Shown here in pieces: positions 1-64,000 of a stretch of DNA of 64,000 nt. The notes beneath the pieces are model-generated. The model ran no database searches. It was not told the origin of the DNA and saw nothing but the letters and a program-made list of their open reading frames with translations. The stretch spans positions 2,604,001 to 2,668,000 of the forward strand of contig NZ_AP019309.1 of assembly GCF_003925875.1 (NCBI RefSeq). Direction: 5' to 3'. The first letter of the stretch is position 1, and each line of letters starts with the position of its first letter. The translations under genes and the position numbers were made by a program. The DNA comes from Intestinibaculum porci. GTDB taxonomy: Bacteria > Bacillota_I > Bacilli_A > Erysipelotrichales > Coprobacillaceae.

Positions 1-771
1 CGTCCCCATCATTGCTGACTGGGTATAATCAGATTCATAGCCGCCAATGCGCAGATAATGAGAAATGCCTTCATTCTCATAGTCCTGATTTAAAGTGACT
101 AAAAGAATTTCTGGTTTTTTTTCTTTTAACTTATCCACTAAGCCATCCATAATCTTCTTACGGGCTCTGACCGATACAATAATCACTAATTCACCTGGTT
201 CAATCGTATCAAACTTTGCCAGCATATCCCCGCGATCCGCGAACGCATACACAAACTTTCTCAGTTTTAACATCTTCTGCTGGAAATCTGTACAGACAAG
301 CTTAGAGAACTGATAGGCAAACATATGGATATTCGGCGCATCATGGATTAATTCACAAACTTGATCAATATGGGCCATATCTAAACTAGCCTGTCCCTGC
401 TTTAAAGAGTCAATCGTTTCCCGATAGACTTTATCAATAATTAAAGTTGGATCATCATTTAACTGCTTTTCCTCAGCTTCCTCTAAATGAATCTCATCAT
501 TAGCTAAGTCTAAAGCAATCTGTAATTCTTTCTTAAAGTTGGCGAATGACTTCGTATTCAAATCCTTGCAAAAACGAGAAATCGTGGCCGGGGACGTATA
601 ACACATCGTCGCTAAATCATTGATGGAAATATTTGGCATATCATCAAGATGAGAAAGAATCGTCTGGGCAATAGTATAATACATATCCTGGGAAGACGAG
701 TAATTCACATAGGTAATGAGGGTATATAAAATATCCACCTCATTATAATTCGTAATAGATCTAAGCATCAT
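1..771 (-). CDS. RpiR/MurR-family transcriptional regulator (3' end cut by window)
   Basis: The reading frame stays open from an ATG at 771 to the window edge (257 codons), so the C-terminus is missing. The N-terminal third has the RpiR helix-turn-helix with the motif MCYTSPATISRFCKDL. The rest matches a SIS sugar-phosphate sensing domain (VIIVSVRARKK). The start is chosen from a GGAGGT site just upstream. It overlaps the end of the hydratase beta gene by 11 nt, so the two are translationally coupled and this is the last visible gene of a four-gene minus-strand operon. It resembles the regulator at 2165-2998. The ligand is unknown; RpiR proteins usually sense phosphosugars. Confidence 0.85.
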   Translation of the reverse strand, partial: MMLRSITNYNEVDILYTLITYVNYSSSQDMYYTIAQTILSHLDDMPNISINDLATMCYTSPATISRFCKDLNTKSFANFKKELQIALDLANDEIHLEEAEEKQLNDDPTLIIDKVYRETIDSLKQGQASLDMAHIDQVCELIHDAPNIHMFAYQFSKLVCTDFQQKMLKLRKFVYAFADRGDMLAKFDTIEPGELVIIVSVRARKKIMDGLVDKLKEKKPEILLVTLNQDYENEGISHYLRIGGYESDYTQSAMMGT

Positions 772-1321
772 GGTGCACCTCCAAATAATTCCTTCTTCCT
801 AATTCATATAAATCATGTCCCTGGCAGTCAATCACAACAACCAACGGCAGATCTTCCACTTCTAATCGACGCACCGCTTCTGGCCCTAAATCCGCAAAAG
901 CAATGACATCACATTTCTTAATACAGTTTGAAATCAAAGCGCCAGCGCCGCCAATGGCGCCAAAATAGATCCCTTGATATTTTTTGATCGCTTCTTTGAC
1001 TTCGTCGTTACGCTTGCCTTTGCCAATCATCCCACGTAAGCCTTCCGCAAGCATCCGCGGTGAATAGGCATCCATGCGGTAGCTTGTCGTCGGACCGCAG
1101 GAACCAATGACTTCCCCTGGAGCTGCCGGCGCAGGACCGGCGAAATAAATGGTGGCATCCTGCACTTCAAAAGGCAGTTTCTCGCCCCGCTCTAACATTT
1201 CGCAAAAACGTTTATGCGCAGCATCCCGCGATGTATAAATGACGCCTGATAAAAGCACCCGATCGCCAGCCTTTAATGAGGCAATCTTTTCCTTTGTGAG
1301 TGGTGTTTGTAAATGGATCAT
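761..1321 (-). CDS. Class I fumarate/L(+)-tartrate hydratase, beta subunit
   Basis: 186 aa, the usual size of the separate beta (C-terminal) subunit of class I Fe-S hydro-lyases such as TtdB or two-subunit fumarase. Family signatures include the N-terminal LKAGDRVLLSGVIYTSRDAAHKR segment, GPTTSYRMDAYSP in the middle, and GAIGGAGALI. It pairs with the alpha subunit immediately upstream (4-nt overlap). The enzyme hydrates fumarate to malate, or dehydrates tartrate to oxaloacetate; sequence alone does not decide between them. The flanking RpiR regulators suggest substrate-responsive control rather than a housekeeping TCA role. Confidence 0.9.
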   Translation of the reverse strand: MIHLQTPLTKEKIASLKAGDRVLLSGVIYTSRDAAHKRFCEMLERGEKLPFEVQDATIYFAGPAPAAPGEVIGSCGPTTSYRMDAYSPRMLAEGLRGMIGKGKRNDEVKEAIKKYQGIYFGAIGGAGALISNCIKKCDVIAFADLGPEAVRRLEVEDLPLVVVIDCQGHDLYELGRRNYLEVHHDA

Positions 1322-2160
1322 AAGATAACCTCCTTATGGCGTGCCACGTGGCAACAGATGGCGACCGCTACCGGCATGCCGGCAATATGCGTTGGCGCGC
1401 TTTCAATATGCAAGCTTAACGCAGTCGTGGCGCCGCCAAAACCAGCGGGACCAATGCCCGTTGCATTGACTTTTTCTAATAATTCTTTTTCTAATGCCGC
1501 ATAGCGAGGATCTTCATGATGCGCATCAAAATCTTTCATCATCGCTTTCTTCGCTAATAAAGCGACGCCTTCAAAATTGCTGCCAATACCGACCCCAATG
1601 ACAATTGGCGGACAGGGATTCGGACCGGCATCATTCACGACTTTCATGACAAACTCTTTGACACCTTCCACCCCGTCACTCGGCTTTAACATTTTCACCT
1701 GACACATATTCTCTGAGCCAAAACCTTTAGGTGCTACCGTAAGATGAATCTTGTCACCAGGGACAATGTCATAATGAATCATGGCTGGGGTATTGTCTTT
1801 GGTATTGACACGATCAAACAATGGATCATTGACAATACTTTTACGTAAATACCCTTCCTGATAGCCTAAAGCTACACCTTTTTGAATGGCTTCTTCAAGA
1901 GGACCATCAACATGAACATCCTGACCGATCTCCACAAAAACACAAGCCATGCCTGTATCCTGACAAATGGGACGTTTTCTTTTTTTCGCGATATCCGCAT
2001 TTTCTTTTAACACCTTTAAGGTGTCTTTTCCTAAATCTGTTTCTTCCTTCTCGATGCCTTCGCAAATCGCCGCATAGACATCATGAGGTAAATCATAATT
2101 TGCTTCCACGCAAAGCTTTTTAATCGCTTCAGTAATGGTCTGACTTTCTATTGTTCTCAT
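1318..2160 (-). CDS. Class I fumarate/L(+)-tartrate hydratase, alpha subunit
   Basis: 280 aa, matching the N-terminal Fe-S subunit of class I fumarate hydratase/tartrate dehydratase. Cysteines expected to hold the 4Fe-4S cluster lie in CQDTGMACVF, in the CQVK stretch after GFGSENM, and in GPNPCPPIVIGVGIGSN. The oxygen-labile cluster fits an anaerobe. The gene is second in the rpiR-alpha-beta-rpiR operon: its start lies 4 nt after the upstream regulator's stop, and its stop overlaps the beta start. Fumarase versus tartrate dehydratase cannot be decided here. Confidence 0.9.
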   Translation of the reverse strand: MRTIESQTITEAIKKLCVEANYDLPHDVYAAICEGIEKEETDLGKDTLKVLKENADIAKKRKRPICQDTGMACVFVEIGQDVHVDGPLEEAIQKGVALGYQEGYLRKSIVNDPLFDRVNTKDNTPAMIHYDIVPGDKIHLTVAPKGFGSENMCQVKMLKPSDGVEGVKEFVMKVVNDAGPNPCPPIVIGVGIGSNFEGVALLAKKAMMKDFDAHHEDPRYAALEKELLEKVNATGIGPAGFGGATTALSLHIESAPTHIAGMPVAVAICCHVARHKEVIL

Positions 2161-2164
2161 CTTT

Positions 2165-2998
2165 TCACTTCCTATTGACTAATTTCTCCTGCAGGTCATC
2201 AAGAGAAGGATAATACATTGTATAATAACGTAAACTCATCAGTTCAACCGTCGTTAATAAAGCATGCTTCCCCGTCTTGCCATCTTCGGGATGACCAATA
2301 TTGATGGTGTAATCAATCGGGATATGCATGCAGTCACTGCTCGCGCAGGTAATTAAGACCGTCGTACAGCCGGAACGTCTTAAATACTGCAGTGTCTTAA
2401 AGTTCCCGATGGCATAATTGCCATTAACGGAAAAAATAATGGCTAAGCCATCACTGCTCATCTTCTTCGCACATTCTAACTGTCTCTCACCATCCATATA
2501 AGCTAAAGAAAACTTTTCCAGCATTAATAAATCGGTTTGAAAATGAATAGCGGCACTATTGGAGAACTGCGTTCCAAAAAGTGCGATTTCCTTCGTATCA
2601 TGAATAAGTCTTAACACTTGATCAATAACTTTCCAGTCTAATGTAGCCGGCAGCTGTAATAACGTTTTTACGACCTGTTTGACATAAGCATCCGTCGCTA
2701 ATGTCGGCGTCTGTTTCATCATCTTCAAAGGAATATTGATGAGATTATTAAACTTCTTCGTATCAGCATGAAAAGACATACACTCCTGTTTCAGATGGGC
2801 AAAATTTTCATACCCCAAAGCGCGGCAAAAACGCGAAATCGTCGCCGGCGATACGTAACAGGCATCGGCTAACTCACTGATTCGCATCGTTGAGATGCGA
2901 TAGAAGTTATTCGCCATGAATAAAGCAATGTTATAATTTGTATCCTTTTCACTTGCGGTATTCAAAAAAATAATTAATCTATAAAAAAGATCCTTCAT
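2165..2998 (-). CDS. RpiR/MurR-family transcriptional regulator
   Basis: 277 aa with an N-terminal RpiR HTH (ISELADACYVSPATISRFCRALGYENFAHLKQ split around residues 38-70) and a C-terminal SIS-like domain (IALFGTQFSNSAAIHFQTDL; LAIIFSVNGNYA). It is the first gene of the minus-strand hydratase operon, so it probably autoregulates the operon and controls the hydratase. The C-terminal domain is divergent, so the ligand is unknown. The divergent gap 2999-3148 must hold its promoter and that of the small gene at 3149. Confidence 0.88.
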   Translation of the reverse strand: MKDLFYRLIIFLNTASEKDTNYNIALFMANNFYRISTMRISELADACYVSPATISRFCRALGYENFAHLKQECMSFHADTKKFNNLINIPLKMMKQTPTLATDAYVKQVVKTLLQLPATLDWKVIDQVLRLIHDTKEIALFGTQFSNSAAIHFQTDLLMLEKFSLAYMDGERQLECAKKMSSDGLAIIFSVNGNYAIGNFKTLQYLRRSGCTTVLITCASSDCMHIPIDYTINIGHPEDGKTGKHALLTTVELMSLRYYTMYYPSLDDLQEKLVNRK

Positions 2999-3148
2999 TG
3001 TCTTGCTCCTTATTATTCATTAAGTTAATTATATATTACTTGTTAACTAGATGAAAGTGATTTCAAGACATTATTTTCATCAAGCGAAAACTTTCTCTGA
3101 TCTTTACAATGCATTGTATATCCCTTAGAATAGGTCTAGGTGATAAAA

Positions 3149-3448
3149 ATGGATCGAGATTTAATAGCCCGCGCAATGCAGAATGTCATTAATATGAGTA
3201 AAGTACAGATGTTTGAACACTTCAAAGGCGATCAGTTAGACAAGGCGCTGCAGAAAGAAATGTATGAAGTAGCCGAGTCGACAGATAACCCAGAAAAGTG
3301 TAAAAAAGATATTGATGCCCTGCTTGCAAAAAATAAAAAAATCATCACCGCGATCGAAAAAGATCAAGTGACATTGCCTATGTATAATACTCTGATGGAG
3401 GATTTACGCACCTGGCGACGCACTTACGTGATGAAACAAGAGAAATAA
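3149..3448 (+). CDS. Small helical protein of unknown function
   Basis: 99 aa from the ATG at 3149, chosen because AGGTGA lies 5 nt upstream; an in-frame GTG at 3140 would overlap that site. No recognised domain. The protein is charged and probably all-helical, with several KK/EK stretches and no membrane segment or signal peptide. It stands alone on the plus strand, divergent from the hydratase operon, and is closed by a strong terminator at 3456-3478, which argues that it is a real transcription unit. Confidence 0.6.
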   Translation: MDRDLIARAMQNVINMSKVQMFEHFKGDQLDKALQKEMYEVAESTDNPEKCKKDIDALLAKNKKIITAIEKDQVTLPMYNTLMEDLRTWRRTYVMKQEK

Positions 3449-3455
3449 TCTCTTT

Positions 3456-3478
3456 GTGGTGCTATGCACCACTTTTTT
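3456..3478 (+). terminator. Intrinsic terminator
   Basis: GTGGTGC/GCACCAC stem with a 3-nt TAT loop followed by six T, 8 nt after the stop of the small gene. Confidence 0.9.
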
Positions 3479-3499
3479 ACAGCTCGCAAGGCAAAATAA

Positions 3500-3707
3500 A
3501 AAGATACTCCGTCAGTTAATTAGGTGAAAGCTTACTTTATTCCCGCTCTCTATCTGCTAATTCTTTTGAGCTTTCCTTCTATGACTCTTCACGCTCATAG
3601 AATACTGTTTGCATCCTTAGCAGGGATCAATACGTTTTGATTGATCAATATCCTTGCTGATGACACTCTCACAAGAACTCTATCCTTCTCACTGACTTCG
3701 TATCTTT
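3500..3707 (-). ncRNA. Candidate structured RNA of unknown class (~208 nt)
   Basis: A noncoding stretch closed by a long-range stem: AAAGATAC (3500-3507) pairs with GTATCTTT (3700-3707), then GTCAGT (3511-3516) with ACTGAC (3691-3696). Inside are at least three further helices: GAAAGCT/AGCTTTC (starts near 3527 and 3569), TTCTATGA/TCATAGAA around a 10-nt loop (about 3577-3602), and a hairpin at about 3617-3660 with a GATCAAT/ATTGATC core. Minus strand is preferred because TTAAAA-17-TATAGT lies upstream on that strand near 3760-3790 and the structure ends in TTTTTATTTT. The plus strand also ends in a T-run, so orientation is not certain. No family recognised. Confidence 0.5.
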
Positions 3708-3841
3708 TTTTAATTAAGAAGTTGGTTTAATCAGTCCTTCCTTCTTCTTTCTAATTACACTATACTCCTGTTTGAATCCGCTTTTAAGTGTTATTTTTAA
3801 ATTTTGAAAATTTTTTGAACTTTTTTAAAAAAGCCAATGGG

Positions 3842-4621
3842 TTATTTCCCCATTGACTTTTCAATTGCGTTGATAAATGCTGCACGCAGCCCGCCATCTT
3901 CTAAGGCTTTCACACCTTTGATCGTTGATCCGGCTGGTGATGTGACATTATCTTTTAAGATCCCAGGATGTAAGCCAGAAGCTAACTGCATTTTTCCTGA
4001 TCCTAAGACTGTCTGACTCGCTAATTTATAAGCGCTCGCTCTCGGTAACCCCTGAGCGACAGCACCATCCGCTAAGGCTTCAATAACCATATAAATATAT
4101 GCTGGCGCACAGCCTGATAAAGCCCCGCCGACACCCATTAAATGAGATGGTAAAACTTCCACTGAGCCAGCTGATTCAAAGGCTTTTTTAATAAAGTCAT
4201 ATTCGTCATCCGTTAATGTCTGCTGATCTTCTAAGAGAATCATGCCTTCCCCCACGGCAATTGGCGTGTTGGGCATAAAGGTTAAGTGTCTGGTTGAAGG
4301 ATCTAACATTGTTTCATATTTGGCGAAATCATAACCTAAAACCATCGATACTAAAGCTTTGCCTTTTAAGTCTTCTTTTAATGGAGCCACCACTTTTTCA
4401 ACCACCTGTGGTTTGACCGCCATAAAAATGATTTCCGCATTGCGAATGACTTCATGACCATCGCTTAATGGTGTGACACCTCTCGCTTTGGCTTTTTCAG
4501 TGGCGATTTCTGATAAATCAAAACCGCAAATCTCATCTGCTTTGATATAACCGGAATTGATAAAACCTTCCTGGATGGCTGAAGCCATATTCCCCATCCC
4601 AATAAAACCTAATTTATACAT
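3842..4621 (-). CDS. proC: Pyrroline-5-carboxylate reductase
   Basis: 259 aa. It reduces pyrroline-5-carboxylate to proline with NAD(P)H in the cytoplasm. The N-terminal Rossmann motif GFIGMGNMASAI is present, followed by IFMAVKPQ and FMPNTPIAVGEGM, all typical of ProC. The C-terminal dimerisation region contains SGCAPAYIYMVIEALADGAV and VTSPAGSTIKG. It follows ftsZ by 44 nt with a terminator-like hairpin between them, and has its own SD (GAGGAG). It is probably transcribed partly by readthrough from the division cluster. A clear full-length match. Confidence 0.95.
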   Translation of the reverse strand: MYKLGFIGMGNMASAIQEGFINSGYIKADEICGFDLSEIATEKAKARGVTPLSDGHEVIRNAEIIFMAVKPQVVEKVVAPLKEDLKGKALVSMVLGYDFAKYETMLDPSTRHLTFMPNTPIAVGEGMILLEDQQTLTDDEYDFIKKAFESAGSVEVLPSHLMGVGGALSGCAPAYIYMVIEALADGAVAQGLPRASAYKLASQTVLGSGKMQLASGLHPGILKDNVTSPAGSTIKGVKALEDGGLRAAFINAIEKSMGK

Positions 4622-4642
4622 ACTTTTTCTCCTCTTCTAATG

Positions 4643-4667
4643 AAAAAAGCTAACGTAGTGTTAGCTT
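4643..4667 (-). terminator. Terminator hairpin after ftsZ
   Basis: AAGCTAAC/GTTAGCTT stem with a 5-nt loop; on the minus strand it is followed by six T. It overlaps the ftsZ stop codon and partly separates ftsZ from proC. Confidence 0.8.
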
Positions 4668-5745
4668 AAATTCTTCTATTTTTCAAAAATGCTGGAACAT
4701 CATCATCTAAATCATCATCTGGTTCATCAAAGCTAGATTCCATTGCTTTGGCAGTTGCCTTAGCAGTATAGCTTGTATGAGGCATTTCTGGTTCTTCTTC
4801 ATCTTCAAAACCAGTAGCGATAATTGTGACGATGATCTGATCATCTAACTGATCATTAATGGCAACCCCTAAGATTGTGTTGACTTCATTACCAACTGCT
4901 TCACGGATTGCGGCTAAAGCCGTATTGGCATCATATAATGTGATGTTTGGTCCACCTGTTACATTGACGATCGCATCTTTCGCCCCAGCGATAGAAACGT
5001 CTAATAATGGTGAAGAAATAGCACGTTTCGCAGCTTCTTCAGCTTTGTTGTCACCATCACTCATACCAATCCCGATTAAGGCTGCGCCACGATCTTTCAT
5101 GACAGAAGATACATCGGCGAAGTCAAGGTTGATAAATGCTGGAATGGCAATTAAGTCAGTAATTGTCTGCACTGCCTGACGTAATACGTTGTCTGCTTCA
5201 CGGAACGCTTCGTTCATTGGACGACCACCGATCGCATCAAGTAAACGGTCATTAGAAACAACGATAATTGAATCGACATTTTCTTTTAAATCAGCTAAGC
5301 CGGCCTGTGCCTGACGGGCACGTCTTGGTCCTTCAAAAGTGAAAGGAGAAGTGACGACACCAACTGTTAAAGCACCTAATTCACGGGCAATTTTAGCTAC
5401 GATTGGGGCTGCACCAGTCCCAGTTCCGCCGCCCATACCAGCTGCTACGAATACCATGTTGGCCCCAGTTAAAGCTTCTCTGATCTCATTTTCTGCTTCA
5501 ACCGCTGCTTTGCGTCCGATTTCTGGATTTCCACCGGCGCCTAAACCATGCGTTAAATCTTTTCCTAATACAATTTTATTGACATCGGTAATCCCTTTTA
5601 ACATCTGGGCATCAGTGTTCGCAACATAGAATTCAACACCTTTGACACCATCGGTCACCATGCGGGTTACGGCGTTACATCCTCCCCCGCCGACACCTAC
5701 AACTTTTATTTTTGCAACCTGCACAAAATCCATATTTTCATCCAT
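4666..5745 (-). CDS. ftsZ: Cell division protein FtsZ
   Basis: 359 aa tubulin-like GTPase that forms the Z-ring. The start at 5745 (MDENMDFVQ) is chosen over a longer open frame because GAGGA lies 9 nt upstream and because the longer frame would run into the end of ftsA. Landmarks: [14 protein letters not shown] near the N-terminus, the tubulin signature [13 protein letters not shown] near residue 105, and NLDFADV (T7 loop). The C-terminus carries an acidic linker and ends [10 protein letters not shown], the peptide that docks FtsA and SepF. Last gene of the dcw cluster proper. Confidence 0.97.
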
Positions 5746-5764
5746 CGTCTCATTCCTCTTTCTT

Positions 5765-7030
5765 TTAATCTTCCTCACTAAAGAACGTATCCATCAGTCG
5801 TTTGAAACGCCCTTTGTGTTTTTCTTCTGTTTTTGCTTTTGTCAAGCCTTTTAAACGCAAATTCATTGTACTTGAAATATCCGGCAGAGTCAACGATACA
5901 GCGTCCTCTCCGAGCAGTTCTTTGCGGTCATTAATGTAATAGATCATTCCTAACGCAGGGACATAGCTCATATCGCGCGCCCCGATCGTTTCCGGGCGAT
6001 AACAGCGCACCGGTGAGCCTAAGGCTTTCGTAGCGACCTGATCTAAGTACGGCAATTCACCGCCGCCGCCAACAATTAAAGTTTCATAATTGCGGCCATC
6101 ATTAATGACATCAATTTTAGCTTTGATCTGTCCCATCATATCAGTGACAGCATCACATAACACCTGCGATAAATCCGCCTGTGTATAATTAATCAGTTCA
6201 TCATCCTTCTTAATGGTATGAATGATATCATCATCCCCTAAGCCCTTTTCACAGGTCCCATATTTCACTTTATAAAGCTCGGCTTTATCTAAAGGAATAT
6301 CCCAGGCCGTCGCAATCGCTTTGGTTAAATCAAAGCCGCCGACATGCGCCTGACTTAAGTATTTCAGATAACCATCTTCAAAGAAGGCGATGGTTGCATT
6401 GCGATACCCAATATCAATGAGGATCGCCCCTTCCTGCAGATAGGCTGCATCGAAGGCTTCCTTCGCTGAGGCATAGGCATCAATTGTAATATCTAATAAC
6501 GAGAGACCGGCTTGTTCCACCGCTCCTAAATAACTATATAAATGTTTCTTGCGCGCTGTGACAATCATCGTATCCGCTTTTAAAGAAGCTGATTTAACGC
6601 CTAGCGGAATCTTCTCCATTGTCTTTGTATCCGTATGATAACGGATCGGAATCGTCGATACGACATCTTCATTCTTTGATAACTCAAAGCGTCGTGAGAG
6701 TTTTAGAGCTCTTAAGACATCTTCCACGCCCACACGGTCATTAGCTGAATTGACCTTGGTGATCCCATCACCTAAGTAAATCTTCGCATCATTGGATGGT
6801 AAGACTAAGGCCACTGACTTCATGGTCGTCCCTAACTCATTATCACACTCTTTCACAATAGTCCTGATATCTTTGACTACTGCATCCATATCTTTGATAT
6901 TCCCTTTCACAATACCATGACTGGGGATTTTTTTAGAAAAGAGAATATTGATATTTGCGCTCACTGTTTCAGCTACCAGTAATTTAATTGTCGTAGAACC
7001 GATATCCAAAACGGCATAAATTTCTTTCAT
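5765..7030 (-). CDS. ftsA: Cell division protein FtsA
   Basis: 421 aa actin-fold ATPase that tethers FtsZ to the membrane. It has the phosphate-1 motif [14 protein letters not shown] at the N-terminus, [18 protein letters not shown] in the middle (phosphate 2) and [13 protein letters not shown] (adenosine motif). The C-terminal segment [16 protein letters not shown] is consistent with the membrane-targeting amphipathic helix. It sits directly upstream of ftsZ and is separated from divIB by 164 nt containing a terminator, so ftsA-ftsZ probably also has its own promoter (TATAAT near 7086-7091 on the minus strand, weak -35). Confidence 0.95.
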
Positions 7031-7173
7031 TTTTATTCTCCTTACACAATTTGTATATCTTCTCTAACATTTCTGTCAGAGCTTAATTATACATGATTAA
7101 TATTACCATAAATCAGTGATAAACTCTTCATAAAATTAGAAAAAAGTTACGAGAAAATGATTTTCTAATCTTA

Positions 7174-7195
7174 TGAAAAGCGCAGGCGTCTGCGC
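7174..7195 (-). terminator. Terminator after divIB
   Basis: AGCGCAG/CTGCGCT stem followed by TTTTC on the minus strand, starting at the divIB stop. It marks the break between the mraZ-divIB transcript and ftsA-ftsZ. Confidence 0.75.
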
Positions 7196-7983
7196 TATTT
7201 ACATTTTGTCATATAGACCACGCGATCATTGCGAATCGTAAAGGTACAGTAATCGCTGTAGGCGGCCACATAAGCCTGATAATTAAACTTCTTCACACTT
7301 AATTCATCCGCCATTTCATCATAACGCACAACGATTGCTTTCCCATTATCCATAATGAAGCGAACCTGCTTGTCTTCCGTCTTTGTCGGATCATAGAGAA
7401 TATCCGAAACTGATGAACGAATAATATCCGGCAGCTTCAAATATTCCTTCAGGAAGGCCTGCATCATTTCTACGCTTTTAAACTTCTGCAGTTTCGGATA
7501 CTTTTGCAATGAGGCAATATGATAATCATCATTTAAGGCAAAGACATGCTTCGCATCATCTAAGATATAAGTCTGCTTGCCAATTGTCCCATAAGCGACG
7601 ATACTTGCTTCCTGGATATCGACACTGACATAGCCAAAGACATTTGCCGAAACACGCGCTTTATTCACGAGCGGCATGCTCTTTAATTCTTCCTGATACT
7701 GCTTTTTTGAAAAAGCAAAGAAATAGCTTTTCTTATAGGGCGCAGAAGCCTGCTCTAAGGCCGATGTTTTGATTTGGTGATTGCCATAAAAAGTGAAGCT
7801 TTTAATTTTCGAAATCGGATTAACAAAAAAGACAATCACTAAAGCGATGATAACCACCACCAAAACGATCTTTACTCGTTTTTTAAGACGTTTCCGCTTC
7901 TTATTTTTTAATAAAACCTTACGCTGATCTTTATCATATTCATTAAACTTGACGCCTGATGCTTTGTTGGCTTTCTTAGCCAT
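7195..7983 (-). CDS. divIB: Division protein DivIB/FtsQ
   Basis: 262 aa bitopic membrane protein of the divisome FtsQ-FtsL-FtsB subcomplex. A very basic cytoplasmic tail (LLKNKKRKRLKKRVK) precedes one membrane helix (IVLVVVIIALVIVFFV, residues about 38-54). The POTRA domain follows (IKSFTFYGNHQI), then a beta domain. Length and architecture fit Firmicute DivIB. It overlaps murB by 8 nt and lies near the end of the cluster, as in many Firmicutes. Confidence 0.9.
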   Translation of the reverse strand: MAKKANKASGVKFNEYDKDQRKVLLKNKKRKRLKKRVKIVLVVVIIALVIVFFVNPISKIKSFTFYGNHQIKTSALEQASAPYKKSYFFAFSKKQYQEELKSMPLVNKARVSANVFGYVSVDIQEASIVAYGTIGKQTYILDDAKHVFALNDDYHIASLQKYPKLQKFKSVEMMQAFLKEYLKLPDIIRSSVSDILYDPTKTEDKQVRFIMDNGKAIVVRYDEMADELSVKKFNYQAYVAAYSDYCTFTIRNDRVVYMTKCK

Positions 7984-8905
7984 TTTGTTTCTCCCAGTTG
8001 ACTAAAATAACTTCGGTCCGTAATTCTACCCCGAACTTTTCTTTCACTGTCGACTGCACGAGCTGAATGAGCTGTAAGATATCTTTCGCTGAAGCATAGC
8101 CATTATTGACAATAAAGTTAGAATGCTTTGGTGAGACCTGCGCACCGCCAATTTCATAGCCGCGAAGGCCCGCATCATCAACGTATTTCCAGGCTGGCTG
8201 ATCACCAGGATTTCTAAATACCGATCCGGCGCAGGCAAAGTTCCAAGGCTGGGAAGCCATCCGGCGTTCCTTACGTTTATCAAGAATCGCTTTGATTTCT
8301 TCCGGATCCTTTTCATTCATTTCAAAAGTTCCTTCGAGAATAATCCAGTCAGGATGACGCTGTAAGCGCGAATGACGATAGGCAAACTGCATTTCTGGTT
8401 TCGTTAATGTGACAATTTCATTTTGATGATTTAAAATCGTACATTCCTTAAACACATCGGCAATGCAGTATTTATAAGCCCCCGCATTCATATAGAGGGC
8501 GCCGCCGATCGATCCCGGGATTCCACCCATAAACTCAAAGCCTGATAAACCATATTTGGCAGCCTGATAAGCTAAAGCGATAAGGGAAACGCCCGCTTGC
8601 GCTTTGACGATGTTGCCGCGAATATCTACTTTATCAAAATGATTGAGCGAGATAATGACCCCTTCGTATTCACGATCGGAGAATAACAAGTCACTGCCCT
8701 TACCGATGACCATATAAGCGGAGCCGATCGAGCGACAGTAATCAAGTACTTGACGTAAGCTTTCAATCGAATCAGGTTCCACGTACACGCGGGCTGGTCC
8801 CCCGACTTTATAAGTCGTATGCTTATACATTGGTTCATTTTTAATGACCTTGCCCACATCTAACTCTTTCAGTTCCTGATAGACGCGTTTGAAATTGAGA
8901 TCCAT
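7976..8905 (-). CDS. murB: UDP-N-acetylenolpyruvoylglucosamine reductase
   Basis: 309 aa FAD enzyme that makes UDP-MurNAc, the second committed step of peptidoglycan precursor synthesis. Visible signatures are HTTYKVGGPARVY (FAD-binding start), YMVIGKGSDLLFSD, GFEFMGGIPGSIGGALYMNAGAY and CAGSVFRNP with the catalytic serine, then GGAQVSPKHSNFIVN. The length and missing tyrosine-loop insert match type II MurB of Gram-positives. Lies between murG and divIB with short or overlapping junctions. Confidence 0.96.
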   Translation of the reverse strand: MDLNFKRVYQELKELDVGKVIKNEPMYKHTTYKVGGPARVYVEPDSIESLRQVLDYCRSIGSAYMVIGKGSDLLFSDREYEGVIISLNHFDKVDIRGNIVKAQAGVSLIALAYQAAKYGLSGFEFMGGIPGSIGGALYMNAGAYKYCIADVFKECTILNHQNEIVTLTKPEMQFAYRHSRLQRHPDWIILEGTFEMNEKDPEEIKAILDKRKERRMASQPWNFACAGSVFRNPGDQPAWKYVDDAGLRGYEIGGAQVSPKHSNFIVNNGYASAKDILQLIQLVQSTVKEKFGVELRTEVILVNWEKQNG

Positions 8906-8908
8906 ACA

Positions 8909-9997
8909 TTACCCCCTGTTTAAAAGGTTTTTAATTTCTTTATAAATATCTTCGCAGGCATGTGGTTTGCCTAATGCCTTAGAAGCCTTTTTTAGCGCAT
9001 TACGCTTCTCATCATTAAACATCAGACCATCAATCGTACCCACTAAATGAGAAGGATTGAGATCTTTTTCTAAGACCATAATAGCTGCCCCTTTATCCGC
9101 TAACTCGCGGGCATTGTATTCCTGATGGTTTGCCACTACATAAGGTGATGGAATAATAATTGAGCAACTGCCAAGCGATGTCATTTCCGCTAAAGTGGTC
9201 GCCCCTGCCCGTGAGACAATCACATCACTGCTTGATAAGACACTTGGCATATCATCAATATAAGGCACAATATGAATATGATCTCCTAAATCACCCGTCG
9301 CTTTGATCATTTCATCATAGTAATCTTTCCCGGTTACATAAAGGACATGATAGTCCTTATCCTTCATGCGACGCAGCGTATCAATCATCACCTGATTGAC
9401 TGAACGTGAGCCCAGTGATCCCATGACAATGACTAAGACTTTTTTTCCTTTAGGAATGTTATACATATCATGAACATCTTTTAAGTCATTTTCCCAGACT
9501 TTAGAGGCTCTTGGATTCCCTAATAACTTCGTCTTTTCTTTCGGGAACTGTTCATAGGCCTTTTCATAACAGCAGATAATTTCATCGACCCGTTTGATTA
9601 AAATCTTATTGGTTAAACCGATGATGGAATTCTGTTCATGAATCATCGTCGGAATATGTTTCTGAGAAGCTGCTAAGACGATGGATGCACTAGGATAACC
9701 GCCAAAGCCAATGACAATATCCGGTTTAAATGCTTTTAAGATCTTTTTCGATGTCTTGAGAGAATTGACGAAGATCATCGCATTTTTTGCTTTCTGAAGC
9801 GGATTTCCCACTAAGCCTTTAACGTGTAAACCACGATAGTTATAGCCTAAAGAAGGCACCACTTTAGATTCTAATCGATCAGTTGTCCCGACAAAGAGGA
9901 ACTCAGCATCGGGCTCTTGACTTTTGATGTAATCAACGAGGGCTAAAGCCGGATATAAATGTCCGCCGGTTCCGCCCGCACTTACAATAATTCTCAT
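8909..9997 (-). CDS. murG: Undecaprenyl-PP-MurNAc-pentapeptide GlcNAc transferase
   Basis: 362 aa peripheral GT28 glycosyltransferase that converts lipid I to lipid II on the inner face of the membrane. It has the N-terminal glycine-rich loop SAGGTGGHLYPALAL, GFGGYPSASIVLAA and the acceptor-domain HEQNSIIGLTN. The donor-side motifs VMGSLGSRSVN and VSRAGATTLAEM follow. It comes directly after murD (12 nt). In many dcw clusters ftsW lies between these two genes; here there is none. Confidence 0.96.
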   Translation of the reverse strand: MRIIVSAGGTGGHLYPALALVDYIKSQEPDAEFLFVGTTDRLESKVVPSLGYNYRGLHVKGLVGNPLQKAKNAMIFVNSLKTSKKILKAFKPDIVIGFGGYPSASIVLAASQKHIPTMIHEQNSIIGLTNKILIKRVDEIICCYEKAYEQFPKEKTKLLGNPRASKVWENDLKDVHDMYNIPKGKKVLVIVMGSLGSRSVNQVMIDTLRRMKDKDYHVLYVTGKDYYDEMIKATGDLGDHIHIVPYIDDMPSVLSSSDVIVSRAGATTLAEMTSLGSCSIIIPSPYVVANHQEYNARELADKGAAIMVLEKDLNPSHLVGTIDGLMFNDEKRNALKKASKALGKPHACEDIYKEIKNLLNRG

Positions 9998-10009
9998 AAT
10001 GTCTCCTTT

Positions 10010-11353
10010 TTATTCAAAATGATTGACAATCTCTTTAAACATATTGCCACGTTCGGCCATATTGTGGAACTCATCAAATGAGCTGGTTGATGGTGATAAT
10101 AAGACGACATCCCCATCCTTGGCAATTTCATGGGCTTTTAAGACAGCCTCTTTCATATGTGGCAAAGTATAGGTATGAGGATGATGCATATCACGCGCAA
10201 AACGTGCGCCCGCTTCCCCAAATGTAATTAAGGTTTTAATGTGGTCGTTGTACTTCGCGACATCGCTGACATCAAGATTCTTTTCATGACCACCCATTAA
10301 TAAAATGACTGGTTTTTCAAAAGCCTTAATCGCAATCACAGCCGCATCCGTATTGGTCCCTTTCGAGTCGTTATAATATTTCACACCATGTAATTCACGA
10401 ACGAACTCTAAGCGGTGTTCAACCCCTTTGAACGCACTAATGCCTTTGGCAATATCACTTAATGCGACGCCGCTATGCACGCAGGCTAAGATCGCTACCA
10501 TAATATTGGCCACATTATGCATCCCGACAATCTTGATATCTTTGCGATCAATCACTTTCTCACCTTTATAATAGATCGTCTGATCCTTTAACATGCAGTC
10601 TGCTTCTTTACTTACGGAGAATGTTTCGATCTTGGCCTTTGGTGGGAAACGTTTCAAATAAGATGTTAAGGTATCATCATCTAAGTTACGAATAAACACA
10701 TCGTGTTCATCACTGTTTTCATAAATACGCATCTTTGACGCATAATATTCATCTAAGGAATCCATGTAATCCAAGTGATCGGGGGTTAAGTTCGTAACAG
10801 TGGAAACCTGGGCATGGAAATCTTTAATATCTAATAACTGGAAGTTACTCATTTCTAAGACAATGGTATGCCCTTCATTTTCATAAAGCGCATGATCCAT
10901 CACCACATCACAGTAAGGAATCCCATAGTTCCCGCAGATATGCACATGCTCTTTCACGCCTTTTAAAATAGCATAGATCAAAGAGACCGTCGTTGTTTTA
11001 CCATTGGTTCCGGTAACCGCGATATAATGCTGCGGCTTAGCCACCTGATAAGCCAATTCAATTTCCGTAATCACCGGAATACCACGCTCTTTTAAACGTA
11101 AGACAAAAGGGGCATGATAATTGATCCCTGGCACTTTGACACAAAAGTCAAAATCTTCTTCAAATAAAGCTGGATCCTGTCCGCCAAAACGGCAGTCATA
11201 GCCTTTTTTGACATATTCTTCATATTCCGGAATTTCTTCTGCTTGATGTCCATCGTTAATGACAATCGAAGCACCAAAGTGATCCAGTAAGCGAATCGCT
11301 GCTTTCCCGGATTTGCCTAATCCTAATACTAATACTCTTTTACCTTCAAACAT
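10010..11353 (-). CDS. murD: UDP-MurNAc-L-alanine:D-glutamate ligase
   Basis: 447 aa cytoplasmic ATP-dependent ligase. It has the N-terminal Rossmann start VLVLGLGKSGKAAIRLL, the ATP P-loop VTGTNGKTTTVSLI near residue 115, and NLTPDHLDYMDS. The C-terminal domain carries YNDSKGTNTDAAVIAI and LLMGGHEKNLD, and ends with LLSPSTSSFDEF, all MurD-specific. It is 3 nt downstream of mraY. Full length with no anomaly. Confidence 0.96.
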   Translation of the reverse strand: MFEGKRVLVLGLGKSGKAAIRLLDHFGASIVINDGHQAEEIPEYEEYVKKGYDCRFGGQDPALFEEDFDFCVKVPGINYHAPFVLRLKERGIPVITEIELAYQVAKPQHYIAVTGTNGKTTTVSLIYAILKGVKEHVHICGNYGIPYCDVVMDHALYENEGHTIVLEMSNFQLLDIKDFHAQVSTVTNLTPDHLDYMDSLDEYYASKMRIYENSDEHDVFIRNLDDDTLTSYLKRFPPKAKIETFSVSKEADCMLKDQTIYYKGEKVIDRKDIKIVGMHNVANIMVAILACVHSGVALSDIAKGISAFKGVEHRLEFVRELHGVKYYNDSKGTNTDAAVIAIKAFEKPVILLMGGHEKNLDVSDVAKYNDHIKTLITFGEAGARFARDMHHPHTYTLPHMKEAVLKAHEIAKDGDVVLLSPSTSSFDEFHNMAERGNMFKEIVNHFE

Positions 11354-11356
11354 GAT

Positions 11357-12331
11357 TTATCTCACTCCTAGTAATAAACCTAAAATCGCCGCAATGAAAC
11401 CGACTAACCAGAAGACAAATACAACTTTGGTTTCAGACCAGCCGCACATTTCAAAATGGTGATGAATCGGTGCCATCTTAAAGACACGTTTGCCAGTTGT
11501 CTTAAATGAGATGACCTGGATAATAACTGATAATGTTTCACATAATGGAACAATGCCAATTAAGATCAGTAATAATTCCTGTTTCGTCATCACCGCTAAG
11601 GCTGCTAAAACAGCACCTAAGGCTAAAGATCCATTATCACCCATAAAGATCTTTGCTGGATGGGCATTGAAATAAAGGAACCCTAATAGCCCGCCTTCTA
11701 ATGCGGCACTAAATAAAGCGACCGGCACATTCTTCTGAATCAAGGCAAAGACGAGAAATGGCGCTATTGCAATCATCGATAAACCAGTTGCTAAACCATC
11801 TAAGCCATCGGCTAAGTTTACAGCATTCGATTCAGCGGTAAACATAATGAAGACAAAGATCGGATAGAACCATGCTAAATCCACATCATTGTGGGTGCCC
11901 GGAATAATAATCTCCGTCGAATAATTTGGTAAGAACTGTTTTGCTAATAAGATAAAGCCAATCGCAAATAATGACTGTAACCCATATTTAGCTTTTGGGG
12001 ATAACCCTTTATTAGAATGCTTGGCGACAATTAAGAAGTCATCAATAAAACCAATGAAACCAAAACCTAAAAACGTATACGTTAATAAGTTCATATAAGG
12101 GTTCTTTAATAAATGTAAGTTGACTAAGTAAACAGCCACCACGGCAGCGATAATAAAGACAATGCCGCCCATCGTTGGCGTTCCCTGTTTCTTCTTATGA
12201 GAAGCTAATCCTTCTTCTCTTTCCACCTGGCCAAACTTCAGTTTGTGTAAAAATGGAATCATTCGCGGCATAACCACAAAGACAATCGCTAACGCGAGGG
12301 CAAATGATGCCAATAATCGTATATAATTCAT
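11357..12331 (-). CDS. mraY: Phospho-MurNAc-pentapeptide transferase
   Basis: 324 aa integral membrane enzyme that attaches the Mur pentapeptide to undecaprenyl phosphate (lipid I). About ten hydrophobic helices are visible. Family motifs include GTPTMGGIVFI, the Asp pair in FIGFIDDFLIV, NAVNLADGLDGLATGLS, HPAKIFMGDNGSLALGA and the histidine motif MAPIHHHFE, all intact. It lies between the transpeptidase gene and murD. Confidence 0.97.
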   Translation of the reverse strand: MNYIRLLASFALALAIVFVVMPRMIPFLHKLKFGQVEREEGLASHKKKQGTPTMGGIVFIIAAVVAVYLVNLHLLKNPYMNLLTYTFLGFGFIGFIDDFLIVAKHSNKGLSPKAKYGLQSLFAIGFILLAKQFLPNYSTEIIIPGTHNDVDLAWFYPIFVFIMFTAESNAVNLADGLDGLATGLSMIAIAPFLVFALIQKNVPVALFSAALEGGLLGFLYFNAHPAKIFMGDNGSLALGAVLAALAVMTKQELLLILIGIVPLCETLSVIIQVISFKTTGKRVFKMAPIHHHFEMCGWSETKVVFVFWLVGFIAAILGLLLGVR

Positions 12332-12397
12332 CTTTCCTTCTCCTTTTAAACGCCTACACTATAGCACAATTTCTAAACCCTAACAATAAGGCTTATG

Positions 12398-14521
12398 CTA
12401 AGAAGCATAAACCTTGATCGTCTGTTTACTTTTCAGGGTTGTGCCCTTTTCTACATTTTGTTTATAGATCGTTCCCGCTCCGGAAACAGTAATATTCACC
12501 CCGGCCAAGCTGCCGAAGGCTTCCGCCTCTTTACGAGACCAGCCCACCATCGATGGCATCGTGATCTTCGCTCCATTCGTGGCGAACATGACTCGCGTCG
12601 AGTTGGTAATCGTCGTTTTCGCATCCGGATACTGTCCGATGACACTTGTGCCATCACCGATGACAATCGGTGATAAGCCTGCTTTCGATAACTGAGATTT
12701 CGCATAAGTGACCGACTGATTCATAAAGTTTGGTAAGTTATAAGAAATCGTCTTCACTTTCTTGCTTGATTCATTCAATTTATTTAAGGCTGATTTCGTA
12801 ATGCCTTTGATGACCGTAGCCGCATCCTTGGTATTGTTGGTCGCATTGACCCAGGTAATCATAAAGACGACTTTAGGATTGTTATAAGGCGCCATCCCGC
12901 AGAATGAATGGGAGTTGATCGACTTTGAATACGCCCCATTAATAACGACCTGACCAGTCCCGGATTTCCCAATGATATCATTAGGCGAATCCTGATAGTA
13001 AGAATGCACCGTCCCAGCTTTATTATGAGTAACCCCATAAAGCAGATACTTCACGGTCTTCACGGCAGAAGAAGGGAAGATCTTTTCGCTAAAGACAGTT
13101 TTACCCGTATAAATTTTCTTTTTCGTCCGCAAATTCACCACGCTGTCGACGAAGTATGGGGATACCATCTTGCCGTCATTGGCAAAGGCTGAATACGCTC
13201 TTAATAACTGGAATGGCGTTACCGAAGAACCTTGACCAAACCCAGTCGTGTACCACTCGGCGTTTTTCGTCTTGCCATCAAACGCTGCCACCCCGCTGCC
13301 GCAGGCTAAGCCATCAACTGTCGAAGACTTAAAGAAACCAAGGGAGTTATAATCTGACACCAATGATTTCATATTGGTATGCGATTTTAAGATATTACAA
13401 ATCGCGGTATTGGATGAACGATAGAGCCCTTCTGCGAAGGTAATCGTCCCCCAGCCGACTTTGTTTGTGTCACGAATAGGTTTTGTGCCTCCTTTATAAT
13501 AGAAACTGCCGGACTGATAGTAATCATTAATATCTAAAACTTTATCCGTCAAGGCATTGCCATAAACAAATGGTTTGAAAACTGACCCACATTCATAGGC
13601 TCCATTAAGGAAGAGATCATTGTAACTCTTCATATTACGCTTATTCGGATCAAAGGATGGATAATTCGATACAGCTAACATCCGTCCGGTCTTCGCTTCC
13701 ATGATGGCGGCTGTCGCATGACGGGGCCGCGCAATACCGACAAAATCACGCATTAACGAATCTAACTGCGTCTGCAAATCACTATCAATCGTCAGATGCA
13801 CATCATTCCCGCTCACCGAGCTGGTTTTACTTAACACCCCATTAGGCAAGGTATTGCCCTTAGAGTCACGTAAATACACAACTTTGCCATTCGTCCCGGT
13901 CAGATAGTCATTATAGCTTTTCTCTAAGCCCATCTTGCCAACAACCTGCTGGCTGTCATCCGCCGTATTAGAGGCATAGCCAACTTCATAAGAAGCGAAA
14001 TCCCCAAAAGTATAGTTACGGGAAGATACTTCGGTAAATTCTAGTCCTGGTAAATTGAGAGCCTCAATCTTCGCTTTGACAATCGAAGAGAGGTTATTGC
14101 CGACATTTCCAAAGCTGACCTGATAACTTTTCGTATCTAGTTTTTTAAGCAGATAATCTTTATTAGCGCCTAAGATTTTCGCTAACTGCGCCGCTGTCTT
14201 CTCTTTATTCACCACGTAAGCAGGTTTATGATCAGCCGTTGTTCTCGTTTTCGAGAGAATCGCATAAAGGTTATAACGTTTCACATCTTTAGCGATGACT
14301 TCCCCATCGCTAGAATAAATTGTTCCTCGCGTCGCATAATCAATCTTCGTGACCCTGCCGCCGCCGCGCTCCTTGTTGTAATCACGAATATTTTCCTGAG
14401 AAATCAAACCTTTCCCAGAGACACAAAGGTAAACAATATTAACAATTAAGAGGAAAATAAAGAAAGCAAAGAACATGCCTACTTTCTTTATCGTTGCGTT
14501 TTCATCAGTTCTTTTGTTCAT
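12398..14521 (-). CDS. Division transpeptidase (class B PBP, FtsI/PBP2x type) with PASTA repeats
   Basis: 707 aa. One N-terminal membrane helix (VGMFFAFFIFLLIVNIVYL) is followed by a dimerisation region (ATRGTIYSSDGEVIA) and the transpeptidase domain. Catalytic motifs: SxxK in GSVFKPF, SxN in SSNTAIC, KSGTGQ near residue 545. Two C-terminal PASTA-like repeats start near NLPNFMNQSVTYAKSQL and TMPSMVGWSRKEAEAF. This matches the septal PBP2B/PBP2x group, which crosslinks new septal peptidoglycan. It overlaps ftsL by 17 nt, the usual coupling of this pair. Confidence 0.94.
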   Translation of the reverse strand: MNKRTDENATIKKVGMFFAFFIFLLIVNIVYLCVSGKGLISQENIRDYNKERGGGRVTKIDYATRGTIYSSDGEVIAKDVKRYNLYAILSKTRTTADHKPAYVVNKEKTAAQLAKILGANKDYLLKKLDTKSYQVSFGNVGNNLSSIVKAKIEALNLPGLEFTEVSSRNYTFGDFASYEVGYASNTADDSQQVVGKMGLEKSYNDYLTGTNGKVVYLRDSKGNTLPNGVLSKTSSVSGNDVHLTIDSDLQTQLDSLMRDFVGIARPRHATAAIMEAKTGRMLAVSNYPSFDPNKRNMKSYNDLFLNGAYECGSVFKPFVYGNALTDKVLDINDYYQSGSFYYKGGTKPIRDTNKVGWGTITFAEGLYRSSNTAICNILKSHTNMKSLVSDYNSLGFFKSSTVDGLACGSGVAAFDGKTKNAEWYTTGFGQGSSVTPFQLLRAYSAFANDGKMVSPYFVDSVVNLRTKKKIYTGKTVFSEKIFPSSAVKTVKYLLYGVTHNKAGTVHSYYQDSPNDIIGKSGTGQVVINGAYSKSINSHSFCGMAPYNNPKVVFMITWVNATNNTKDAATVIKGITKSALNKLNESSKKVKTISYNLPNFMNQSVTYAKSQLSKAGLSPIVIGDGTSVIGQYPDAKTTITNSTRVMFATNGAKITMPSMVGWSRKEAEAFGSLAGVNITVSGAGTIYKQNVEKGTTLKSKQTIKVYAS

Positions 14522-14810
14522 CAGAAACAGCAGCAGCGGCAGTGGATCCTTGCTTATAATGATAACCTTTCGACGTTGCGACCTTTTTCAGTCGAGAAAA
14601 AGAAGCCAGCTCCGATTTTTGAATTTCTAAGCCATCGATGTCACTCTGAATCGTGGTAATTTCATTTTGCACCTTTCTCGTTTTGGCATTAATGTTCAAT
14701 TCACAGGAATTGGTAAATGTCAGCGAAACCAGAAATACGCAACATGAAACCATGAAGAAAATAATCGCGTAGCGGAAAAATCTTGGTTGTTTTTTTAACT
14801 TCTTAATCAT
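14505..14810 (-). CDS. ftsL: FtsL-like divisome protein
   Basis: 101 aa with a short basic N-terminus, a single membrane helix (YAIIFFMVSCCVFLVSLTF) and a short extracytoplasmic coiled coil (VQNEITTIQSDIDGLEIQKSEL split around residues 47-68). The sequence is poorly conserved, as usual for FtsL. The assignment rests on topology plus position between rsmH (4-nt overlap) and the division PBP (17-nt overlap). Confidence 0.85.
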   Translation of the reverse strand: MIKKLKKQPRFFRYAIIFFMVSCCVFLVSLTFTNSCELNINAKTRKVQNEITTIQSDIDGLEIQKSELASFSRLKKVATSKGYHYKQGSTAAAAVSDEQKN

Positions 14811-15742
14811 TGTTTGACCCTCTCTATTACTCTTAGTTTTGCGGAATGAGAACGATGGTTCTCGGCTAATTCATCTTGGCTCGCCAGAATGGGTTTACGT
14901 GTGATCTTTTTAAAGGCTGGTTCAAGGCCTTCCGGAATCACCGCAATATTTTTGGGAAGATCTGGCATCTTCGTTACTTCATTAAATTTATATTTACAAA
15001 TCTTATCTTCTAACGACTGGAAGGTAATCACCGCCACGCGGCCATGGACATTCGTCATGTCAATAGCATCATTAAGCGCCTGTTCAAAGACATTGAGCTC
15101 GTCATTGACTTCCACGCGAATCGCCTGAAAAGTGCGCTTAGCGGGATGACCGCCGCTGCGGCGATATTTCGCAGGAATGGCTCTTTTGATCACATCGACA
15201 AGTTCAAAAGTCGTTTCAATAGGCTTAACAGCACGCTGCTTTTCAATGCCGCGGGCAATCTGCTTGGCAAATTTTTCATCCGCGTATTTATATAAGATCC
15301 GTATCAGATCGTTATAAGAATAAGTATTCACGACTTCATAAGCGCTTAACGCCTGCGCCTGGTTCATGCGCATGTCTAAGCGGGCATCGTGATTGTAGCT
15401 AAAGCCTCTTTCCGCGTCATCAAACTGTGGCGAAGAGACCCCTAAATCAAAAAGGATCCCATCAATATGATCAACGCCGCGGGCATTAAGCTCAGCTTTT
15501 AAGTTTTTAAAGTTGGCATGAATGATCGTAAAATGATCATTGATCTTTTCTAAGCGCTCATGTGCCGCCGCAATCGCATGATCATCCTGATCAAAGCAGT
15601 ATAAATGTCCCGTTGTCAGCTGCGCGAGAATCTGCGCGCTATGGCCGCCACCACCGAGCGTGGCATCGCAGTAAATACCGTCTTCTTTCACATTTAAGGC
15701 CGCTACGGCTTCATGTAACATCACACTCTTATGTTCAAACAT
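14807..15742 (-). CDS. rsmH: 16S rRNA (cytosine-1402-N4)-methyltransferase
   Basis: 311 aa SAM-dependent methyltransferase (MraW). It modifies C1402 in the 16S rRNA decoding centre. The N-terminal HKSVMLHEAVAALNV, the SAM motif DATLGGGGHSAQIL, GILFDLGVSSPQFDD, FSYNHDARLDMRM and GGHPAKRTFQAIRVEVN are all family signatures. Located immediately after mraZ (2-nt gap), as in most bacteria. Confidence 0.97.
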   Translation of the reverse strand: MFEHKSVMLHEAVAALNVKEDGIYCDATLGGGGHSAQILAQLTTGHLYCFDQDDHAIAAAHERLEKINDHFTIIHANFKNLKAELNARGVDHIDGILFDLGVSSPQFDDAERGFSYNHDARLDMRMNQAQALSAYEVVNTYSYNDLIRILYKYADEKFAKQIARGIEKQRAVKPIETTFELVDVIKRAIPAKYRRSGGHPAKRTFQAIRVEVNDELNVFEQALNDAIDMTNVHGRVAVITFQSLEDKICKYKFNEVTKMPDLPKNIAVIPEGLEPAFKKITRKPILASQDELAENHRSHSAKLRVIERVKQ

Positions 15743-15744
15743 TT

Positions 15745-16179
15745 TTACTCCTCTTCATCTTCCTCTAACATTTCAGAAAGTTCATCAAATTCATCATCAC
15801 TAATATCACAATAAGCATCCCATGAGTCTGCATTCCATATTTCCATATGGTCACCAGCCCCGATCACGACGCACTCTTTTTCTAAATGAGCCAGGGCGCG
15901 TAAGTCGGATGGGATATTAATACGCCCCATCTTATCGAAAGGACATTCGCGCGTCTTGGCATTGATGATACGCAGATACTGACGCGCTTTGCGTTTTTTA
16001 TTGGAAAGCTTCGAAAGTTCACTGTAGAAAGCCTGCCAGCCTTCTTCGTTGTAGACATCCAGACATCCTTCGTGACCACGGGTGACATAGACCAGACTGC
16101 CGCATTCATTACGCATTTTTGCCGGAATGCTCATACGCCCTTTCGCGTCCATATTATGTCGAAATTCACCGAAGAACAC
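15745..16179 (-). CDS. mraZ: Transcriptional regulator MraZ
   Basis: 144 aa from a GTG at 16179, giving the normal MraZ length and the canonical beginning FFGEFRHNMDAKGRMSIPAKM. The open frame continues upstream but that would add residues foreign to the family. Two SpoVT-AbrB-like repeats are visible (first DAKGRMSIP, second DKMGRINIP). The C-terminus is very acidic. MraZ represses its own dcw operon by binding TGG repeats, and such repeats lie immediately upstream (16187-16221). Confidence 0.93.
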   Translation of the reverse strand: MFFGEFRHNMDAKGRMSIPAKMRNECGSLVYVTRGHEGCLDVYNEEGWQAFYSELSKLSNKKRKARQYLRIINAKTRECPFDKMGRINIPSDLRALAHLEKECVVIGAGDHMEIWNADSWDAYCDISDDEFDELSEMLEEDEEE

Positions 16180-16186
16180 TGTCGTC

Positions 16187-16221
16187 CACCACCTTCCTCC
16201 ACTTTTTCCCACTTTATGCCA
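16187..16221 (-). promoter_or_regulatory. MraZ operator: four TGG repeats at 10-bp spacing
   Basis: On the minus strand TGGCA, TGGGA, TGGAG and TGGTG begin at 16221, 16211, 16201 and 16191, exactly 10 bp apart. MraZ is known to bind direct TGGGN-type repeats with 5-nt spacers upstream of mraZ. The array covers the expected transcription start just downstream of the -10 box, consistent with autorepression. Confidence 0.82.
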
Positions 16222-16223
16222 CT

Positions 16224-16252
16224 ATTATACCAATCTATGAGTCGTTTGTATA
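16224..16252 (-). promoter_or_regulatory. dcw operon promoter
   Basis: Minus-strand TATAAT at 16224-16229 with TATACA 17 bp upstream (16247-16252), a good sigma-A-type promoter. Transcription would start near 16217, inside the MraZ repeat array. Confidence 0.75.
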
Positions 16253-16365
16253 TGTTTTTCACCGTGAAAAATGAAAAAGAATGATTTCTTTCAAAACCAT
16301 CTCCAATACGAATATCTATGACTCTTACAAGCTTTTTTAAAAACAAGTGCGATGCCGGGACGCAA

Positions 16366-16394
16366 AAAAGCTCTTACCACAAAGAAGTAAGAGC
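16366..16394 (-). terminator. Terminator of the transglutaminase-like gene
   Basis: AGCTCTTAC/GTAAGAGCT stem followed by a run of T on the minus strand, just after the stop codon. Confidence 0.85.
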
Positions 16395-17371
16395 TATTCT
16401 CTATATGCCGTTTGTGAAAGCGGATAACTTTTTTGAAAAGCCGCAGACTTAAAAGTCTCGTCACTTTGATGTGTTTTCGCAAAAGTCGCAGCACCTGCCA
16501 AGTAATACTGATTCATTCTAAACGAATCATTCCAGGTGACATCATTGTCATAATACAAATGGCCAATTTTGATAATATTCCATGAATGCGCCACGGCTTT
16601 GCCATTACTGATGCCGGTGCCGGTAATCATCCGGTTATCGATCCCCGCTTCCTTTAACATGCGGTACATCAGTAACGTATAGCCCTGGCAGACCGCTTTT
16701 TGTTTAATCAGTGCACCATAAGCCGTATAACAGAGATCATCGCCGGTCTGTTCATAAGTGACCCGGGCGGTAATATAATTATTAATAAAACGAATTTTAT
16801 CGACTGTACTTTTATTTTGAAGTGGCATGATGATCTCCTTGATCATCCGGCCCACCGCTTCTTCCTGCGCATCAGTCGTGCGGAAGCTCACCTGGTAACT
16901 CAGGGTATAGTAATACCCTTCATCATAGGTTAATGAAGACGTCGTCATTTTGATCTGATCAATATGATACTGAATATAATCTCCTTCATCCCCTATTGAT
17001 GTCGGCAGAATCGCTTCATGATAAAGACCTTTCGCTAATTCATTACTTTCCTTTGAAGGGGCATGATAATAGAGCTTAATCGTTTTCTCACGTTTCACTA
17101 AAGCCTCCCGCAGGGAAGAAACAACACTTTGTTTGTTTTCATAAAGAGGTGTCATCGCCGCAATCTTCTTTTTCGCCTGGCTATGATCCACTTGATTTTG
17201 CGTAATATTAAGGGACTCTTTAAAATTTTGGGTATCTCGTTTCCATTCTCGCTGCACGCTTTCCAAGGTCGGTAATTCGCCATAGAGACTATAACAGGTA
17301 AACGTGTAAACCGCCGCGAAAAGCACACTCATCGCTAATAATAAAAACAGAAACTTTTTGACTCGGCGCAT
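16394..17371 (-). CDS. Membrane-anchored transglutaminase-like protein
   Basis: 325 aa. An N-terminal membrane anchor or signal (FLFLLLAMSVLFAAVYTFTCY) is followed by about 170 residues of unassigned extracytoplasmic region. A transglutaminase-like core then carries Cys in KAVCQGYTLLMYRML, His in AHSWNIIKI and Asp in YYDNDVTWND, a plausible Cys-His-Asp triad. Such proteins act as proteases or crosslinkers in Gram-positive envelopes; the substrate is unknown. It lies upstream of the dcw promoter with its own terminator and is not part of that operon. Confidence 0.8.
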   Translation of the reverse strand: MRRVKKFLFLLLAMSVLFAAVYTFTCYSLYGELPTLESVQREWKRDTQNFKESLNITQNQVDHSQAKKKIAAMTPLYENKQSVVSSLREALVKREKTIKLYYHAPSKESNELAKGLYHEAILPTSIGDEGDYIQYHIDQIKMTTSSLTYDEGYYYTLSYQVSFRTTDAQEEAVGRMIKEIIMPLQNKSTVDKIRFINNYITARVTYEQTGDDLCYTAYGALIKQKAVCQGYTLLMYRMLKEAGIDNRMITGTGISNGKAVAHSWNIIKIGHLYYDNDVTWNDSFRMNQYYLAGAATFAKTHQSDETFKSAAFQKSYPLSQTAYRE

Positions 17372-17456
17372 GCTCTCCTCCTCCTTTTCTCCATTTTAAC
17401 ATACCATTTCTTTTTATACCAATTTTCCTTATAATAAGCCTCAAGGAGGATCCTTT

Positions 17457-18737
17457 ATGTTACTAAAATGCTTATTATTTTTGATTTTACTGCTCAGCAG
17501 TCTGTTCACTTTATACCTGATGCATATAAATACCATTCAGCGCGCCAAGCCTTTACCCCAAGAAGTCGCTGATATCTATGCCCCAGGGCGCTATCAGCGT
17601 TTTCTTGATTATAAAAATGATTATCGTATCATTACCCTCATCAATATTTTCATTTCCTTACTCATCAATGGCTTTCTGCTTTTTTCACCCTTTTTTCAAA
17701 AGGTCGAAGCCCTATCCCGCCATCAGGAATTACCGACATTAGCCTATACCATTCTTTTCGTCACCCTGTTAAATGATTTGCCGCAGTTTTTCCTGCAGTA
17801 TTATGCCACTTTCACCATTGAAGAAAAGTATGATAAAAACAAACAGACCAAAGCGATGTTTCTCAGAGAAAGCCTCGGCGACTTTGTCTTAAGCCTAGTG
17901 CTTTACGGTTTACTTTTTGGCGCCTGGTATTTCTTTAAAACACGCATCTTTGTCCAGAACGCCTCACTTAATACCCTTACCGCTTTGCGCTATACCTTCA
18001 TTCTCGCGATCATCATCTTCATTCTCATGGCAATCATTATGTCAATCAGTTATATCTACTTGCACATTCTCTATAAGTTTACGCCATTAGAAGAAGGTCC
18101 TTTAAAAGAAGATATCAAAAAGCTGATGAAAGATTGCAAGAAACCAGTCAAAACGATCAATGTCTACAATGAATCCAAACGCAGTACCTCTAAAAATGCC
18201 TTCCTAATGAAATTACCTTTTCATAAGGAATTTGGCATCGCTGATAACTTTTTAGAAGAGAATTCCCATGATGAATTACTTGCTGTCTTAGCTCATGAAG
18301 TCGGTCATCTCAAACACCAAAAGACATTCTTCAATTACTTACGTTATTGCGCCAGTGTTCTCTTTGCGGGGATCGTCTTCTTCCTATTAACGCATTTATC
18401 CTATATCACCAGCTTTGTGACGGATGTCAATAAGGCTTTTCACTTACAAACTGAAAATGACTTTTTGCTGATCATGATCATCATGATTCTCATGCGTCCC
18501 ATTATCGCAGCTATTAATATTTTCAATAACTATGTCTCCCGCAGTGAAGAGTATGAAGCTGACGACAATGCCGTGAAAGAAGGCTATGGTCAGGCGCTCA
18601 TTACAACTTTCAAGCAGTTATCAAGTGATGAACTGATTGATGTCAATCCCACTTCATTAACCGAATTCTTAACTTATGATCATCCAGGCATGTATCACCG
18701 CATTGCGCATATTGAACAAGAGATGAAAAAACTGTAG
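17457..18737 (+). CDS. M48-family membrane metalloprotease (Ste24/HtpX-like)
   Basis: 426 aa with several transmembrane segments before and after the protease core. The zinc motif HEVGH occurs in LAVLAHEVGHLKHQKT (about residue 280), and the third ligand is likely the Glu in SRSEEYEADDNAV. Length and topology match CAAX prenyl protease 1-like bacterial M48 enzymes, which degrade membrane or misfolded proteins. An AAGGAGG site precedes the start. Probably the first gene of a plus-strand group with the transporter at 18786. Confidence 0.9.
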   Translation: MLLKCLLFLILLLSSLFTLYLMHINTIQRAKPLPQEVADIYAPGRYQRFLDYKNDYRIITLINIFISLLINGFLLFSPFFQKVEALSRHQELPTLAYTILFVTLLNDLPQFFLQYYATFTIEEKYDKNKQTKAMFLRESLGDFVLSLVLYGLLFGAWYFFKTRIFVQNASLNTLTALRYTFILAIIIFILMAIIMSISYIYLHILYKFTPLEEGPLKEDIKKLMKDCKKPVKTINVYNESKRSTSKNAFLMKLPFHKEFGIADNFLEENSHDELLAVLAHEVGHLKHQKTFFNYLRYCASVLFAGIVFFLLTHLSYITSFVTDVNKAFHLQTENDFLLIMIIMILMRPIIAAINIFNNYVSRSEEYEADDNAVKEGYGQALITTFKQLSSDELIDVNPTSLTEFLTYDHPGMYHRIAHIEQEMKKL

Positions 18738-18785
18738 CCATTATAAATATTTATCACTATAATAAAGACATCGAGGAGGGAAATA

Positions 18786-19685
18786 ATGACTAAAAACACA
18801 CGCAGCTATTTATTGGCTTTATTAACCGCCATGATTTGGGGCAGTGCCTTTATTGCCCAGAAAACTGGTGGCACGCTCGGGGCCTTTACATATAACGGTC
18901 CTCGTACTTTACTTGGCGGCCTCTTTCTTATTCCAGTTATTTTCATTTTAGGACTCAAAGAAAAAAAGAAAAATATCAAGACATTATTGGTAGGCTCGTT
19001 ATCCTGTGGCCTGATGCTTTTTTTAGCTAGCAGCGCCCAGCAGATTGGGATCGCTTATACAACTGCCGGCAAAGCCGGTTTTATCACCAGCATCTATGCC
19101 GTTTTCGTCCCGATTCTTTCTTTATTTACTGGGAAAAAGGTCCGTCCGATCATTTTCTTATGCGCCTTATTATCCGCGGCTGGTTTGTATCTGATCAATA
19201 TGCAAGGCAGTGTTATGCACTTTGGCTTAGGCGATCTCTGGTGCTTCGCTTCCTCATTGCTTTTTGCCTTACATATTATGGTGATTGATTACTTTTCACC
19301 GAAATGTCAAAGTGTCATCCTCAGCTGTCTGCAGTTTATCATTTCCGGACTGTTAGGTGTCCTCTGTATGTTCTTATTTGAATCCCCTCAGCCACAGGCC
19401 ATGTTAAAGGCGTATATCCCTTATTTATACGGCGGCATCATGTCCACCGGCGTCGCTTATACACTGCAGATCGTGGCTCAGAAAAGCGGCAACGCCTCAG
19501 GCATTTCGCTGATTCTCTGCTTAGAATCTGTTTTTGCGGCGATCTTTGGCGCCCTTTTACTTGGTGAACGGATGTCATTGACCAATATCATTGGCTGCGC
19601 CCTCATCTTTACAGCCGTCATTTTATCCACCCTCCCTTTAGAAAGAAGGTTGAAATCACATGAATCTAAACGCGTTGTATCGTAA
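18786..19685 (+). CDS. EamA/DMT-family transporter
   Basis: 299 aa, ten predicted membrane helices arranged as two EamA repeats of five. The N-terminal LLTAMIWGSAFIAQK and the second-half GGIMSTGVAYTLQI and LESVFAAIFGALLLGE are typical drug/metabolite transporter sequences. Substrate unknown. An SD (GAGGAGGG) precedes the ATG. Its last 26 nt overlap the start of the nitroreductase gene, suggesting coupled expression. Confidence 0.9.
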   Translation: MTKNTRSYLLALLTAMIWGSAFIAQKTGGTLGAFTYNGPRTLLGGLFLIPVIFILGLKEKKKNIKTLLVGSLSCGLMLFLASSAQQIGIAYTTAGKAGFITSIYAVFVPILSLFTGKKVRPIIFLCALLSAAGLYLINMQGSVMHFGLGDLWCFASSLLFALHIMVIDYFSPKCQSVILSCLQFIISGLLGVLCMFLFESPQPQAMLKAYIPYLYGGIMSTGVAYTLQIVAQKSGNASGISLILCLESVFAAIFGALLLGERMSLTNIIGCALIFTAVILSTLPLERRLKSHESKRVVS

Positions 19686-20229
19686 AGCCCGTTCTATTCG
19701 TCGCTTTACTAAGGAGCCTGTCAGCGATGAAGCGCTGAAAACGATCCTAGAAAACTGTCGCATCGCCTCTTGCGGACGCAATGCCCAAACCTTAACTTAT
19801 GTCGTCGTCAAATCACCAGAGAAAGTGTCAGCTATGCATCATTTACTCAAATGGGCGGCAGCTTTGCCCGATGGCAAAGGTACCCCTGCCGATGATCAGT
19901 ACCCGCCGCTTTATCTTGTCATCATCCAGCATCAAAAAGGCGGCCTCACTGATATCGATGCCGGGATCGCGGCCAATACAATTATGACTAGTGCCACTGA
20001 TTTAGGCCTTGCCAGCTGTATCTTTGCGTCGCATAATCCCGTCAAAGTCAGCGAACTTCTTACCTTAAAAGAAGAGGAAAATCCTCGCTTAGTCATCGCC
20101 TTAGGACATCCAGCTTGTGAAAGTACAATTGTCGATATGCAAGACAATAATATCAACTACACCATGGATGATAATGCACATTTCTATGTCCCAAAACGGG
20201 CTTTAAAAGATATTGTGGAAATCAAATAG
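19660..20229 (+). CDS. Nitroreductase-family protein
   Basis: 189 aa FMN-dependent oxidoreductase. The N-terminal RKARSIRRFTKEPVSDE and NCRIASCGRNAQTL are the FMN phosphate-binding region of the family. DAGIAANTIMTSATDLGLASC is the usual middle motif. Cytoplasmic; natural substrate unknown. It overlaps the transporter gene by 26 nt. Its own terminator appears to have been pushed about 1.6 kb away by the IscB element inserted just after its stop codon. Confidence 0.9.
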   Translation: MNLNALYRKARSIRRFTKEPVSDEALKTILENCRIASCGRNAQTLTYVVVKSPEKVSAMHHLLKWAAALPDGKGTPADDQYPPLYLVIIQHQKGGLTDIDAGIAANTIMTSATDLGLASCIFASHNPVKVSELLTLKEEENPRLVIALGHPACESTIVDMQDNNINYTMDDNAHFYVPKRALKDIVEIK

Positions 20230-20235
20230 GACTAA

Positions 20236-20545
20236 TTGTTAAGCAATCAAAAACATAGAAATATGTACGTAAACATAGACAGGAGTGGACACATTAAGTC
20301 TCTTGTCTATGGCTTAACAATAGGTTTCGAGCCTAAGTGACTGCTGCTATCGAAAGATATGCTGCAGATATGAACTACATTAAGCAGTAAGGTAAAGACA
20401 CACCTTTAGATGTAATCTTCAGTCTGAAGCTCTGTGAGTGCAAACCAAGAAACAATGCTAATGTCCTGCATTGATAACAGGGAAACACATGTCCTCTACT
20501 CGATATTGGCACGAAGAGAAATACTCCGAAAGGAAGGGGTCAGAA
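20236..20545 (+). ncRNA. IscB omega RNA (HEARO-type RNA)
   Basis: The noncoding ~310 nt upstream of iscB is densely paired. ATTGTTAAGC (20235-20244) pairs with GCTTAACAAT (20312-20321). CATAGACAGGAG (20274-20285) pairs with CTCTTGTCTATG (20300-20311). Further helices are ACTGCT/AGCAGT (20340-20345 with 20383-20388), TATC/GATA around a GAAA tetraloop (20348-20359), AAGGT/ACCTT (20389-20406) and CTTCA/TGAAG (20417-20429). The 3' part contains an ACAGGGAAACACA stretch before the ORF. Position and structure match the known omega RNA that guides IscB. The guide should be the DNA just 5' of the scaffold, about 20218-20235. Confidence 0.82.
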
Positions 20546-21787
20546 ATGACAACTTATGCTTTTGTATTGGATGCTAATAATAAACAATTAGCGCCAACCA
20601 AAGAACAAAAGGCTTGGTTTCTTATTCGTAAGAAACGAGCAACATTGCTCAGCAGATATCCAATGGTGATACAACTTAAAAAGAAAATTCCAGATCAAGA
20701 AATCTGCAAAGATGAAATTCGTTGTGGAATAGATGACGGCGGTCTTCATGTTGGTGTCGCATTAGTACAGAAATGTCAGACGCGAAACAAAGTCATTTTT
20801 AAAGGAACTATTGAACAGCGTAATGATGTAAAACATCTTATGGACGTTAGACGTGGATTTAGGCGTTATCACCGTGATCACAAAAGATATAGACCAGTGA
20901 GATTTAACAACAGAAAATCCTCTAAACGAAAAGAGAGAATTGCACCAAGTATTTTACAAAAACGTCAAGCAACAATAAGGGTTATCAATCAACTTAACAA
21001 ATGGGTAAATATAACGAATTATTGGTTAGAAGATGTTGCTATTGATATAAGAGCATTGACAGATGGCTATAAACCATATCGGTGGCAATATCAAAAATCA
21101 AATAGACTGGACGAGAATATCCGTAAAGCTGTCATTTTACGAGACGGCTGCAAATGTATGGAATGTGGAAAATCTAATTGTAGATTAGAGGTTCATCACA
21201 TTAAGCCAAGAAGACTGAAAGGTTCAAATACGCTTGGTAATCTTATTACGTTATGTACAGGATGTCACCAGAAAACAGAAGGTGTAGAAGAATTATATAT
21301 GAACAGATACTTCGCTTTGTTAAATTCTTCTGACAATAAGAACCTGAATTATGCACAGCATGTAATGATAGGTAAAAAATGGCTGAGAAAACAGTTATCA
21401 AAGTTAGGAATGTTACATTTAACCAACGGAGGTGATACAGCCAATAAGCGTATTGACTGGGGTATTGCAAAATCACATTCTAATGATGCCATATGTATCA
21501 CAGACCTGCGACCAGACACATGTGAAATTAAAGAATGGGTAATAAAACCTATGCGAAGACAAAGTAAGGCTAAGACAGATAATGTTCTTGGAATTAAACA
21601 TAGCGATTTGGTTGAGTACACTTTTATGAACGGTGAAACACATAGAGGGTATGTAACAGCTTTATATCCAGAACAAAACGCTCTTAATTTTCAAAGTCCA
21701 ACAAAACATTGCAAGAAAGTTAACGCAAGAAAATGCAAAGTGCTTTGGAAATATTCTAAGATTTATTGGTTAGATAATGTGAGTTAG
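20546..21787 (+). CDS. iscB: IscB RNA-guided nuclease (RuvC + HNH)
   Basis: 413 aa from the ATG at 20546, preceded by AGGAAGGGG; upstream in-frame starts lie inside the RNA. Domain order is that of IscB. A PLMP-like N-terminus (residues 1-45, KQLAP) is followed by RuvC-I with D63 in [15 protein letters not shown]. The arginine-rich bridge helix is [14 protein letters not shown] (102-115), and RuvC-II has E162 in [17 protein letters not shown] (about 192-245) has [12 protein letters not shown] and CTGCH. RuvC-III has H311 and D314 in [12 protein letters not shown]-terminal target-adjacent-motif-interacting region follows. All catalytic residues appear intact. It acts with the omega RNA just upstream to cut guide-matched dsDNA. 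Confidence 0.93.
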
Positions 21788-21830
21788 ACACATTTGTCTA
21801 TATTTAAACACAAATAATAATGATTTAATA

Positions 21831-21856
21831 AGGAGAAGCGCAACGCTTCTCCTTTT
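21831..21856 (+). terminator. Terminator hairpin, probably native to the nitroreductase gene
   Basis: AGGAGAAGCG/CGCTTCTCCT stem with a CAA loop followed by four T, interrupted at once by the MITE at 21857; more T continue on its far side (22098-22103). Without the two insertions this would sit between the convergent nitroreductase and EAL genes. Confidence 0.75.
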
Positions 21857-22097
21857 GAGTCTCTATAAATATGGGGTTTACTCTTAAGTTTTTTGAAGTA
21901 CCTGAAATGTAATTTACTCGAGATACATTAACAAAACCAAATTGCTCAGTTTATCAGATTCTTAAGAAAGACAAAAAAGATGAAAGCCCATTAAGTTGAC
22001 CACTTAGCTTTCATCTGTCCAATAAGAACAATATCGATATCATACAAAGTTCGAGAAAAAGCAAGCCCTTTTCTCATTCATAAATTGCCCGAGAGCC
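21857..22097. mobile_element. 241-bp MITE derived from an ISL3-family element
   Basis: The left end GAGTCTCTATAAATATGGGG matches the left end of the full ISL3 element at 49755. The next ~200 bp are homologous, including an identical stretch at about 21979-22033 that forms a GATGAAAGC/GCTTTCATC hairpin. The right end (minus strand GGCTCTCGGGCAATTTATG) matches the right end of the same element at 53221 at 15 of 19 positions. No ORF. Flanks are T-rich on both sides but do not form a clean 8-bp duplication. Confidence 0.8.
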
Positions 22098-22101
22098 TTT
22101 T

Positions 22102-24570
22102 TTATTGATGCTGATGCTGGAAAATGAGAACATCATCTGGCAATAATGGTTTAGAATAGAAATACCCTTGAATGGCATCGACGCCATATTCATTGAGCTT
22201 ATCCTTCTGCCATTTTTCTTCGACCCCTTCTACAACAATCATTTTATCGAGGTCTTTGAGCATCTTAATCATATTTTCAATAAAAGATTCTTTTCCTGGT
22301 ACTAGATAATGATCAATAAAGGATTTATCAATTTTCACAATCGAAATTGGTAAATGCATTAAATAGCTTAAAGATGAATATCCCGTTCCAAAGTCATCAA
22401 TGAGTGTTAAAATGCCTAAATGTGCAAAATCTTCAAAGAGCTTATTCGTGGCACTCATATCCTCCATCATCAGACTTTCGGTGATTTCAACCCGAAGATA
22501 ACGCGCATCAATATGATATTTTGATAATGTTTGCGCTAAATAAGCCACATAACCGCGATCATAAATCTGCGCGGGCGAATAGTTAATGGATACCGGATAA
22601 AGCTTTTCTCCCGCTTTTTGCCAAGCAGCTAATTGTTTGATGACTTTTTCGGTAATCTGCCGTGACAATTCACTAATAAGACCATTGCTTTCCGCAATCG
22701 GAATAAAGATATTAGGTGAGTAACGGCGATCTTTTAAGCGAACTAACGCTTCATAGCCAATAACTAAATCATTTGACGGATCCACTTTAGGCTGATAAAC
22801 CATTTCAAAGCCATCATGACGCAGCGCTTCGATCAAGTATTCTTTAATGCGTTCTTCTTCCGTGATATTTTCTTTCATCGCATTATTATAGAAGACCATC
22901 GTATTTTTCCCTTCGCGTTTGGCATGGGCTAAAGCCACATCCGCATTGGTCATAAGTTCACCAGCAGTGATGCCACGCTGATGTAAAGCAGCGCCAAGGG
23001 ATACCCCAATATGTACCTGATCATGACCAATATTCATATCGCGGGTAATCGCCCGACGTAAGTGCCTTAATTCTTCGGAATCAATGACATGATCATAATA
23101 AACAAGATATTCATCGCCACTTAAACGAGCACAGAAAAGACCATAGGCTTTGCCATAGTTATTGAGACGAGTCCCAACTTCTTTAATGACCAGATCCCCT
23201 TTGTCATGACCATAGGTATCATTGATCATTGTAAAGTTATCAAGATCCAGCATCACCAATGTCCCATCATGCTTGAGGCAGGCTTTTTCTAACATCTCAA
23301 TTGCGTAAGCGCGACTGTACATATTCGTTAAATCATCATGATGATTAAGATATTCCAGATGGGTAATCGATTTCTCATAGGCATAATAACTGCGTTCTTC
23401 CATAATCATCAGAAGAATTAAAGCCACAATAATCGCAATCCCCGCCATTAACGTGAACGTAAAGCTATTTAGGTTATCCGGCTGATTTAAAAAGTTTGTA
23501 TTTGTCGGTAAAACCTGCTGATCAAGATGATATTTCTTGAGAATATTGGCATCAAATTCAATTTGATGGTGCGTATTGGTAAAAAGACGCATTTTGGAAA
23601 TATCATGATGATTGATAATCACATCCACAATACGCTTACCCGCTAACTGTGATTCATAAAAGGTATCATAGACAACGCCGCCAATAACCCCTGAACCCTG
23701 ACCGTTATCGCGGGTGCGATACACCGGAGCATGGCAGTAATCATTAAGCAGTTTAATCGTTTCCGGAATCGTATAGTTATGACCATTGCGATCAACATAG
23801 CTCGACATATACAAAACAATATCACGCTTCGCATCAAGCTGCGAAATACGTTTCGTCCAGCCAGTCAAGTCATACTTGCCCATATCGATGCCAATGAAGT
23901 GCTTCCCTTTGAAATATTTCTTTAAGTCAAAGAAGTTGCGTTTATTTTGTAAGCCAGCAACTGTCTCATCATAGAGGCAGACAATATTTTCAGCGCTGGG
24001 CTGGAGTTTCGTCGCAATAGTGAGTGTCTCGCGAATATGATCTGGGGAATAACTGCCGGTGATCTGGGGATCTTTCACAGCTTTAATCGCCGCCTGACGA
24101 TTATTCACTCCCATAAAACAGATCGGCATTCCTTTAAAGAGCGTATGCTGGTTTTTCTTCACAAACGTGAGGGCTTCATCGCCGCCGGCAACGACGGCAT
24201 CAATATTGACGCCCGCTCGTTTTTCCGCTTTCAGCACATCTTTAATATGAAAATAAAATCCGTTCTCTTTCCCGTGTAAAAGACGCGAGCGCATATATTC
24301 CTGAATAATCGAGATCTTATGCTTGCGAAAAACACTTTGCAGACCGCGCAGCTGCATCGGCATAGTCATAAACTCCGGCGCATAAGAGCTGATAAAGAGC
24401 ACATTATAACGAGAATAATACTGTGCATCCTGATTCTCTCGTAACTGCAGCTCCTGCGTGACATCACGCATTTTGGTATAAGAATTCATCATCATGAAGC
24501 TGGAACTGATGGCAATCAGCAGCGCCATTATCATCACGATGAGCTGTATTGTTCTTTTCTTTTTCCTCAT
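22102..24570 (-). CDS. Sensor-type c-di-GMP phosphodiesterase (ABC-sub-bind + GGDEF + EAL)
   Basis: 822 aa. An N-terminal membrane helix (LIVMIMALLIAISSSFMMM) is followed by an extracytoplasmic region resembling ABC-type substrate-binding proteins (residues about 50-330), a second helix near 375 and a cytoplasmic GGDEF-EAL pair. The GGDEF signature is altered to SGDEY, so cyclase activity is doubtful. The EAL domain keeps YEALVR, NYSPAQ, EITES, DDFGTGYSSL, KIDKSFID and VEGVEE, so it probably hydrolyses c-di-GMP. Convergent with the nitroreductase; no operon partner. Confidence 0.9.
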   Translation of the reverse strand: MRKKKRTIQLIVMIMALLIAISSSFMMMNSYTKMRDVTQELQLRENQDAQYYSRYNVLFISSYAPEFMTMPMQLRGLQSVFRKHKISIIQEYMRSRLLHGKENGFYFHIKDVLKAEKRAGVNIDAVVAGGDEALTFVKKNQHTLFKGMPICFMGVNNRQAAIKAVKDPQITGSYSPDHIRETLTIATKLQPSAENIVCLYDETVAGLQNKRNFFDLKKYFKGKHFIGIDMGKYDLTGWTKRISQLDAKRDIVLYMSSYVDRNGHNYTIPETIKLLNDYCHAPVYRTRDNGQGSGVIGGVVYDTFYESQLAGKRIVDVIINHHDISKMRLFTNTHHQIEFDANILKKYHLDQQVLPTNTNFLNQPDNLNSFTFTLMAGIAIIVALILLMIMEERSYYAYEKSITHLEYLNHHDDLTNMYSRAYAIEMLEKACLKHDGTLVMLDLDNFTMINDTYGHDKGDLVIKEVGTRLNNYGKAYGLFCARLSGDEYLVYYDHVIDSEELRHLRRAITRDMNIGHDQVHIGVSLGAALHQRGITAGELMTNADVALAHAKREGKNTMVFYNNAMKENITEEERIKEYLIEALRHDGFEMVYQPKVDPSNDLVIGYEALVRLKDRRYSPNIFIPIAESNGLISELSRQITEKVIKQLAAWQKAGEKLYPVSINYSPAQIYDRGYVAYLAQTLSKYHIDARYLRVEITESLMMEDMSATNKLFEDFAHLGILTLIDDFGTGYSSLSYLMHLPISIVKIDKSFIDHYLVPGKESFIENMIKMLKDLDKMIVVEGVEEKWQKDKLNEYGVDAIQGYFYSKPLLPDDVLIFQHQHQ

Positions 24571-24629
24571 AGCATCCCCCTTTGTTCGTTATTATATCTT
24601 TTTATCATAAAAGAACGATAATTTTTCTA

Positions 24630-25712
24630 TTATTTTCTTACGTTGAAAATAATCCTCTGCAGTTCGGTAATTCTTTTTTTCAAAAAAGCATTATACAAAT
24701 CGACATTTTCACCATACTTTGGATGAGTCTGAATCATAAACCCGCTTAGTTTTTCTAACAGTTTTCCCTCTTCGCTTGTGCAGTATTGGCTCACTAACGC
24801 ATCAAAGGGAATGCCCATCGCACTATAAGCAATGTTAGGCAAATAAGCGTCCAGCTCTGCCATTGTCTGGCCCTGAAAGAGCGGGAAGAAGGCATCACCG
24901 TGATCAAATAACGGAAAAAACGAATAAGTTCCTGTCACATGATCTTTTAAATAGCCAAAGTTGCCAATATGACGATCATAATTATAAACGAGGGCATCAA
25001 ATAAAATCATTGTCCGTATCTCTTTGCTCATGCCGCGTTTGATAAAATCCCCAAAGATATCATCTTCATGGGCATAGTTAAAAGCGCTGATGGGGACATA
25101 GCTATAACGCTGAGATGTCACTAAAGGACAAACACTCGCAAGATGGCCCTTATACATGGTGAGATCATAAGGCACATGAGGGACGCCTAAAGCGTCTAAA
25201 ACCTGATGGGCATAATATTCATTATACATTTCCCGCCCTGGCGCTTCGCCCCAGGTGCTGCCGCGTTTGTATAAAACGATCTGATCGCCCTGACGATCAT
25301 AACACTTAGGCAGCTGTCCATCAGTGGTATATTCCGGCGAGTAAGTACCCTGACCCTGCGCTATTCCTAAATAGCCTGCCTGCATCGGCGCACCGTCGAA
25401 AGGATGATCATAAAGATTCAATTCCTCAAATGTGCTATTTTCTTCTTCTTTTTTGATCCAGTAGTCATCCGTTAAGGATAAGCCATGCGTCTTTTCGATT
25501 ACTGTCATCATATCACGGTAATCTTCAACCCCTAAGGTTTTAACGAGCGCGGCATACGTTTCGCGTGCGCGAAAAGCTGTCGCACGCATATACAGAAAGC
25601 CATTGAGGCTATCATAATGGATCGCTTCTGGTAAAAGACGGGGTTCATAGACAATTTCCTGCTCTTCATCAAAAGCTAGCACTTTGGTATCCTGATGCAT
25701 TAATACATACAT
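24630..25712 (-). CDS. HipA-like kinase-fold protein
   Basis: 360 aa. The C-terminal half resembles the HipA/CtkA kinase fold, with a catalytic-loop-like YDRHIGNFGYL and a metal-binding FDHGDAF. LYKRGSTWGEAPGREMYNEYYA resembles the nucleotide-binding lysine region. No HipB-type antitoxin gene is adjacent, so it looks like a stand-alone HipA-like protein rather than a toxin-antitoxin module. The N-terminal ~130 residues are unassigned. It ends 4 nt before the HAD phosphatase frame and may be co-transcribed with it. Substrate unknown. Confidence 0.75.
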   Translation of the reverse strand: MYVLMHQDTKVLAFDEEQEIVYEPRLLPEAIHYDSLNGFLYMRATAFRARETYAALVKTLGVEDYRDMMTVIEKTHGLSLTDDYWIKKEEENSTFEELNLYDHPFDGAPMQAGYLGIAQGQGTYSPEYTTDGQLPKCYDRQGDQIVLYKRGSTWGEAPGREMYNEYYAHQVLDALGVPHVPYDLTMYKGHLASVCPLVTSQRYSYVPISAFNYAHEDDIFGDFIKRGMSKEIRTMILFDALVYNYDRHIGNFGYLKDHVTGTYSFFPLFDHGDAFFPLFQGQTMAELDAYLPNIAYSAMGIPFDALVSQYCTSEEGKLLEKLSGFMIQTHPKYGENVDLYNAFLKKRITELQRIIFNVRK

Positions 25713-25716
25713 AAGC

Positions 25717-26358
25717 TTACTCCTGAGTCACAAACTGATACAAATCATCCATGCTGTGCATGATTGCTAAAGCGCCCGCTTCTTTCATTTCTTCACTTTC
25801 GCCAAAGCCCCAGGAAACACCAATACTTGGCAATCCTAATGCGCTCGCCCCTTTGATATCATAAATCGTATCACCAATCATGAGCGGCTGATCCCCGGTT
25901 TCATTATGATCAAGCAGATACTGGATGACATCTGCTTTGTTTTCTCTTGAATGATCAAAAGAAGCCCCGCAGATTTGATCAAAGAGATGATCCATGTGGA
26001 AATGTTTTAAAATTTCAATCGCTGTTTCTTCCGGCTTGCTGGTTGCCACATACAGTTTATAACCTTCATTTTTTAACTGTTTTAAGGTTTCAATGACATG
26101 CGGAAAAGGCTTATTTTCAAACTTGCCAACGGTTAAATAACGTTCGCGAAAGAGCGCAATCGCCTCTTCAATCTGATCATCAGGGATATGAAATTTATGG
26201 AAAGAGTCTTTTAATGGTGGACCAATAAAGACGCGTAACTGTTCCAGAGAATAATCGGTCATTCCAAAGTGGGCTAAAGCCCGTGAGACACATTTGGTAA
26301 TCCCTTCACTTGAGTCAGTGAGGGTTCCATCTAAATCAAATAATAATACTTTATACAT
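25717..26358 (-). CDS. HAD-family phosphatase (phosphoglycolate phosphatase-like)
   Basis: 213 aa from the ATG at 26358 (GAGGGTG upstream); the frame could start at a GTG four codons earlier. HAD motif I LLFDLDGTLTDSS, motif II with Thr in VATSKPE, a lysine near ENKADVI and motif IV MIGDTIYDIKGA are intact. The cap domain is the small helical (Gph/PpaX) type. It removes phosphate from small substrates; which one is not determinable. It sits between the HipA-like gene and the sirtuin on the same strand. Confidence 0.9.
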   Translation of the reverse strand: MYKVLLFDLDGTLTDSSEGITKCVSRALAHFGMTDYSLEQLRVFIGPPLKDSFHKFHIPDDQIEEAIALFRERYLTVGKFENKPFPHVIETLKQLKNEGYKLYVATSKPEETAIEILKHFHMDHLFDQICGASFDHSRENKADVIQYLLDHNETGDQPLMIGDTIYDIKGASALGLPSIGVSWGFGESEEMKEAGALAIMHSMDDLYQFVTQE

Positions 26359-26413
26359 TTTTCGTTTCACCCTCGCTTATTGTATATGAAAAAAGTATAA
26401 AGAACAACGTCCT

Positions 26414-27157
26414 TTATACTTCAATGTGTGAAAAAACTTCGCCGATTGAATCATGGAAAACCAGTGAGGCACGACGCTCATAACCCGTTTCCCCTTTGTT
26501 CACTAAAATCAAATAACGGCCACGGAAATAATCCACTAAATTAGCAGCGGGGTAAACGGTTAAAGAAGTCCCGCCAACAATCAGGCAATCAGCCTGATGA
26601 ATCAGATCAATCGCATCACTCCAGGTCTGACTTGGTAAAGCTTCGCCATATAAGACCACATCCGGACGTACTAAACCGCCGCACTTTGGACAGGTTGGCA
26701 AACCTTTTTTGGTGTTAAAGATGAAATCAGCGGGATAAGATGTGCCACAAGCATCACAGTAATTACGCAGCGTACTGCCATGCACTTCTAAAACATTTTT
26801 CGAACCCGCTAACTGATGGAGACCATCAATATTCTGGGTAATGACGCCATCAAGTTTTCCTTTTTGTTCCATCTCGGCTAATTTGTAGTGCGCCCGATTC
26901 GGTTTGATCCCCCGAGCATCAAGTTTCTGACGATAGAATTCATAGAAGACATCTGGATGATGGACTAAGCAGTCATGGGATAATAAATATTCTGGACTGT
27001 AGGCATCAAAGGCGACATCATGCTGATTATAAAGACCATCTTTCGAGCGGAAATCAGGAATCCCGCTTTCGGTTGAGACCCCGGCCCCGCCGAAAAAGAC
27101 AATATGATGGGAGGTTCGAATCATCTCATTGAGCTGTTTGTATGCTTCTTCATTCAT
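26414..27157 (-). CDS. cobB: NAD-dependent protein deacylase (sirtuin)
   Basis: 247 aa from the ATG at 27157 (AGGAAGTG upstream). It contains GGAGVSTESGIPDFRS (NAD binding), the TQNIDGLH catalytic region and the active-site histidine in LEVHGSTLRNYC. The zinc pairs are CDACG and CPKCG; VGGTSLTVYPA is near the C-terminus. Length and motifs match bacterial CobB/Sir2. It deacylates protein lysines using NAD. Confidence 0.93.
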   Translation of the reverse strand: MNEEAYKQLNEMIRTSHHIVFFGGAGVSTESGIPDFRSKDGLYNQHDVAFDAYSPEYLLSHDCLVHHPDVFYEFYRQKLDARGIKPNRAHYKLAEMEQKGKLDGVITQNIDGLHQLAGSKNVLEVHGSTLRNYCDACGTSYPADFIFNTKKGLPTCPKCGGLVRPDVVLYGEALPSQTWSDAIDLIHQADCLIVGGTSLTVYPAANLVDYFRGRYLILVNKGETGYERRASLVFHDSIGEVFSHIEV

Positions 27158-27285
27158 TGATATCACTTCCTATGCTTTCATTATAATCCTATTTTCTTAA
27201 TTATGTGAATTTTTAAAAGCAATTGCAAAATCCTGTAAGTATGCTAGACTATCCCTGACTTAATTGTGAAAAGAGGTTGATTTTC

Positions 27286-28164
27286 GTGAATATGAAAAAA
27301 CTAATGACCGCGTTTTTAACACTCGTCATGATGACCCCCGTCAGTCATGTCTTCGCGGATAGTGAACGCTATTTAGTCTTAGGCAAAGACTTATCGACAA
27401 GTGAAAAAGCTACGGTCTTAAACTTACTCGGTGTGACCAATGAAGCCGACTACAATGTCTCTTACATTACCCACGCGGATGAAACAAAGTATTTAGGTAA
27501 CTATATTTCCGCTTCGGAAATTGGTTCCCGCGCTTTATCGAGCGTTGTGATGGAAAAACAGAACGCCAATGCCGGCATTTCTGTCACTACCAAAAATATT
27601 ACTTACTGCTCCGCGGAAATGTATCAGAATGCCCTGATTACTGCCGGAGTTAAAGATGTCAAATTAACCGTTGCCGGTCCGTTCAAGATTTCCGGGACCG
27701 CAGCCTTAGTGGCCGCCACCAAGTCTTATGAAATCATGACCGGTAAAACCTTAAACAGCACGGCGGTGGACACCGCTAATAATGAGATCAGTGTCACATC
27801 TGATGCCGCCAAGGAAGTCGGTTCTGGTGACGCCGCCAAATTAGTGGCTTCATTAAAACAGAAAGTTGCCGCAATGGGTGATGATTATACCCGTTCGAGC
27901 GGTGAAGATGCCCTGAAAGAATTAGAAAACACCATGAATATTCAATTATCCGATGATACCGAAGATGAAATTCTTGACTTAATGGACAAGATGAAAAATG
28001 TCAATTTAAATGAAGATGAAATCAAAACTCAGGCCAAAGATATTTATGAGAGCATCAAAGGTTATGCCTCACAGATTACCGGCAATACTGGTTTCTTATC
28101 TTCAATTGCCCAGAAAGTGAAAGACTTCCTATCTACCATCATTGGCTTCTTTACGGGGAATTAA
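27286..28164 (+). CDS. Secreted DUF1002 protein
   Basis: About 292 aa. AGAGGT lies 8 nt upstream of a GTG at 27286, preferred over an ATG two codons later. A signal peptide (KKLMTAFLTLVMMTPVSHVFA) is followed by the DUF1002 region starting RYLVLGKDLSTSEKATVLNLLGV and including YCSAEMYQNALITAGVKDVKLTVAGP (split across about 110-135). The function of this Firmicute family is unknown. A hydrophobic C-terminal segment (TIIGFFTG) ends the protein. Monocistronic, with a terminator directly after the stop. Confidence 0.85.
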   Translation: MNMKKLMTAFLTLVMMTPVSHVFADSERYLVLGKDLSTSEKATVLNLLGVTNEADYNVSYITHADETKYLGNYISASEIGSRALSSVVMEKQNANAGISVTTKNITYCSAEMYQNALITAGVKDVKLTVAGPFKISGTAALVAATKSYEIMTGKTLNSTAVDTANNEISVTSDAAKEVGSGDAAKLVASLKQKVAAMGDDYTRSSGEDALKELENTMNIQLSDDTEDEILDLMDKMKNVNLNEDEIKTQAKDIYESIKGYASQITGNTGFLSSIAQKVKDFLSTIIGFFTGN

Positions 28165-28192
28165 AAAGGATGCGCTGCATCCTTTTTTTAAT
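28165..28192 (+). terminator. Bidirectional terminator
   Basis: GGATGC/GCATCC hairpin with A-run before and T-run after, between the convergent DUF1002 and BRCT genes. Confidence 0.8.
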
Positions 28193-28754
28193 TATTCAGA
28201 TAAAGTTCAAAGAAGTCCCCTACATCGAGAATCTTTGTATTTTCACCGCGATTTAAATATTTGTTTGTATAGTGATCCATTTCGCCAACAACTAAGTAAT
28301 CAGCCTGACTGCTAGTATCTACCACAATACCGCCATTGTCTTCAATGAATTCTACCGCATATCGGCGGGGCATCGGCATTCGCCCGGTAAAGCAAAAGGT
28401 ATGATTGGCGATTGGATAAGAGGCAAATAAGACATCAAGACCAATTTGTTCCCTTTTCATATAGGCTTTGATCGCTTCATAGCGATCAATCATATCACCT
28501 GAAAAAGGAGGAACGCCATATTTACGGTACAGAGTCTGTTCAAAATCACTAAGATTCGCAGCATAGTTAAAATGCAGACTGGTATCCCAGCGAAAAGTCT
28601 CATCTATTAACAAGTCATAATCTTCTTCAAAACGAGGCAAATCTTCAAATGTAATGGTCTCTTTAAGGCCATGACGATGATGGACCAATAGCGTTATTTT
28701 CGGCTCATAAGTAATAGCCACATACTGATCCCACAAGGCATAGACGAAACGCAT
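28188..28754 (-). CDS. BRCT-domain protein
   Basis: 188 aa. The C-terminal ~85 residues form a BRCT domain like that of NAD-dependent ligase or the DinG/exonuclease group: FCFTGRMPMPRRYAVEFIEDNGGIV (split), then DYLVVGE and LNRGENTKILDVGDFFELY. The N-terminal ~100 residues are unassigned and contain many acidic and aromatic residues. It starts 2 nt after the degenerate RecJ-like gene, so the two are almost certainly co-transcribed; a DNA-repair or replication role is inferred. Confidence 0.8.
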   Translation of the reverse strand: MRFVYALWDQYVAITYEPKITLLVHHRHGLKETITFEDLPRFEEDYDLLIDETFRWDTSLHFNYAANLSDFEQTLYRKYGVPPFSGDMIDRYEAIKAYMKREQIGLDVLFASYPIANHTFCFTGRMPMPRRYAVEFIEDNGGIVVDTSSQADYLVVGEMDHYTNKYLNRGENTKILDVGDFFELYLNN

Positions 28755-28755
28755 G

Positions 28756-29943
28756 TTACTTAACCGCGATATCTTCCATCTTAATGGTTGGTAAACCAGA
28801 GAAAGAACTGATATATAAAGAGCCTTCGATGTCTAAGTGATCACCCTTCTTTAATTTTGTATGGGCAATAGGCACATCGTAAGCAGTCGCTTTGACAAGA
28901 CCATGAGACGTTCTAAATGATAACTCGAGACCACGGGACATATCAAACTTACGGATGCTTTCAATTTCAGCATCTTTAATCTTAAAGAATGGGCGTAAGT
29001 TCCCAACCCCATATGGTTCTAACGCTTTTTCCATCTCTTTAATTGCATCTTTAGTGATGTCTTCTAAAGTTGTGACGATCGGTGTGTAATCATTTTGCGG
29101 TTCTTCATGATCCGCTTTGATCGTTGATAAAGCTTCGCCAAATTTTTGATAAGTACCGCCTTGTTTTTTCGGATTCAAGAAATATTGTAAGAGACGGTTC
29201 CAGTGAATTTCGGGATTTTTTTCCACATACGTTTCTAATGGATAAACCACGCGTGAACGCACCATCGGCGCACTGTAGGAAACATGGCCATCGCCGCCAT
29301 ATAGCAGCATGTTGTTGCGTTTTTCTTTGGTAATCATAATCCGTTCAAAGGTGAAATAGCGTTCCTCTTCTAAAATTTCCCGGCCGCGAATAAATAATGT
29401 CCGGTTCTGTTTTAAAAGCGGTGTTGTCGAGCAAAGCACACCGATCGCCCCTAAAGCAAGAGAGTATTTCTCTAACCCATATAATGAAGCGATGGAGCAG
29501 GCGATCGTCGATAAAGCGAGTGGTCCTTCATTGATTGTGATATTGATATCTTCACTGCGATTAAAGAGGCTGATGCTATGATCTCTAAAGATCAGAATAT
29601 TCCCTCTTAACATATATTCATCTTTATGAATGTACTTCACTTCAAATGGAATCTTGATCTTCGCTAATAATCTGATAAAAATGAGCACAGAAAAAAGAGA
29701 GTCCAAAGCGGTATCGGCCACGAATAAGAATTTTTCTTTGTTTTCAATTTTACTCTGAAACGTCTTCAAAAAATCTTCCCCATGATCAATCATTGACGCA
29801 TCAAAGTCATAGTCCTGACCGATTTTTTCAAACGCTTCCTTAGTAAATGAGCGGGCTTCCAGCACCTGGGCTAAGATGGTCCCTACTTCAAATTCTTTTT
29901 CAATTGCGGGTGTTTTTGTGCAAACAAATTCTGTCTGTTTCAT
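28756..29943 (-). CDS. RecJ-like DHH-family protein with degraded catalytic motifs
   Basis: 395 aa from the ATG at 29943 (AGGGGG upstream). The scaffold follows RecJ. KFLFVADTALDSLFSVLIFIRLL stands where RecJ has its DYDxDG motif, but only the outer aspartates remain. LALGAIGVLCSTTPLLKQNRTL aligns with LvAlGTvADvvPLxxeNR, with the AD aspartate lost. No DHH is seen (RDHS at best). The C-terminal LEPYGVGNLRPFF and following segment match the RecJ OB region. It is probably a non-catalytic paralog that binds nucleic acid. Confidence 0.7.
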   Translation of the reverse strand: MKQTEFVCTKTPAIEKEFEVGTILAQVLEARSFTKEAFEKIGQDYDFDASMIDHGEDFLKTFQSKIENKEKFLFVADTALDSLFSVLIFIRLLAKIKIPFEVKYIHKDEYMLRGNILIFRDHSISLFNRSEDINITINEGPLALSTIACSIASLYGLEKYSLALGAIGVLCSTTPLLKQNRTLFIRGREILEEERYFTFERIMITKEKRNNMLLYGGDGHVSYSAPMVRSRVVYPLETYVEKNPEIHWNRLLQYFLNPKKQGGTYQKFGEALSTIKADHEEPQNDYTPIVTTLEDITKDAIKEMEKALEPYGVGNLRPFFKIKDAEIESIRKFDMSRGLELSFRTSHGLVKATAYDVPIAHTKLKKGDHLDIEGSLYISSFSGLPTIKMEDIAVK

Positions 29944-30138
29944 GATGAATTCCCCCTTATGTATTTTTCCCCTACATATAAACATACCATAAATTCTCCG
30001 TTTTTTTAAGGCCTTTCCCGGAAATTCTTTTTTTCATACGATATCGTTTTGCACAGTTTTTTCTTTCCTCTGACCCTATCTTAAAAGGATCATTGTCCCT
30101 TTTAAAAAAGAGAACGCTTCCGTTTCTAGAAATCACAA

Positions 30139-30160
30139 AGGAGATGCGACGCATCTCCTA
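30139..30160 (-). terminator. Terminator hairpin
   Basis: GGAGATGCG/CGCATCTCC stem directly after the stop of the gene at 30158-31429, followed by TTTGT on the minus strand. Confidence 0.65.
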
Positions 30161-31429
30161 CAGCTTTCTTCTGACTAAATCTTCAAAGTAGCCATCTTCT
30201 TCATCAATCTGTCTTGCTAAACGGTAAATCTGATCATAACGTTCATGAGAACATGGATGATTCTTAAACAGTTCCAATGATTCTTTGAAATTTTCTTTGA
30301 TATTACGTAATTCCTTGGTGTCATAATGGGCCATCGCCACCACGTAAGAGCGGGCTAAATCATCATAAATGGATGAAACCATCGCTTCATCATAGTCTTC
30401 CAGACATAACATAATCTTCGTTCCCGCAATACGGATCAGGTTCTTATAGGCTTCTTCATCATTACTTAAACGTTCATAAGCTAATAAGTGATTATCTAAC
30501 GATGCTCTTAAATAATTGACATCATGGGTTAAATTATAAGCATAGAAATCATCGCTAGCTAAAGTCAGATAAGAGTTCGCCACCGTTGGTGACTGTAAGC
30601 TTTGACGCATCTGTAAAGCCTGTTTATGATAAGCGATCGCTTTTTCAATATCTTCCCGGTTTTTATCTAGTTTGAAGCGGCCCTGATAATAAGCGCCGAT
30701 ATTGGAATCGATCTTGGCGATCAGTAAATCATTCTTTTCACATTTCTCTAAGCCTGCCATTTTCTCTTTGATGGCATCTAAATGCTGCTTACCAATATTA
30801 AGCAGATTAAGCTTATCAGCCGTCATTAAGCCATAAGCCATCTGATTTGATAAATCACACTGATCATAAACCGGCAAAGTAGCCTTTTCGATCATCTGCA
30901 GCCCCTGTAATCGCAGCTCATAAGCTTTAGGATCTAAACGCATAATATCATTAATCAGGCTAATCAGTTCATGAATATGATGGACCTGCTTATCTTTTGC
31001 GATCATCTCGATGACATTTTTTGCTTTCTCTAAAGTCTCTAGCGATAACTGCTCCTGCAGTTTTGTAAGAAAAGTCAAATCATCACTGTAACGCACCATG
31101 ATGGCAATCCCTTTTGCGGACAGCCAGTAACTCGTTTGCGTATTGGCAATATGATAAGTACCCATCTCTTCATAGATAAAATACATATCGATGGTTTTCT
31201 TCAGGCAAGCAAGGTTGAGGGCTTCTAAGTCCCCAGATAAAAGTTTACGATAGACATCTAAGTCTTTTTTGGTATCTAAATGTTCATAGAGCTCATGATC
31301 ACGAATCAGCTGTAAAGCGTTCTCCCCCGCCTTAATAATCTCTGCTTTACTAACGCGCTGATCCTCCATCATCATTGCCAGTAATGGTAAGTAAAGCTGC
31401 AGTGTCAGCTCACGAATTTCATCAAACAT
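30158..31429 (-). CDS. Helical protein of unknown function
   Basis: About 423 aa from the ATG at 31429 (AAGGGGG upstream). No recognised domain. The sequence is all-helical and looks like a degenerate TPR-type solenoid: regular helices of 12-16 residues, and AIAYHKQALQMRQSLQSPTVANSYLTLA (split near residue 275) resembles TPR spacing. No signal peptide or membrane helix. A scaffold or regulator role is possible but unproven. It lies between the RecJ-like gene and a diguanylate cyclase on the same strand. Confidence 0.7.
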   Translation of the reverse strand: MFDEIRELTLQLYLPLLAMMMEDQRVSKAEIIKAGENALQLIRDHELYEHLDTKKDLDVYRKLLSGDLEALNLACLKKTIDMYFIYEEMGTYHIANTQTSYWLSAKGIAIMVRYSDDLTFLTKLQEQLSLETLEKAKNVIEMIAKDKQVHHIHELISLINDIMRLDPKAYELRLQGLQMIEKATLPVYDQCDLSNQMAYGLMTADKLNLLNIGKQHLDAIKEKMAGLEKCEKNDLLIAKIDSNIGAYYQGRFKLDKNREDIEKAIAYHKQALQMRQSLQSPTVANSYLTLASDDFYAYNLTHDVNYLRASLDNHLLAYERLSNDEEAYKNLIRIAGTKIMLCLEDYDEAMVSSIYDDLARSYVVAMAHYDTKELRNIKENFKESLELFKNHPCSHERYDQIYRLARQIDEEDGYFEDLVRRKL

Positions 31430-31483
31430 ATGAAAGCCCCCTTCTTGCCTATAAGTATACGCCACTTATTAAAAAAACACCAC

Positions 31484-32404
31484 TTAGATCGTGATGTTTT
31501 CTTGGCCGCAGGCACATTCGTGATTTGTATAGAAGTCTTCACTGTAATATTCTGAGCCAAAGCCAGAACCTTTCTTCCGCGCTTTTGAATAATAAAGATT
31601 CAAATCCGCCTGATGCATGATTCCGCGTAAGTCTTTAGCACTGCTGGTAAAGCCAAAACAGTAACCGGCGGTAATACTGATCGATATCGCTTTCCCATCT
31701 TTAGTGGTTTGTAATAAGTCGGCTTGCATTTTATTAATCGATTTTTGAATTTCAATTTCTGTATGGAACGGCATTACGGCAATAAACTCATCACCGCCAT
31801 AACGGTAACAGTGCTTTCGGCCAAAGACGCGAACAAGTTCTGCCGCCACGCTGGTCACGACAAAATCGCCCATATCATGACCATAAGAATCATTAAATTT
31901 CTTAAAGTCATCAATATCAAAGAAGATCACAGCCTGCATACCTTCCATCATCCCGGTGAAATCGGTGCGAAAAGCGGCGCGGTTTTTCACACCGGTTAAT
32001 TCATCATATTCAGATTTTTCTTTCAGTGAGTTATTGCGCTGTTTTAAGATATCATTAAAAGTTTCGAGGGCTTTCATTGCTTTTTCCTGTTTGCGATATA
32101 AATGACCAACCATCAAGACAATGATCGTTGCGCTCAATATAAGGGCTAATAGGTCCTTACGGGCATGAAGAGATAAATGCCAGAATCGAAGTCCATCCGT
32201 ATAATAAAACAAATCCGCGCTGACAAGGGCAATAGCGCTAGCGATTCCGCCTTTATATCCGCCATAAACAAGGCAGGCAACGAGAATGACAATTCCCGCC
32301 AGATTAAAGTTAATCGCTTTTATTGAAAAAAAGAATGAAGCTAGCAGTAAGGTGAAGACAAAGCCCATAATCAGACTTTTTCGGTTAGCTTTTGGTGTAT
32401 TCAT
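31484..32404 (-). CDS. Membrane diguanylate cyclase (GGDEF)
   Basis: 306 aa from the ATG at 32404 (GGAAG upstream). Four to five hydrophobic helices fill residues about 10-110, with no large extracytoplasmic sensor. A short coiled linker leads to a GGDEF domain with YDELTGVKNRAAF, FFDIDDFKKFNDSYGHDMGD and the intact active site RYGGDEF. It should synthesise c-di-GMP. A cysteine pair in the C-terminal tail (ECACGQ) is unusual. Confidence 0.9.
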   Translation of the reverse strand: MNTPKANRKSLIMGFVFTLLLASFFFSIKAINFNLAGIVILVACLVYGGYKGGIASAIALVSADLFYYTDGLRFWHLSLHARKDLLALILSATIIVLMVGHLYRKQEKAMKALETFNDILKQRNNSLKEKSEYDELTGVKNRAAFRTDFTGMMEGMQAVIFFDIDDFKKFNDSYGHDMGDFVVTSVAAELVRVFGRKHCYRYGGDEFIAVMPFHTEIEIQKSINKMQADLLQTTKDGKAISISITAGYCFGFTSSAKDLRGIMHQADLNLYYSKARKKGSGFGSEYYSEDFYTNHECACGQENITI

Positions 32405-32548
32405 AGATTTCTTCCTTTCGGGGCACAAATGTATCATATAAAGTCACACATTGCAACCTTTTTACATTCAATTTTCTCTATTGTGACTTTAAGCAGGATT
32501 ATTATAGCCTAAAGCACGCATTTTTAAAATATGAAAAACCAAAAAAAA

Positions 32549-32586
32549 GGAGAACTTTCCATCAACTTTCCATCAAGAAGTTCTCC
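32549..32586 (-). terminator. Terminator
   Basis: GGAGAACTT/AAGTTCTCC stem with a ~20-nt loop, followed by eight T on the minus strand, downstream of the gene at 32627. Confidence 0.75.
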
Positions 32587-32626
32587 GCAAGATGATAAGG
32601 AGCCTAGCGCTTCGCCAAGCAGCGCG

Positions 32627-33250
32627 TTAAGGATGTAAATACCAGTCGGTGTAAGCCTCTAATGCTTCACTGTGTAAAGCATATAAATAGTGAATCAGAT
32701 AGAGATTGCCCGACAAGTCTAAAATGGGAATCGTTTGGGTCTTTAGACCTTCAAATAACGCTATGATTTGTACAATAAGATCATAAGAAATGTTTGTGTA
32801 TGTCAACTTGTTGTAGCTTTCCAGCATTGAAATCATGACCTTTAAGGATGAGTATTCATCGCTCGTTTCAATCAGCCCGCAATACTGATTGGCACTCGCA
32901 ATAAGCTGTGTGATCTCCTGAGGAGAATAATGATGGTTTGCACATTTTTTGACGCGTCTTAAATAATGATGTTTCACCATCGCCTGAAATTCTTTCTCCT
33001 GCGCGAGGCTTTTAGCACTCTCATGAAAGAGGATTGCTTTCATATGTGCATAAGCCGTCATACAGAGATTTTTCATTTTGTCTTCAGCCTGATCGCAGTT
33101 CTTTTTGATTGTCACCATAAGCGCAAGACATTCGTGAGCAGCCGCCGAGAAACGGCTTAACAGTGGATCATTCTTCTTCGTAACCTCAACCAGGACGCAG
33201 ACCAGGTCTGTGATCAATGTGATCAGCTCGTTTTTTAATGTACGCATCAC
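32627..33250 (-). CDS. Helical protein of unknown function
   Basis: 207 aa, no recognised domain, predicted almost entirely helical, no signal or membrane helix. Cysteines are scattered rather than forming a metal motif. An SD (GGAGGGATC) precedes the start and a terminator follows, so expression as a single gene is likely. It lies between a diguanylate cyclase and the SepF-like gene but has no obvious link to either. Confidence 0.65.
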   Translation of the reverse strand: MMRTLKNELITLITDLVCVLVEVTKKNDPLLSRFSAAAHECLALMVTIKKNCDQAEDKMKNLCMTAYAHMKAILFHESAKSLAQEKEFQAMVKHHYLRRVKKCANHHYSPQEITQLIASANQYCGLIETSDEYSSLKVMISMLESYNKLTYTNISYDLIVQIIALFEGLKTQTIPILDLSGNLYLIHYLYALHSEALEAYTDWYLHP

Positions 33251-33336
33251 AGATCCCTCCTTCTCATCTCCCCTTCGATTATAATCGGATAATGAAAAAA
33301 GTGGTTACAACCAGTGTAACAGGATCTATAGAAGAA

Positions 33337-33362
33337 AAGAAAAAAGGCCTTGCAATGGCCTT
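33337..33362 (-). terminator. Terminator of the SepF-like gene
   Basis: GGCC/GGCC hairpin (AAGGCCATTGCAAGGCCTT) followed by six T on the minus strand, overlapping the stop codon. Confidence 0.8.
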
Positions 33363-33627
33363 ATTCGTAATCTTCATTTTCGTCGGCATAAGTATAGCCT
33401 TCAACGTCCGCACCGTAAATAATAATATCATCAGAAATCTGTGTTTCGTGTAAGTCTGACGCAAACACCGCACCAGAGATAAAGTCTTCAATAGATTTTC
33501 GATCAGCACCAGCGATATCTTCATAGTTAACGATGATCGTCTGACCTGCCAGCAATGAGGATACGATATCGACTCTGACATCGGTATTTTCTGCTCTGAC
33601 TAATAAAATTGATAATGTATTTCTCAC
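33361..33627 (-). CDS. Short SepF-like protein
   Basis: 88 aa resembling the SepF/DUF552 core: an N-terminal beta strand, then LLAGQTIIVNYEDI (compare ..GRPVIVNL..), SIEDFISGAVFASDLHETQISDDIIIYG (split; compare ..IDFLSGAVYAL.G.I..I..). Full SepF has an N-terminal membrane-binding helix and linker that are missing here, and the tail is very acidic. SepF normally links FtsZ to the membrane and is often encoded next to ftsZ; here it is about 28 kb away. It may be a divergent SepF or a paralog. Confidence 0.7.
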   Translation of the reverse strand: MRNTLSILLVRAENTDVRVDIVSSLLAGQTIIVNYEDIAGADRKSIEDFISGAVFASDLHETQISDDIIIYGADVEGYTYADENEDYE

Positions 33628-33692
33628 CTGTGGGCACCTCCCATGTTCTCTATGTTTTAAATTTTACACTTTACTAGATAAAATATCAACAT

Positions 33693-34451
33693 TTAACGTG
33701 AGACCATCCACCGAAAGAGCCACATTGGTGTGAGCGAAACGACCATATAGCGGGGCAGGTCATAAGGATCATCATCTCGCGACGCATTGCGATACTGATT
33801 ATAGCTAAAAGCGAGATGAACGTGATGGGCTTTTAAGATCTGACCAATATCATCACGCGTGCGGCCAAAGGGAAAGGCAAAATACGTTTCACTAGCCCCA
33901 TCTTTTTGAAAATCTTCATCAATGGCTTGTAATGACATATCCTGAATCTTCTTACGATCAAAGCCTGGTGCCACTTTATGCATATTAAAAGAGTGTGAAT
34001 AATAAGCGGCGGTGGCATCATCATGAATTTCACTGCGGGTGAGGAAACCTTTGACCGGATGATCAAGATGTTTCCCAATGACAAAAGCAGTCGCATGCAT
34101 ATGATATTTCTTCAGGATCGGCTTAACAATCGTGTTGAAGTTCTCATAACCATCATCAAAGGTTAAGACCACCGCCTTACCGGTAACCTTTAAACGACCA
34201 TGATAATAATCATCAAACTGTTTCATCGTTAACGTTTGATAATGATGATTATAAAGATAGCGCATCTGCTTGGCAAAAGCGGAAACTTTCTGGGCATAAA
34301 TATAATGTGGATATTTCTCTTTTTTGAGTTGATCAGGGACAATCGCATGATAGCCTAAAACGGGGATACTTTGCGGTCTTTTAGCCTGGAGCTGAAAACC
34401 CGTCAGGAAGATTATCAGCACCATGATCAGTGCATTTTTCATTTGTTTCAT
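33693..34451 (-). CDS. Secreted polysaccharide deacetylase (NodB-type)
   Basis: 252 aa with a signal peptide (MKNALIMVLIIFLTGFQLQA) and a CE4 domain: VLGYHAI, VLTFDDGYENF with the catalytic and metal aspartates, and a SHSFNMH segment that would supply the metal histidines. FAFPFGRTRDDIGQIL corresponds to motif 3. The enzyme probably deacetylates peptidoglycan or another surface glycan. It is followed by a secreted-protein locus on the same strand. Confidence 0.88.
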   Translation of the reverse strand: MKQMKNALIMVLIIFLTGFQLQAKRPQSIPVLGYHAIVPDQLKKEKYPHYIYAQKVSAFAKQMRYLYNHHYQTLTMKQFDDYYHGRLKVTGKAVVLTFDDGYENFNTIVKPILKKYHMHATAFVIGKHLDHPVKGFLTRSEIHDDATAAYYSHSFNMHKVAPGFDRKKIQDMSLQAIDEDFQKDGASETYFAFPFGRTRDDIGQILKAHHVHLAFSYNQYRNASRDDDPYDLPRYMVVSLTPMWLFRWMVSR

Positions 34452-34493
34452 AAAATCACCTAAAGGCGATTTTACACTTGTCGTTAAAGAAGA

Positions 34494-35536
34494 TCAAGAC
34501 TGACGCGTGATTGTGTAATAAGCACCAATCGGACTTTTCACCACTTTATGCACTTTCACATAATATGTGCCCGCATTCACTTGCGCATGATAGCGCATCG
34601 TATGGGCATCTACTTGCGATTTTGATAATGCATCATTGACGACATTCTTCTTTGCATCGCGGTGGTAAAGGGAAACGTCACTATCTAATAACGACAAATC
34701 AAAGGATAAGCTGCCTGCTTGTGCCATCACCATCTTATAAAAGCGATCATTCTTATCATTATTGAGGAAAACCCCTTTACTTGTTTTATGCACACTGATC
34801 GTGGAGGCTTTCTTCTCTTTCACATTTTTATGGGATGGTAATTTAGAAAATGTGTATTTGAGACGATAGGTATGCTTGCCATCAGGTTTTAAAATATAGT
34901 CCCCTTCATTAAGGCGACCGGATCCTCTTTTACCGTCACTGATCCTAAAGTATAATGGCCTCCTTTTACATATTTACCAGTTTGATCAAGATAGCTTGAA
35001 TTCAGTTTTAATAACCCATTTTTAGCGTGGATATGAATAGCGGGCGTGCCGCTAAAACAGGCATAGGTTTTCGCTTTTAAAGTGAAATCATCATGATACA
35101 CTTGGGATACATAAAGAATGATACTCGCTTTCTTATACTGGGCTTTATTATGATCGAGCAAATCAATCGCATAAGCCGGCTGGGAAATGCGTACATAGTA
35201 TGTTCCTTTTTGCGTAATCGCTACCTTTTGATGACAGTTTTGATCCTGGTAGACGCCATAGCTGAGTTTACTCTTATTACTCGTAATCGTCACCGGACCA
35301 TTGACATCGACCTTTAAAGGAATCACTTTACTGCGCGTAGTATGACTTGATGTCCCCTTGGGAAAAGAATACGTGTACTTATTGCCTTTCTGCTTAAGCG
35401 AAGTGGTTAATAACTTTGGCGTCATCGTCGTTGACAGTAATTCAACATCTTCTCCCGCCGCATAGACACAGACATACGTTCCATAAAGGACGAAACATGA
35501 GATAACCAAAACGGCTAATAAAATACTTTTTTTCAT
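34494..35536 (-). pseudogene. Secreted protein split by a +1 frameshift
   Basis: The 5' part (ATG at 35536, signal peptide KKSILLAVLVISCFVLYGTYVCVYA) runs in one frame to a stop at 34889. The second frame is open across the junction and continues ...GRLNEGDYILKPDGKHTYRLKY... to 34494. The frames meet cleanly at an A4 run on the coding strand (34928-34931): dropping one A joins SVTV to KRGSGRLNEGDY. The combined protein would be about 347 aa. The repeats in both halves (GTYYVRI, GTYYVKV) look like pre-peptidase C-terminal-type beta domains. It could be a true pseudogene, phase variation or a sequencing error. Confidence 0.75.
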
Positions 35537-35604
35537 CGAAACACCTTCTTTCACCAAACATTGTAATCAGGCATGATGAAAATCGGTGACAACTTGTGTA
35601 ACAA

Positions 35605-35632
35605 AAAAACACCTGCCAAAAGACAGATGTTA
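35605..35632 (-). terminator. Terminator
   Basis: ACATCTG/CAGGTGT stem followed by seven T on the minus strand, downstream of the 69-aa gene. Confidence 0.75.
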
Positions 35633-35839
35633 CAAAGTATATTGCGAAATAGTGGCACAAATGGTGCGCATATCCACATCGGTTTCAAAGGTAAACTGCA
35701 AGGTCATGCCATTAGCGAAAAAGCAGGCGCTGCGCACTGAGCGAAAGCATGCCACATCCGCTCTGATTTTCTTGACTGGTATTTCCTGCAAATGAAGATA
35801 ATTCGCATCACCGCTCATCGCCGTGGAAATATTTTGCAT
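35630..35839 (-). CDS. Small protein of unknown function
   Basis: 69 aa. Its ATG directly abuts the stop of the upstream zinc-ribbon gene (35840), with GGGGG just upstream, so it is probably translationally coupled. The sequence (VKKIRADVACFRSVRSACFFANGMTL, split) reads as a compact alpha/beta protein with two cysteines. No family recognised. A terminator follows, making it the last gene of the operon. Confidence 0.6.
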   Translation of the reverse strand: MQNISTAMSGDANYLHLQEIPVKKIRADVACFRSVRSACFFANGMTLQFTFETDVDMRTICATISQYTL

Positions 35840-36034
35840 TTAATGTCCCCCTTGCCACAAATAGTAACAGCCTAATACAATACATAAAAAAAGAATGAGC
35901 ATCAGAATAATTTTCACATGTTCCATCTGGCGAATTTCCTGCTTTGACTGCAAATCAGTCAAAGGCGCCCCGCAGAATTTACAAAACTGATCTTCATCAT
36001 CAACCTCGCAGCCACATTTTGGACATGTTTTCAT
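35840..36034 (-). CDS. Small zinc-ribbon membrane protein
   Basis: 64 aa from the ATG at 36034 (AAGGAGTGAG upstream). An N-terminal zinc ribbon (CPKCGCEVDDEDQFCKFCG) is followed by one membrane helix (IILMLILFLCIVLGCYYLW). The architecture resembles zinc-ribbon-plus-TM proteins common in Firmicutes. It starts 14 nt after the next upstream gene, another zinc-ribbon membrane protein, so the two form an operon with the 69-aa gene. Confidence 0.8.
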   Translation of the reverse strand: MKTCPKCGCEVDDEDQFCKFCGAPLTDLQSKQEIRQMEHVKIILMLILFLCIVLGCYYLWQGGH

Positions 36035-36048
36035 GATGCTCACTCCTT

Positions 36049-36936
36049 TCATTCCTCGATATTAAAAAATGAAGTAAATGTATAAATCTTATGAATTTGT
36101 AAACAAATGAGTATACAAACCACCGCGCTGATACCATCAACGATCGCCATCAAGGTTAAAGCCTGACGATAAGCGTCACCGTGATTGGTGACTTCCATCA
36201 CCAAAGCCATATTGGCCTGGTTCATCATCCCAAACATGGCCCCAAAATAAGAAGCGGATGAATGCAGCGCTTTAATAGCAATTCCTAATAGTGAAATGGC
36301 CGGTGAAATATACCACAAAACCAAACAGTTAATAATCCCAATAACAAGGTATAAACCATTCACTTTTTCCTGTGGGTGCTTATAAAAACGTAAGAGGCTC
36401 ATGATACTCACCACAACGCTAAAGCCCCATAAGATCACATACAAAAGCGGGCCATAAGACAAAATGCCTAACTGGTTCATAAAAGAACCGTTCACCCAGT
36501 TAATCGTACGCCCATAGTGATAAACCAAAAGCAAAACGCCACTCATGATGACACTATAAGCGATCATCATGCCATTGACATAGCGTGCCTGAGAGGAACG
36601 CTTCTGGCTTGTAACATAATCATCTGCAGATGCGCCCATCGCTTCATCAAGCGATTGTGAGGAAGCGACACTTGATGACGTGCTTTCTGCATCATCATGT
36701 GATAGAGATTCACTCGTTACCATGCTATTCATTTGTGATAAAGTGCTGCTTTCACTAACAGAGACATTTTCCCTTTGGCTTGATGATAGAGAAAGCGAGT
36801 GACGTTGCTCATGCTCATCTCTGATATCATCCGCTAAAGAAACCCTTCCTTGTAAATCCCGAAACTTTGTGCCGCAGTATCTGCAGAAACGTGCATCATC
36901 ACGGTTCTCTTTCCCGCATTGGTCACAATATTTCAT
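36049..36936 (-). CDS. Zinc-ribbon multi-spanning membrane protein
   Basis: 295 aa. An N-terminal zinc ribbon (CDQCGKENRDDARFCRYCG) leads into a serine-rich linker (about residues 45-105) and four membrane helices. Function unknown. The ribbon plus low-complexity linker plus TM block suggests a cytosolic ribbon on a membrane platform. First of a three-gene operon of small envelope proteins; GGAGGA precedes the start. Confidence 0.8.
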   Translation of the reverse strand: MKYCDQCGKENRDDARFCRYCGTKFRDLQGRVSLADDIRDEHEQRHSLSLSSSQRENVSVSESSTLSQMNSMVTSESLSHDDAESTSSSVASSQSLDEAMGASADDYVTSQKRSSQARYVNGMMIAYSVIMSGVLLLVYHYGRTINWVNGSFMNQLGILSYGPLLYVILWGFSVVVSIMSLLRFYKHPQEKVNGLYLVIGIINCLVLWYISPAISLLGIAIKALHSSASYFGAMFGMMNQANMALVMEVTNHGDAYRQALTLMAIVDGISAVVCILICLQIHKIYTFTSFFNIEE

Positions 36937-37003
36937 GATCTGTCCTCCTGAACTATTTCTATTTTATCATTCTTTATTTCTTTTCGAAACAATTTCAAAA
37001 TAT

Positions 37004-37756
37004 CTAGTGAAAAAAGGCATCAATGCCATTAGCTAAGCCTAAGGCCATCTTCTGCTGGTAGCTTGCGGTCACTAATAACTGATCTTCCTGTTTATTGTGC
37101 ATTTCCCCCATTTCAATAAGCGCGGTCGGCGCCTTGGAGAAATTCGTTCCCGTTAAATCATCACGATAAGAAAGGCCGCGATTGTTGGCATGCGTCTGCT
37201 TTTCTATCGCTGGTAAAAGACATTTTGATAATTGTAACGAACGATCAATAAGTTTTTTCGACATAAACTTATTATGTCGCGATGGTGTGCAGACAAAAAA
37301 GCCATGCGTATGTGATTCACCCATATCATTACAATGCAGGCGAATCATTGCATCAGCGTGCGCTTTATTAGCAATCTCAGCACGCTTGCTGTTAAGGATA
37401 TTCACCTTCTCATGACGACGCACCATCACCACTTGATAACCGCGATGTTTTAATATCTTTTCTAACTTTAACGCTACCGCTAAATTCACGCTTGCTTCTC
37501 TAACATGCGTGTAACGTCCTACCGTCCCGTCCGTAACCTTCATTTTCTTCACCTTAGAATGTGGGCCATTAGGCTCTAGCGAAGTATCCGCATGCAGCTG
37601 ATGCCCGGCATCAATGCAGATCACTTTCTTTTTCTTCTCTTTCTTATCTTTTTGCACTGTTTTTTTAATAGCCTGTTTTTCTTTCCCGCACACTGCCGGC
37701 CTATTGGCCGGCATGATCATCATGATGGCTAAAACAGCCATTCCCCATTTTTTCAT
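37004..37756 (-). CDS. N-acetylmuramoyl-L-alanine amidase (Amidase_3)
   Basis: About 250 aa from the ATG at 37756. A signal peptide (KKWGMAVLAIMMIMPANRPA) and a very basic linker precede the catalytic domain. Zinc ligands: His in CIDAGHQ, Glu in REASVNLAVALKLE, His in IRLHCND. A C-terminal Glu in TALIEMGEMHN is the likely catalytic residue. It cleaves the amide bond between MurNAc and the stem peptide. It lies 14 nt after the PadR-type regulator gene on the same strand. Confidence 0.9.
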   Translation of the reverse strand: MKKWGMAVLAIMMIMPANRPAVCGKEKQAIKKTVQKDKKEKKKKVICIDAGHQLHADTSLEPNGPHSKVKKMKVTDGTVGRYTHVREASVNLAVALKLEKILKHRGYQVVMVRRHEKVNILNSKRAEIANKAHADAMIRLHCNDMGESHTHGFFVCTPSRHNKFMSKKLIDRSLQLSKCLLPAIEKQTHANNRGLSYRDDLTGTNFSKAPTALIEMGEMHNKQEDQLLVTASYQQKMALGLANGIDAFFH

Positions 37757-37770
37757 ATCCCATAATCCTT

Positions 37771-38301
37771 TCACTTAAAATAAGGCAAACATGAGCGAAT
37801 CCAGTCACAATACGCCTCTTCTCGCGAGATTGCGCCGGATAAAACCAGATAATCTCCAAGCTGTGCCTTAGTTGGCTTTTTCGTATAATGCTCATCCATG
37901 CTGCTTTTTAAAGAGGCCAGTTTATCTTCATGCTTATCAAGCTGTGAGAGTAGTAAATCTTTGACGAGAGAAGGATCCATTCGCTCACAAAAATACATCC
38001 GTAAGCGGAAGACATCTTTCGCTGTTGGCGCAAGCTCTTCATCTTCTGATAACCAGGCATCAAGTTCCTTAGCCCCCGCCTCGGTAATGGTATATACTTT
38101 TTTCTTTAACGATTCGCCGCTTTCCGGCATTTCATAGTTTAAAAGTTTTTCCTGTGTCAGTTTCTTTAATTCCGGATAGATCTGACTATGTTTCGCAGAC
38201 CAGAAGTTCCCGATCGGTCCATCAAATTCTTTATAAATATCATAACCGGTCATCGGTTTTTGCGAAACTAATCCTAAAATTGCATATTTTAATGTTCTCA
38301 T
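37771..38301 (-). CDS. PadR-family transcriptional regulator
   Basis: 176 aa from the ATG at 38301 (AGGTG upstream). The N-terminal winged helix has the PadR signature LKYAILGLVSQKPMTGYDIYKEF, IYPELKKLTQEKLL and YTITEAGAKELDAWL. The C-terminal helical dimerisation domain is of the larger PadR-s1 type. It is divergent from the oxidoreductase gene at 38406 and probably controls it through the ACATGT sites in between. Confidence 0.9.
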   Translation of the reverse strand: MRTLKYAILGLVSQKPMTGYDIYKEFDGPIGNFWSAKHSQIYPELKKLTQEKLLNYEMPESGESLKKKVYTITEAGAKELDAWLSEDEELAPTAKDVFRLRMYFCERMDPSLVKDLLLSQLDKHEDKLASLKSSMDEHYTKKPTKAQLGDYLVLSGAISREEAYCDWIRSCLPYFK

Positions 38302-38324
38302 TTTTTTCACCTGTATTTATTTTA

Positions 38325-38385
38325 ACATGTTCTTTTAAATATTAAACATGTAAATGTTGACACACAAGTAAAATGACGTTATGAT
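38325..38385 (+). promoter_or_regulatory. Promoter of the oxidoreductase gene with paired ACATGT sites
   Basis: TTGACA (38357-38362) and TATGAT (38380-38385) are 17 bp apart, a near-consensus sigma-A promoter. Two ACATGT palindromes lie upstream at 38325-38330 and 38346-38351, exactly 21 bp (two helical turns) apart. They sit between the divergent PadR-type and oxidoreductase genes and are the likely PadR operator. Confidence 0.75.
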
Positions 38386-38405
38386 TTTCACATGGAGGTT
38401 TTCAA

Positions 38406-38804
38406 ATGAAATATCAGAAATTATTTACCCCAATGACCATTGGTTCTATTACGGTTAAAAACCGTTTTGCCATGGCCCCAATGGGACCGCTTGGTTTAAG
38501 CGACAGCGATGGCGGCTTTAACCAGCGTGGTATTGATTATTATGTCGAAAGAGCAAAAGGCGGAACCGGCTTAATCATGACCGGGGTTACTTTCGCCGAT
38601 GATGATGTTGAGCAGCATGGTTTACCAAACTGTCCATCACCAACCCACAATCCGATTCAGTTTATCCGTACAGCCCGTGAAATGACGGAACGCATTCATG
38701 CTTACAACGCGAAAATATTCTTACAGATGAGCGCTGGTTTCGGACGGGTTACGATCCCTACCAACTTAGACATACTATTAAATGTCAATAGAAAATATGA
38801 GGGG
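38406..38804 (+). pseudogene. FMN/FAD NADH:flavin oxidoreductase, 5' part (interrupted by IS110)
   Basis: The first 133 codons of an old-yellow-enzyme-type oxidoreductase: KLFTPMTIGSITVKNRFAMAPMG and KIFLQMSAGFGRV are the FMN-barrel start. The frame runs ...RKYEG then enters the IS110 element and stops. The other part lies at 40748-42379. Joined across the element, the protein would read ...KYEGEIPPVAPSEIQ... An SD (GGAGG) precedes the ATG. Confidence 0.88.
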
Positions 38805-38869
38805 AGTTGATTTTGTTAATTATATAAATTAATTGAATCTTTGTTTACTCTGATTCTAAAGCCAAGTGA

Positions 38870-38890
38870 GTTTGTCTTGGCTTAGAGGTG
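38870..38890 (+). repeat. 21-bp internal inverted repeat, copy 1
   Basis: Begins GTTTGTCTTGG and ends AGAGGTG. Its exact reverse complement is at 40480-40500. The pair flanks the transposase gene of the IS110 element. This copy also forms a local hairpin with the AAGCCAAG just upstream. Confidence 0.9.
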
Positions 38891-39011
38891 AGTGCTACAA
38901 ATATGTAGTATTAAAAATTACAAAAAGAAAACATCTTAGTGTGTATAAATGTGAAAGATGTCACAAGCTATCGAAACATATGTGTTTTATATCAAAAATC
39001 TACATACAGTA

Positions 39012-40433
39012 TTACTCTTCTGGGTCATTTCCAGTAAAGGTAAAATCATGTACTACACCATTCTCATCAGAATATTTGTAAATACATCTTCTTGTCTTTT
39101 CTGGAATGTCAGTAGTAATACTTTGGAAGAACGTGGCTCGGGTATCTTCCGGAAGCTTCATGAGATCCTCATAAAGCAGTACGAAATCACTATCATGCTT
39201 AAGAATAGCGTAAATATAACGTGCCATCTTATTGGCAACAGCTACTATTGCAAGCTTATGGCGCTTCTTATTGCCATTTTTAACCCTTGCAAAAAGGTTG
39301 GCAAGGTATGGATTATGCCGTCTGGCATACTCTGATGCCAGGTATATAGCGTGTCTGAGGATAGGCGATCCCATTTTGGAAATCTTCCCATGGGTATCAA
39401 CTGATGAACCTGATTTCTTATTTCTTGGCGTTAATCCACAGTATGATGCAAAGTTTTCCGCTTTCTTGGAAAGAGCTATGTCATATACCTCACCAAGAAT
39501 CATAGCTGCGGATTCTTCACCAACACCGATTAATGTCTGAAGACGCTTAAATGCAGGCTGTTCTGAAGCAAGATTAACCATCATTTTCTTGTAGTTTCTC
39601 CTTGTCTGAAGCAGATTTCTGATACTGCTGACCATTTCAACGGTGATCAGTTCAGCTTCCTGAGGAACATTAAGAGTAACAATGGTATTTTCACAAAGAT
39701 CGAACAAATCGTCTATTTTAGCTTCCTTACAGCGATGCTTAGAGGCCTCGTAAGCCACATTAAAGACTTCATTTTTAGAAGATTTAATGATATGATGTGC
39801 AGTAGGATATGCCTCTAAGATTGCAAGCGCAGTCGCAGAACGTATTGAGAAAACAGCGGTAAGCTCCGGGAAGAACTTTTCACACTGTGCACTCAGTCGA
39901 TTGTATTCAGCATTTAGCTGTTTATTCAGCTGCTGATAGCGATGCGTCAGAAGTTTTAGATTCGCATGTCCTTTTTTGTTGTTTTCTTCGTTGTAATTAG
40001 GAGCTTTTTCAACATAACGTGCATCATCATCAGTTGCGCACATCTGTGCAATAGTCTTAGCGTCAAGTGGATCGGATTTGGCATATCCGTGTGCATCGCG
40101 CCACCTGTCAACGAATTTAGTATCCAGAAACTTAACTGCTTCACTTTCCTGGAGATGATCGCGTATATACATATAGACATTGTCAGAGTACACGCCTGTT
40201 ACTTCCATTGTGAAAAGAACGCTCAGGCAGTCTTCATCTTTGTAATGTCTAACGGTATCGAGGAACTCATCGACACCTGGCTTGGTGAATTTAAACTTTA
40301 TCGCCTTTCGAACAAATTTGGATTTAACATTTCTATCTCTGTTACGTTTATAAATGGCAGCATCTGCTTTGCCTTTAGAAACGTCTAAACCGATAAATAA
40401 ATCATATTGTTTTGAAAAGATATTGTTTTTCAC
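39012..40433 (-). CDS. IS110-family transposase (DEDD + transposase_20)
   Basis: 473 aa. It starts at GTG (40433) with GAGGT 8 nt upstream; no in-frame ATG is suitable. The N-terminal RuvC-like DEDD domain begins LFIGLDVSKGKADAAI, with TMEVTGVYSDN and KSDPLDAKTIAQM supplying further acidic residues. The C-terminal transposase_20 domain is LQTLIGVGEESAAMILGEV through YCGLTPRNKKSGSS and GSPILRHAIYLAS, including the catalytic serine region. The protein is somewhat longer than typical members because of a C-terminal extension. It recombines element ends with target DNA; in characterised members the specificity comes from a bridge RNA. Confidence 0.95.
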   Translation of the reverse strand: MKNNIFSKQYDLFIGLDVSKGKADAAIYKRNRDRNVKSKFVRKAIKFKFTKPGVDEFLDTVRHYKDEDCLSVLFTMEVTGVYSDNVYMYIRDHLQESEAVKFLDTKFVDRWRDAHGYAKSDPLDAKTIAQMCATDDDARYVEKAPNYNEENNKKGHANLKLLTHRYQQLNKQLNAEYNRLSAQCEKFFPELTAVFSIRSATALAILEAYPTAHHIIKSSKNEVFNVAYEASKHRCKEAKIDDLFDLCENTIVTLNVPQEAELITVEMVSSIRNLLQTRRNYKKMMVNLASEQPAFKRLQTLIGVGEESAAMILGEVYDIALSKKAENFASYCGLTPRNKKSGSSVDTHGKISKMGSPILRHAIYLASEYARRHNPYLANLFARVKNGNKKRHKLAIVAVANKMARYIYAILKHDSDFVLLYEDLMKLPEDTRATFFQSITTDIPEKTRRCIYKYSDENGVVHDFTFTGNDPEE

Positions 40434-40744
40434 GATAAGTACCTCATTTCATAAATTGATAGTAATTTGTTTTGAACTGCACCTCTAAGCCAAGACAAAC
40501 GCAACCTCGAAAATAAGAAGACAATGCAAACAAAGCTTCAACAAACTCATTAGGGTATAAAGAACTGTTTTGGCTGAGGAATAAGTCTATGTGAAGCGGA
40601 CATCCCATAGGGGCCGCAAGGAGAAAGAATACAACCTTAGGTTCAAAACAGAATCTATTATCCTGGATTTGAAGTGTATATTCAAATCTAAAGAATCATC
40701 AATTATTAGCGATGATTCATTAATCAAATTACAAACATATTATA
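40434..40744 (-). ncRNA. Candidate bridge-RNA region (5' noncoding end of IS110)
   Basis: About 310 nt with no ORF between the element end and the transposase start. In the IS110 group this end encodes the bridge RNA. Visible hairpins: GAATCATC/GATGATTC (40693-40700 with 40711-40718), GATTTGAA/TTCAAATC (40666-40673 with 40681-40688), AACC/GGTT (40633-40643) and GCGG/CCGC enclosing CCC/GGG (40596-40617). The guide loops cannot be assigned with confidence from one copy. Confidence 0.6.
40480..40500 (-). repeat. 21-bp internal inverted repeat, copy 2
   Basis: Exact reverse complement of 38870-38890, about 47 bp upstream of the transposase start codon. Flanking bases on both sides do not match, so the repeat is sharply bounded. 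Confidence 0.9.
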
Positions 40745-40747
40745 CGA

Positions 40748-42379
40748 GGGGAAATCCCACCAGTCGCACCAAGTGAAATCCAGCATCGCTGGTTAGATAA
40801 AACTTGTCGCGCATTGACCGTTGAGGAAATTCATCATATCGTTAAACAGTTTGGCAATGGCGCTTATAACGCCAAGAGAGCTGGTTTTGATGGCATTCAG
40901 ATTCATGCTGTGCATGAAGGTTATCTGCTTGATCAGTTTGCCATTTCCTTATTCAATCACCGTACTGATGAATACGGCGGCTCTTTAGAAAACCGCCTGC
41001 GCTTCGCAAAAGAAATCGTTGAAGAAATTCATCAGCGCTGTGGCGAAGACTTCCCTGTCACCTTACGTTTCTCATTAAAATCATTCATTAAGGATTTACG
41101 TGATGGCGCTTTGCCAGGAGAAGAATTTGCAGAAAAAGGCCGTGATATTGAAGAAGGCATCGCCGCGGCGAAGATGCTTGTATCTTATGGTTACTGCGCT
41201 TTAGATGTCGATGTCGGGACCTATGATGCCTGGTGGTGGAATCATCCGCCAATGTATATCGAAAAAGGTCCTTATCGTCCTTACGCTAAGATCGTTAAAG
41301 AAAACGTTGATGTCCCAGTCTTCTGTGCCGGTCGTATGGATAATCCGGATATGGCTTTAGCAGCCATTGAAGATGGCACTTGCGATATCATCTCTTTAGG
41401 TCGTCCATTATTAGCGGATCCAGATTATGTCAATAAATTACGTCGTGGTGATATTCAGGATATTCGTCCATGTTTATCTTGTCAGGAAGGCTGTATGGGC
41501 CGTATCCAGGAATACTCAGCGCTCAACTGCGCCGTAAACCCACAAGCTTGCCGTGAACGTTATACGGCTTATCGTCCCGTCATCGGTGCTCCTAAAAATG
41601 TCTTAATCGTTGGCGGCGGGGTTGCTGGCTTAGAAGCCGCCCGCGTTTTAGCAATCCGCGGTCATCACGTTTCTCTCGTTGAAGCGACCGATCGTTTAGG
41701 CGGTAACCTGATTCCTGGCGGTGCCCCTTCTTTTAAGGAAGATGATCACTTATTAGTCAAATGGTATGAATACCAGATGAAAAAATTAAAAGTTGATGTC
41801 ACCCTCAACAAAAAAGTGACGCGTGAAGAAGTCTTAGCCCATAACTACGATTCTGTCATCATTGCGACAGGTTCAACGCCTAAACGTTTCTCATTAGGTC
41901 ATGATGAAACAACATACAGCGCGGAAGATGTCTTAAATAAGAAAGTCGATCCTGGGCAGAATGTTGCTGTCATCGGCGGCGGTCTGGTCGGCTGTGAATT
42001 AGCGATCGCCTTAAAAGATGAAGGCCGTAACGTTGCTTTAGTCGAAGCCTTAGATAAGATCTTAGCCTTAAATGGTCCATTATGCGCCGCTAATAAGGAA
42101 ATGCTGGAAAGACTAGTCCCTTATAAAGACGTTCAGATGTATACCTCATCACAGGCTAAAGCCTATGATGGCAAGACCTTAACAATCACCACCCCTGATG
42201 GTGAAAAACAGCTGCCAGCAGACAGCGTAGTCTTAGCCATCGGCTATAAAGAAGAAGCTTCCCTTTATGAATCTTTACAGTTTGATGTTTCAGATATTCA
42301 CTTATTAGGTGATGCCCGTAAAGTTTCTAATATCATGTATGCCATTTGGGATGCCTTTGAAGTTGCTAATAGCTTATAA
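40748..42379 (+). pseudogene. FMN/FAD NADH:flavin oxidoreductase, 3' part
   Basis: Continues the gene begun at 38406 in frame (GEIPPVAPSEIQHRWLDKTCRALTVEEI, split), giving about 543 further codons. It contains the rest of the FMN barrel (HAVHEGYLLDQF; FCAGRMDNPDM) and the 4Fe-4S cysteines (CLSCQEGCM, LNCAVNPQAC). The C-terminal FAD/NADH module follows (VLIVGGGVAGLEAARVLA; VAVIGGGLVGCELAIAL). The whole enzyme resembles 2,4-dienoyl-CoA or enoate reductase and BaiCD-type reductases. It is non-functional unless IS110 excises; an internal TTG start at 40814 would give a truncated barrel. Confidence 0.88.
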
Positions 42380-42384
42380 TACGA

Positions 42385-42413
42385 AACCAGCAGAATTATT
42401 CTGCTGGTATTTT
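42385..42413. terminator. Bidirectional terminator
   Basis: CCAGCAGAA/TTCTGCTGG stem followed by T-run, between the convergent oxidoreductase and kptA genes; it overlaps the kptA 3' end. Confidence 0.85.
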
Positions 42414-42929
42414 TTGAATATAAGAGACCGGCACCTTTTTCGTTAACCAGACATTATTTTTTGATAAATAAAAGCGATAACCATCCTCATACATCTTCTT
42501 CGCATCGATTTTGTAAACAACCACTTGGCCATGGCGTAAACCCACTTTAATCGCCGTTTTCACATCCCATGATAAATGGACGTAAAGACGCGTCATTGGC
42601 AAAATCGCTGACGCTTCAATAAACGGCGCCGCCTTGGTGCTGGTGCCATGATAAAGAACATCCGGCGGTCGTTTTTCCATAAGTTCCACATCAACCAAAA
42701 TGGAGTGGCCCTGGTTTGCCCGAATGAGGGTATGATCCTCATTAAAGCTAAAGCGCTGCTTGTCATCCGTGCGCACAATTTCTTCTAAGGTTTCCCGATC
42801 CATCGGGGTTTGCGTGTTCATCTTTTCAATCAGTTCATCCACATGGGCATAGCCATGTTCATCTAAGGTCATCCCAATCACATCGGGACGATGGCGTAAG
42901 ATCAGACTTAAAAATTTTCCTTTGTTCAT
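42396..42929 (-). CDS. kptA: RNA 2'-phosphotransferase (Tpt1/KptA)
   Basis: 177 aa from the ATG at 42929 (GGAG upstream). KFLSLILRHRPDVIGMTLDEHGYAHVDELI (split) is the family N-terminal domain. RANQGHSI, VLYHGTSTKAAPFI, MTRLYVHLS and FYLSKNNVWLTKKVPVSYI form the ART-like catalytic domain. The yeast enzyme removes the splice-junction 2'-phosphate from tRNA using NAD. The bacterial role is unclear, since these bacteria lack that splicing pathway. Confidence 0.93.
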   Translation of the reverse strand: MNKGKFLSLILRHRPDVIGMTLDEHGYAHVDELIEKMNTQTPMDRETLEEIVRTDDKQRFSFNEDHTLIRANQGHSILVDVELMEKRPPDVLYHGTSTKAAPFIEASAILPMTRLYVHLSWDVKTAIKVGLRHGQVVVYKIDAKKMYEDGYRFYLSKNNVWLTKKVPVSYIQKIPAE

Positions 42930-42998
42930 AAACTTCATCTCCGCTTCTTATTGTATCAAAAAGCAGGAAGACATTTAATGTCTTCCCGAGTAACATCC

Positions 42999-43961
42999 CT
43001 ATGCTTGATAACGCGCAAGCATCCGCATTAATCCCGCCTTCACCTTTTCCCGTAAGGAGAGCGGCGAGAGCACTTCTACCATTTCGCCATACTGTAAAAC
43101 CCAGTAATATAAGGCTTGGGTATTGATTTTCGCACTGATGAGCACATATTCCTCATCTTCTTCCATCACATGGAAAGACGTGCCATACCAGTCAATGAAA
43201 TCGCCGATATGATCTTTCACAATTTTTAACTGACAGGTCTCTGATTCCCCGGCGAACATATAAATATGTTCACGCATGTAATCACCTAAATCAAAGCCGT
43301 GCGCATAAGAAGACAAAGTGCGAATAGAAACACAGCCTTCTTCTAAAATCTCCACCTTCGCCATCCGGTCTAAGCGTCGATTTCCCAGATCGTCGCTGCC
43401 GTCATTATGACAAATGAGGTAAAAGCGTGATAAATCCGAAACAATATAGTAAGGGTCGACAATCCTGGTGGACGTTTCATGAAGCTGCTTATCAATGCCA
43501 TAGCGGCAGCTGGTAATGCGCACCCGTTTATGGTTTTCAATCGCTTCATCTAAGGCCTCCATAATCTCGTAGAGATGCTCATTATTATTATGATTGATAT
43601 CTGGCAGTTCGTGAATCGCGCGTACTTTCCGCTCTAATGCCAAGCTTCCCAGACTCTGCAGTTTCCCAATGAGCGCTTTGGCCTGATCCTGGGGCAGTAA
43701 ATGGCCAAAAAGAACACTATCGATAACGATCCGAATTTCTTCATCGCTCAAATCCCGATTTCTATAAATACCGCGTTCACCGCTGACGTAATGGGCTTGT
43801 CGCAGTTCATGCAGATAACTCCCTAAGGTTCCGCGAGAAATCTTCACATCGTATTTCTCGTGAAGCAGCTGAAGAAGATCCTTCTGGGTAAGACGATGCG
43901 ACGCATCGGTCTGACTCAGAATTTTCAAAATATACACTGGTATTAAACCGTTCTTTCTCAT
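42999..43961 (-). CDS. WYL-domain transcriptional regulator
   Basis: About 320 aa from the ATG at 43961, placed by GGGGGG six nt upstream. The N-terminal winged HTH (ILKILSQTDASHRLTQKDLLQLL, split) is followed by a WYL domain with KRVRITSCRYG, RIVDPYYIVSDLSRFYLICHN (split) and RLDRMAKVEIL. The C-terminal WCX extension follows. WYL regulators bind nucleotides or other ligands. No phage-defence genes adjoin; the neighbour is a dehydrogenase on the same strand. Confidence 0.88.
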   Translation of the reverse strand: MRKNGLIPVYILKILSQTDASHRLTQKDLLQLLHEKYDVKISRGTLGSYLHELRQAHYVSGERGIYRNRDLSDEEIRIVIDSVLFGHLLPQDQAKALIGKLQSLGSLALERKVRAIHELPDINHNNNEHLYEIMEALDEAIENHKRVRITSCRYGIDKQLHETSTRIVDPYYIVSDLSRFYLICHNDGSDDLGNRRLDRMAKVEILEEGCVSIRTLSSYAHGFDLGDYMREHIYMFAGESETCQLKIVKDHIGDFIDWYGTSFHVMEEDEEYVLISAKINTQALYYWVLQYGEMVEVLSPLSLREKVKAGLMRMLARYQA

Positions 43962-44060
43962 GTGCATCCCCCCTTACACCTATACTATACACTTTCCGAT
44001 GTTCAATACTTTGGACATAAGAAAAATGAAAGTGACTTTTTTCACTTTCATTTCATTTTT

Positions 44061-45161
44061 TTAGAGGCAGGATTCATAAAGTTCACGAATTTCCTGTTCA
44101 TCAACCTTAAAAAAGGCATTTGCTAAAAGACGCTGCTGATGAGCGACAGTACTTTTCGCAAAAGTCGCCGGATCACTGGCAATGGCGCCATAGCTGCGCA
44201 TTGGTTTATAAGGTAAGATTTCATTGAGTAAATCTTCTAAGGTCGCTAATGGATCAAGCGCATTTAACATTTCCCCTAGCATATCAGAAAACTCCTGAAA
44301 CGCTTCTGGCTGTTTGAGGCGATAAAAATGTAAGACTTTCATTAAGAACTGATAATTGGATTCGCCATGTGGGACATGATACTTTCCGCCAAAGGCATAA
44401 CTCATCGCATGAATCAGCCCGCATCCCGCATTCCCAAAAGCGATGCCGGCACTCGTCGAAGCCTGTAATAAGACCTGGCCTAACTGTTTGTAAGCCTCAT
44501 GGTCTTCTCTCACTAACAGATAAGCATTGAGAATCGCACTCATCGCATCAACTGAAAACGTTTGGGTAAAAGGCGTAGCTTTTGGTGAGAGATAACTTTC
44601 GATGGCATGAATAAGCGCATCAATCGAGCTTGTCGCAAAGACTTCGTAGGGCAGCGTCTCAAGGAAACTTGGCACAATCACGGCCGCATCTGGATATAAC
44701 GCTTCGCCAACTAAACCCTGCTTGGTCCCTAAAACGGTGCGGTTAACAACCGCAATATTGGTCACTTCCGAGCCTGTCCCGCAAGTTGCGGGCACGGCAA
44801 TCAGCTGGTGATGTTTAACGAGGGGCTGATCATAAAGTTTATTGACATCCGTTTCTTGGCCGGCGACAGCCACGATCTTCGCAATATCTAACACACTGCC
44901 TCCGCCAATGGCAATCAGACGATCATAATCATACGTCGATACATGTTCAAGCAAAGCATTGATCATCACATCACTTGGTTCCCCGCTGCCAAAATCTTCT
45001 AAATTGATAACCGTCGCTTCACATAGCGTTTTTTCTAACTGCGGGGCCATAATATAATCATTAGATAAAATCAGATCCCGATCGGTCACCTTGAATTCAT
45101 CGACAAAAGCCCCAAAGTCTGGGCATGAATAAAGGACTGGTTTAAGTTTTAATAATTGCAT
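44061..45161 (-). CDS. Iron-containing alcohol dehydrogenase, 4-hydroxybutyrate dehydrogenase-like
   Basis: 366 aa from the ATG at 45161 (AGGAGATG upstream). It begins MQLLKLKPVLYSC, like clostridial 4-hydroxybutyrate dehydrogenase, and has AIGGGSVLDIAKIVA for NAD(P), PATCGTGSEVTNIAV, and metal ligands in SIDALIHAIES and the C-terminal HAMSYAFGGKYHVPHGE. It interconverts succinate semialdehyde and 4-hydroxybutyrate if the assignment holds; other short alcohols are possible. Single gene. Confidence 0.85.
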   Translation of the reverse strand: MQLLKLKPVLYSCPDFGAFVDEFKVTDRDLILSNDYIMAPQLEKTLCEATVINLEDFGSGEPSDVMINALLEHVSTYDYDRLIAIGGGSVLDIAKIVAVAGQETDVNKLYDQPLVKHHQLIAVPATCGTGSEVTNIAVVNRTVLGTKQGLVGEALYPDAAVIVPSFLETLPYEVFATSSIDALIHAIESYLSPKATPFTQTFSVDAMSAILNAYLLVREDHEAYKQLGQVLLQASTSAGIAFGNAGCGLIHAMSYAFGGKYHVPHGESNYQFLMKVLHFYRLKQPEAFQEFSDMLGEMLNALDPLATLEDLLNEILPYKPMRSYGAIASDPATFAKSTVAHQQRLLANAFFKVDEQEIRELYESCL

Positions 45162-45220
45162 GATATCATCTCCTGATTTCATTTTAGTGGATTGAGAAAT
45201 GGCTTTCAAGAGCAGGATTA

Positions 45221-45262
45221 TACCTAAAAGCGCAAAAGCCGGATGACTCCGACCTTTGCGCT
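45221..45262 (-). terminator. Long hairpin between nagB and the dehydrogenase gene
   Basis: AAAGCGCAAA/TTTGCGCTTT outer stem with an inner CGGA/TCCG helix, followed by TTTT on the minus strand. It probably terminates nagB transcription. Confidence 0.6.
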
Positions 45263-45403
45263 TTAAAGTGAATTTGAAGAAATGAATGAAGAATACTTAT
45301 CTTTTCATCGGTAAGCACAAGTCTATCTTAATGAAATGCCATGGGATAAAGATATTGCATTCATAGGCAATGATATGAATATTTTAAGAAGAAACAGGAA
45401 GCC

Positions 45404-46132
45404 TTATTTAAGCAGCTGCGCTGCTTCTTCATCGATGACAATGAGGACATCAGGATGCGTCTGTAAAACAGAGGCTGGACAGTCGGTGGTGACAGGCCCT
45501 TTCACTAAGGCGGCGACCGCTTTTGCCTTGCGCGCGCCGCAGGCAATTAAAATAATCTTTTTCGCATCAAGAATATCGCGAATACCCATCGTCACTGCAT
45601 AATGGGGCACGGCGTCTTCATCACCGTTAAAGAACAATCGGGCATTGTCCTTGATGGTACTTTCTTTTAATGCCACTTTATGTGTATGGGAATCAAATGA
45701 TGTGCCTGGTTCATTAAAACCAATATGGCCATTTGAACCAACACCTAATAACTGTAAATCACGCGGATGCTTTTTTAACATTGCGCTATAGTGAGCGCAG
45801 GCTTTTTCAGGATCCGTTTCACCATCTGGTAAATGAATATTTTCAGGCCTAATATCTAAACCATCAAATAACTGTTTGTGCATAAAATAATGATAGCTTT
45901 GCGGATGATCAGGGGTGAGACCACTATATTCATCTAAGTTATAACTGCAGACCTGCTTGTAGCTGGTCCCATTATTCATATGGTCTTCTTTTAATAATTC
46001 ATAAGTGCGTATTGGTGAAGATCCCGTCGCTAAACCTAACACGGCCCGAGGATGGACATTGACGAGATGGATGATTTCCTGAGCGACATACTGACTCACT
46101 TCTTCATAATTCTTTTTAATAATCACTTTCAT
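45404..46132 (-). CDS. nagB: Glucosamine-6-phosphate deaminase
   Basis: 242 aa. It converts glucosamine-6-phosphate to fructose-6-phosphate and ammonia. Signatures are LGLATGSSPIRTYELL, YNLDEYSGLTPDHPQSY, LLGVGSNGHIGFNEPGTSF and a catalytic histidine region near FDSHTHKVAL. The C-terminal allosteric segment of E. coli NagB is absent, as usual in Firmicutes. It is divergent from the RpiR regulator at 46302, which likely controls it through the palindrome at 46239-46267. Confidence 0.96.
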   Translation of the reverse strand: MKVIIKKNYEEVSQYVAQEIIHLVNVHPRAVLGLATGSSPIRTYELLKEDHMNNGTSYKQVCSYNLDEYSGLTPDHPQSYHYFMHKQLFDGLDIRPENIHLPDGETDPEKACAHYSAMLKKHPRDLQLLGVGSNGHIGFNEPGTSFDSHTHKVALKESTIKDNARLFFNGDEDAVPHYAVTMGIRDILDAKKIILIACGARKAKAVAALVKGPVTTDCPASVLQTHPDVLIVIDEEAAQLLK

Positions 46133-46238
46133 GATCTGTACCTCCTTGTTTCTTCTTCGCCTCTATTATAATCAAACAAAAATAGAAAATCAGCTTTTTG
46201 ACGTGTTTAGGGAGAGATTACAGCCCTTGTGACAAGTT

Positions 46239-46267
46239 TTTATAAAAAACATCTTGTTTTTTATAAA
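46239..46267. promoter_or_regulatory. 13-bp palindrome, likely RpiR operator
   Basis: TTTATAAAAAACA (46239-46251) and its exact complement TGTTTTTTATAAA (46255-46267) separated by 3 nt, in the divergent gap between nagB and an RpiR-family gene. A half-site and spacing like this fits a dimeric SIS/RpiR regulator. Confidence 0.75.
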
Positions 46268-46301
46268 GGATTGTTTTACGCTTTAAGAAAGGAGAATCAC
46301 T

Positions 46302-47048
46302 ATGTTATTTTTAAAAAAAGATGTTGCTTTAGATGACTTAGAACTGCATATTTATAAATTTGTCATCGCTAATATTACCAAAGTGCCCTATATGCGTATT
46401 CGTGAATTAGCCAGTGAAACCAATGTCTCAACAACTTCGATCCTGCGTTTCTGTAAGAAATTTGAATGTGACGGCTATTCCGAGTTCAAATTCAAACTCA
46501 AAAATTATCTGCAGGAAGCGCCAGAGAGCAGCTATGATACAGATATCAAAATGATCGCCTCCTTCTTTGACAAGTTTTCCACACCTAGCTATGTAGAAAA
46601 CTTAGACTTAGCGATCAATGAGATCCTTGCCGCCGATTTTCTGATCTTTATTGGCAAAGGTGCTTCCGGGATGATCGCCTCTTATGCAGCCCAGTTATTT
46701 TCTTCCCTGGTTTGCTTTTCGATTGCCGTCGATGATCCAGAAAATACCTTCCTGCATGAATTCAAACGGAAGTTAGCAAGTCATATCTGCCTCATTGTCT
46801 TATCTGTGAATGGTGAACATCAGGATATCGTTGATTTCATCAGTGATCAGAGCGTCGCTAATTCGAAGGTTATTGCGATTACCAATACTTCAACCTCAAC
46901 CTTAGCGAAACTCGCTGATGTGTCGATTGCTTATTATATTCCTACCAAATCACACAATCATATGAATATTACTTCACAGGTCCCGGCTTTATCGATTGTC
47001 GAGTACCTCGCCAAAAAAGCCTATAACCGCAAACAGGAAAGCGACTAA
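46302..47048 (+). CDS. RpiR/MurR-family regulator, likely of amino-sugar metabolism
   Basis: 248 aa. The HTH region has RIRELASETNVSTTSILRFCKKF; the SIS domain has FLIFIGKGASGMIASYAAQLF, LIVLSVNGEHQDIVDFI and VIAITNTSTSTLAKLADVSI, a more standard SIS fold than in the hydratase-linked copies. Position opposite nagB suggests control by amino-sugar phosphates. AAAGGAG precedes the ATG. The end overlaps the convergent membrane-protein gene by 4 nt. Confidence 0.9.
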   Translation: MLFLKKDVALDDLELHIYKFVIANITKVPYMRIRELASETNVSTTSILRFCKKFECDGYSEFKFKLKNYLQEAPESSYDTDIKMIASFFDKFSTPSYVENLDLAINEILAADFLIFIGKGASGMIASYAAQLFSSLVCFSIAVDDPENTFLHEFKRKLASHICLIVLSVNGEHQDIVDFISDQSVANSKVIAITNTSTSTLAKLADVSIAYYIPTKSHNHMNITSQVPALSIVEYLAKKAYNRKQESD

Positions 47049-47857
47049 TCGCTTTCCTGTTTCTTTTCTTCTTTCTTTTTCTTTCTTAACATCTTGCCTA
47101 AGTTTTCCATCTTATGTGCGGTATATTCCACTTCATCTTTCGTATAACGCATCCGATGCAAGATATTAATTTCCTTACCGCCGAGACTGCCGGCTGCCTG
47201 TGACACTTTCATTTTTACATATTCGGCATAGTTATCAAGCTGAATCTGCAGTTCATCCTTACTTTCACTCGCCCGATCATAAGCCCACTGCACGCGATCG
47301 CCAAACTGTTCTTCGACATCAGTAATCTTATCGACAATGCTTGATAAGGTCGCTAAAGTCATGCCGAAATCCGTCGCTACCACAGCCATGAGGGCTAGTG
47401 ATAAAAGCTCCATCCATAATGACGGCTCACTTGTCCCAAAACCTTTAAAAAGCGGTAAAATATAACGAACAATGACTACGCCCGCCAAGCCAAAGGCTAT
47501 TGATATTGGCAAGGCGATGCGGCCATGAATGTTGAGCGGTACATTAGAATAATCCCACCAGCGGGCATGATATTTCTTTTCTAAAATATAACTGGTTAGA
47601 TATTCAATAATTGCCGAGCCAATCATACAAACCAAAAAGATCTCAATAGGATTGGTATCACCGCTTGTTGGTAAGACGCCTGAATGAAAGATAAAAAAAG
47701 CACTCATGACGCCAATACCATAAATGGGACAATAGGGCCCAAAGAGAAAACCGCGATTTTCCCAAGTGCCGGTATTAAGCATGCAATAGGTACATTCATA
47801 AATCCAGCCCAGAAAACTAAAGAATACAAAACCAACAAAATATTGACTTATAATCAT
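47045..47857 (-). CDS. Membrane protein of the putative ABC-transporter type IV family
   Basis: About 270 aa. Several ATG codons lie close together; the one at 47857 is chosen because GGTGA is 5 nt upstream. The family signature FVFFSFLGWIYECTYCML, NRGFLFGPYCPIYGIG and WWDYSNVPLNIHGRIAL are typical of PF06541. About six membrane helices and a charged C-terminal cytoplasmic tail (KKKKEEKKQE) are visible. Biochemical function not established. Confidence 0.85.
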   Translation of the reverse strand: MIISQYFVGFVFFSFLGWIYECTYCMLNTGTWENRGFLFGPYCPIYGIGVMSAFFIFHSGVLPTSGDTNPIEIFLVCMIGSAIIEYLTSYILEKKYHARWWDYSNVPLNIHGRIALPISIAFGLAGVVIVRYILPLFKGFGTSEPSLWMELLSLALMAVVATDFGMTLATLSSIVDKITDVEEQFGDRVQWAYDRASESKDELQIQLDNYAEYVKMKVSQAAGSLGGKEINILHRMRYTKDEVEYTAHKMENLGKMLRKKKKEEKKQESD

Positions 47858-47970
47858 TGTCATCACCATCTTCATTGTATCATAGTTTACCCTTCCAACA
47901 AGGCCTAAACAGGTACTTTTATAATGAAAGAGCTTACTGAAAATAATTAAGAAAAAATTAAGAATTAACA

Positions 47971-47999
47971 TTGAAAAGGGCTCTAAACTGTTCTATAAT
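47971..47999 (+). promoter_or_regulatory. Sigma-A-type promoter
   Basis: TTGAAA (47971-47976) and TATAAT (47994-47999) with a 17-bp spacer, 44 bp before the ATG of the small membrane gene at 48043. Confidence 0.85.
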
Positions 48000-48042
48000 C
48001 TCCCGTAGTAAGAGTCTAAAGAGATGTGTTGAGGGAAAGTAA

Positions 48043-48342
48043 ATGAAGAATTTAATGCGAATCATCAAGTTTATATCATGCCTATTAGTGGTTTACAGTG
48101 CTTTATATTTAGGAACGATTATCCTGTCTCATACCCAGTATAATTTCTATCCAAGCTATGAAAATATTTTGCGCTTATCCACCCATGAGAAAGGTATCCT
48201 GCTTGGTTTATCATTAGCCTTAATTGGTTCTTCACTGATGCAGTTTGTCTCATTATGTGCGATCAAAAAGAAAGTCAACGATCTGATTTTTCTTCTTCCC
48301 GCCATCGTTGCTGGCGTCCTCTTTACATTCTCTACCTTATAA
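48043..48342 (+). CDS. Small membrane protein of unknown function
   Basis: 99 aa with three hydrophobic segments (ISCLLVVYSALYLGTIIL; GILLGLSLALIGSSLMQFV; LIFLLPAIVAGVLFTFSTL). No family recognised. A near-consensus promoter and GAGGGAAAG site precede it. The next gene, also a membrane protein, follows after 67 nt containing a short terminator-like T-run. Confidence 0.7.
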   Translation: MKNLMRIIKFISCLLVVYSALYLGTIILSHTQYNFYPSYENILRLSTHEKGILLGLSLALIGSSLMQFVSLCAIKKKVNDLIFLLPAIVAGVLFTFSTL

Positions 48343-48409
48343 TGAGCGAAACGCTCTTTTTTTATATCGTCTTATGTTATAATTTGCGCAGAAAGGAGAT
48401 TTTATCTCA

Positions 48410-49072
48410 ATGAATAAAAATAAATTCGAAGCCTTTTTTGATGGGGCTTATTTGTTATTTGATCTTGTCGCTGCGATCATCTTTTTTATGCACGGTCATC
48501 AAAGTATCATCTTTACGATGTATGGATGCCTCGCTTTATTACTGGGCGGCGGAGATGCTTTTCATCTCATCCCGCGGATGAAACGTGCGCTATCAGGTGA
48601 GGATGAAAAAACCGAACATGCACTAGGCTTAGGCCTGCAGGTTTCTTCGATGACGATGACCTTATTTTATGTCTTACTCTATTATATCTGGAAACAGCTC
48701 TTCGGTATTTCTGTTCCCTTCATTTACCCTTTCATCATTTGGCTGACCGCGATCATCCGCATCGTCTTATGCCTGATGCCGCAAAATAACTGGTATCACT
48801 ATGAAGGCAATCCGCGTTGGGGCATCTATCGTAATATTCCTTTTATCTTTACCGGGATTACGATGTACATTCTCTTCCTCTTTTCCGGTAATGCGTATGG
48901 CTATCATATGCAGTTTATGTCCATCGCCATTGCCATTTCCTTCATTTGTTACTTACCAGTGGTGCTGTATGCAAAAAAGCATCCAGCCGTCGGCATGTTA
49001 ATGATGCCAAAAACACTCGCCTATGTGGCGATGTTAAGCCTCGGCTTATCACTGATCACCAAAATCCACTAA
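48410..49072 (+). CDS. Multi-spanning membrane protein of unknown function
   Basis: 220 aa with about seven hydrophobic helices, no recognised domain. Polar loop GDAFHLIPRMKRALSGEDEKTEHALG lies between helices 2 and 3. AGAAAGGAG precedes the ATG. A TGGATTTT hairpin with CCACCTTA overlaps the stop codon and likely terminates transcription. A transporter or lipid-modifying role cannot be assigned. Confidence 0.7.
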   Translation: MNKNKFEAFFDGAYLLFDLVAAIIFFMHGHQSIIFTMYGCLALLLGGGDAFHLIPRMKRALSGEDEKTEHALGLGLQVSSMTMTLFYVLLYYIWKQLFGISVPFIYPFIIWLTAIIRIVLCLMPQNNWYHYEGNPRWGIYRNIPFIFTGITMYILFLFSGNAYGYHMQFMSIAIAISFICYLPVVLYAKKHPAVGMLMMPKTLAYVAMLSLGLSLITKIH

Positions 49073-49120
49073 GGTGGATTTTTTATTTTTAAAGGGGAGC
49101 GCTCGCTCCCCTTTGGAATG

Positions 49121-49675
49121 TTATACATCAATGATGTTATCCTGTAACTCTTTCATGTACTTCTTCACATAAATTGTATCAACCAATGACGTGATCGCTT
49201 CGACAATCATCATAATCGCTAAATAAATGGTAATGACCTGAGAAGAGATCATCGGATTGAAGACGCAGATCAGACCTAAGATAAACGTTAAGATCGAAAT
49301 GATCGTTAAATAAGACGTGCCGCCAATATGCGTAATCGCCCGGCCAATCTGTAAACGTAAGATACTATCGGCAATAATGATCGCCCCAATACTTAATGGG
49401 AGAAGAATATTACCGACATTTGGATAAGCCAGTAAAGCGATCCCCATAACAATGAGTAAAACCCCTTGCATAAGCGTTCCGCTGCGTAAGAATAATTCCT
49501 TCTGGAGCACATCTAAGCCAATCAGAACAGCCCCCATAATAATGGTGCCGATGCCTAAAATCATCGTAATCAGAGAAACGATCTGTAATGGTCTGGCAAT
49601 CATGATGATGCCCAGAACAATAAAGAAAATAGATGCAATAATTTTGCCAGTTAAATATTTCTGAATATTTTTCAT
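49121..49675 (-). CDS. DUF308/HdeD-like membrane protein
   Basis: 184 aa from the ATG at 49675 (AGGAAG upstream). Six membrane helices arranged as three short repeats, for example FIVLGIIMIARPLQIVSLI, GVLLIVMGIALLAYPN and LTFILGLICVFNPMISS. This is the DUF308 pattern of HdeD-type proteins. Function in Firmicutes unknown. Its upstream region now abuts the ISL3 element at 49755. Confidence 0.85.
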   Translation of the reverse strand: MKNIQKYLTGKIIASIFFIVLGIIMIARPLQIVSLITMILGIGTIIMGAVLIGLDVLQKELFLRSGTLMQGVLLIVMGIALLAYPNVGNILLPLSIGAIIIADSILRLQIGRAITHIGGTSYLTIISILTFILGLICVFNPMISSQVITIYLAIMMIVEAITSLVDTIYVKKYMKELQDNIIDV

Positions 49676-49746
49676 AATACTCACTTCCTACTTATATCTT
49701 ACTCCAAATCTTTTTATTTTAAACAGTCATTTTTATAAAACTGTAT

Positions 49747-49754
49747 AAAAAAAG
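49747..49754. repeat. 8-bp target-site duplication, left copy
   Basis: AAAAAAAG, identical to 53222-53229 on the other side of the ISL3 element. Confidence 0.85.
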
Positions 49755-49994
49755 GAGTCTCTATATTAATTTGGGGTTTTGGCTAGCTTTAAAAGTTTTT
49801 GGGGTTATGTTCTCAAAGACTTTTTTCTTTTACAGCTGCGGTTTATGTTTTTGGGGTGCCTGAAATTTGATATATTTGAGATATAGAACAGCATAATCAA
49901 ATTGCTCAGTTTATCAAATTCCTAAGAAAGGCAAAAAAAAGATGAAAGCCCATTAAGTTGACCACTTAGCTTTCATCTGTCCAATAAGAACAAT

Positions 49995-50435
49995 ATGAGT
50001 ATAATACAAAGACCTAAAAAAAGCAAACCTTTTCCTCCATCTGAATACATGAAAATAATCGCCAGACTTAATGTCCTAAAGCTTTTAGGAAAGCTATATA
50101 ACGACACCTTCACTGTGTTTGGATTCTACACAAGATATGTGAACATTGACGGAGAACCCGTTGAATACAGAATTATGCGCATCCGCTCTGGAAGAACCGG
50201 CAAGACACACGCTGTGCTCTTTGATTTTATGGTGCCGTATCATCAGATCTCTTCCGAAGATCTGAATGCAGTGATCAGTGGCGATACCGATGATCTTCCT
50301 TACAGCGAAGCATATATCCGATGGCTGACCAATGTCATCAGGCTTCACCGCATCACTGATTACGTTAGCGCATGTATGGCCTTCTGCAGAGGACACTTCA
50401 TTGATAAGTGCGAAACTCTGGTGGTTGCCGTCTGA
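49995..50435 (+). CDS. Element-associated ORF of unknown function
   Basis: 146 aa immediately after the left-end hairpin of the ISL3 element. RIMRIRSGRTGKTHAVLFDFMVPYHQIS (split near residues 60-87) resembles a domain often found with transposases (DUF6431-like), but the zinc-ribbon cysteines usual there are not visible. No strong SD. It precedes the transposase by 148 nt and is on the same strand. It probably assists transposition or is a remnant of a regulatory protein. Confidence 0.65.
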   Translation: MSIIQRPKKSKPFPPSEYMKIIARLNVLKLLGKLYNDTFTVFGFYTRYVNIDGEPVEYRIMRIRSGRTGKTHAVLFDFMVPYHQISSEDLNAVISGDTDDLPYSEAYIRWLTNVIRLHRITDYVSACMAFCRGHFIDKCETLVVAV

Positions 50436-50583
50436 CAAATTTATCTGTTTTTTCTCTTAATTTCTTATTAGAATCATTATAATTCTATGCGTATATTTCA
50501 AAAATAAAACTCTCACACGACATGTTTTGAGTTAGTAAGTATTTCCTTCTATTATGATATTGTAAGCTTACAGGAGGTCATAA

Positions 50584-52137
50584 ATGAAGAAAAGCAACGA
50601 TAACGAAATAGTGTTTGCCGACATAATCCCTGGTGAAAACGGCTTAATAGATGGGGATTTCATTCTCCAGCTTTTCAACCTGCATAAAGAAGACGTTGAG
50701 GATCTTTCATGCATTCATCAGGCAGACGGCATTTACGTTTTTATTACGCTAGCCGCAAGAAAGCACGAATGTCCGTACTGCACCACGCCCACCAAAAAAA
50801 TCAAAGGCTATCACACCAAGAAGATCACCCATTCGATCTTTCACAACATCAACTGCTATATTGAATACCATGTTAGACGCTATGAATGCACTGCATGCGG
50901 CAAAACATTTAATGAAGACAACCCCTTCTCAGAAGGCCATTCCACAATCAGTGTGCTGACCGTGTATAATGTCCTGACTGCATTGAGAAATCCTAAACTG
51001 AGCTATGAGGATGTCGCCAAAACGTTTAATATTTCTGCCTCTTCGGTAATGATCATATTTGACAGACACGTTCAGATTCCCAGAAAGCCGCTTCCCAAGT
51101 ATATTCTAATCGACGAAGTTCATGCCGTTGACAGCCGCGATTCAAAGTATGCGTGCGTTATCATGGACTTTGTAACGCAGGACATCATCGACATTCTGCC
51201 AACAAGAAGAAAGGAGGATCTTGTCAGATACTTCACTCTTATTCCCCGGGAGGAGCGTGAAAAAGTTGAAATCATCTGCTCTGACTGCTGGAAAACCTAT
51301 CGTGAAATCACCAGGATATGCTTTCCTAACGCTATCCATGCCTGCGATGAATTTCACATCATTCAGATTTTTACAGAAATTTACAAAGGATTGCGAGTTG
51401 ATACAATGAAGGCCGCTAAAAATAAGCGTGACAAGCTCGAAAAGTATCTCACTACTCCTAACGGCCGCAAGTATCTCAACCCCGAATGGAATAAATATGA
51501 CATCCAGCATTATCTTCTCAGCAAGTGGAACTGGCTTCTGATGAAGTCTGATGAATATAAAAGCAAAGATAACAAGAAAAAAAAGAAGAAAAAAGGCAAG
51601 CACGCTGACGATGAGGAGCTGCCTATCCTGGATCCTAACAGAGCAAAGAAGATGAACAAAAAGCTGGGCAGATATCTCAATTTCTATGATATCCATAACC
51701 TTCTGATTGAAACCAATCCTGATCTGGCTGAAGCGGAAAACTTCTACGACAAGCTTAGAGCGTTTTACCACACAATCAGCTACAATGAAGCCAGAGAAGC
51801 GCTCAATTCCCTGATTGGAGACCTGAGAATGTCTAACGTTCCTGAAATATGCGGATATGCCAGCACCCTCAGCGAATGGAAAAAATCAATCGTCAATTCG
51901 TTCATCATTATTGACGATACGGGCACTCATATTTCGACCGGGAAAATTGAATCACGGAATAAAATCATCAAAGACGTAAAGAGGGCTTCAAACGGTGTGA
52001 GAAACTTCCAGAGATTCAGAAACCGCTGCCTCTTTGCGATAAACACAGATACGCCAATCTACATGCCTTATACGCCTAAAAGAAGAATTGATGACGATAA
52101 TGATCGCAGCAATAAATCTAAAAAAACAAGCAAATAA
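50584..52137 (+). CDS. ISL3-family transposase
   Basis: 517 aa. An N-terminal zinc finger (CPYCTTPTKKIKGYHTK; YECTACGKTFNED) is followed by an HTH region (SYEDVAKTFNISASSVMIIFDRHV, split) and a DDE domain. Likely acidic residues are the Asp in ILIDEVHAVDSRDSKYACVIMD and in IICSDCWKTYREI, with Glu in TGKIESRNKIIKDVKR. A lysine-rich insert (KKKKKKGKHADDEE) interrupts the C-terminal half. AGGAGG precedes the ATG. Confidence 0.95.
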   Translation: MKKSNDNEIVFADIIPGENGLIDGDFILQLFNLHKEDVEDLSCIHQADGIYVFITLAARKHECPYCTTPTKKIKGYHTKKITHSIFHNINCYIEYHVRRYECTACGKTFNEDNPFSEGHSTISVLTVYNVLTALRNPKLSYEDVAKTFNISASSVMIIFDRHVQIPRKPLPKYILIDEVHAVDSRDSKYACVIMDFVTQDIIDILPTRRKEDLVRYFTLIPREEREKVEIICSDCWKTYREITRICFPNAIHACDEFHIIQIFTEIYKGLRVDTMKAAKNKRDKLEKYLTTPNGRKYLNPEWNKYDIQHYLLSKWNWLLMKSDEYKSKDNKKKKKKKGKHADDEELPILDPNRAKKMNKKLGRYLNFYDIHNLLIETNPDLAEAENFYDKLRAFYHTISYNEAREALNSLIGDLRMSNVPEICGYASTLSEWKKSIVNSFIIIDDTGTHISTGKIESRNKIIKDVKRASNGVRNFQRFRNRCLFAINTDTPIYMPYTPKRRIDDDNDRSNKSKKTSK

Positions 52138-52324
52138 TGATGCTTCATCATGAACCCTGCAGCCGCACTACCGGCACGTATATACTCCGCGGCATTAGCG
52201 ATCATGTCAACGCATCGTCTCTGCAATGAGAATCATTTTTAAAGCCGTGCCGGCACTTATATCATCAACATTAAACATTGACAACTGAATAACGCATATA
52301 CATCAGAGATGCATCATTAATTAC

Positions 52325-52411
52325 TAAGCCACTGGATAATGCCTGGGTATGGCTTATAAGCTTTCATTACTCCTCATTTGGCAGTCCAGTGGCTGCAAAT
52401 GAGGATTTTTT
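52325..52411 (+). promoter_or_regulatory. Structured leader with conditional terminator before the passenger gene
   Basis: Hairpin 1 pairs TAAGCCA (52325-52331) with TGGCTTA (52350-52356). Hairpin 2 is an intrinsic terminator: CCTCATTT-GCAG with CTGC-AAATGAGG (52372-52404), then A and six T (52406-52411). Its 8-nt loop TCCAGTGG (52385-52392) is perfectly complementary to CCACTGGA at 52329-52336 in hairpin 1. The SD and ATG follow within 37 nt, leaving no room for a promoter, so expression must read through this terminator. Confidence 0.72.
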
Positions 52412-52447
52412 ACAAGTCAATTCATATACAGGAAAGGAGAATTAACT

Positions 52448-52945
52448 ATGGCAATGAAAGACTATGAAATCAGCTCAGATCCTCTTACAGAGAAGGATGA
52501 TGACTATGATCCGGAAATGTACGAAGACGGCAGCGTAGAAGCGATGGGAGCATACTATACCTATATCGCTAATTCACTGTCCAGAATCAAAACAGCGCTA
52601 AGCGCAACCTCCAGCAGCAAGAAAATAAAGGAACTGATGTCATCGGATGAAAACATTAATATTTATCAGATGCTTATTGATGATCCCCGCCTCATGAAGG
52701 ATATAAGAGAGGCAATGAGCAGTGATATCATTAAGCCTTTTGACGAGGATAACCTGTTAGAATTATACATGAATAAAGTATCAGATTTAATCAGCCAGAT
52801 TGAATACGTATATCCTGAAAGATATATGACTCTTATGCACAAGATACTTCCATACAGCGTAGCATCATATTATGATCAGATGGTTTCCGAAGAAAACGAC
52901 AGGGATTTTGAATATGCCATCCAGGATGATGATGTACAGTTCTAA
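52448..52945 (+). CDS. Acidic passenger protein of the ISL3 element, unknown function
   Basis: 165 aa with an excellent SD (GGAAAGGAG). No recognised domain. The N-terminus is very acidic (TEKDDDYDPEMYEDGS), the middle is helical (YYTYIANSLSRIKTAL; LLELYMNKVSDLISQI) and the C-terminus ends in another acidic patch (ENDRDFEY; DDDVQF). No signal or membrane helix. It lies inside the element, behind the conditional-looking terminator, and has its own terminator at 52993-53021. A regulator of transposition or host factor is possible; nothing proves it. Confidence 0.75.
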   Translation: MAMKDYEISSDPLTEKDDDYDPEMYEDGSVEAMGAYYTYIANSLSRIKTALSATSSSKKIKELMSSDENINIYQMLIDDPRLMKDIREAMSSDIIKPFDEDNLLELYMNKVSDLISQIEYVYPERYMTLMHKILPYSVASYYDQMVSEENDRDFEYAIQDDDVQF

Positions 52946-52992
52946 AAATGTGCATAACTGTATCGCTTTGAATGCAGTGAAAACAGCATAAT

Positions 52993-53021
52993 AAGAAGGA
53001 GACTCGTTATTTCCTTCTTTT
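52993..53021 (+). terminator. Terminator of the passenger gene
   Basis: AAGAAGGA/TCCTTCTT stem with an 11-nt loop and short T-run, 48 nt after the stop codon. Confidence 0.7.
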
Positions 53022-53104
53022 AATATTTCAATTAGCAAGCATGACTGAGCTGTATTTTGGATTTAAACAAACATACTGAAAATATATAGACATAACAAAT
53101 AAAA

Positions 53105-53131
53105 GAAGATGTATATTGTTTATACATCTTC
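53105..53131. repeat. 11-bp perfect hairpin near the ISL3 right end
   Basis: GAAGATGTATA and TATACATCTTC around a 5-nt loop, about 90 bp inside the right end; the rest of 53022-53221 is AT-rich and holds an ATGGGGT/ACCCCAT pair near 53152-53204. Confidence 0.7.
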
Positions 53132-53221
53132 CTAAAGGTCTCCAAGAGATTATGGGGTCTTATCAATTTAACTTAATAAATTTGGTTAGTTATGACTTAC
53201 CCCATCAATTTCCTGAGAGCC

Positions 53222-53229
53222 AAAAAAAG
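53222..53229. repeat. 8-bp target-site duplication, right copy
   Basis: AAAAAAAG, identical to 49747-49754. On the minus strand it is the T-tract and last stem base of the tRNA operon terminator. Confidence 0.85.
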
Positions 53230-53242
53230 AAGCCTTCGCTTC
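53222..53242 (-). terminator. Terminator of the tRNA operon
   Basis: GAAGC/GCTTC stem with a four-base loop (53229-53242) followed by seven T on the minus strand (53222-53228). The ISL3 element inserted exactly at the end of this T-tract. Confidence 0.85.
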
Positions 53243-53255
53243 CAAAGCAAAAAAA

Positions 53256-53332
53256 TGGTCGGGAAGACAGGATTTGAACCTGCGACCCCCTGGTCCCAAA
53301 CCAGGTGCACTACCAAGCTGTGCTACTTCCCG
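53256..53332 (-). tRNA. tRNA-Pro(TGG)
   Basis: 77 nt with encoded CCA. Acceptor stem CGGGAAG/CTTCCCG, anticodon loop TTTGGGA (TGG), T-loop TTCAAAT. Last gene of the five-tRNA minus-strand operon. Confidence 0.95.
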
Positions 53333-53334
53333 AC

Positions 53335-53427
53335 TGGCGCAGCTTGAGGGATTCGAACCCCCGCGGGACTTGCATCCCCTGTCGGTTTTCAAGACCGATC
53401 CCTTCAGCCGGACTTGGGTAAAGCTGC
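53335..53427 (-). tRNA. tRNA-Ser(TGA)
   Basis: 93 nt with a long variable arm, encoded CCA, acceptor GCAGCTT/AAGCTGC, anticodon loop CTTGAAA (TGA). Confidence 0.95.
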
Positions 53428-53441
53428 GCGTAATATTGAAA

Positions 53442-53517
53442 TGGTGGTCTCAGCCGGAATCGAACCAGCGACACAAGGATTTTCAGTCCTTTGCTCTACC
53501 TACTGAGCTATGAGACC
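53442..53517 (-). tRNA. tRNA-Phe(GAA)
   Basis: 76 nt, encoded CCA, acceptor GGTCTCA/TGAGACC, anticodon loop CTGAAAA (GAA), T-loop TTCGATT. Confidence 0.95.
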
Positions 53518-53519
53518 AA

Positions 53520-53597
53520 TGGCGGTCTGAACGGGGCTCGAACCCGCGACCTCCGCCGTGACAGGGCGGCATTCTAAACCAACTGAACTACCAGACC
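53520..53597 (-). tRNA. tRNA-Asp(GTC)
   Basis: 78 nt, encoded CCA, acceptor GGTCTGG with one G-T pair, anticodon loop CTGTCAC (GTC), T-loop TTCGAGC. Confidence 0.95.
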
Positions 53598-53601
53598 ATT
53601 G

Positions 53602-53677
53602 TGGTGACGGATACGGGATTCGAACCCGTGAATGCATGCGTGAAAGGCATGTGAGTTAACCGTTTCTCCAATCCGCC
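53602..53677 (-). tRNA. tRNA-Glu(TTC)
   Basis: 76 nt, encoded CCA, acceptor GGCGGAT/ATCCGTC, anticodon loop CTTTCAC (TTC), T-loop TTCGAAT. First gene of the tRNA operon. Confidence 0.95.
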
Positions 53678-53696
53678 GTTTTTTGACTGCTCGTGT

Positions 53697-53725
53697 ATAT
53701 TATCATGAGATGATGCATTTTGCAA
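53697..53725 (-). promoter_or_regulatory. tRNA operon promoter
   Basis: Minus-strand TTGCAA (53720-53725) and TAATAT (53697-53702) with a 17-bp spacer, 20 nt upstream of tRNA-Glu. Confidence 0.75.
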
Positions 53726-53829
53726 CACCTTTTTCAAAAAAGTTGATTTCCTGTTTCACAAGTTGTCACCAAAAAATAGATAAGCGCGCTATGATATCCA
53801 TGAAAGATCCACATGAGCGCTCTTTCAAA

Positions 53830-53862
53830 AGAAAAACAGGTCAACTAGGGCGACCTGTTTTT
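53830..53862. terminator. Bidirectional terminator
   Basis: AAACAGGTC/GACCTGTTT stem flanked by A-run and T-run, just after the stop of the GGDEF fusion gene. Confidence 0.85.
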
Positions 53863-53863
53863 T

Positions 53864-56053
53864 TTAGTCGATACGAGAAACTTTTTTTAGTTTTTTCACT
53901 TCATAAAGACGTTCATCCGCTTCTTTAAGATAAAGTGCCATGTCCATATGCTTCGTGACATCAAATTCACTATAGCCAATCGAAACGCGAATAGGATAAG
54001 CCTTTTCGCCTAAACGATTAAAATCTTCCAGATAGAGATTAATACGTTTAATGACATAATCTTCATCACTATGCGGTTTAATCGCCACAACGAGGAACTC
54101 ATCCCCGCCAATCCGGCCAATTAAATCAGTCTGACGGAAACTATGATGTAAAGCTTCGGCGATTTTCTTAATGGCAAAGTCCCCTTCTGCGTGACCATAG
54201 TTGTCATTAATATATTTGAGACGATCCAAATCAATAGAATAAATATAAACGTGCATGCCTTGATAGATATTAAATAATTCCGTACTTTTCTCCTGCAGAC
54301 CGCGTCTGTTTAACAGCCCCGTCAACTCATCATAAGCTGCCTGGAAATGCAGTGAAACATTCCGGTTGGCTAATGTTTCTAAAAGTTCATTTTGCACTTT
54401 AAACATCTTCAGATATTTAATCGCCAAGCCTAATTCCAAAGACATAAAAAAGACATTTTGCAAATCATAATGTGAAGCTTCCAGCACTAAGAAACCAAGC
54501 AGCGAGCGATCAGCCATCAGCCCGGCAACCGTATAAGTGTGCGGATGATTCTGCCCAAATTCCGAAAGAATAAAACCTGGTTCACGCAAACGCTGAGGAT
54601 GAACCTGAATCCTGCCATCAAGCAATTCAGCTTTAAAATAGAGATCTTCTTCAGCCCGCTGACTAATATCAGCACCTTTATCAAAAATATAGATCCCGGC
54701 AAACTTATAACCCAACTGATCAATACTTTTAAACATTTCATAATAAGCCGCATCAGGATTCTTTTCAAAAGCCGAAGCTTTAAGGATGATCTGATAAATA
54801 TCCGTCTGTTTTTGAGCAGATTTTTTTATTTGTTCCGTATGACGGCGATAGAAATACTTTGCGAAGACCTGCTGGTATTTAACGATTTCATTACTTGTCT
54901 TATAATAGCGATCCGATTTTTGTAAAACCTGATAGTAATGCATCAGCGTTTCATAAAACTTTGAAAGATTGAAATAATCCTGCTCTTCATACTGTAAGAT
55001 CTTACGGATCAAATCTTCCCCGTTACGCTGCGCATGCGCCGTCGCAATATGTTCACTGATGGACACCAAATGATTAATCGCCTGATACAGTTCCTGATGA
55101 TAGCCAGAAGTGCAGCTGCGATAAATACAATCGGTAATTTCCTGATGTGGGAAAACATCTCTTTGCAAGAGCTGATCAAATTCCTCAGATTCCGGCATTT
55201 CCTTTTCCCCGCAGCTCATGCGATGCACAAAATGCGAAGAGAATGTAGTTATCTGCTGGGGCTTTCCATCTAATAAATTAACCATTTCCTTACCCGCTGC
55301 ATAACCAAATTCATAAGGTTCAATACTGACGGTGGTGAGGGATGGATCCATCAAAGCCGCGCTAGGGATATCATCAAAGCCTGAAATAGCGATATCCTTG
55401 CCAATCCGTAAGCCTCTTTCTTTAGCGACTTCATAGGCATTAATGGCGATCTGATCAGAAAAACAGACTAAAACATCTAAATGCGGATTTTCATCAAGAA
55501 ATTCACGAATAATTTGGCGATTATTGCCACGAAAGTTACCCCGCGTCATCACGTAAGAAAGATGACGCTTCGCTAATTCTTCCACGCACACATATTGGCG
55601 TTCCTGTGAACCCACAGAATTTGCGGGTCCTTCCACTAAACCAACATGACGGAAATGATGATGATCCAACAAATGAATCATCAGCTCACGCATCCCGGTG
55701 CAATTATCTTTCGCAATCGAACGAATGCCAGCGATATGATCTTCAATACACAATATTTTACTATGATCAATATGTTCCAGCATATAATCAACCGCTGCTC
55801 CTTCGACAAGGCGGCCAGAGCGTAAGGTGCCAACTGGCAAAATAAAACCATCAGCATTCATATCGACCAAAAAATCAGTCATCCGTCTAAAATAGGCATT
55901 CACCTGATCCACATCATCAGTAGGCGCCATCATGGGGACATGAATCAAATGATGACCGCATTCTTTGATCGCAATAGCCGCACCGCGCACCATTTCCAAG
56001 TTGTAATCAAAGCGAAAGCTATCATTGAACATCGCTATATTATATCGCTTCAC
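53864..56053 (-). CDS. Sugar-binding-type sensor fused to a diguanylate cyclase (GGDEF)
   Basis: 729 aa with no signal peptide or membrane helix. Residues about 1-280 match the periplasmic-binding-protein-like ligand domain of LacI/GalR regulators (FRFDYNLEMVRGAAIAIKECG; GFDDIPSAALMDPSLTTV), but the DNA-binding HTH is absent. A helical region and a GAF-like segment (about 430-560) lead to a GGDEF domain with YDELTGLLNRRG, YSIDLDRLKYINDNYGHAEGD and RIGGDEF intact. It should make c-di-GMP in response to a cytosolic ligand. Divergent from the sRNA candidate. Confidence 0.88.
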   Translation of the reverse strand: MKRYNIAMFNDSFRFDYNLEMVRGAAIAIKECGHHLIHVPMMAPTDDVDQVNAYFRRMTDFLVDMNADGFILPVGTLRSGRLVEGAAVDYMLEHIDHSKILCIEDHIAGIRSIAKDNCTGMRELMIHLLDHHHFRHVGLVEGPANSVGSQERQYVCVEELAKRHLSYVMTRGNFRGNNRQIIREFLDENPHLDVLVCFSDQIAINAYEVAKERGLRIGKDIAISGFDDIPSAALMDPSLTTVSIEPYEFGYAAGKEMVNLLDGKPQQITTFSSHFVHRMSCGEKEMPESEEFDQLLQRDVFPHQEITDCIYRSCTSGYHQELYQAINHLVSISEHIATAHAQRNGEDLIRKILQYEEQDYFNLSKFYETLMHYYQVLQKSDRYYKTSNEIVKYQQVFAKYFYRRHTEQIKKSAQKQTDIYQIILKASAFEKNPDAAYYEMFKSIDQLGYKFAGIYIFDKGADISQRAEEDLYFKAELLDGRIQVHPQRLREPGFILSEFGQNHPHTYTVAGLMADRSLLGFLVLEASHYDLQNVFFMSLELGLAIKYLKMFKVQNELLETLANRNVSLHFQAAYDELTGLLNRRGLQEKSTELFNIYQGMHVYIYSIDLDRLKYINDNYGHAEGDFAIKKIAEALHHSFRQTDLIGRIGGDEFLVVAIKPHSDEDYVIKRINLYLEDFNRLGEKAYPIRVSIGYSEFDVTKHMDMALYLKEADERLYEVKKLKKVSRID

Positions 56054-56292
56054 TCTTTTCTCACCCGCTTCCTTATCATACTTGTGATAACACTATCATA
56101 TCACGAACTGCCAAAAAGGTCATATATCAAAATCTTTTGATTTCTATTTTTTTAATGTGACTTTCATTAAAACGAGAATTTTTTTAACAAAATGTATCTT
56201 CTTTAAAACATATATATAATTATATTACAAATAAAATTATTTCGATTTGAACTTGTTACAAAGGTTGTCACAAGATTTCAAAAAAGATCTCT

Positions 56293-56298
56293 ATAATG
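56293..56298 (+). promoter_or_regulatory. Candidate -10 box of the orphan sRNA
   Basis: TATAAT in an AT-rich divergent gap, about 7 nt before the expected start of the RNA at 56305; no good -35 at 17-bp spacing. Confidence 0.5.
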
Positions 56299-56304
56299 GA
56301 ACCT

Positions 56305-56460
56305 GTAAGGCAAAAAGAATTATTTCCTTGTAGATGTTGATTGTGTTTTCCTTATTTCTATCCCTTGTATCCGATGCTCAATCCGCTACAATCATGCCTC
56401 TCTCGCCTTTGCACCCTTCCTTATCAAAGGCGACGCTGCTAGAGATAGCAGCCTTTTTTA
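56305..56460 (+). ncRNA. Candidate regulatory sRNA (~156 nt)
   Basis: A plus-strand transcript unit with no gene: TATAAT upstream and a strong intrinsic terminator (GCTGCTA/TAGCAGC around GAGA, 56436-56453, then six T) that has a T-tract only on the plus strand. A second hairpin, CGCCTTTG/CAAAGGCG (56405-56433), presents the 13-nt loop CACCCTTCCTTAT, complementary to SD-like AAGGAAGGG. Other CU-rich unpaired stretches (TTTCCTT, TATCCCTT) occur upstream. This is the style of Gram-positive sRNAs that mask ribosome binding sites. Confidence 0.55.
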
Positions 56461-56706
56461 TCGGAGAATAAAAATCGCTAAACAAAAAAAGAGAAAAGCC
56501 GCCGCCAAGGAGGCAATATAAGCTTTCTTCGTATCCCGCCGATTATAAGCCTGAATACAGTAAAAGATGATAAACAATGGCATATAAATGCTTTCCCCTG
56601 CATAGCTTGTCGCAATAGAATAAATCACCACGCCCATTGTGATTAAACCAACCACTATTTCTAAAACCACAAAAAAGAGATCAAACTTTGATTTTTTCAT
56701 AAACAC
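56458..56706 (-). CDS. Small membrane protein of unknown function
   Basis: 82 aa with three hydrophobic helices (LFFVVLEIVVGLITMGVVIYSI, split; IYMPLFIIFYCIQAY; IASLAAAFLFFCLAIFI). No family recognised. GAGG precedes the ATG. Its stop overlaps the end of the oppositely oriented sRNA candidate by a few nucleotides. Confidence 0.7.
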   Translation of the reverse strand: MFMKKSKFDLFFVVLEIVVGLITMGVVIYSIATSYAGESIYMPLFIIFYCIQAYNRRDTKKAYIASLAAAFLFFCLAIFILR

Positions 56707-56736
56707 TCCTCAAAAAAATACCTGGCAAAGCAGGTA

Positions 56737-57264
56737 TTAATCAATCGTATAAACACGCCCTTCTTTACGTTTAGGCACATCATTATTGTCTTTCGCCGGA
56801 TAACCGATCGCTAAATGACCAATGCCTTCCCAATCTCCTTCAATATGAAGATCTTTGAGTAACTGCTTAAAACGCGGCATTTCAAATTCTTCCTTAGCGC
56901 GGTGAATCCAGCAGCTGCCCAAGCCTAAAGATGTCGCGGCCAGCATCATATTTTCTAAAGCGACCGAGCCATCATAGACATGCGTTGGACGCTCTTTATT
57001 GCCTAAAACAATGATAATGACCGGCGCCTGATAGAAGGGATCAAAACCTTCTTTCCAGCCGCCAATTTGTCTGTTGACCTCCGCAATTTCATCGCGCAGT
57101 TCTTTATTTTTTACGACAATGGTAATAACTTCCTGCATATTCCTACCACTTGGTGCATAGAGCCCTGCTTCGACAATGGCCTTGAGCTCATCATCGGTTG
57201 GCAGATCACTTTTAAACAAGCGCACACTGCGGCGCGCTTTTAATGTCTCTAAAACTTCGTTCAT
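56737..57264 (-). CDS. Nitroreductase-family protein
   Basis: 175 aa from the ATG at 57264 (AAGGAG upstream). It contains LKARRSVRLFKSDLPTDDELKAIV, LYAPSGRNMQEVITIV and the conserved MMLAATSLGLGSCWIHRA, typical of FMN nitroreductases. It is a second, distinct copy relative to 19660-20229 (clearly divergent sequence). It follows the secreted-protein gene by 10 nt on the same strand. Confidence 0.92.
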   Translation of the reverse strand: MNEVLETLKARRSVRLFKSDLPTDDELKAIVEAGLYAPSGRNMQEVITIVVKNKELRDEIAEVNRQIGGWKEGFDPFYQAPVIIIVLGNKERPTHVYDGSVALENMMLAATSLGLGSCWIHRAKEEFEMPRFKQLLKDLHIEGDWEGIGHLAIGYPAKDNNDVPKRKEGRVYTID

Positions 57265-57274
57265 AGTCTTCTCC

Positions 57275-58036
57275 TTAATCAAAATATTTATCACTTAAGG
57301 AAGTATTACGTAAATACCCTACTTTACCATTTTTCTTAAAACCAACATACACTTTTTTACCTTTAAAGATAATCTTCGTAACCGTCGCACTCTGACCTTT
57401 CTTCAAAGCAAAAGCGACATCATCACGGCCTGGTTTTACGACAAAGTTAATCTTTCTATTGGCTGTTAACGCTTTATTGGCACTCGCTTTAAAGGTATGA
57501 CCCGTGGTAAACTTGCCATGCTTATATTTATAAATACGATCATAGTACACTTCTGCAGTCCGATAGCCATAGAAGATACTAGACAGTGCTAAGGCATTGC
57601 CTGAGACATCCGTAACCCCAAAGTTAACATCACCGCCATCATCGTAATCCTGCGTCACATAGTTTAAGAGTTTAAACTTACCCCCGCTAAACTTATAGAA
57701 AAGATCACGCGACTTCGTCGTGCCAGCCGAATAAACATAAAGGAAAGTCTTGCCATTACGTAAACGAATTAAGGTTGGTTCAGAACCTTTTCCATCCACC
57801 AAAGCTTTATTAATATTTCCGGCAAACTTGTTATTCACATAAATCTTATAAGAAGTAACCTTCTTATGTTTCGTTTTTTTTATGACCTTGACCTTTTCAC
57901 TCGCACTTGCGCCAGTAAAGTTCCAGGTTTCCACATTCTTCCTCGTTAACGTCTGCGATGCACTGCTTGCCTGCACATGAGGCATCGTTAAACCGATGAC
58001 CATCGCCGCCGTTAAGATACTTGCTAATCGTTTCAT
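57275..58036 (-). CDS. Secreted protein with SH3-like C-terminus, unknown function
   Basis: 253 aa with a signal peptide (KRLASILTAAMVIGLTMPHVQAS, split). The mature part is beta-rich with many tyrosines and lysines. The C-terminal ~55 residues (VKPGRDDVAFALKKGQSATVTKIIF...VGFKKNGKVGYLRNTSL, split) resemble a bacterial SH3 wall-binding domain. The middle domain is unassigned. It is co-oriented with the downstream nitroreductase. Confidence 0.75.
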   Translation of the reverse strand: MKRLASILTAAMVIGLTMPHVQASSASQTLTRKNVETWNFTGASASEKVKVIKKTKHKKVTSYKIYVNNKFAGNINKALVDGKGSEPTLIRLRNGKTFLYVYSAGTTKSRDLFYKFSGGKFKLLNYVTQDYDDGGDVNFGVTDVSGNALALSSIFYGYRTAEVYYDRIYKYKHGKFTTGHTFKASANKALTANRKINFVVKPGRDDVAFALKKGQSATVTKIIFKGKKVYVGFKKNGKVGYLRNTSLSDKYFD

Positions 58037-58174
58037 TTATTTCACGCTCCTTATCCATAGTGTATGCCAAAAAGAAAGCCAATGCAATGATTCAGCCAAA
58101 AGAATTAAACCGCTTTCTCACTTTCTATTTTCTTTGTTTCAACTTTCCATTACAATGAAAGCAGAGGTGATACT

Positions 58175-58873
58175 ATGGCATTCATTACATTCAAACATGT
58201 CAATAAAATCTATCACGGCGCCGTTGATACTTTAGCGATCAAAGACGCATCTTTTACCATTGATCAGGGAGAATTTGTCGTGATTCTCGGTCCTAGCGGT
58301 GCTGGGAAAACGACTCTTCTCAATATGCTTGGCGGCATGGATCGCGCTAGCAGCGGGGAGATTCTCATGAACGAAAGCCACATTGATCAATATAATAAAA
58401 AGCAGTTAACGATGTATCGCCGTGATCATATCGGCTTTGTATTTCAATTTTATAATTTAGTTGCTAATCTGACTGCTTTAGAAAATGTAGAATTAGCCTG
58501 TCAGCTTTGTAAAGACGCTTTTGATCCCGCCGACATTCTCACAAAAGTCGGTTTAGGCGATCGGCTCAATAACTTTCCATCACAATTATCCGGCGGCGAA
58601 CAGCAGCGCGTTGCGATCGCCCGGGCGATTGCAAAAAATCCCCAGATTCTTTTGTGCGACGAACCAACCGGTGCGCTTGACAGCGAAACCGGTGTACATA
58701 TTCTAAAGTTACTGACCCAGTTTTGCGCCCAAGAGCGTGTCACCACCATTATTGTCACCCACAATAGCGCCATTGCCCAATTAGCCAATCAGGTCATTCA
58801 TGTCCATAACGGCCAGATTGCGAAAATTATAAAAAATGAGCATCCCTTAAGTGTGGATGAGATTACGTGGTGA
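58175..58873 (+). CDS. ABC transporter ATP-binding protein (MacB/LolD type)
   Basis: 232 aa. Walker [16 protein letters not shown], signature [16 protein letters not shown], Walker [13 protein letters not shown] and the H-loop VTHNSAIA are intact. AGAGGTG precedes the ATG. It is paired with the large FtsX-type permease 6 nt downstream and is probably its energising subunit, for envelope peptides or lipoproteins. Confidence 0.94.
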
Positions 58874-58879
58874 GAAAAA

Positions 58880-61822
58880 ATGTTGCTATATAAAAATGCG
58901 TATTTGAAAATTCGCCATTCACTCGGTCGCTTTCTCTCCCTCTTTCTCATTATTGCCATCGGCGTCGGCTTCTATGCCGGGATCAAAGAAGCCATCCCCC
59001 AAATCAGGCATGTCCAAAATACATATAATAAGAAATACCATTTAATGGATTTTAAGATTGTCTCTACGCAGGGACTCACCCACAAAGATATCCAGGCTTT
59101 AACAAGTAAAGATGTCAAAGAGATCGAAGGCAGTTATAACGTCGAAGCTTTAGAGAAAGATCATGCGATCATGATTCATGCCATCACCACGCATATAAAT
59201 ACCTCTCGCTTAATCAAAGGACGGCTGCCGCAAAAGAAAGAGGAATGTTTAGCAGACGTTAAACACTATAAACTGCATCAGGTTCTCACCATTACCAAAG
59301 ATCAGAAACAGTTAAAAGTTCATCGTTTTAAAGTGGTTGGTTTAATCACCAATCCACTCTATGCGACAACCAATTATGGCACCGCCTCACTAGGTAACGG
59401 GCAGCGTTTCAGCTATCTTTATATCCCTAAAGAGAGTTTTGATGTCCCTGTTTATCAGCTGATTTATCTCACGTTCAAGAGATCTTATGAAGATGCCTAT
59501 GCTAAAAACTATAAAACATTCATTAAAGAGAAAACCAATACTTTGCAGTCTATTGCCCGCCAGGCGGAAACACGACGAACACAGGATTTGAAAAACGAAG
59601 CTTATCAAAAGCTTAAGCCAAAAGAAAAGAAGCTTACAAAGAAGAAATCAGAAGGTCTGCATGCTTTACAAAAGCAGGAAAATAAAATTAAAAAAGCGCA
59701 ATCTCAATTACAAAAAGCGCAAGTCACTTTCAATACCCAAAAAGTGCAAGCACAAAAGCAAATGACTCATGCGCGTATAAAACTGCAAAAACAAATCAGC
59801 CAGTTAAAAGAAGCTGAAAAGAAATGCCAGCAGGCACTTGCCACGATGCAGACAGCAAAATCGCAGCAAGTAAATACAGCTGCCATGCCGGTGAAGCAGG
59901 CTGCTTTCTCAAAACAGCAAGCGACATTAGAAAAGCAGTTAAAAACCATTCAGACCAATAAGCAAAAGTGTTATACGGCAATGCAAAAGCTTAAAGGACA
60001 GGAAACTCAGAGTCAAAAACAGTTCGCTGCTTGGCAAATGCGCCTTCATACACAAACACAGCAGCTCACGAATGCCCAAGAACAATTGAATACGCAAAAG
60101 CAAAAGTTTACAAAAGAAATAAAAAACGCTGAGTCAAAAATGAAACAAGCGAAAAAGAAAATTGCCTCGCTCAAAAAAGCGAAATGGTATATCACTAACA
60201 GGAATGATGAAGTGACCAGTTATAAAGACTTAGAAGGACAGTATGATGAAGTCACCGCGATTGCCAATATTATTCCCGTCTTTTTTATCATCATTGTCAT
60301 GATGATGACCTCTAATACGATGACCCGCATGATCAGTGAAGAACGCAGTGAAATGGGGTCCTTTGCCTCTCTTGGGTTTAGTGACCGACAAATTGTATCA
60401 ACCTATTTATGTTACGTATTAGTAGCGACTTTAAGCGGCGTATGCCTTGGCTATTTGATCGGGATTGCGACCTTGCCGCGCTTTGTCTATAACTGTTTCC
60501 CTCTCACTTATCCAGCGTTAACGCCCTTATTAAACTTACCGTTATTACTGATTATATTGACAGTGGCAATCGTCTTAATGGTCGGTGTCACTTTGCTTTC
60601 ATGCGATCGGGAATTACGTGAAGCACCAGCCTATCTATTAAGAGAAAAAGCACCATCCAAAGGAGCTCATGTCATTTTTGAACGAATCCCCTGGATCTGG
60701 CGTCATTGTTCTTTTAGCTGGAAAGTGACCTTACGTAACTTGAGTCGTTATAAAAAGCGCACAATTATGACGATCTTTGGCACCTTAGGCTGTGCTATGC
60801 TCATCCTGCTTGGCTTTGGTATCCGTGATGGGATTTCTTCCATTGGGGAAAGACAATACAAAGAATGTGTCCATTATGATGAAATGATTATTCTTAATCA
60901 TACTGTCACAAAGGAGACCAAAGCCTTACGGAAACTATTTGATGGTTCTCTTAATAAGCGCCTCTACGCTTATTCATCTGCCAATACCTATAGTTATGGT
61001 GATCATGAAGGCACCTTTTACACCATGGCTTTTAGTAAGACAAATGATTTATTCACTTTTAAAGATATCCATTCCGCTAAGAATTTAACTTTAACAGATG
61101 ATGGTGCGATCATCACCCAAAAAATGGCTGAACTCTTAAAAGTCAAAGTCGGAAATAAAGTCTCTTTTAAGGATAGTGAAGGAAAAAGGTATACAATAAG
61201 AGTCAGTGGGATCTGCCATAATTATGTTTCTAACTATGCCTATATGACCAAAGCTTATTATCAGAAGGTTTACCACAAACCAATTCAGTTTAATACCGTC
61301 TTTGCAAAAAGCCAGGTTTCCCAGCAAAAGATAACGAAGCATCTTTTAGATAGTGATCATGTTTTAACAATTCAATACACTGCAAATCTTATTGATCAGG
61401 CCAATAAATCTATTTCTGGATTAGATGAAATTGTCGTAATGTTAGTGATTATCTCAAGCTTATTAGCCTTAAGTGTGCTTTATAACTTAACAAGCATTAA
61501 TATGAGTGAACGCACAAGAGAAATTGCGACCCTTAAAGTCTTAGGCTTTAAGCCATCTGAAACCAATGCTTATATTGATCGTGAAACGATCATTGCGATG
61601 ATCATCGGAATCCTTTTCGGCTTACTTGTCACAACACTGATCTTTGGTACACTCATGCAGTTTGTGGAAACCAGTGATACCATCTTTATCAAAACCATGA
61701 AGCCAATCAGTTATCTTTATACAATCGGTATTACCTTAAGCTTTGCCTTTATTATGGCGATCATCACGTCTTACAAAGTCAATCGTATCGATATGATTGA
61801 ATCCTTAAAATCAATAGAATAG
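58880..61822 (+). CDS. FtsX-type permease with long extracytoplasmic coiled coil
   Basis: 980 aa. Membrane helix at about residues 15-35 is followed by a large extracytoplasmic region, then helices and two FtsX domains (IANIIPVFFIIIVMMMTSNTMTRMISEERSEMGSFASLGFSDRQI, split, near residue 470; GLDEIVVMLVIISSLLALSVLY near 860). Residues about 225-440 are a long Gln/Lys-rich coiled coil, unusual even for MacB-like permeases. The upstream ATPase lies 6 nt away. Substrate or signalling role unknown. Confidence 0.93.
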   Translation: MLLYKNAYLKIRHSLGRFLSLFLIIAIGVGFYAGIKEAIPQIRHVQNTYNKKYHLMDFKIVSTQGLTHKDIQALTSKDVKEIEGSYNVEALEKDHAIMIHAITTHINTSRLIKGRLPQKKEECLADVKHYKLHQVLTITKDQKQLKVHRFKVVGLITNPLYATTNYGTASLGNGQRFSYLYIPKESFDVPVYQLIYLTFKRSYEDAYAKNYKTFIKEKTNTLQSIARQAETRRTQDLKNEAYQKLKPKEKKLTKKKSEGLHALQKQENKIKKAQSQLQKAQVTFNTQKVQAQKQMTHARIKLQKQISQLKEAEKKCQQALATMQTAKSQQVNTAAMPVKQAAFSKQQATLEKQLKTIQTNKQKCYTAMQKLKGQETQSQKQFAAWQMRLHTQTQQLTNAQEQLNTQKQKFTKEIKNAESKMKQAKKKIASLKKAKWYITNRNDEVTSYKDLEGQYDEVTAIANIIPVFFIIIVMMMTSNTMTRMISEERSEMGSFASLGFSDRQIVSTYLCYVLVATLSGVCLGYLIGIATLPRFVYNCFPLTYPALTPLLNLPLLLIILTVAIVLMVGVTLLSCDRELREAPAYLLREKAPSKGAHVIFERIPWIWRHCSFSWKVTLRNLSRYKKRTIMTIFGTLGCAMLILLGFGIRDGISSIGERQYKECVHYDEMIILNHTVTKETKALRKLFDGSLNKRLYAYSSANTYSYGDHEGTFYTMAFSKTNDLFTFKDIHSAKNLTLTDDGAIITQKMAELLKVKVGNKVSFKDSEGKRYTIRVSGICHNYVSNYAYMTKAYYQKVYHKPIQFNTVFAKSQVSQQKITKHLLDSDHVLTIQYTANLIDQANKSISGLDEIVVMLVIISSLLALSVLYNLTSINMSERTREIATLKVLGFKPSETNAYIDRETIIAMIIGILFGLLVTTLIFGTLMQFVETSDTIFIKTMKPISYLYTIGITLSFAFIMAIITSYKVNRIDMIESLKSIE

Positions 61823-61831
61823 GTGATGACA

Positions 61832-62548
61832 ATGATTTATATTACAGGTGATCTCCACGGCGATGAACGCCGGGAAATGATTCCCCTTATCGAATTTGAA
61901 AAAGCCCATCATTTTACCAAAGATGATGTTCTCATCATCTGCGGTGACTTCGGCTTTATTTGGAGTGATCAAGCGCGCACCAGCCGCGAATACTTCATCC
62001 TCCAGAAACTGCAGGAGCACTTATCGCTTTGCTTAGATTACTTTGAAAGTGCCCCCTGGACCACCGTCTTCGTCGATGGCAATCATGAATGTTTTCCAAG
62101 ACTCTACAGTTTCCCTCAGAAAACCTGGATGGGCGGTCAGGTTCATGAAGTGAGAAACCATGTGTACCATCTGATGCGCGGAGAGCTTTACAACATTCAA
62201 GGCACCACCGTTTTCACTATGGGCGGTGCTCAGTCAACGGATCGCGCTCACCGCGTCGAAGGTTATACCTGGTGGAAAGAAGAAATGCCTAGCGACGAAG
62301 AATATGCCCATGCGCGAAAAACACTTGAGCAGCTCTCAAGTGTTGATCTGATTATTACACATTGTGCACCAACGCATTTAGAAAAACGTTATTTCCACCG
62401 TGCACCAAATAAGCTGACTGATTTCTTAGAAGAAATCTCCCAGCAAATCACATTCAAGCATTGGTATTTTGGTCATTATCATGAAACCAAAGATTTTGAT
62501 GATCACTATACCTGTCTCTATAAAGAAGTCAGAATGTTTAAGTCATAG
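61832..62548 (+). CDS. Metallophosphoesterase
   Basis: 238 aa from the ATG at 61832 (AGGTGATG upstream). Metal motifs are ITGDLHGDERREM, ICGDFGFIWSD, FVDGNHECFPRL, LIITHCAP and YFGHYHE, the full calcineurin-like set. It follows the permease stop by 9 nt. Substrate unknown (phosphodiester or phosphoprotein). Its 3' end overlaps the convergent yolD-like gene by 31 nt. Confidence 0.93.
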   Translation: MIYITGDLHGDERREMIPLIEFEKAHHFTKDDVLIICGDFGFIWSDQARTSREYFILQKLQEHLSLCLDYFESAPWTTVFVDGNHECFPRLYSFPQKTWMGGQVHEVRNHVYHLMRGELYNIQGTTVFTMGGAQSTDRAHRVEGYTWWKEEMPSDEEYAHARKTLEQLSSVDLIITHCAPTHLEKRYFHRAPNKLTDFLEEISQQITFKHWYFGHYHETKDFDDHYTCLYKEVRMFKS

Positions 62549-62904
62549 AGATCCGCAAAACGGATCTCTTTTTGATTGATCACAAGCAGTTGTCCATACG
62601 TATCAATTTTCGTTACTTTTCCCTGCTTTTTTACATAATGTCCGTGATTATAGGTTTCCGGCTGAAAATATGTAATGCGAATAGGCATGCCCTTTTCGAG
62701 CTGTGTGAGCTGATCATTAAGATAAGATTGCCTTTCTTCACTTAATTCAATCCGCTCAGTTAACACATCCTCCCTGGCTGCCGTCGCTTCCTCATACCCT
62801 TTTAAGGCCGCAAAAGGCATAAAGATCTTCGCCCGTTCACTGCGCGTCATCCGTTTTCTAATTGGTGAAGGACGATGTTCATGAATAATATCTTCATAAC
62901 TCAT
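62518..62904 (-). CDS. YolD-like protein
   Basis: 128 aa. The family core RPSPIRKRMTRSERAKIFMPFAALKGYEEAT (split) is the YolD signature. It overlaps the Y-family polymerase gene by 4 nt (ATGA), the classic yolD-uvrX arrangement of UmuD/UmuC-like function in Firmicutes. The last ~10 codons also encode the 3' end of the convergent phosphoesterase. Confidence 0.88.
   Translation of the reverse strand: MSYEDIIHEHRPSPIRKRMTRSERAKIFMPFAALKGYEEATAAREDVLTERIELSEERQSYLNDQLTQLEKGMPIRITYFQPETYNHGHYVKKQGKVTKIDTYGQLLVINQKEIRFADLYDLNILTSL
62547..62573 (+). terminator. Phosphoesterase terminator embedded in yolD-like coding sequence
   Basis: AGAGATCCG/CGGATCTCT stem with a CAAAA loop followed by five T on the plus strand. 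It lies within the last third of the oppositely oriented yolD-like gene. Confidence 0.8.
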
Positions 62905-64000
62905 GCTTTATGACCTCCAATTTGATCATTACGTTCTAAAGTTGTTGCTTCTTCCTGTAAGTCACTAGCTTTGACAACCGCATTTTTACCATACTTCTCT
63001 TTAATTGAGATTAAGACATTTTCTAATGTATGATCCTCTTCCTCTTTTTTCACATCACTAAACATATCTAACTGTTCATAAGAATATTTCTTATCCTTCA
63101 CATGCTCTAAAGACATATTCACTTTACGAATCGTATAACGATGATTGGTAATGCGTTCATATAAGGACATCCCGCCTTCAATAATCTTCTTACGACTATC
63201 CGTAAACGTCTCAAAGGGATAAGTGCCATGGGCTGACTTAGGGACAACGCGACCATAAAAATCCGTTTTCTTCTCGCCATCAAAATCATCCCGATCGACA
63301 TTTTCCCGATCATAAGCGACAGTTAAAACAATCGCATCACAGACCAGTTTCTTTTTCACTAAGTCCATAACTAAGTCTTCCAGCATTTCCTTGATAATCG
63401 TTTTCCCTTTTGGATAGCTATATGGTTCATGAAGCACTTGTCCAATACCAATCGAATGACGATCCGGTTCATAGTTTTTAATATCTTTCATCAGACATGT
63501 CTCAAGGCCCCAGGCATGATCGATCAGAATCTCCGCATCTTTCCCAAATAACTTATAAAGCAGCTGCTGATTATGTAATGAGGTGCGCGCAATATCTCCC
63601 ATCGTATACATGTCATACTTTTCTAATCTTTTCGCAGTTCCTTTACCAACGCGCCAAAAAGATGTTAACGGTCGATGATCCCATAATAATCGCTTATAGC
63701 TTTCCTCATCCAATGAAGCAATACGCACGCCATAAGCATCCGCCTTAGCATGTTTGGCTACAATATCCATAGCAACCTTAGCCAGATACATATTTGTACC
63801 AATCCCGGCCGTAGCCGTGATCCCCGTTGTTGTATAAACATCCTGAATCATCTTTTGCGCTAAAGCATGAGCTGACATATGATACATTTTTAAATAACTC
63901 GTAGCATCAATAAAGACCTCATCAATGGAATAAACATGAATATCTTCCTTAGCAATGTATTTCAGATAAATCCCATAAATCTGACTAGAGATCTCAATAT
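62901..64000 (-). CDS. Y-family DNA polymerase (UvrX/UmuC type), 5' end cut by window
   Basis: The frame is open to the window edge, so the N-terminus is missing; an internal ATG at 63887 is not the start. Upstream of it the frame reads ...EDIHVYSIDEVFIDATSYL, the palm motif with the catalytic Asp-Glu. TAGIGTNMYLAKVAMDIVAKHA is the fingers/palm continuation, FWRVGKGTAKRLEKY the thumb helix-hairpin-helix, and the little-finger domain follows. A translesion polymerase, co-transcribed with yolD. Confidence 0.92.
   Translation of the reverse strand, partial: IEISSQIYGIYLKYIAKEDIHVYSIDEVFIDATSYLKMYHMSAHALAQKMIQDVYTTTGITATAGIGTNMYLAKVAMDIVAKHAKADAYGVRIASLDEESYKRLLWDHRPLTSFWRVGKGTAKRLEKYDMYTMGDIARTSLHNQQLLYKLFGKDAEILIDHAWGLETCLMKDIKNYEPDRHSIGIGQVLHEPYSYPKGKTIIKEMLEDLVMDLVKKKLVCDAIVLTVAYDRENVDRDDFDGEKKTDFYGRVVPKSAHGTYPFETFTDSRKKIIEGGMSLYERITNHRYTIRKVNMSLEHVKDKKYSYEQLDMFSDVKKEEEDHTLENVLISIKEKYGKNAVVKASDLQEEATTLERNDQIGGHKA

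What the first reader, a model, noticed from the sequence alone, without database searches (positions are those of the whole stretch)
20230..21830. Intact IscB locus with its omega RNA
All RuvC residues (D63, E162, H311, D314) and the HNH histidines and zinc cysteines appear intact, and the ~310 nt upstream form a multi-helix RNA with two stems of 10-12 bp that fit a HEARO/omega RNA. A compact RNA-guided nuclease of 413 aa from this lineage would be a new ortholog.
Basis: partly seen in the sequence, partly recalled or inferred. Interest (0 to 1): 0.8.

Follow-up and report, generated by a model that had tools for sequence, protein, structure and literature searches.

The report
IscB element inserting at ribosome-binding sites
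The stretch is a complete 1.6-kb mobile element encoding an intact IscB RNA-guided DNA-cutting enzyme and its guide RNA, one of three copies in this bacterium, from a phage-rich branch whose copies nearly always land in the ribosome-binding site just ahead of a gene.

Summary
The observation and the identification are both right. Window 20546-21787 encodes an intact 413-aa IscB: NCBIfam guided_IscB 282 bits, named catalytic residues invariant in relatives, dN/dS 0.06-0.27. The 318 nt upstream are a genuine omega RNA: in 24 relatives 92% of base-pair cells pair and 50 of 75 pairs show two-sided changes, against 33-46% paired in slid controls. Rfam HEARO matches only below threshold (23 bits, cut-off 83). 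The protein is about 68% identical to HfmIscB, already solved.

No Y1 transposase lies nearby. The right end falls on GGAG (two variants in 30), and in 30 of 32 insertions this is the Shine-Dalgarno sequence of the next gene; the window copy is an exception. Canonical HEARO IscBs in the same genome sit on ATGA instead. I infer a G-rich TAM (NGGAG). Transposase, TAM and cleavage are untested.

The parts
20228..21835 (+). Whole IscB element (1608 bp), one of three copies in this genome
   Evidence: Alignment of the three genomic copies, 97-98% DNA identity inside, unrelated flanks outside
20204..20227 (+). Predicted guide (left flank, last 16-24 nt before the element; 3' end of the nitroreductase gene)
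   Evidence: Inference from omega RNA architecture; left flanks are variable between copies. Not tested by RNA sequencing
20228..20243 (+). Left end, RGGACT... conserved terminus
   Evidence: Conserved in 28 insertions, information low to its left
20235..20534 (+). Omega RNA scaffold, 13 covarying helices
   Evidence: 75 pairs, 92.2% of cells paired, 50 pairs with two-sided change in 24 sequences; HEARO-like at 20288-20524, 23.2 bits, below threshold
20235..20244 (+).
   Evidence: Perfect pairing in most relatives, compensatory changes
20312..20321 (+). 3' arm of that stem
20274..20311 (+). 12-bp stem (20274-20285 with 20300-20311)
   Evidence: helix 3, 75% of cells paired, 7 of 12 pairs with two-sided change
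20546..21787 (+). IscB gene, 413 aa
   Evidence: NCBIfam NF040563 281.7 bits; PDB HfmIscB 665 bits
20732..20734 (+). RuvC-I Asp63 codon
   Evidence: Invariant
21029..21031 (+). RuvC-II Glu162 codon
   Evidence: Invariant
21155..21274 (+). HNH domain (residues 204-243) with four zinc cysteines and His217/His218
   Evidence: Pfam HNH 38.9 bits; residues conserved
21476..21487 (+). RuvC-III His311 and Asp314 codons
   Evidence: Invariant
21831..21835 (+). AGGAG at the right end: target motif and predicted TAM, here shared with the 5' arm of a terminator-like hairpin of the flank
   Evidence: GGAG conserved at right ends; one AGGAG present in the empty phage site; sequence

Best explanation
A non-autonomous IscB (OMEGA) insertion element. 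Shown: intact nuclease gene, covarying omega RNA directly upstream, sharp ends, three copies at three unrelated sites in this genome, filled and empty sites in close phage relatives, and right ends that fall on GGAG, usually the Shine-Dalgarno sequence of the next gene. Inferred: the omega RNA carries 16-24 nt of left flank as guide; the right-flank GGAG is the TAM (NGGAG), and the element's own left end reads GGAC, which would spare the occupied site. A Y1 transposase acting in trans moves the element. When a site is restored by excision, or homologous DNA without the element is present, IscB cuts guide+GGAG and repair copies the element back in. Landing on a Shine-Dalgarno sequence while leaving GGAG at the right end keeps the downstream gene translatable, so insertion should be nearly neutral.
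For: IscB family membership and invariant residues; omega RNA covariation and sub-threshold HEARO similarity; purifying selection; unit and three sites; right end on GGAG in 30 of 30 aligned with two A-to-G/T variants and a start codon downstream in 30 of 32; empty phage sites CCTATAAAGGAGAAAAG and an uninterrupted orthologous site of copy B in relative G011; Y1 TnpAs present elsewhere in the genome.
Against: No Y1 TnpA near any member, none in the three phage genomes tested, and no TnpA locus of this genome with recognisably shared ends, so the mobilising enzyme is unknown. The window copy itself is not at a Shine-Dalgarno sequence. AGGAG precedes an ORF start in about half of all its occurrences anyway (51% in the window), so part of the pattern is motif plus selection. 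Five predicted empty junctions were not found in viral contigs. Guide, TAM and cleavage are unmeasured.
Confidence: 0.75

Rival explanations
1. The branch now spreads mainly as an RNA-guided homing element, like a phage homing endonuclease: IscB cuts the empty allele of a co-infecting phage or incoming DNA and repair copies the element in; transposition to new sites is rare or past.
For: Phage-rich distribution; filled and empty alleles in close Staphylococcus phages; in Silviavirus the usual right end is lost and the rebuilt start of the target gene keeps the same residues with a serine codon changed at all three bases (AGT to TCG), as expected of a cut-proof copy; no TnpA in those phages.
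Against: Three different sites with identical ends in this one genome need transposition, not homing. The recoded start could come from a related phage by recombination. No inheritance data.
Confidence: 0.2
2. The copy is a decaying relic with no remaining function.
For: A 93% identical relative in Sharpea has an internal TAA, so decay happens in this branch.
Against: All three copies here are open over 413 codons, dN/dS is 0.18-0.27 between them, and the RNA stem pairs perfectly.
Confidence: 0.06
3. The element has been taken over by the host as an RNA-guided regulator of neighbouring genes rather than a mobile nuclease.
For: Position at gene starts and restored ribosome-binding site.
Against: Both nuclease active sites are intact, whereas known regulator derivatives of related nucleases (TldR, from memory) have lost theirs; sites differ between copies.
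Confidence: 0.04

Closest known systems
HfmIscB (PDB 9k2z)
   Same: About 68% identity over 408 aa, same length and domain order
   Different: Its genomic context, omega RNA and TAM could not be compared here: no open paper on it was found
Canonical HEARO/IscB (Rfam RF02033; OgeuIscB, OrufIscB)
   Same: RNA upstream of a RuvC-HNH nuclease, same HEARO core motifs, element ends next to gene starts
   Different: About 30% protein identity to the canonical HEARO IscB of this genome; RNA far below Rfam threshold; right end on GGAG instead of ATGA; predicted TAM G-rich instead of NTAAA (PMC13180657) or NWRRNA (from memory)
IS200/IS605 insertion sequences
   Same: Short motif at one end as target, no clear target duplication
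   Different: No tnpA in the element or nearby
Phage homing endonucleases
   Same: Filled and empty alleles in close phages, recoded target in Silviavirus
   Different: RNA-guided, and present at several unrelated sites in one genome

Membership tests
IscB (OMEGA nuclease) | RuvC split by HNH with intact catalytic residues and IscB family score | tested here: met
   NF040563 281.7 bits vs 175; RRXRR and HNH; residues invariant
IscB (OMEGA nuclease) | Structured omega RNA directly upstream | tested here: met
IscB (OMEGA nuclease) | RNA-guided double-strand DNA cleavage with a TAM | not testable with these tools
   Needs a bench assay
Rfam HEARO RF02033 | Score at or above the gathering cut-off (83 bits) | tested here: not met
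   23.2 bits in the window, at most 38 bits among the relatives tested; hence a HEARO-like RNA, not filed as RF02033
IS200/IS605 element | Y1 transposase in the element or linked | tested here: not met
   None within about 3 kb of any member
IS200/IS605 element | Insertion next to a fixed short target motif | tested here: met
   GGAG at right ends, AGGAG in the empty phage site
IS200/IS605 element | Subterminal hairpins bound by TnpA | not tested
   Seen by eye only (e.g. near 21790-21806), no covariation test made
Homing endonuclease | Filled/empty alleles at a fixed site in close relatives | tested here: met
   JDF86 vs phiSA_BS1; VL10 and MRSA13 vs RP15 and Romulus
Homing endonuclease | Biased inheritance into empty alleles | not testable with these tools
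   Needs a mixed-infection experiment

The most novel reading that the evidence does not exclude
A branch of IscB elements uses the bacterial Shine-Dalgarno motif (GGAG) as both insertion target and TAM, so its natural targets are ribosome-binding sites across bacteria and phages, and in some staphylococcal phages it has become a natural RNA-guided homing element with a synonymously recoded, cut-proof copy of its target gene.
Probability: 0.5. Interest if true: 0.65.

Novelty: new variant of a known kind. Interest (0 to 1): 0.45.

Why it matters
The IscB TAMs I could check or recall are A/T-rich or mixed (NTAAA for OrufIscB, PMC13180657; NWRRNA for OgeuIscB, from memory). A 413-aa IscB with a G-rich GGAG TAM would widen what compact IscBs can target. 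Reading the TAM from the right ends of natural insertions is a cheap general method: in one genome it gives ATGA for the canonical HEARO family and GGAG for this branch. Start codons and ribosome-binding sites as targets would explain how these elements enter gene-dense genomes and phages with little damage.

Tried and rejected
Further solo left ends in the genome: only the three copies plus a chance match; right-end pattern: three exact copies, other hits with three mismatches near control level. Ends shared between the element and TnpA loci of this genome: no blastn hit. The first TnpA neighbourhood scan used wrongly oriented loci and was repeated with positive controls. Predicted empty junctions in viral contigs: five exact patterns, no hit. 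Empty site of the window copy in the sister genome G001: flanks not found there. Fusicatenibacter site: relatives hold only parts of the flanks. Plasmids: no relative at E 1e-60. Promoter scan: not above chance, so own promoter versus read-through is open. No structure prediction was run because a solved structure at about 68% identity exists. No open paper mentions HfmIscB. Searches for IscB with Shine-Dalgarno or with phage homing gave no paper describing this targeting, judged from titles and abstracts.

Full report
Check of the observation. The ORF at 20546-21787 encodes 413 aa. It matches Pfam RRXRR (E 7.6e-45) and HNH (E 9.8e-10), the NCBIfam model for RNA-guided IscB at 281.7 bits against a cut-off of 175, and the solved HfmIscB (PDB 9k2z) at 665 bits over residues 3-411, with TbaIscB, OgeuIscB and other IscBs further off. 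In an alignment with 17 relatives D63, E162, H311, D314, C204, C207, H218, C237 and C240 are invariant and H217 nearly so; the departure at 217 is the PDB chain, which has Ala there, probably an inactivated construct. dN/dS is 0.18-0.27 among the three genomic copies and 0.06 against the Fusicatenibacter relative L028, so the protein is or was recently under purifying selection.

The RNA. Rfam's HEARO model gives 23.2 bits (E 0.05, gathering 83) at 20288-20524, right place and strand; relatives give up to 38 bits, E 2.5e-4. I aligned the region from left end to start codon in 24 sequences. RNAalifold finds 48 pairs, 35 with compensatory changes. With the 5' stems added (75 pairs, 13 helices), 92.2% of cells form standard pairs, 50 pairs show two-sided changes and the covariation score is 0.423; slid controls give 33-46% and 0.06-0.09, and none of 500 shuffles reaches the observed values. 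The structure was partly derived from these sequences, which favours it over slid versions, but that alone does not produce two-sided changes of this extent.

The unit. The genome (3.2 Mb, one contig) holds three copies of this IscB at 97-100% protein identity, nine copies of a second IscB at about 31% identity, and two larger IscB-like genes. Comparing the three close copies gives a shared unit of 1608 bp, window 20228-21835, with unrelated flanks. No solo copy of the left end occurs. Relatives are in Sharpea, Fusicatenibacter, a Lachnospiraceae bacterium and Oceanirhabdus, in IMG/VR viral contigs and in Staphylococcus phages of the genera Baoshanvirus and Silviavirus. [quoted passage not shown]

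Target. Across the branch the left end reads (mostly A)GGACT and the columns left of it carry little information; the right end is conserved up to GGAG (G 30/30, G 30/30, A 28/30, G 30/30), after which information drops. In 30 of 32 insertions a start codon of an ORF of at least 40 aa follows 1-14 nt later, mostly 6-12. The loose baseline is 51% for AGGAG in the window and 44% in viral loci, so there is an excess (roughly 2e-7 by a binomial with independent sites, my own arithmetic), but selection against insertions inside genes contributes. The window copy is one of the two exceptions: its AGGAG is the beginning of a perfect hairpin arm (AGGAGAAGCG-CAA-CGCTTCTCCT, then TTT) directly at the nitroreductase stop codon TAG, which the insertion leaves unchanged (sequence).

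Empty sites. Phage phiSA_BS1 has CCTATAAAGGAGAAAAGACTATTATG where JDF86 has CCTATAAAGGA followed by the element (CTTACT...TTTTAAGAAGG) and then AGGAGAAAAGACTATTATG, so one AGGAG belongs to the target; whether the AGGA at the left end is part of the element or a 4-base duplication cannot be decided from this. The genes flanking genomic copy B are uninterrupted in G011, a relative of the same family, at 68% identity over 507 bp. In Silviavirus the resolvase start is ATGACAAATAGTAAAAAAAAAGGT in empty phages (RP15, Romulus). In VL10 and MRSA13 the left flank keeps that start, the usual right end is gone, and the resolvase start is rebuilt as ...CTGACAAATTCGAAGAAAAAAGGT (VL10), keeping the residues TNSKKKG but with a serine codon changed at all three bases. 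I read this as a target that no longer matches the guide; recombination with a related phage could also have produced it.

Contrast inside one genome. One member of the nine-copy second family, L017, scores 121.8 bits with HEARO. The right ends of all nine copies fall on ATGA followed by varied sequence; in those I read by eye this looks like the start of a gene (ATG AAA ...). ATGAAA fits the NWRRNA TAM that I recall for OgeuIscB, PMC13180657 gives NTAAA for OrufIscB, and I recall from the original HEARO description that such elements integrate at ATGA/GTGA. By the same logic the TAM of the present branch should be NGGAG. The element's own left end after the guide reads GGAC, so a TAM that reads the last G would spare the occupied site.

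Mobility. No Y1 TnpA occurs within about 3 kb of any member examined, with the genome's own TnpAs as positive controls, and none in the three phage genomes tested. The genome has nine Y1_Tnp matches, seven of them close to full length, but none of the loci shares detectable ends with the element. Mobilisation in trans is therefore an inference from the ends and from three unrelated sites.

Verdict. It is a member of the IscB family, in a branch with a solved representative and with a divergent omega RNA. What I found no description of is the GGAG/Shine-Dalgarno targeting of this branch beside ATGA targeting of canonical HEARO in the same genome, and the recoded target in Silviavirus; the held library lacks most subscription papers, so this is no proof of novelty. 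Cleavage, TAM, guide and transposase have not been measured here.

Noticed in passing
Genome G000, loci L012-L020: Nine copies of a canonical HEARO IscB element (about 1811 bp in the uninterrupted ones), right ends on ATGA; in L014, L016 and L019 the left part is displaced or interrupted.
   Followed up: partly
Genome G000, loci L021 and L022: Two larger IscB-like open frames (595 and 523 aa) with weak similarity to the window IscB.
   Followed up: no
window 21890-22073 and 49848-50034: A repeat of about 190 bp, 85% identical, with two further genomic copies (at 2016181 and 2918626); it contains an inverted repeat GATGAAAGC...GCTTTCATC. Nature unknown.
   Followed up: partly
L053 and L054 (Silviavirus VL10 and MRSA13): IscB element without its usual right end; downstream resolvase start rebuilt with a synonymous serine codon (AGT to TCG), as if to escape the guide.
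   Followed up: partly
L038 / L023 (Sharpea azabuensis): Close relative (93%) of the window IscB broken by an internal TAA.
   Followed up: no
L087 (= L041): A prophage copy whose omega RNA lacks about 70 nt of the otherwise conserved core while the protein is intact; it may depend on another copy's RNA.
   Followed up: no
window 53256-53677: Cluster of five tRNA genes on the minus strand (Glu, Asp, Phe, Ser, Pro).
   Followed up: no

Follow-up and report, generated by a model that had tools for sequence, protein, structure and literature searches.

A predicted transcription terminator with a plausible antiterminator ahead of the passenger gene of an ISL3-family element

Introduction

Insertion sequences of several families, ISL3 among those named, are known to carry intrinsic terminators termed 'mobile attenuators', which are found 5′ of host genes, or of a transposase or another IS-related gene (Naville and Gautheret 2010, PMC2965389). 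Passenger genes of mobile elements can likewise be under attenuation, as with mef(E)/mel, in which an intrinsic terminator precedes the passenger gene and an anti-attenuator fold competes with that terminator, and for which a leader peptide and an inducer are known and the promoter has been mapped (PMC4335068). The first-pass annotation of the DNA described here had considered a kissing-loop or antiterminator switch inside a transposon unusual, which is overstated given these two precedents.

Here we describe the region between the transposase and the passenger gene of an ISL3-family element located in the window (i.e., the whole 64-kb stretch of DNA analyzed). Judged from its anatomy and predicted folds, this locus has about an even chance of being a transposon-borne transcription attenuator, consisting of a terminator with a plausible antiterminator. 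In common with mobile attenuators, it has an IS-borne intrinsic terminator lying directly 5′ of a gene (36 nt from the ATG, within the element) and conserved among copies, with one base difference across the three. Unlike mobile attenuators, the terminator lies between the transposase and the passenger inside the element, and its sequence allows a specific antiterminator to be proposed. With mef(E)/mel the locus shares the placement of the passenger gene after an intrinsic terminator and the presence of a competing fold; here, both are known from sequence and prediction. If the antiterminator works, the arrangement joins a known kind of attenuator; otherwise, it is an ordinary terminator.

The ISL3 element and its genomic copies

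The element (Table 1) displays an ISL3 transposase, terminal inverted repeats, and an 8-bp target duplication, and its gene order is DUF6431 gene, transposase, leader with terminator, and passenger gene. The genome (3.2 Mb, one contig) holds three copies that are about 99% identical, one of them cut short on the left, near 50048, and a second diverging on the right, near 53015. All three retain the leader and passenger. Both arms of the pairing discussed below are identical in each copy, and the region 52300–52447 varies at a single base, position 52348 in the hairpin loop, which is T in the window copy and A in the other two. Given that the copies are about 99% identical, the preservation of both arms says little.

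Table 1. Coordinates of the ISL3-family element, its genes, and the parts of its leader.
Feature	Coordinates	Strand	Basis or remark
Complete ISL3-family element, 3467 bp; terminal inverted repeats GAGTCTCTATATTAATTTGGGG / GGCTCTCAGGAAATTGATGGGG; flanking 8-bp target duplication AAAAAAAG	49755–53221	+	Element ends and copy comparison
DUF6431 protein gene, 5′ of transposase	49995–50435	+	Related elements with ORF in the same place
ISL3 transposase gene (PF01610, NF033550)	50584–52137	+	Family match
Segment able to pair with 52333–52355 in longer transcripts (third competing helix)	52242–52264	+	Prediction only
Hairpin 1 (UAAGCCA...UGGCUUA), candidate anti-antiterminator	52325–52356	+	Predicted, −8.3 kcal/mol
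Antiterminator 5′ strand: AGCCACTGGAT plus inner block around GCC	52327–52344	+	Predicted
Intrinsic terminator, predicted stem −19.8 kcal/mol	52371–52411	+	Sequence and folding
Antiterminator 3′ strand GGCAGTCCAGTGGCT, within terminator hairpin	52380–52394	+	Predicted
Passenger ribosome-binding site GGAAAGGAG	52431–52439	+	Sequence
Passenger gene, 165 aa, acidic	52448–52945	+	No family, no convincing homologue found

Related ISL3 elements, with transposase identities of at most about 46%, mostly comprise a DUF6431-like ORF and a transposase, and neither such a passenger nor this leader was found in them. The same architecture was sought in 27 related ISL3 elements, and no comparable 10-nt complementary run was present; one element (L054) has a 9-nt run but was set aside, as the hairpin involved is weak and A/T-rich.

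We further searched with the DNA, the passenger protein, the transposase, an 8+8-nt pattern, and a covariance model (R1). No diverged relative of the leader or passenger was found in 148–344 genomes per search, genome contigs, viral contigs, plasmids, or phages, collections that may omit close relatives; the leader and passenger searches recovered only the element's own three copies. A weak covariance-model match in one of 294 genomes (G069; E 0.015) fell in protein-coding-like sequence, while the passenger had two weak matches, both in same-class genomes, at 25–26% identity and with an in-frame TGA; all were taken as chance.

Anatomy of the terminator and its complementarity to the upstream hairpin

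The terminator hairpin (52371–52405) has a 15-bp stem, formed by 52371–52380 with 52396–52405 and 52382–52386 with 52391–52395, closed by a loop at 52387–52390 and followed directly by a T6 tract (52406–52411). A good intrinsic terminator is present on the + strand only, and its distance from the passenger ATG, previously noted as 36 nt, is correct.

The initial observation at this locus was that eight terminator-loop bases are complementary to the preceding hairpin. This is right but understated. While CCACTGGA (52329–52336) and TCCAGTGG (52385–52392) are exact reverse complements, the Watson–Crick run extends to 10 contiguous pairs (52327–52336 with 52385–52394; AGCCACTGGA/TCCAGTGGCT), continues with a U–G pair (52337–52384), and, after a 2-nt bulge, ends in an inner 4-bp block. 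The whole predicted helix of 11+4 bp is incompatible with the terminator hairpin, and the antiterminator and terminator folds are mutually exclusive because the 3′ strand of the former sits in the hairpin of the latter.

Competing folds and a possible mechanism

The two mutually exclusive folds are of comparable predicted stability, at −28.3 kcal/mol for the antiterminator (52325–52395) versus −29.5 kcal/mol for hairpin 1 plus the terminator (52325–52411). Equilibrium folding by RNA length gave an antiterminator probability of about 1.0 for 3′ ends at 52392–52400, with the terminator dominant or level from 3′ ends at 52404–52405 onward. The predicted barrier for the opening of hairpin 1 to the antiterminator is about 11.5 kcal/mol (an upper bound), and the winning fold would therefore depend on timing.

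Under the proposed mechanism, a polymerase leaving the transposase gene, or starting intergenically, would meet the terminator, and the passenger gene would receive only those transcripts that pass it. As long as the nascent 3′ end lay at ~52392–52403, the 5′ arm of hairpin 1 could form the antiterminator with the inner portion of the terminator hairpin and block termination; were hairpin 1 (or the 52242–52264 helix) to retain the antiterminator strand, the terminator would be completed. The level of read-through would then be the outcome of this fold competition and, in the simplest form, would be fixed. We infer that transcripts end at this site and that the antiterminator, formed in vivo, determines how much read-through takes place. 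In favor of the attenuator are the sequence anatomy, the predicted exclusive helices, the lack of a strong promoter after the terminator, and the identity of the arms in the three copies.

The sole natural difference in the leader may affect this balance. Changing T to A at 52348 raised the predicted antiterminator probability (equilibrium values for bare RNA) from 0.21 to 0.58 in transcripts starting at 52325, and from 0.00 to 0.56 in those starting at 52138. For the window copy (T at 52348), transcripts begun at 52138 or 52240 have the terminated state as their predicted end point, and less read-through would be expected than in the two A-bearing copies. The base at 52348 is also predicted to weaken the third helix (52242–52264 with 52333–52355) in two of the three copies. 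A model in which longer transcripts favor read-through via this helix was dropped, as findpath barriers support no direction, and the weaker helix in two copies also disfavors it.

If the antiterminator works, the ISL3 element would meter the dose of its passenger through a built-in attenuator; a transposon could in this simple way hold a gene and avoid over-expressing it. The three genomic copies provide a natural test, given that the predicted balance changes with a single base. Should the antiterminator fail to work, the site is an ordinary terminator and illustrates how exact complementarity can mislead.

Expression of the passenger gene

The passenger was previously proposed to be expressed by read-through of the terminator, and this appears to be so. 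We scanned for promoter-like pairs scoring at least 9/12 and found none between the terminator and the passenger ATG, and for this reason read-through is the likely route to the passenger, the ribosome-binding site of which is rated strong. The only site reaching this score in the transposase–passenger intergenic region is TTTAAA-16-TATCAT (52238–52265), and sites across the wider region were no more numerous than in shuffled sequence. The transcripts that read through would probably come from the transposase or from a start near 52272.

Within 52166–52263, the motif CCGGCAC-TATAT is present twice (at about 52170 and 52250). The spacer of the sole promoter-like site holds a palindrome, GTGCCGGCAC, that includes the second occurrence; this is a possible operator.

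Chance complementarity at a plain terminator

The main alternative is that the hairpin simply ends the transposase unit as a plain terminator at its 3′ end, that the complementarity arose by chance, and that the passenger has either a constant leaky expression or almost none. We consider this a real possibility, if a somewhat doubtful one. To gauge it, we applied one rule to 464 kb of the genome, which gave 651 terminator-like hairpins (181 of them strong), and measured the exact match of each apical region to the 70 nt upstream. A 10-nt run was seen only at this locus, with next-best runs of 9 nt among all 651 and 7 nt among the strong ones. When the upstream 60 nt were shuffled, 2 of 3000 sequences had such a run and 13 of 3000 folded with equal stability. 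The complementarity is thus unusual, which is suggestive, but these run statistics are not decisive because the locus was picked after reading 64 kb. The near-equal energies of the two folds also speak against a plain terminator.

Other measures favor it. By the expected number of pairs with upstream RNA before completion of the terminator, the locus ranks only sixth among the 181 strong terminators, and about 3% of the others have as much alternative upstream pairing. The folding stability of the whole leader is at the level of shuffled sequence (z about −1), and, as noted above, the longer transcripts of the window copy are predicted to end terminated.

Sensing, loop–loop, and leader-peptide alternatives

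The attenuator could instead be a dedicated riboregulator, with hairpin 1 stabilized as an anti-antiterminator by a bound ligand, tRNA, or protein and the passenger turned off, in the manner of a PyrR-type attenuator or of a riboswitch from a new class. The three-part architecture and balanced energies would suit such a device, and PyrR-type attenuators (RF00515) show the same order of anti-antiterminator, antiterminator, and terminator. The sequence CAGUCC-AGU-GGCUG bears a partial resemblance to the PyrR-binding loop. This resemblance, however, sits in the terminator here and not in the upstream hairpin; the PyrR model scored 18 bits against a required 54, and no PyrR site was found in the genome. 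Searching the whole window against Rfam at gathering thresholds returned nothing but tRNAs, which agrees with the earlier impression that the leader belongs to no recognized riboswitch class. Sub-threshold matches were weak; a preQ1 fragment, among the best of the cis-regulatory ones, was rejected. Further, the small hairpin 1 gives no indication of an aptamer core, and no homologues were found that would show conservation. A dedicated riboregulator is therefore unlikely. The suggestion of a possible new riboregulator draws no support from the global folding of the leader, which is no better than that of shuffled sequence, or from its three near-identical copies, with no diverged relative found. 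The specific proposal of a new class of sensing riboregulator, with hairpin 1 of the leader detecting a ligand or element protein and switching the passenger (perhaps a transposition regulator), appears quite unlikely.

The first-pass annotation had envisaged either a kissing-loop or an antiterminator switch. Of these, the antiterminator is well formed on paper, while the kissing interaction, in which hairpin 1 contacts the terminator loop and alters termination with both hairpins still folded, is very improbable. It draws on the exact 8-nt complementarity, the bases and coordinates of which are correct; however, not all eight partners lie in the loop of hairpin 1, as C329, C330, and A331 belong to its outer stem. 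Nor does the terminator present an open eight-base loop, as had been assumed, since the predicted fold closes U385–G392 and C386–G391 to leave a CAGU tetraloop. A full 8-bp kiss would thus require opening both stems, and the nested 11+4-bp antiterminator is far more favorable.

Finally, control of read-through by translation of a small upstream ORF, as in the leader-peptide attenuators of other mobile elements, is the least credible reading and scarcely to be expected: although an ATG overlaps the transposase stop (52137), 30-aa and 20-aa ORFs overlap downstream, and a 3-codon ORF (ATGCATCATTAA) at 52309 has its stop ending 6 nt before the antiterminator strand, no candidate ORF has a clear Shine–Dalgarno sequence and ORFs this short are common by chance.

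Additional features of the element and its surroundings

The two longer ORFs lie in the stretch 52137–52288 between the transposase and hairpin 1; the 30-aa ORF begins at the ATG overlapping the transposase stop and is overlapped by the 20-aa ORF in an ATGA arrangement, with neither preceded by a Shine–Dalgarno sequence. A second terminator-like hairpin is located 3′ of the passenger gene (52993–53019), and one copy of the element (L005) has an 11-base insertion just 5′ of it. Five minus-strand tRNA genes (53259–53677) start 38 bases past the right end of the element.

Elsewhere in the genome, an insert of ~4 kb interrupts a second ISL3-type transposase gene (L090; G000:C1:753500-759800). This split gene is present in three copies, with similar loci at about 1.37 Mb and 2.40 Mb. 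The insert carries a 210-aa ORF and three overlapping ORFs that, by eye, resemble tyrosine recombinases, and as a whole it resembles Tn554-like or recombinase-in-trio elements.
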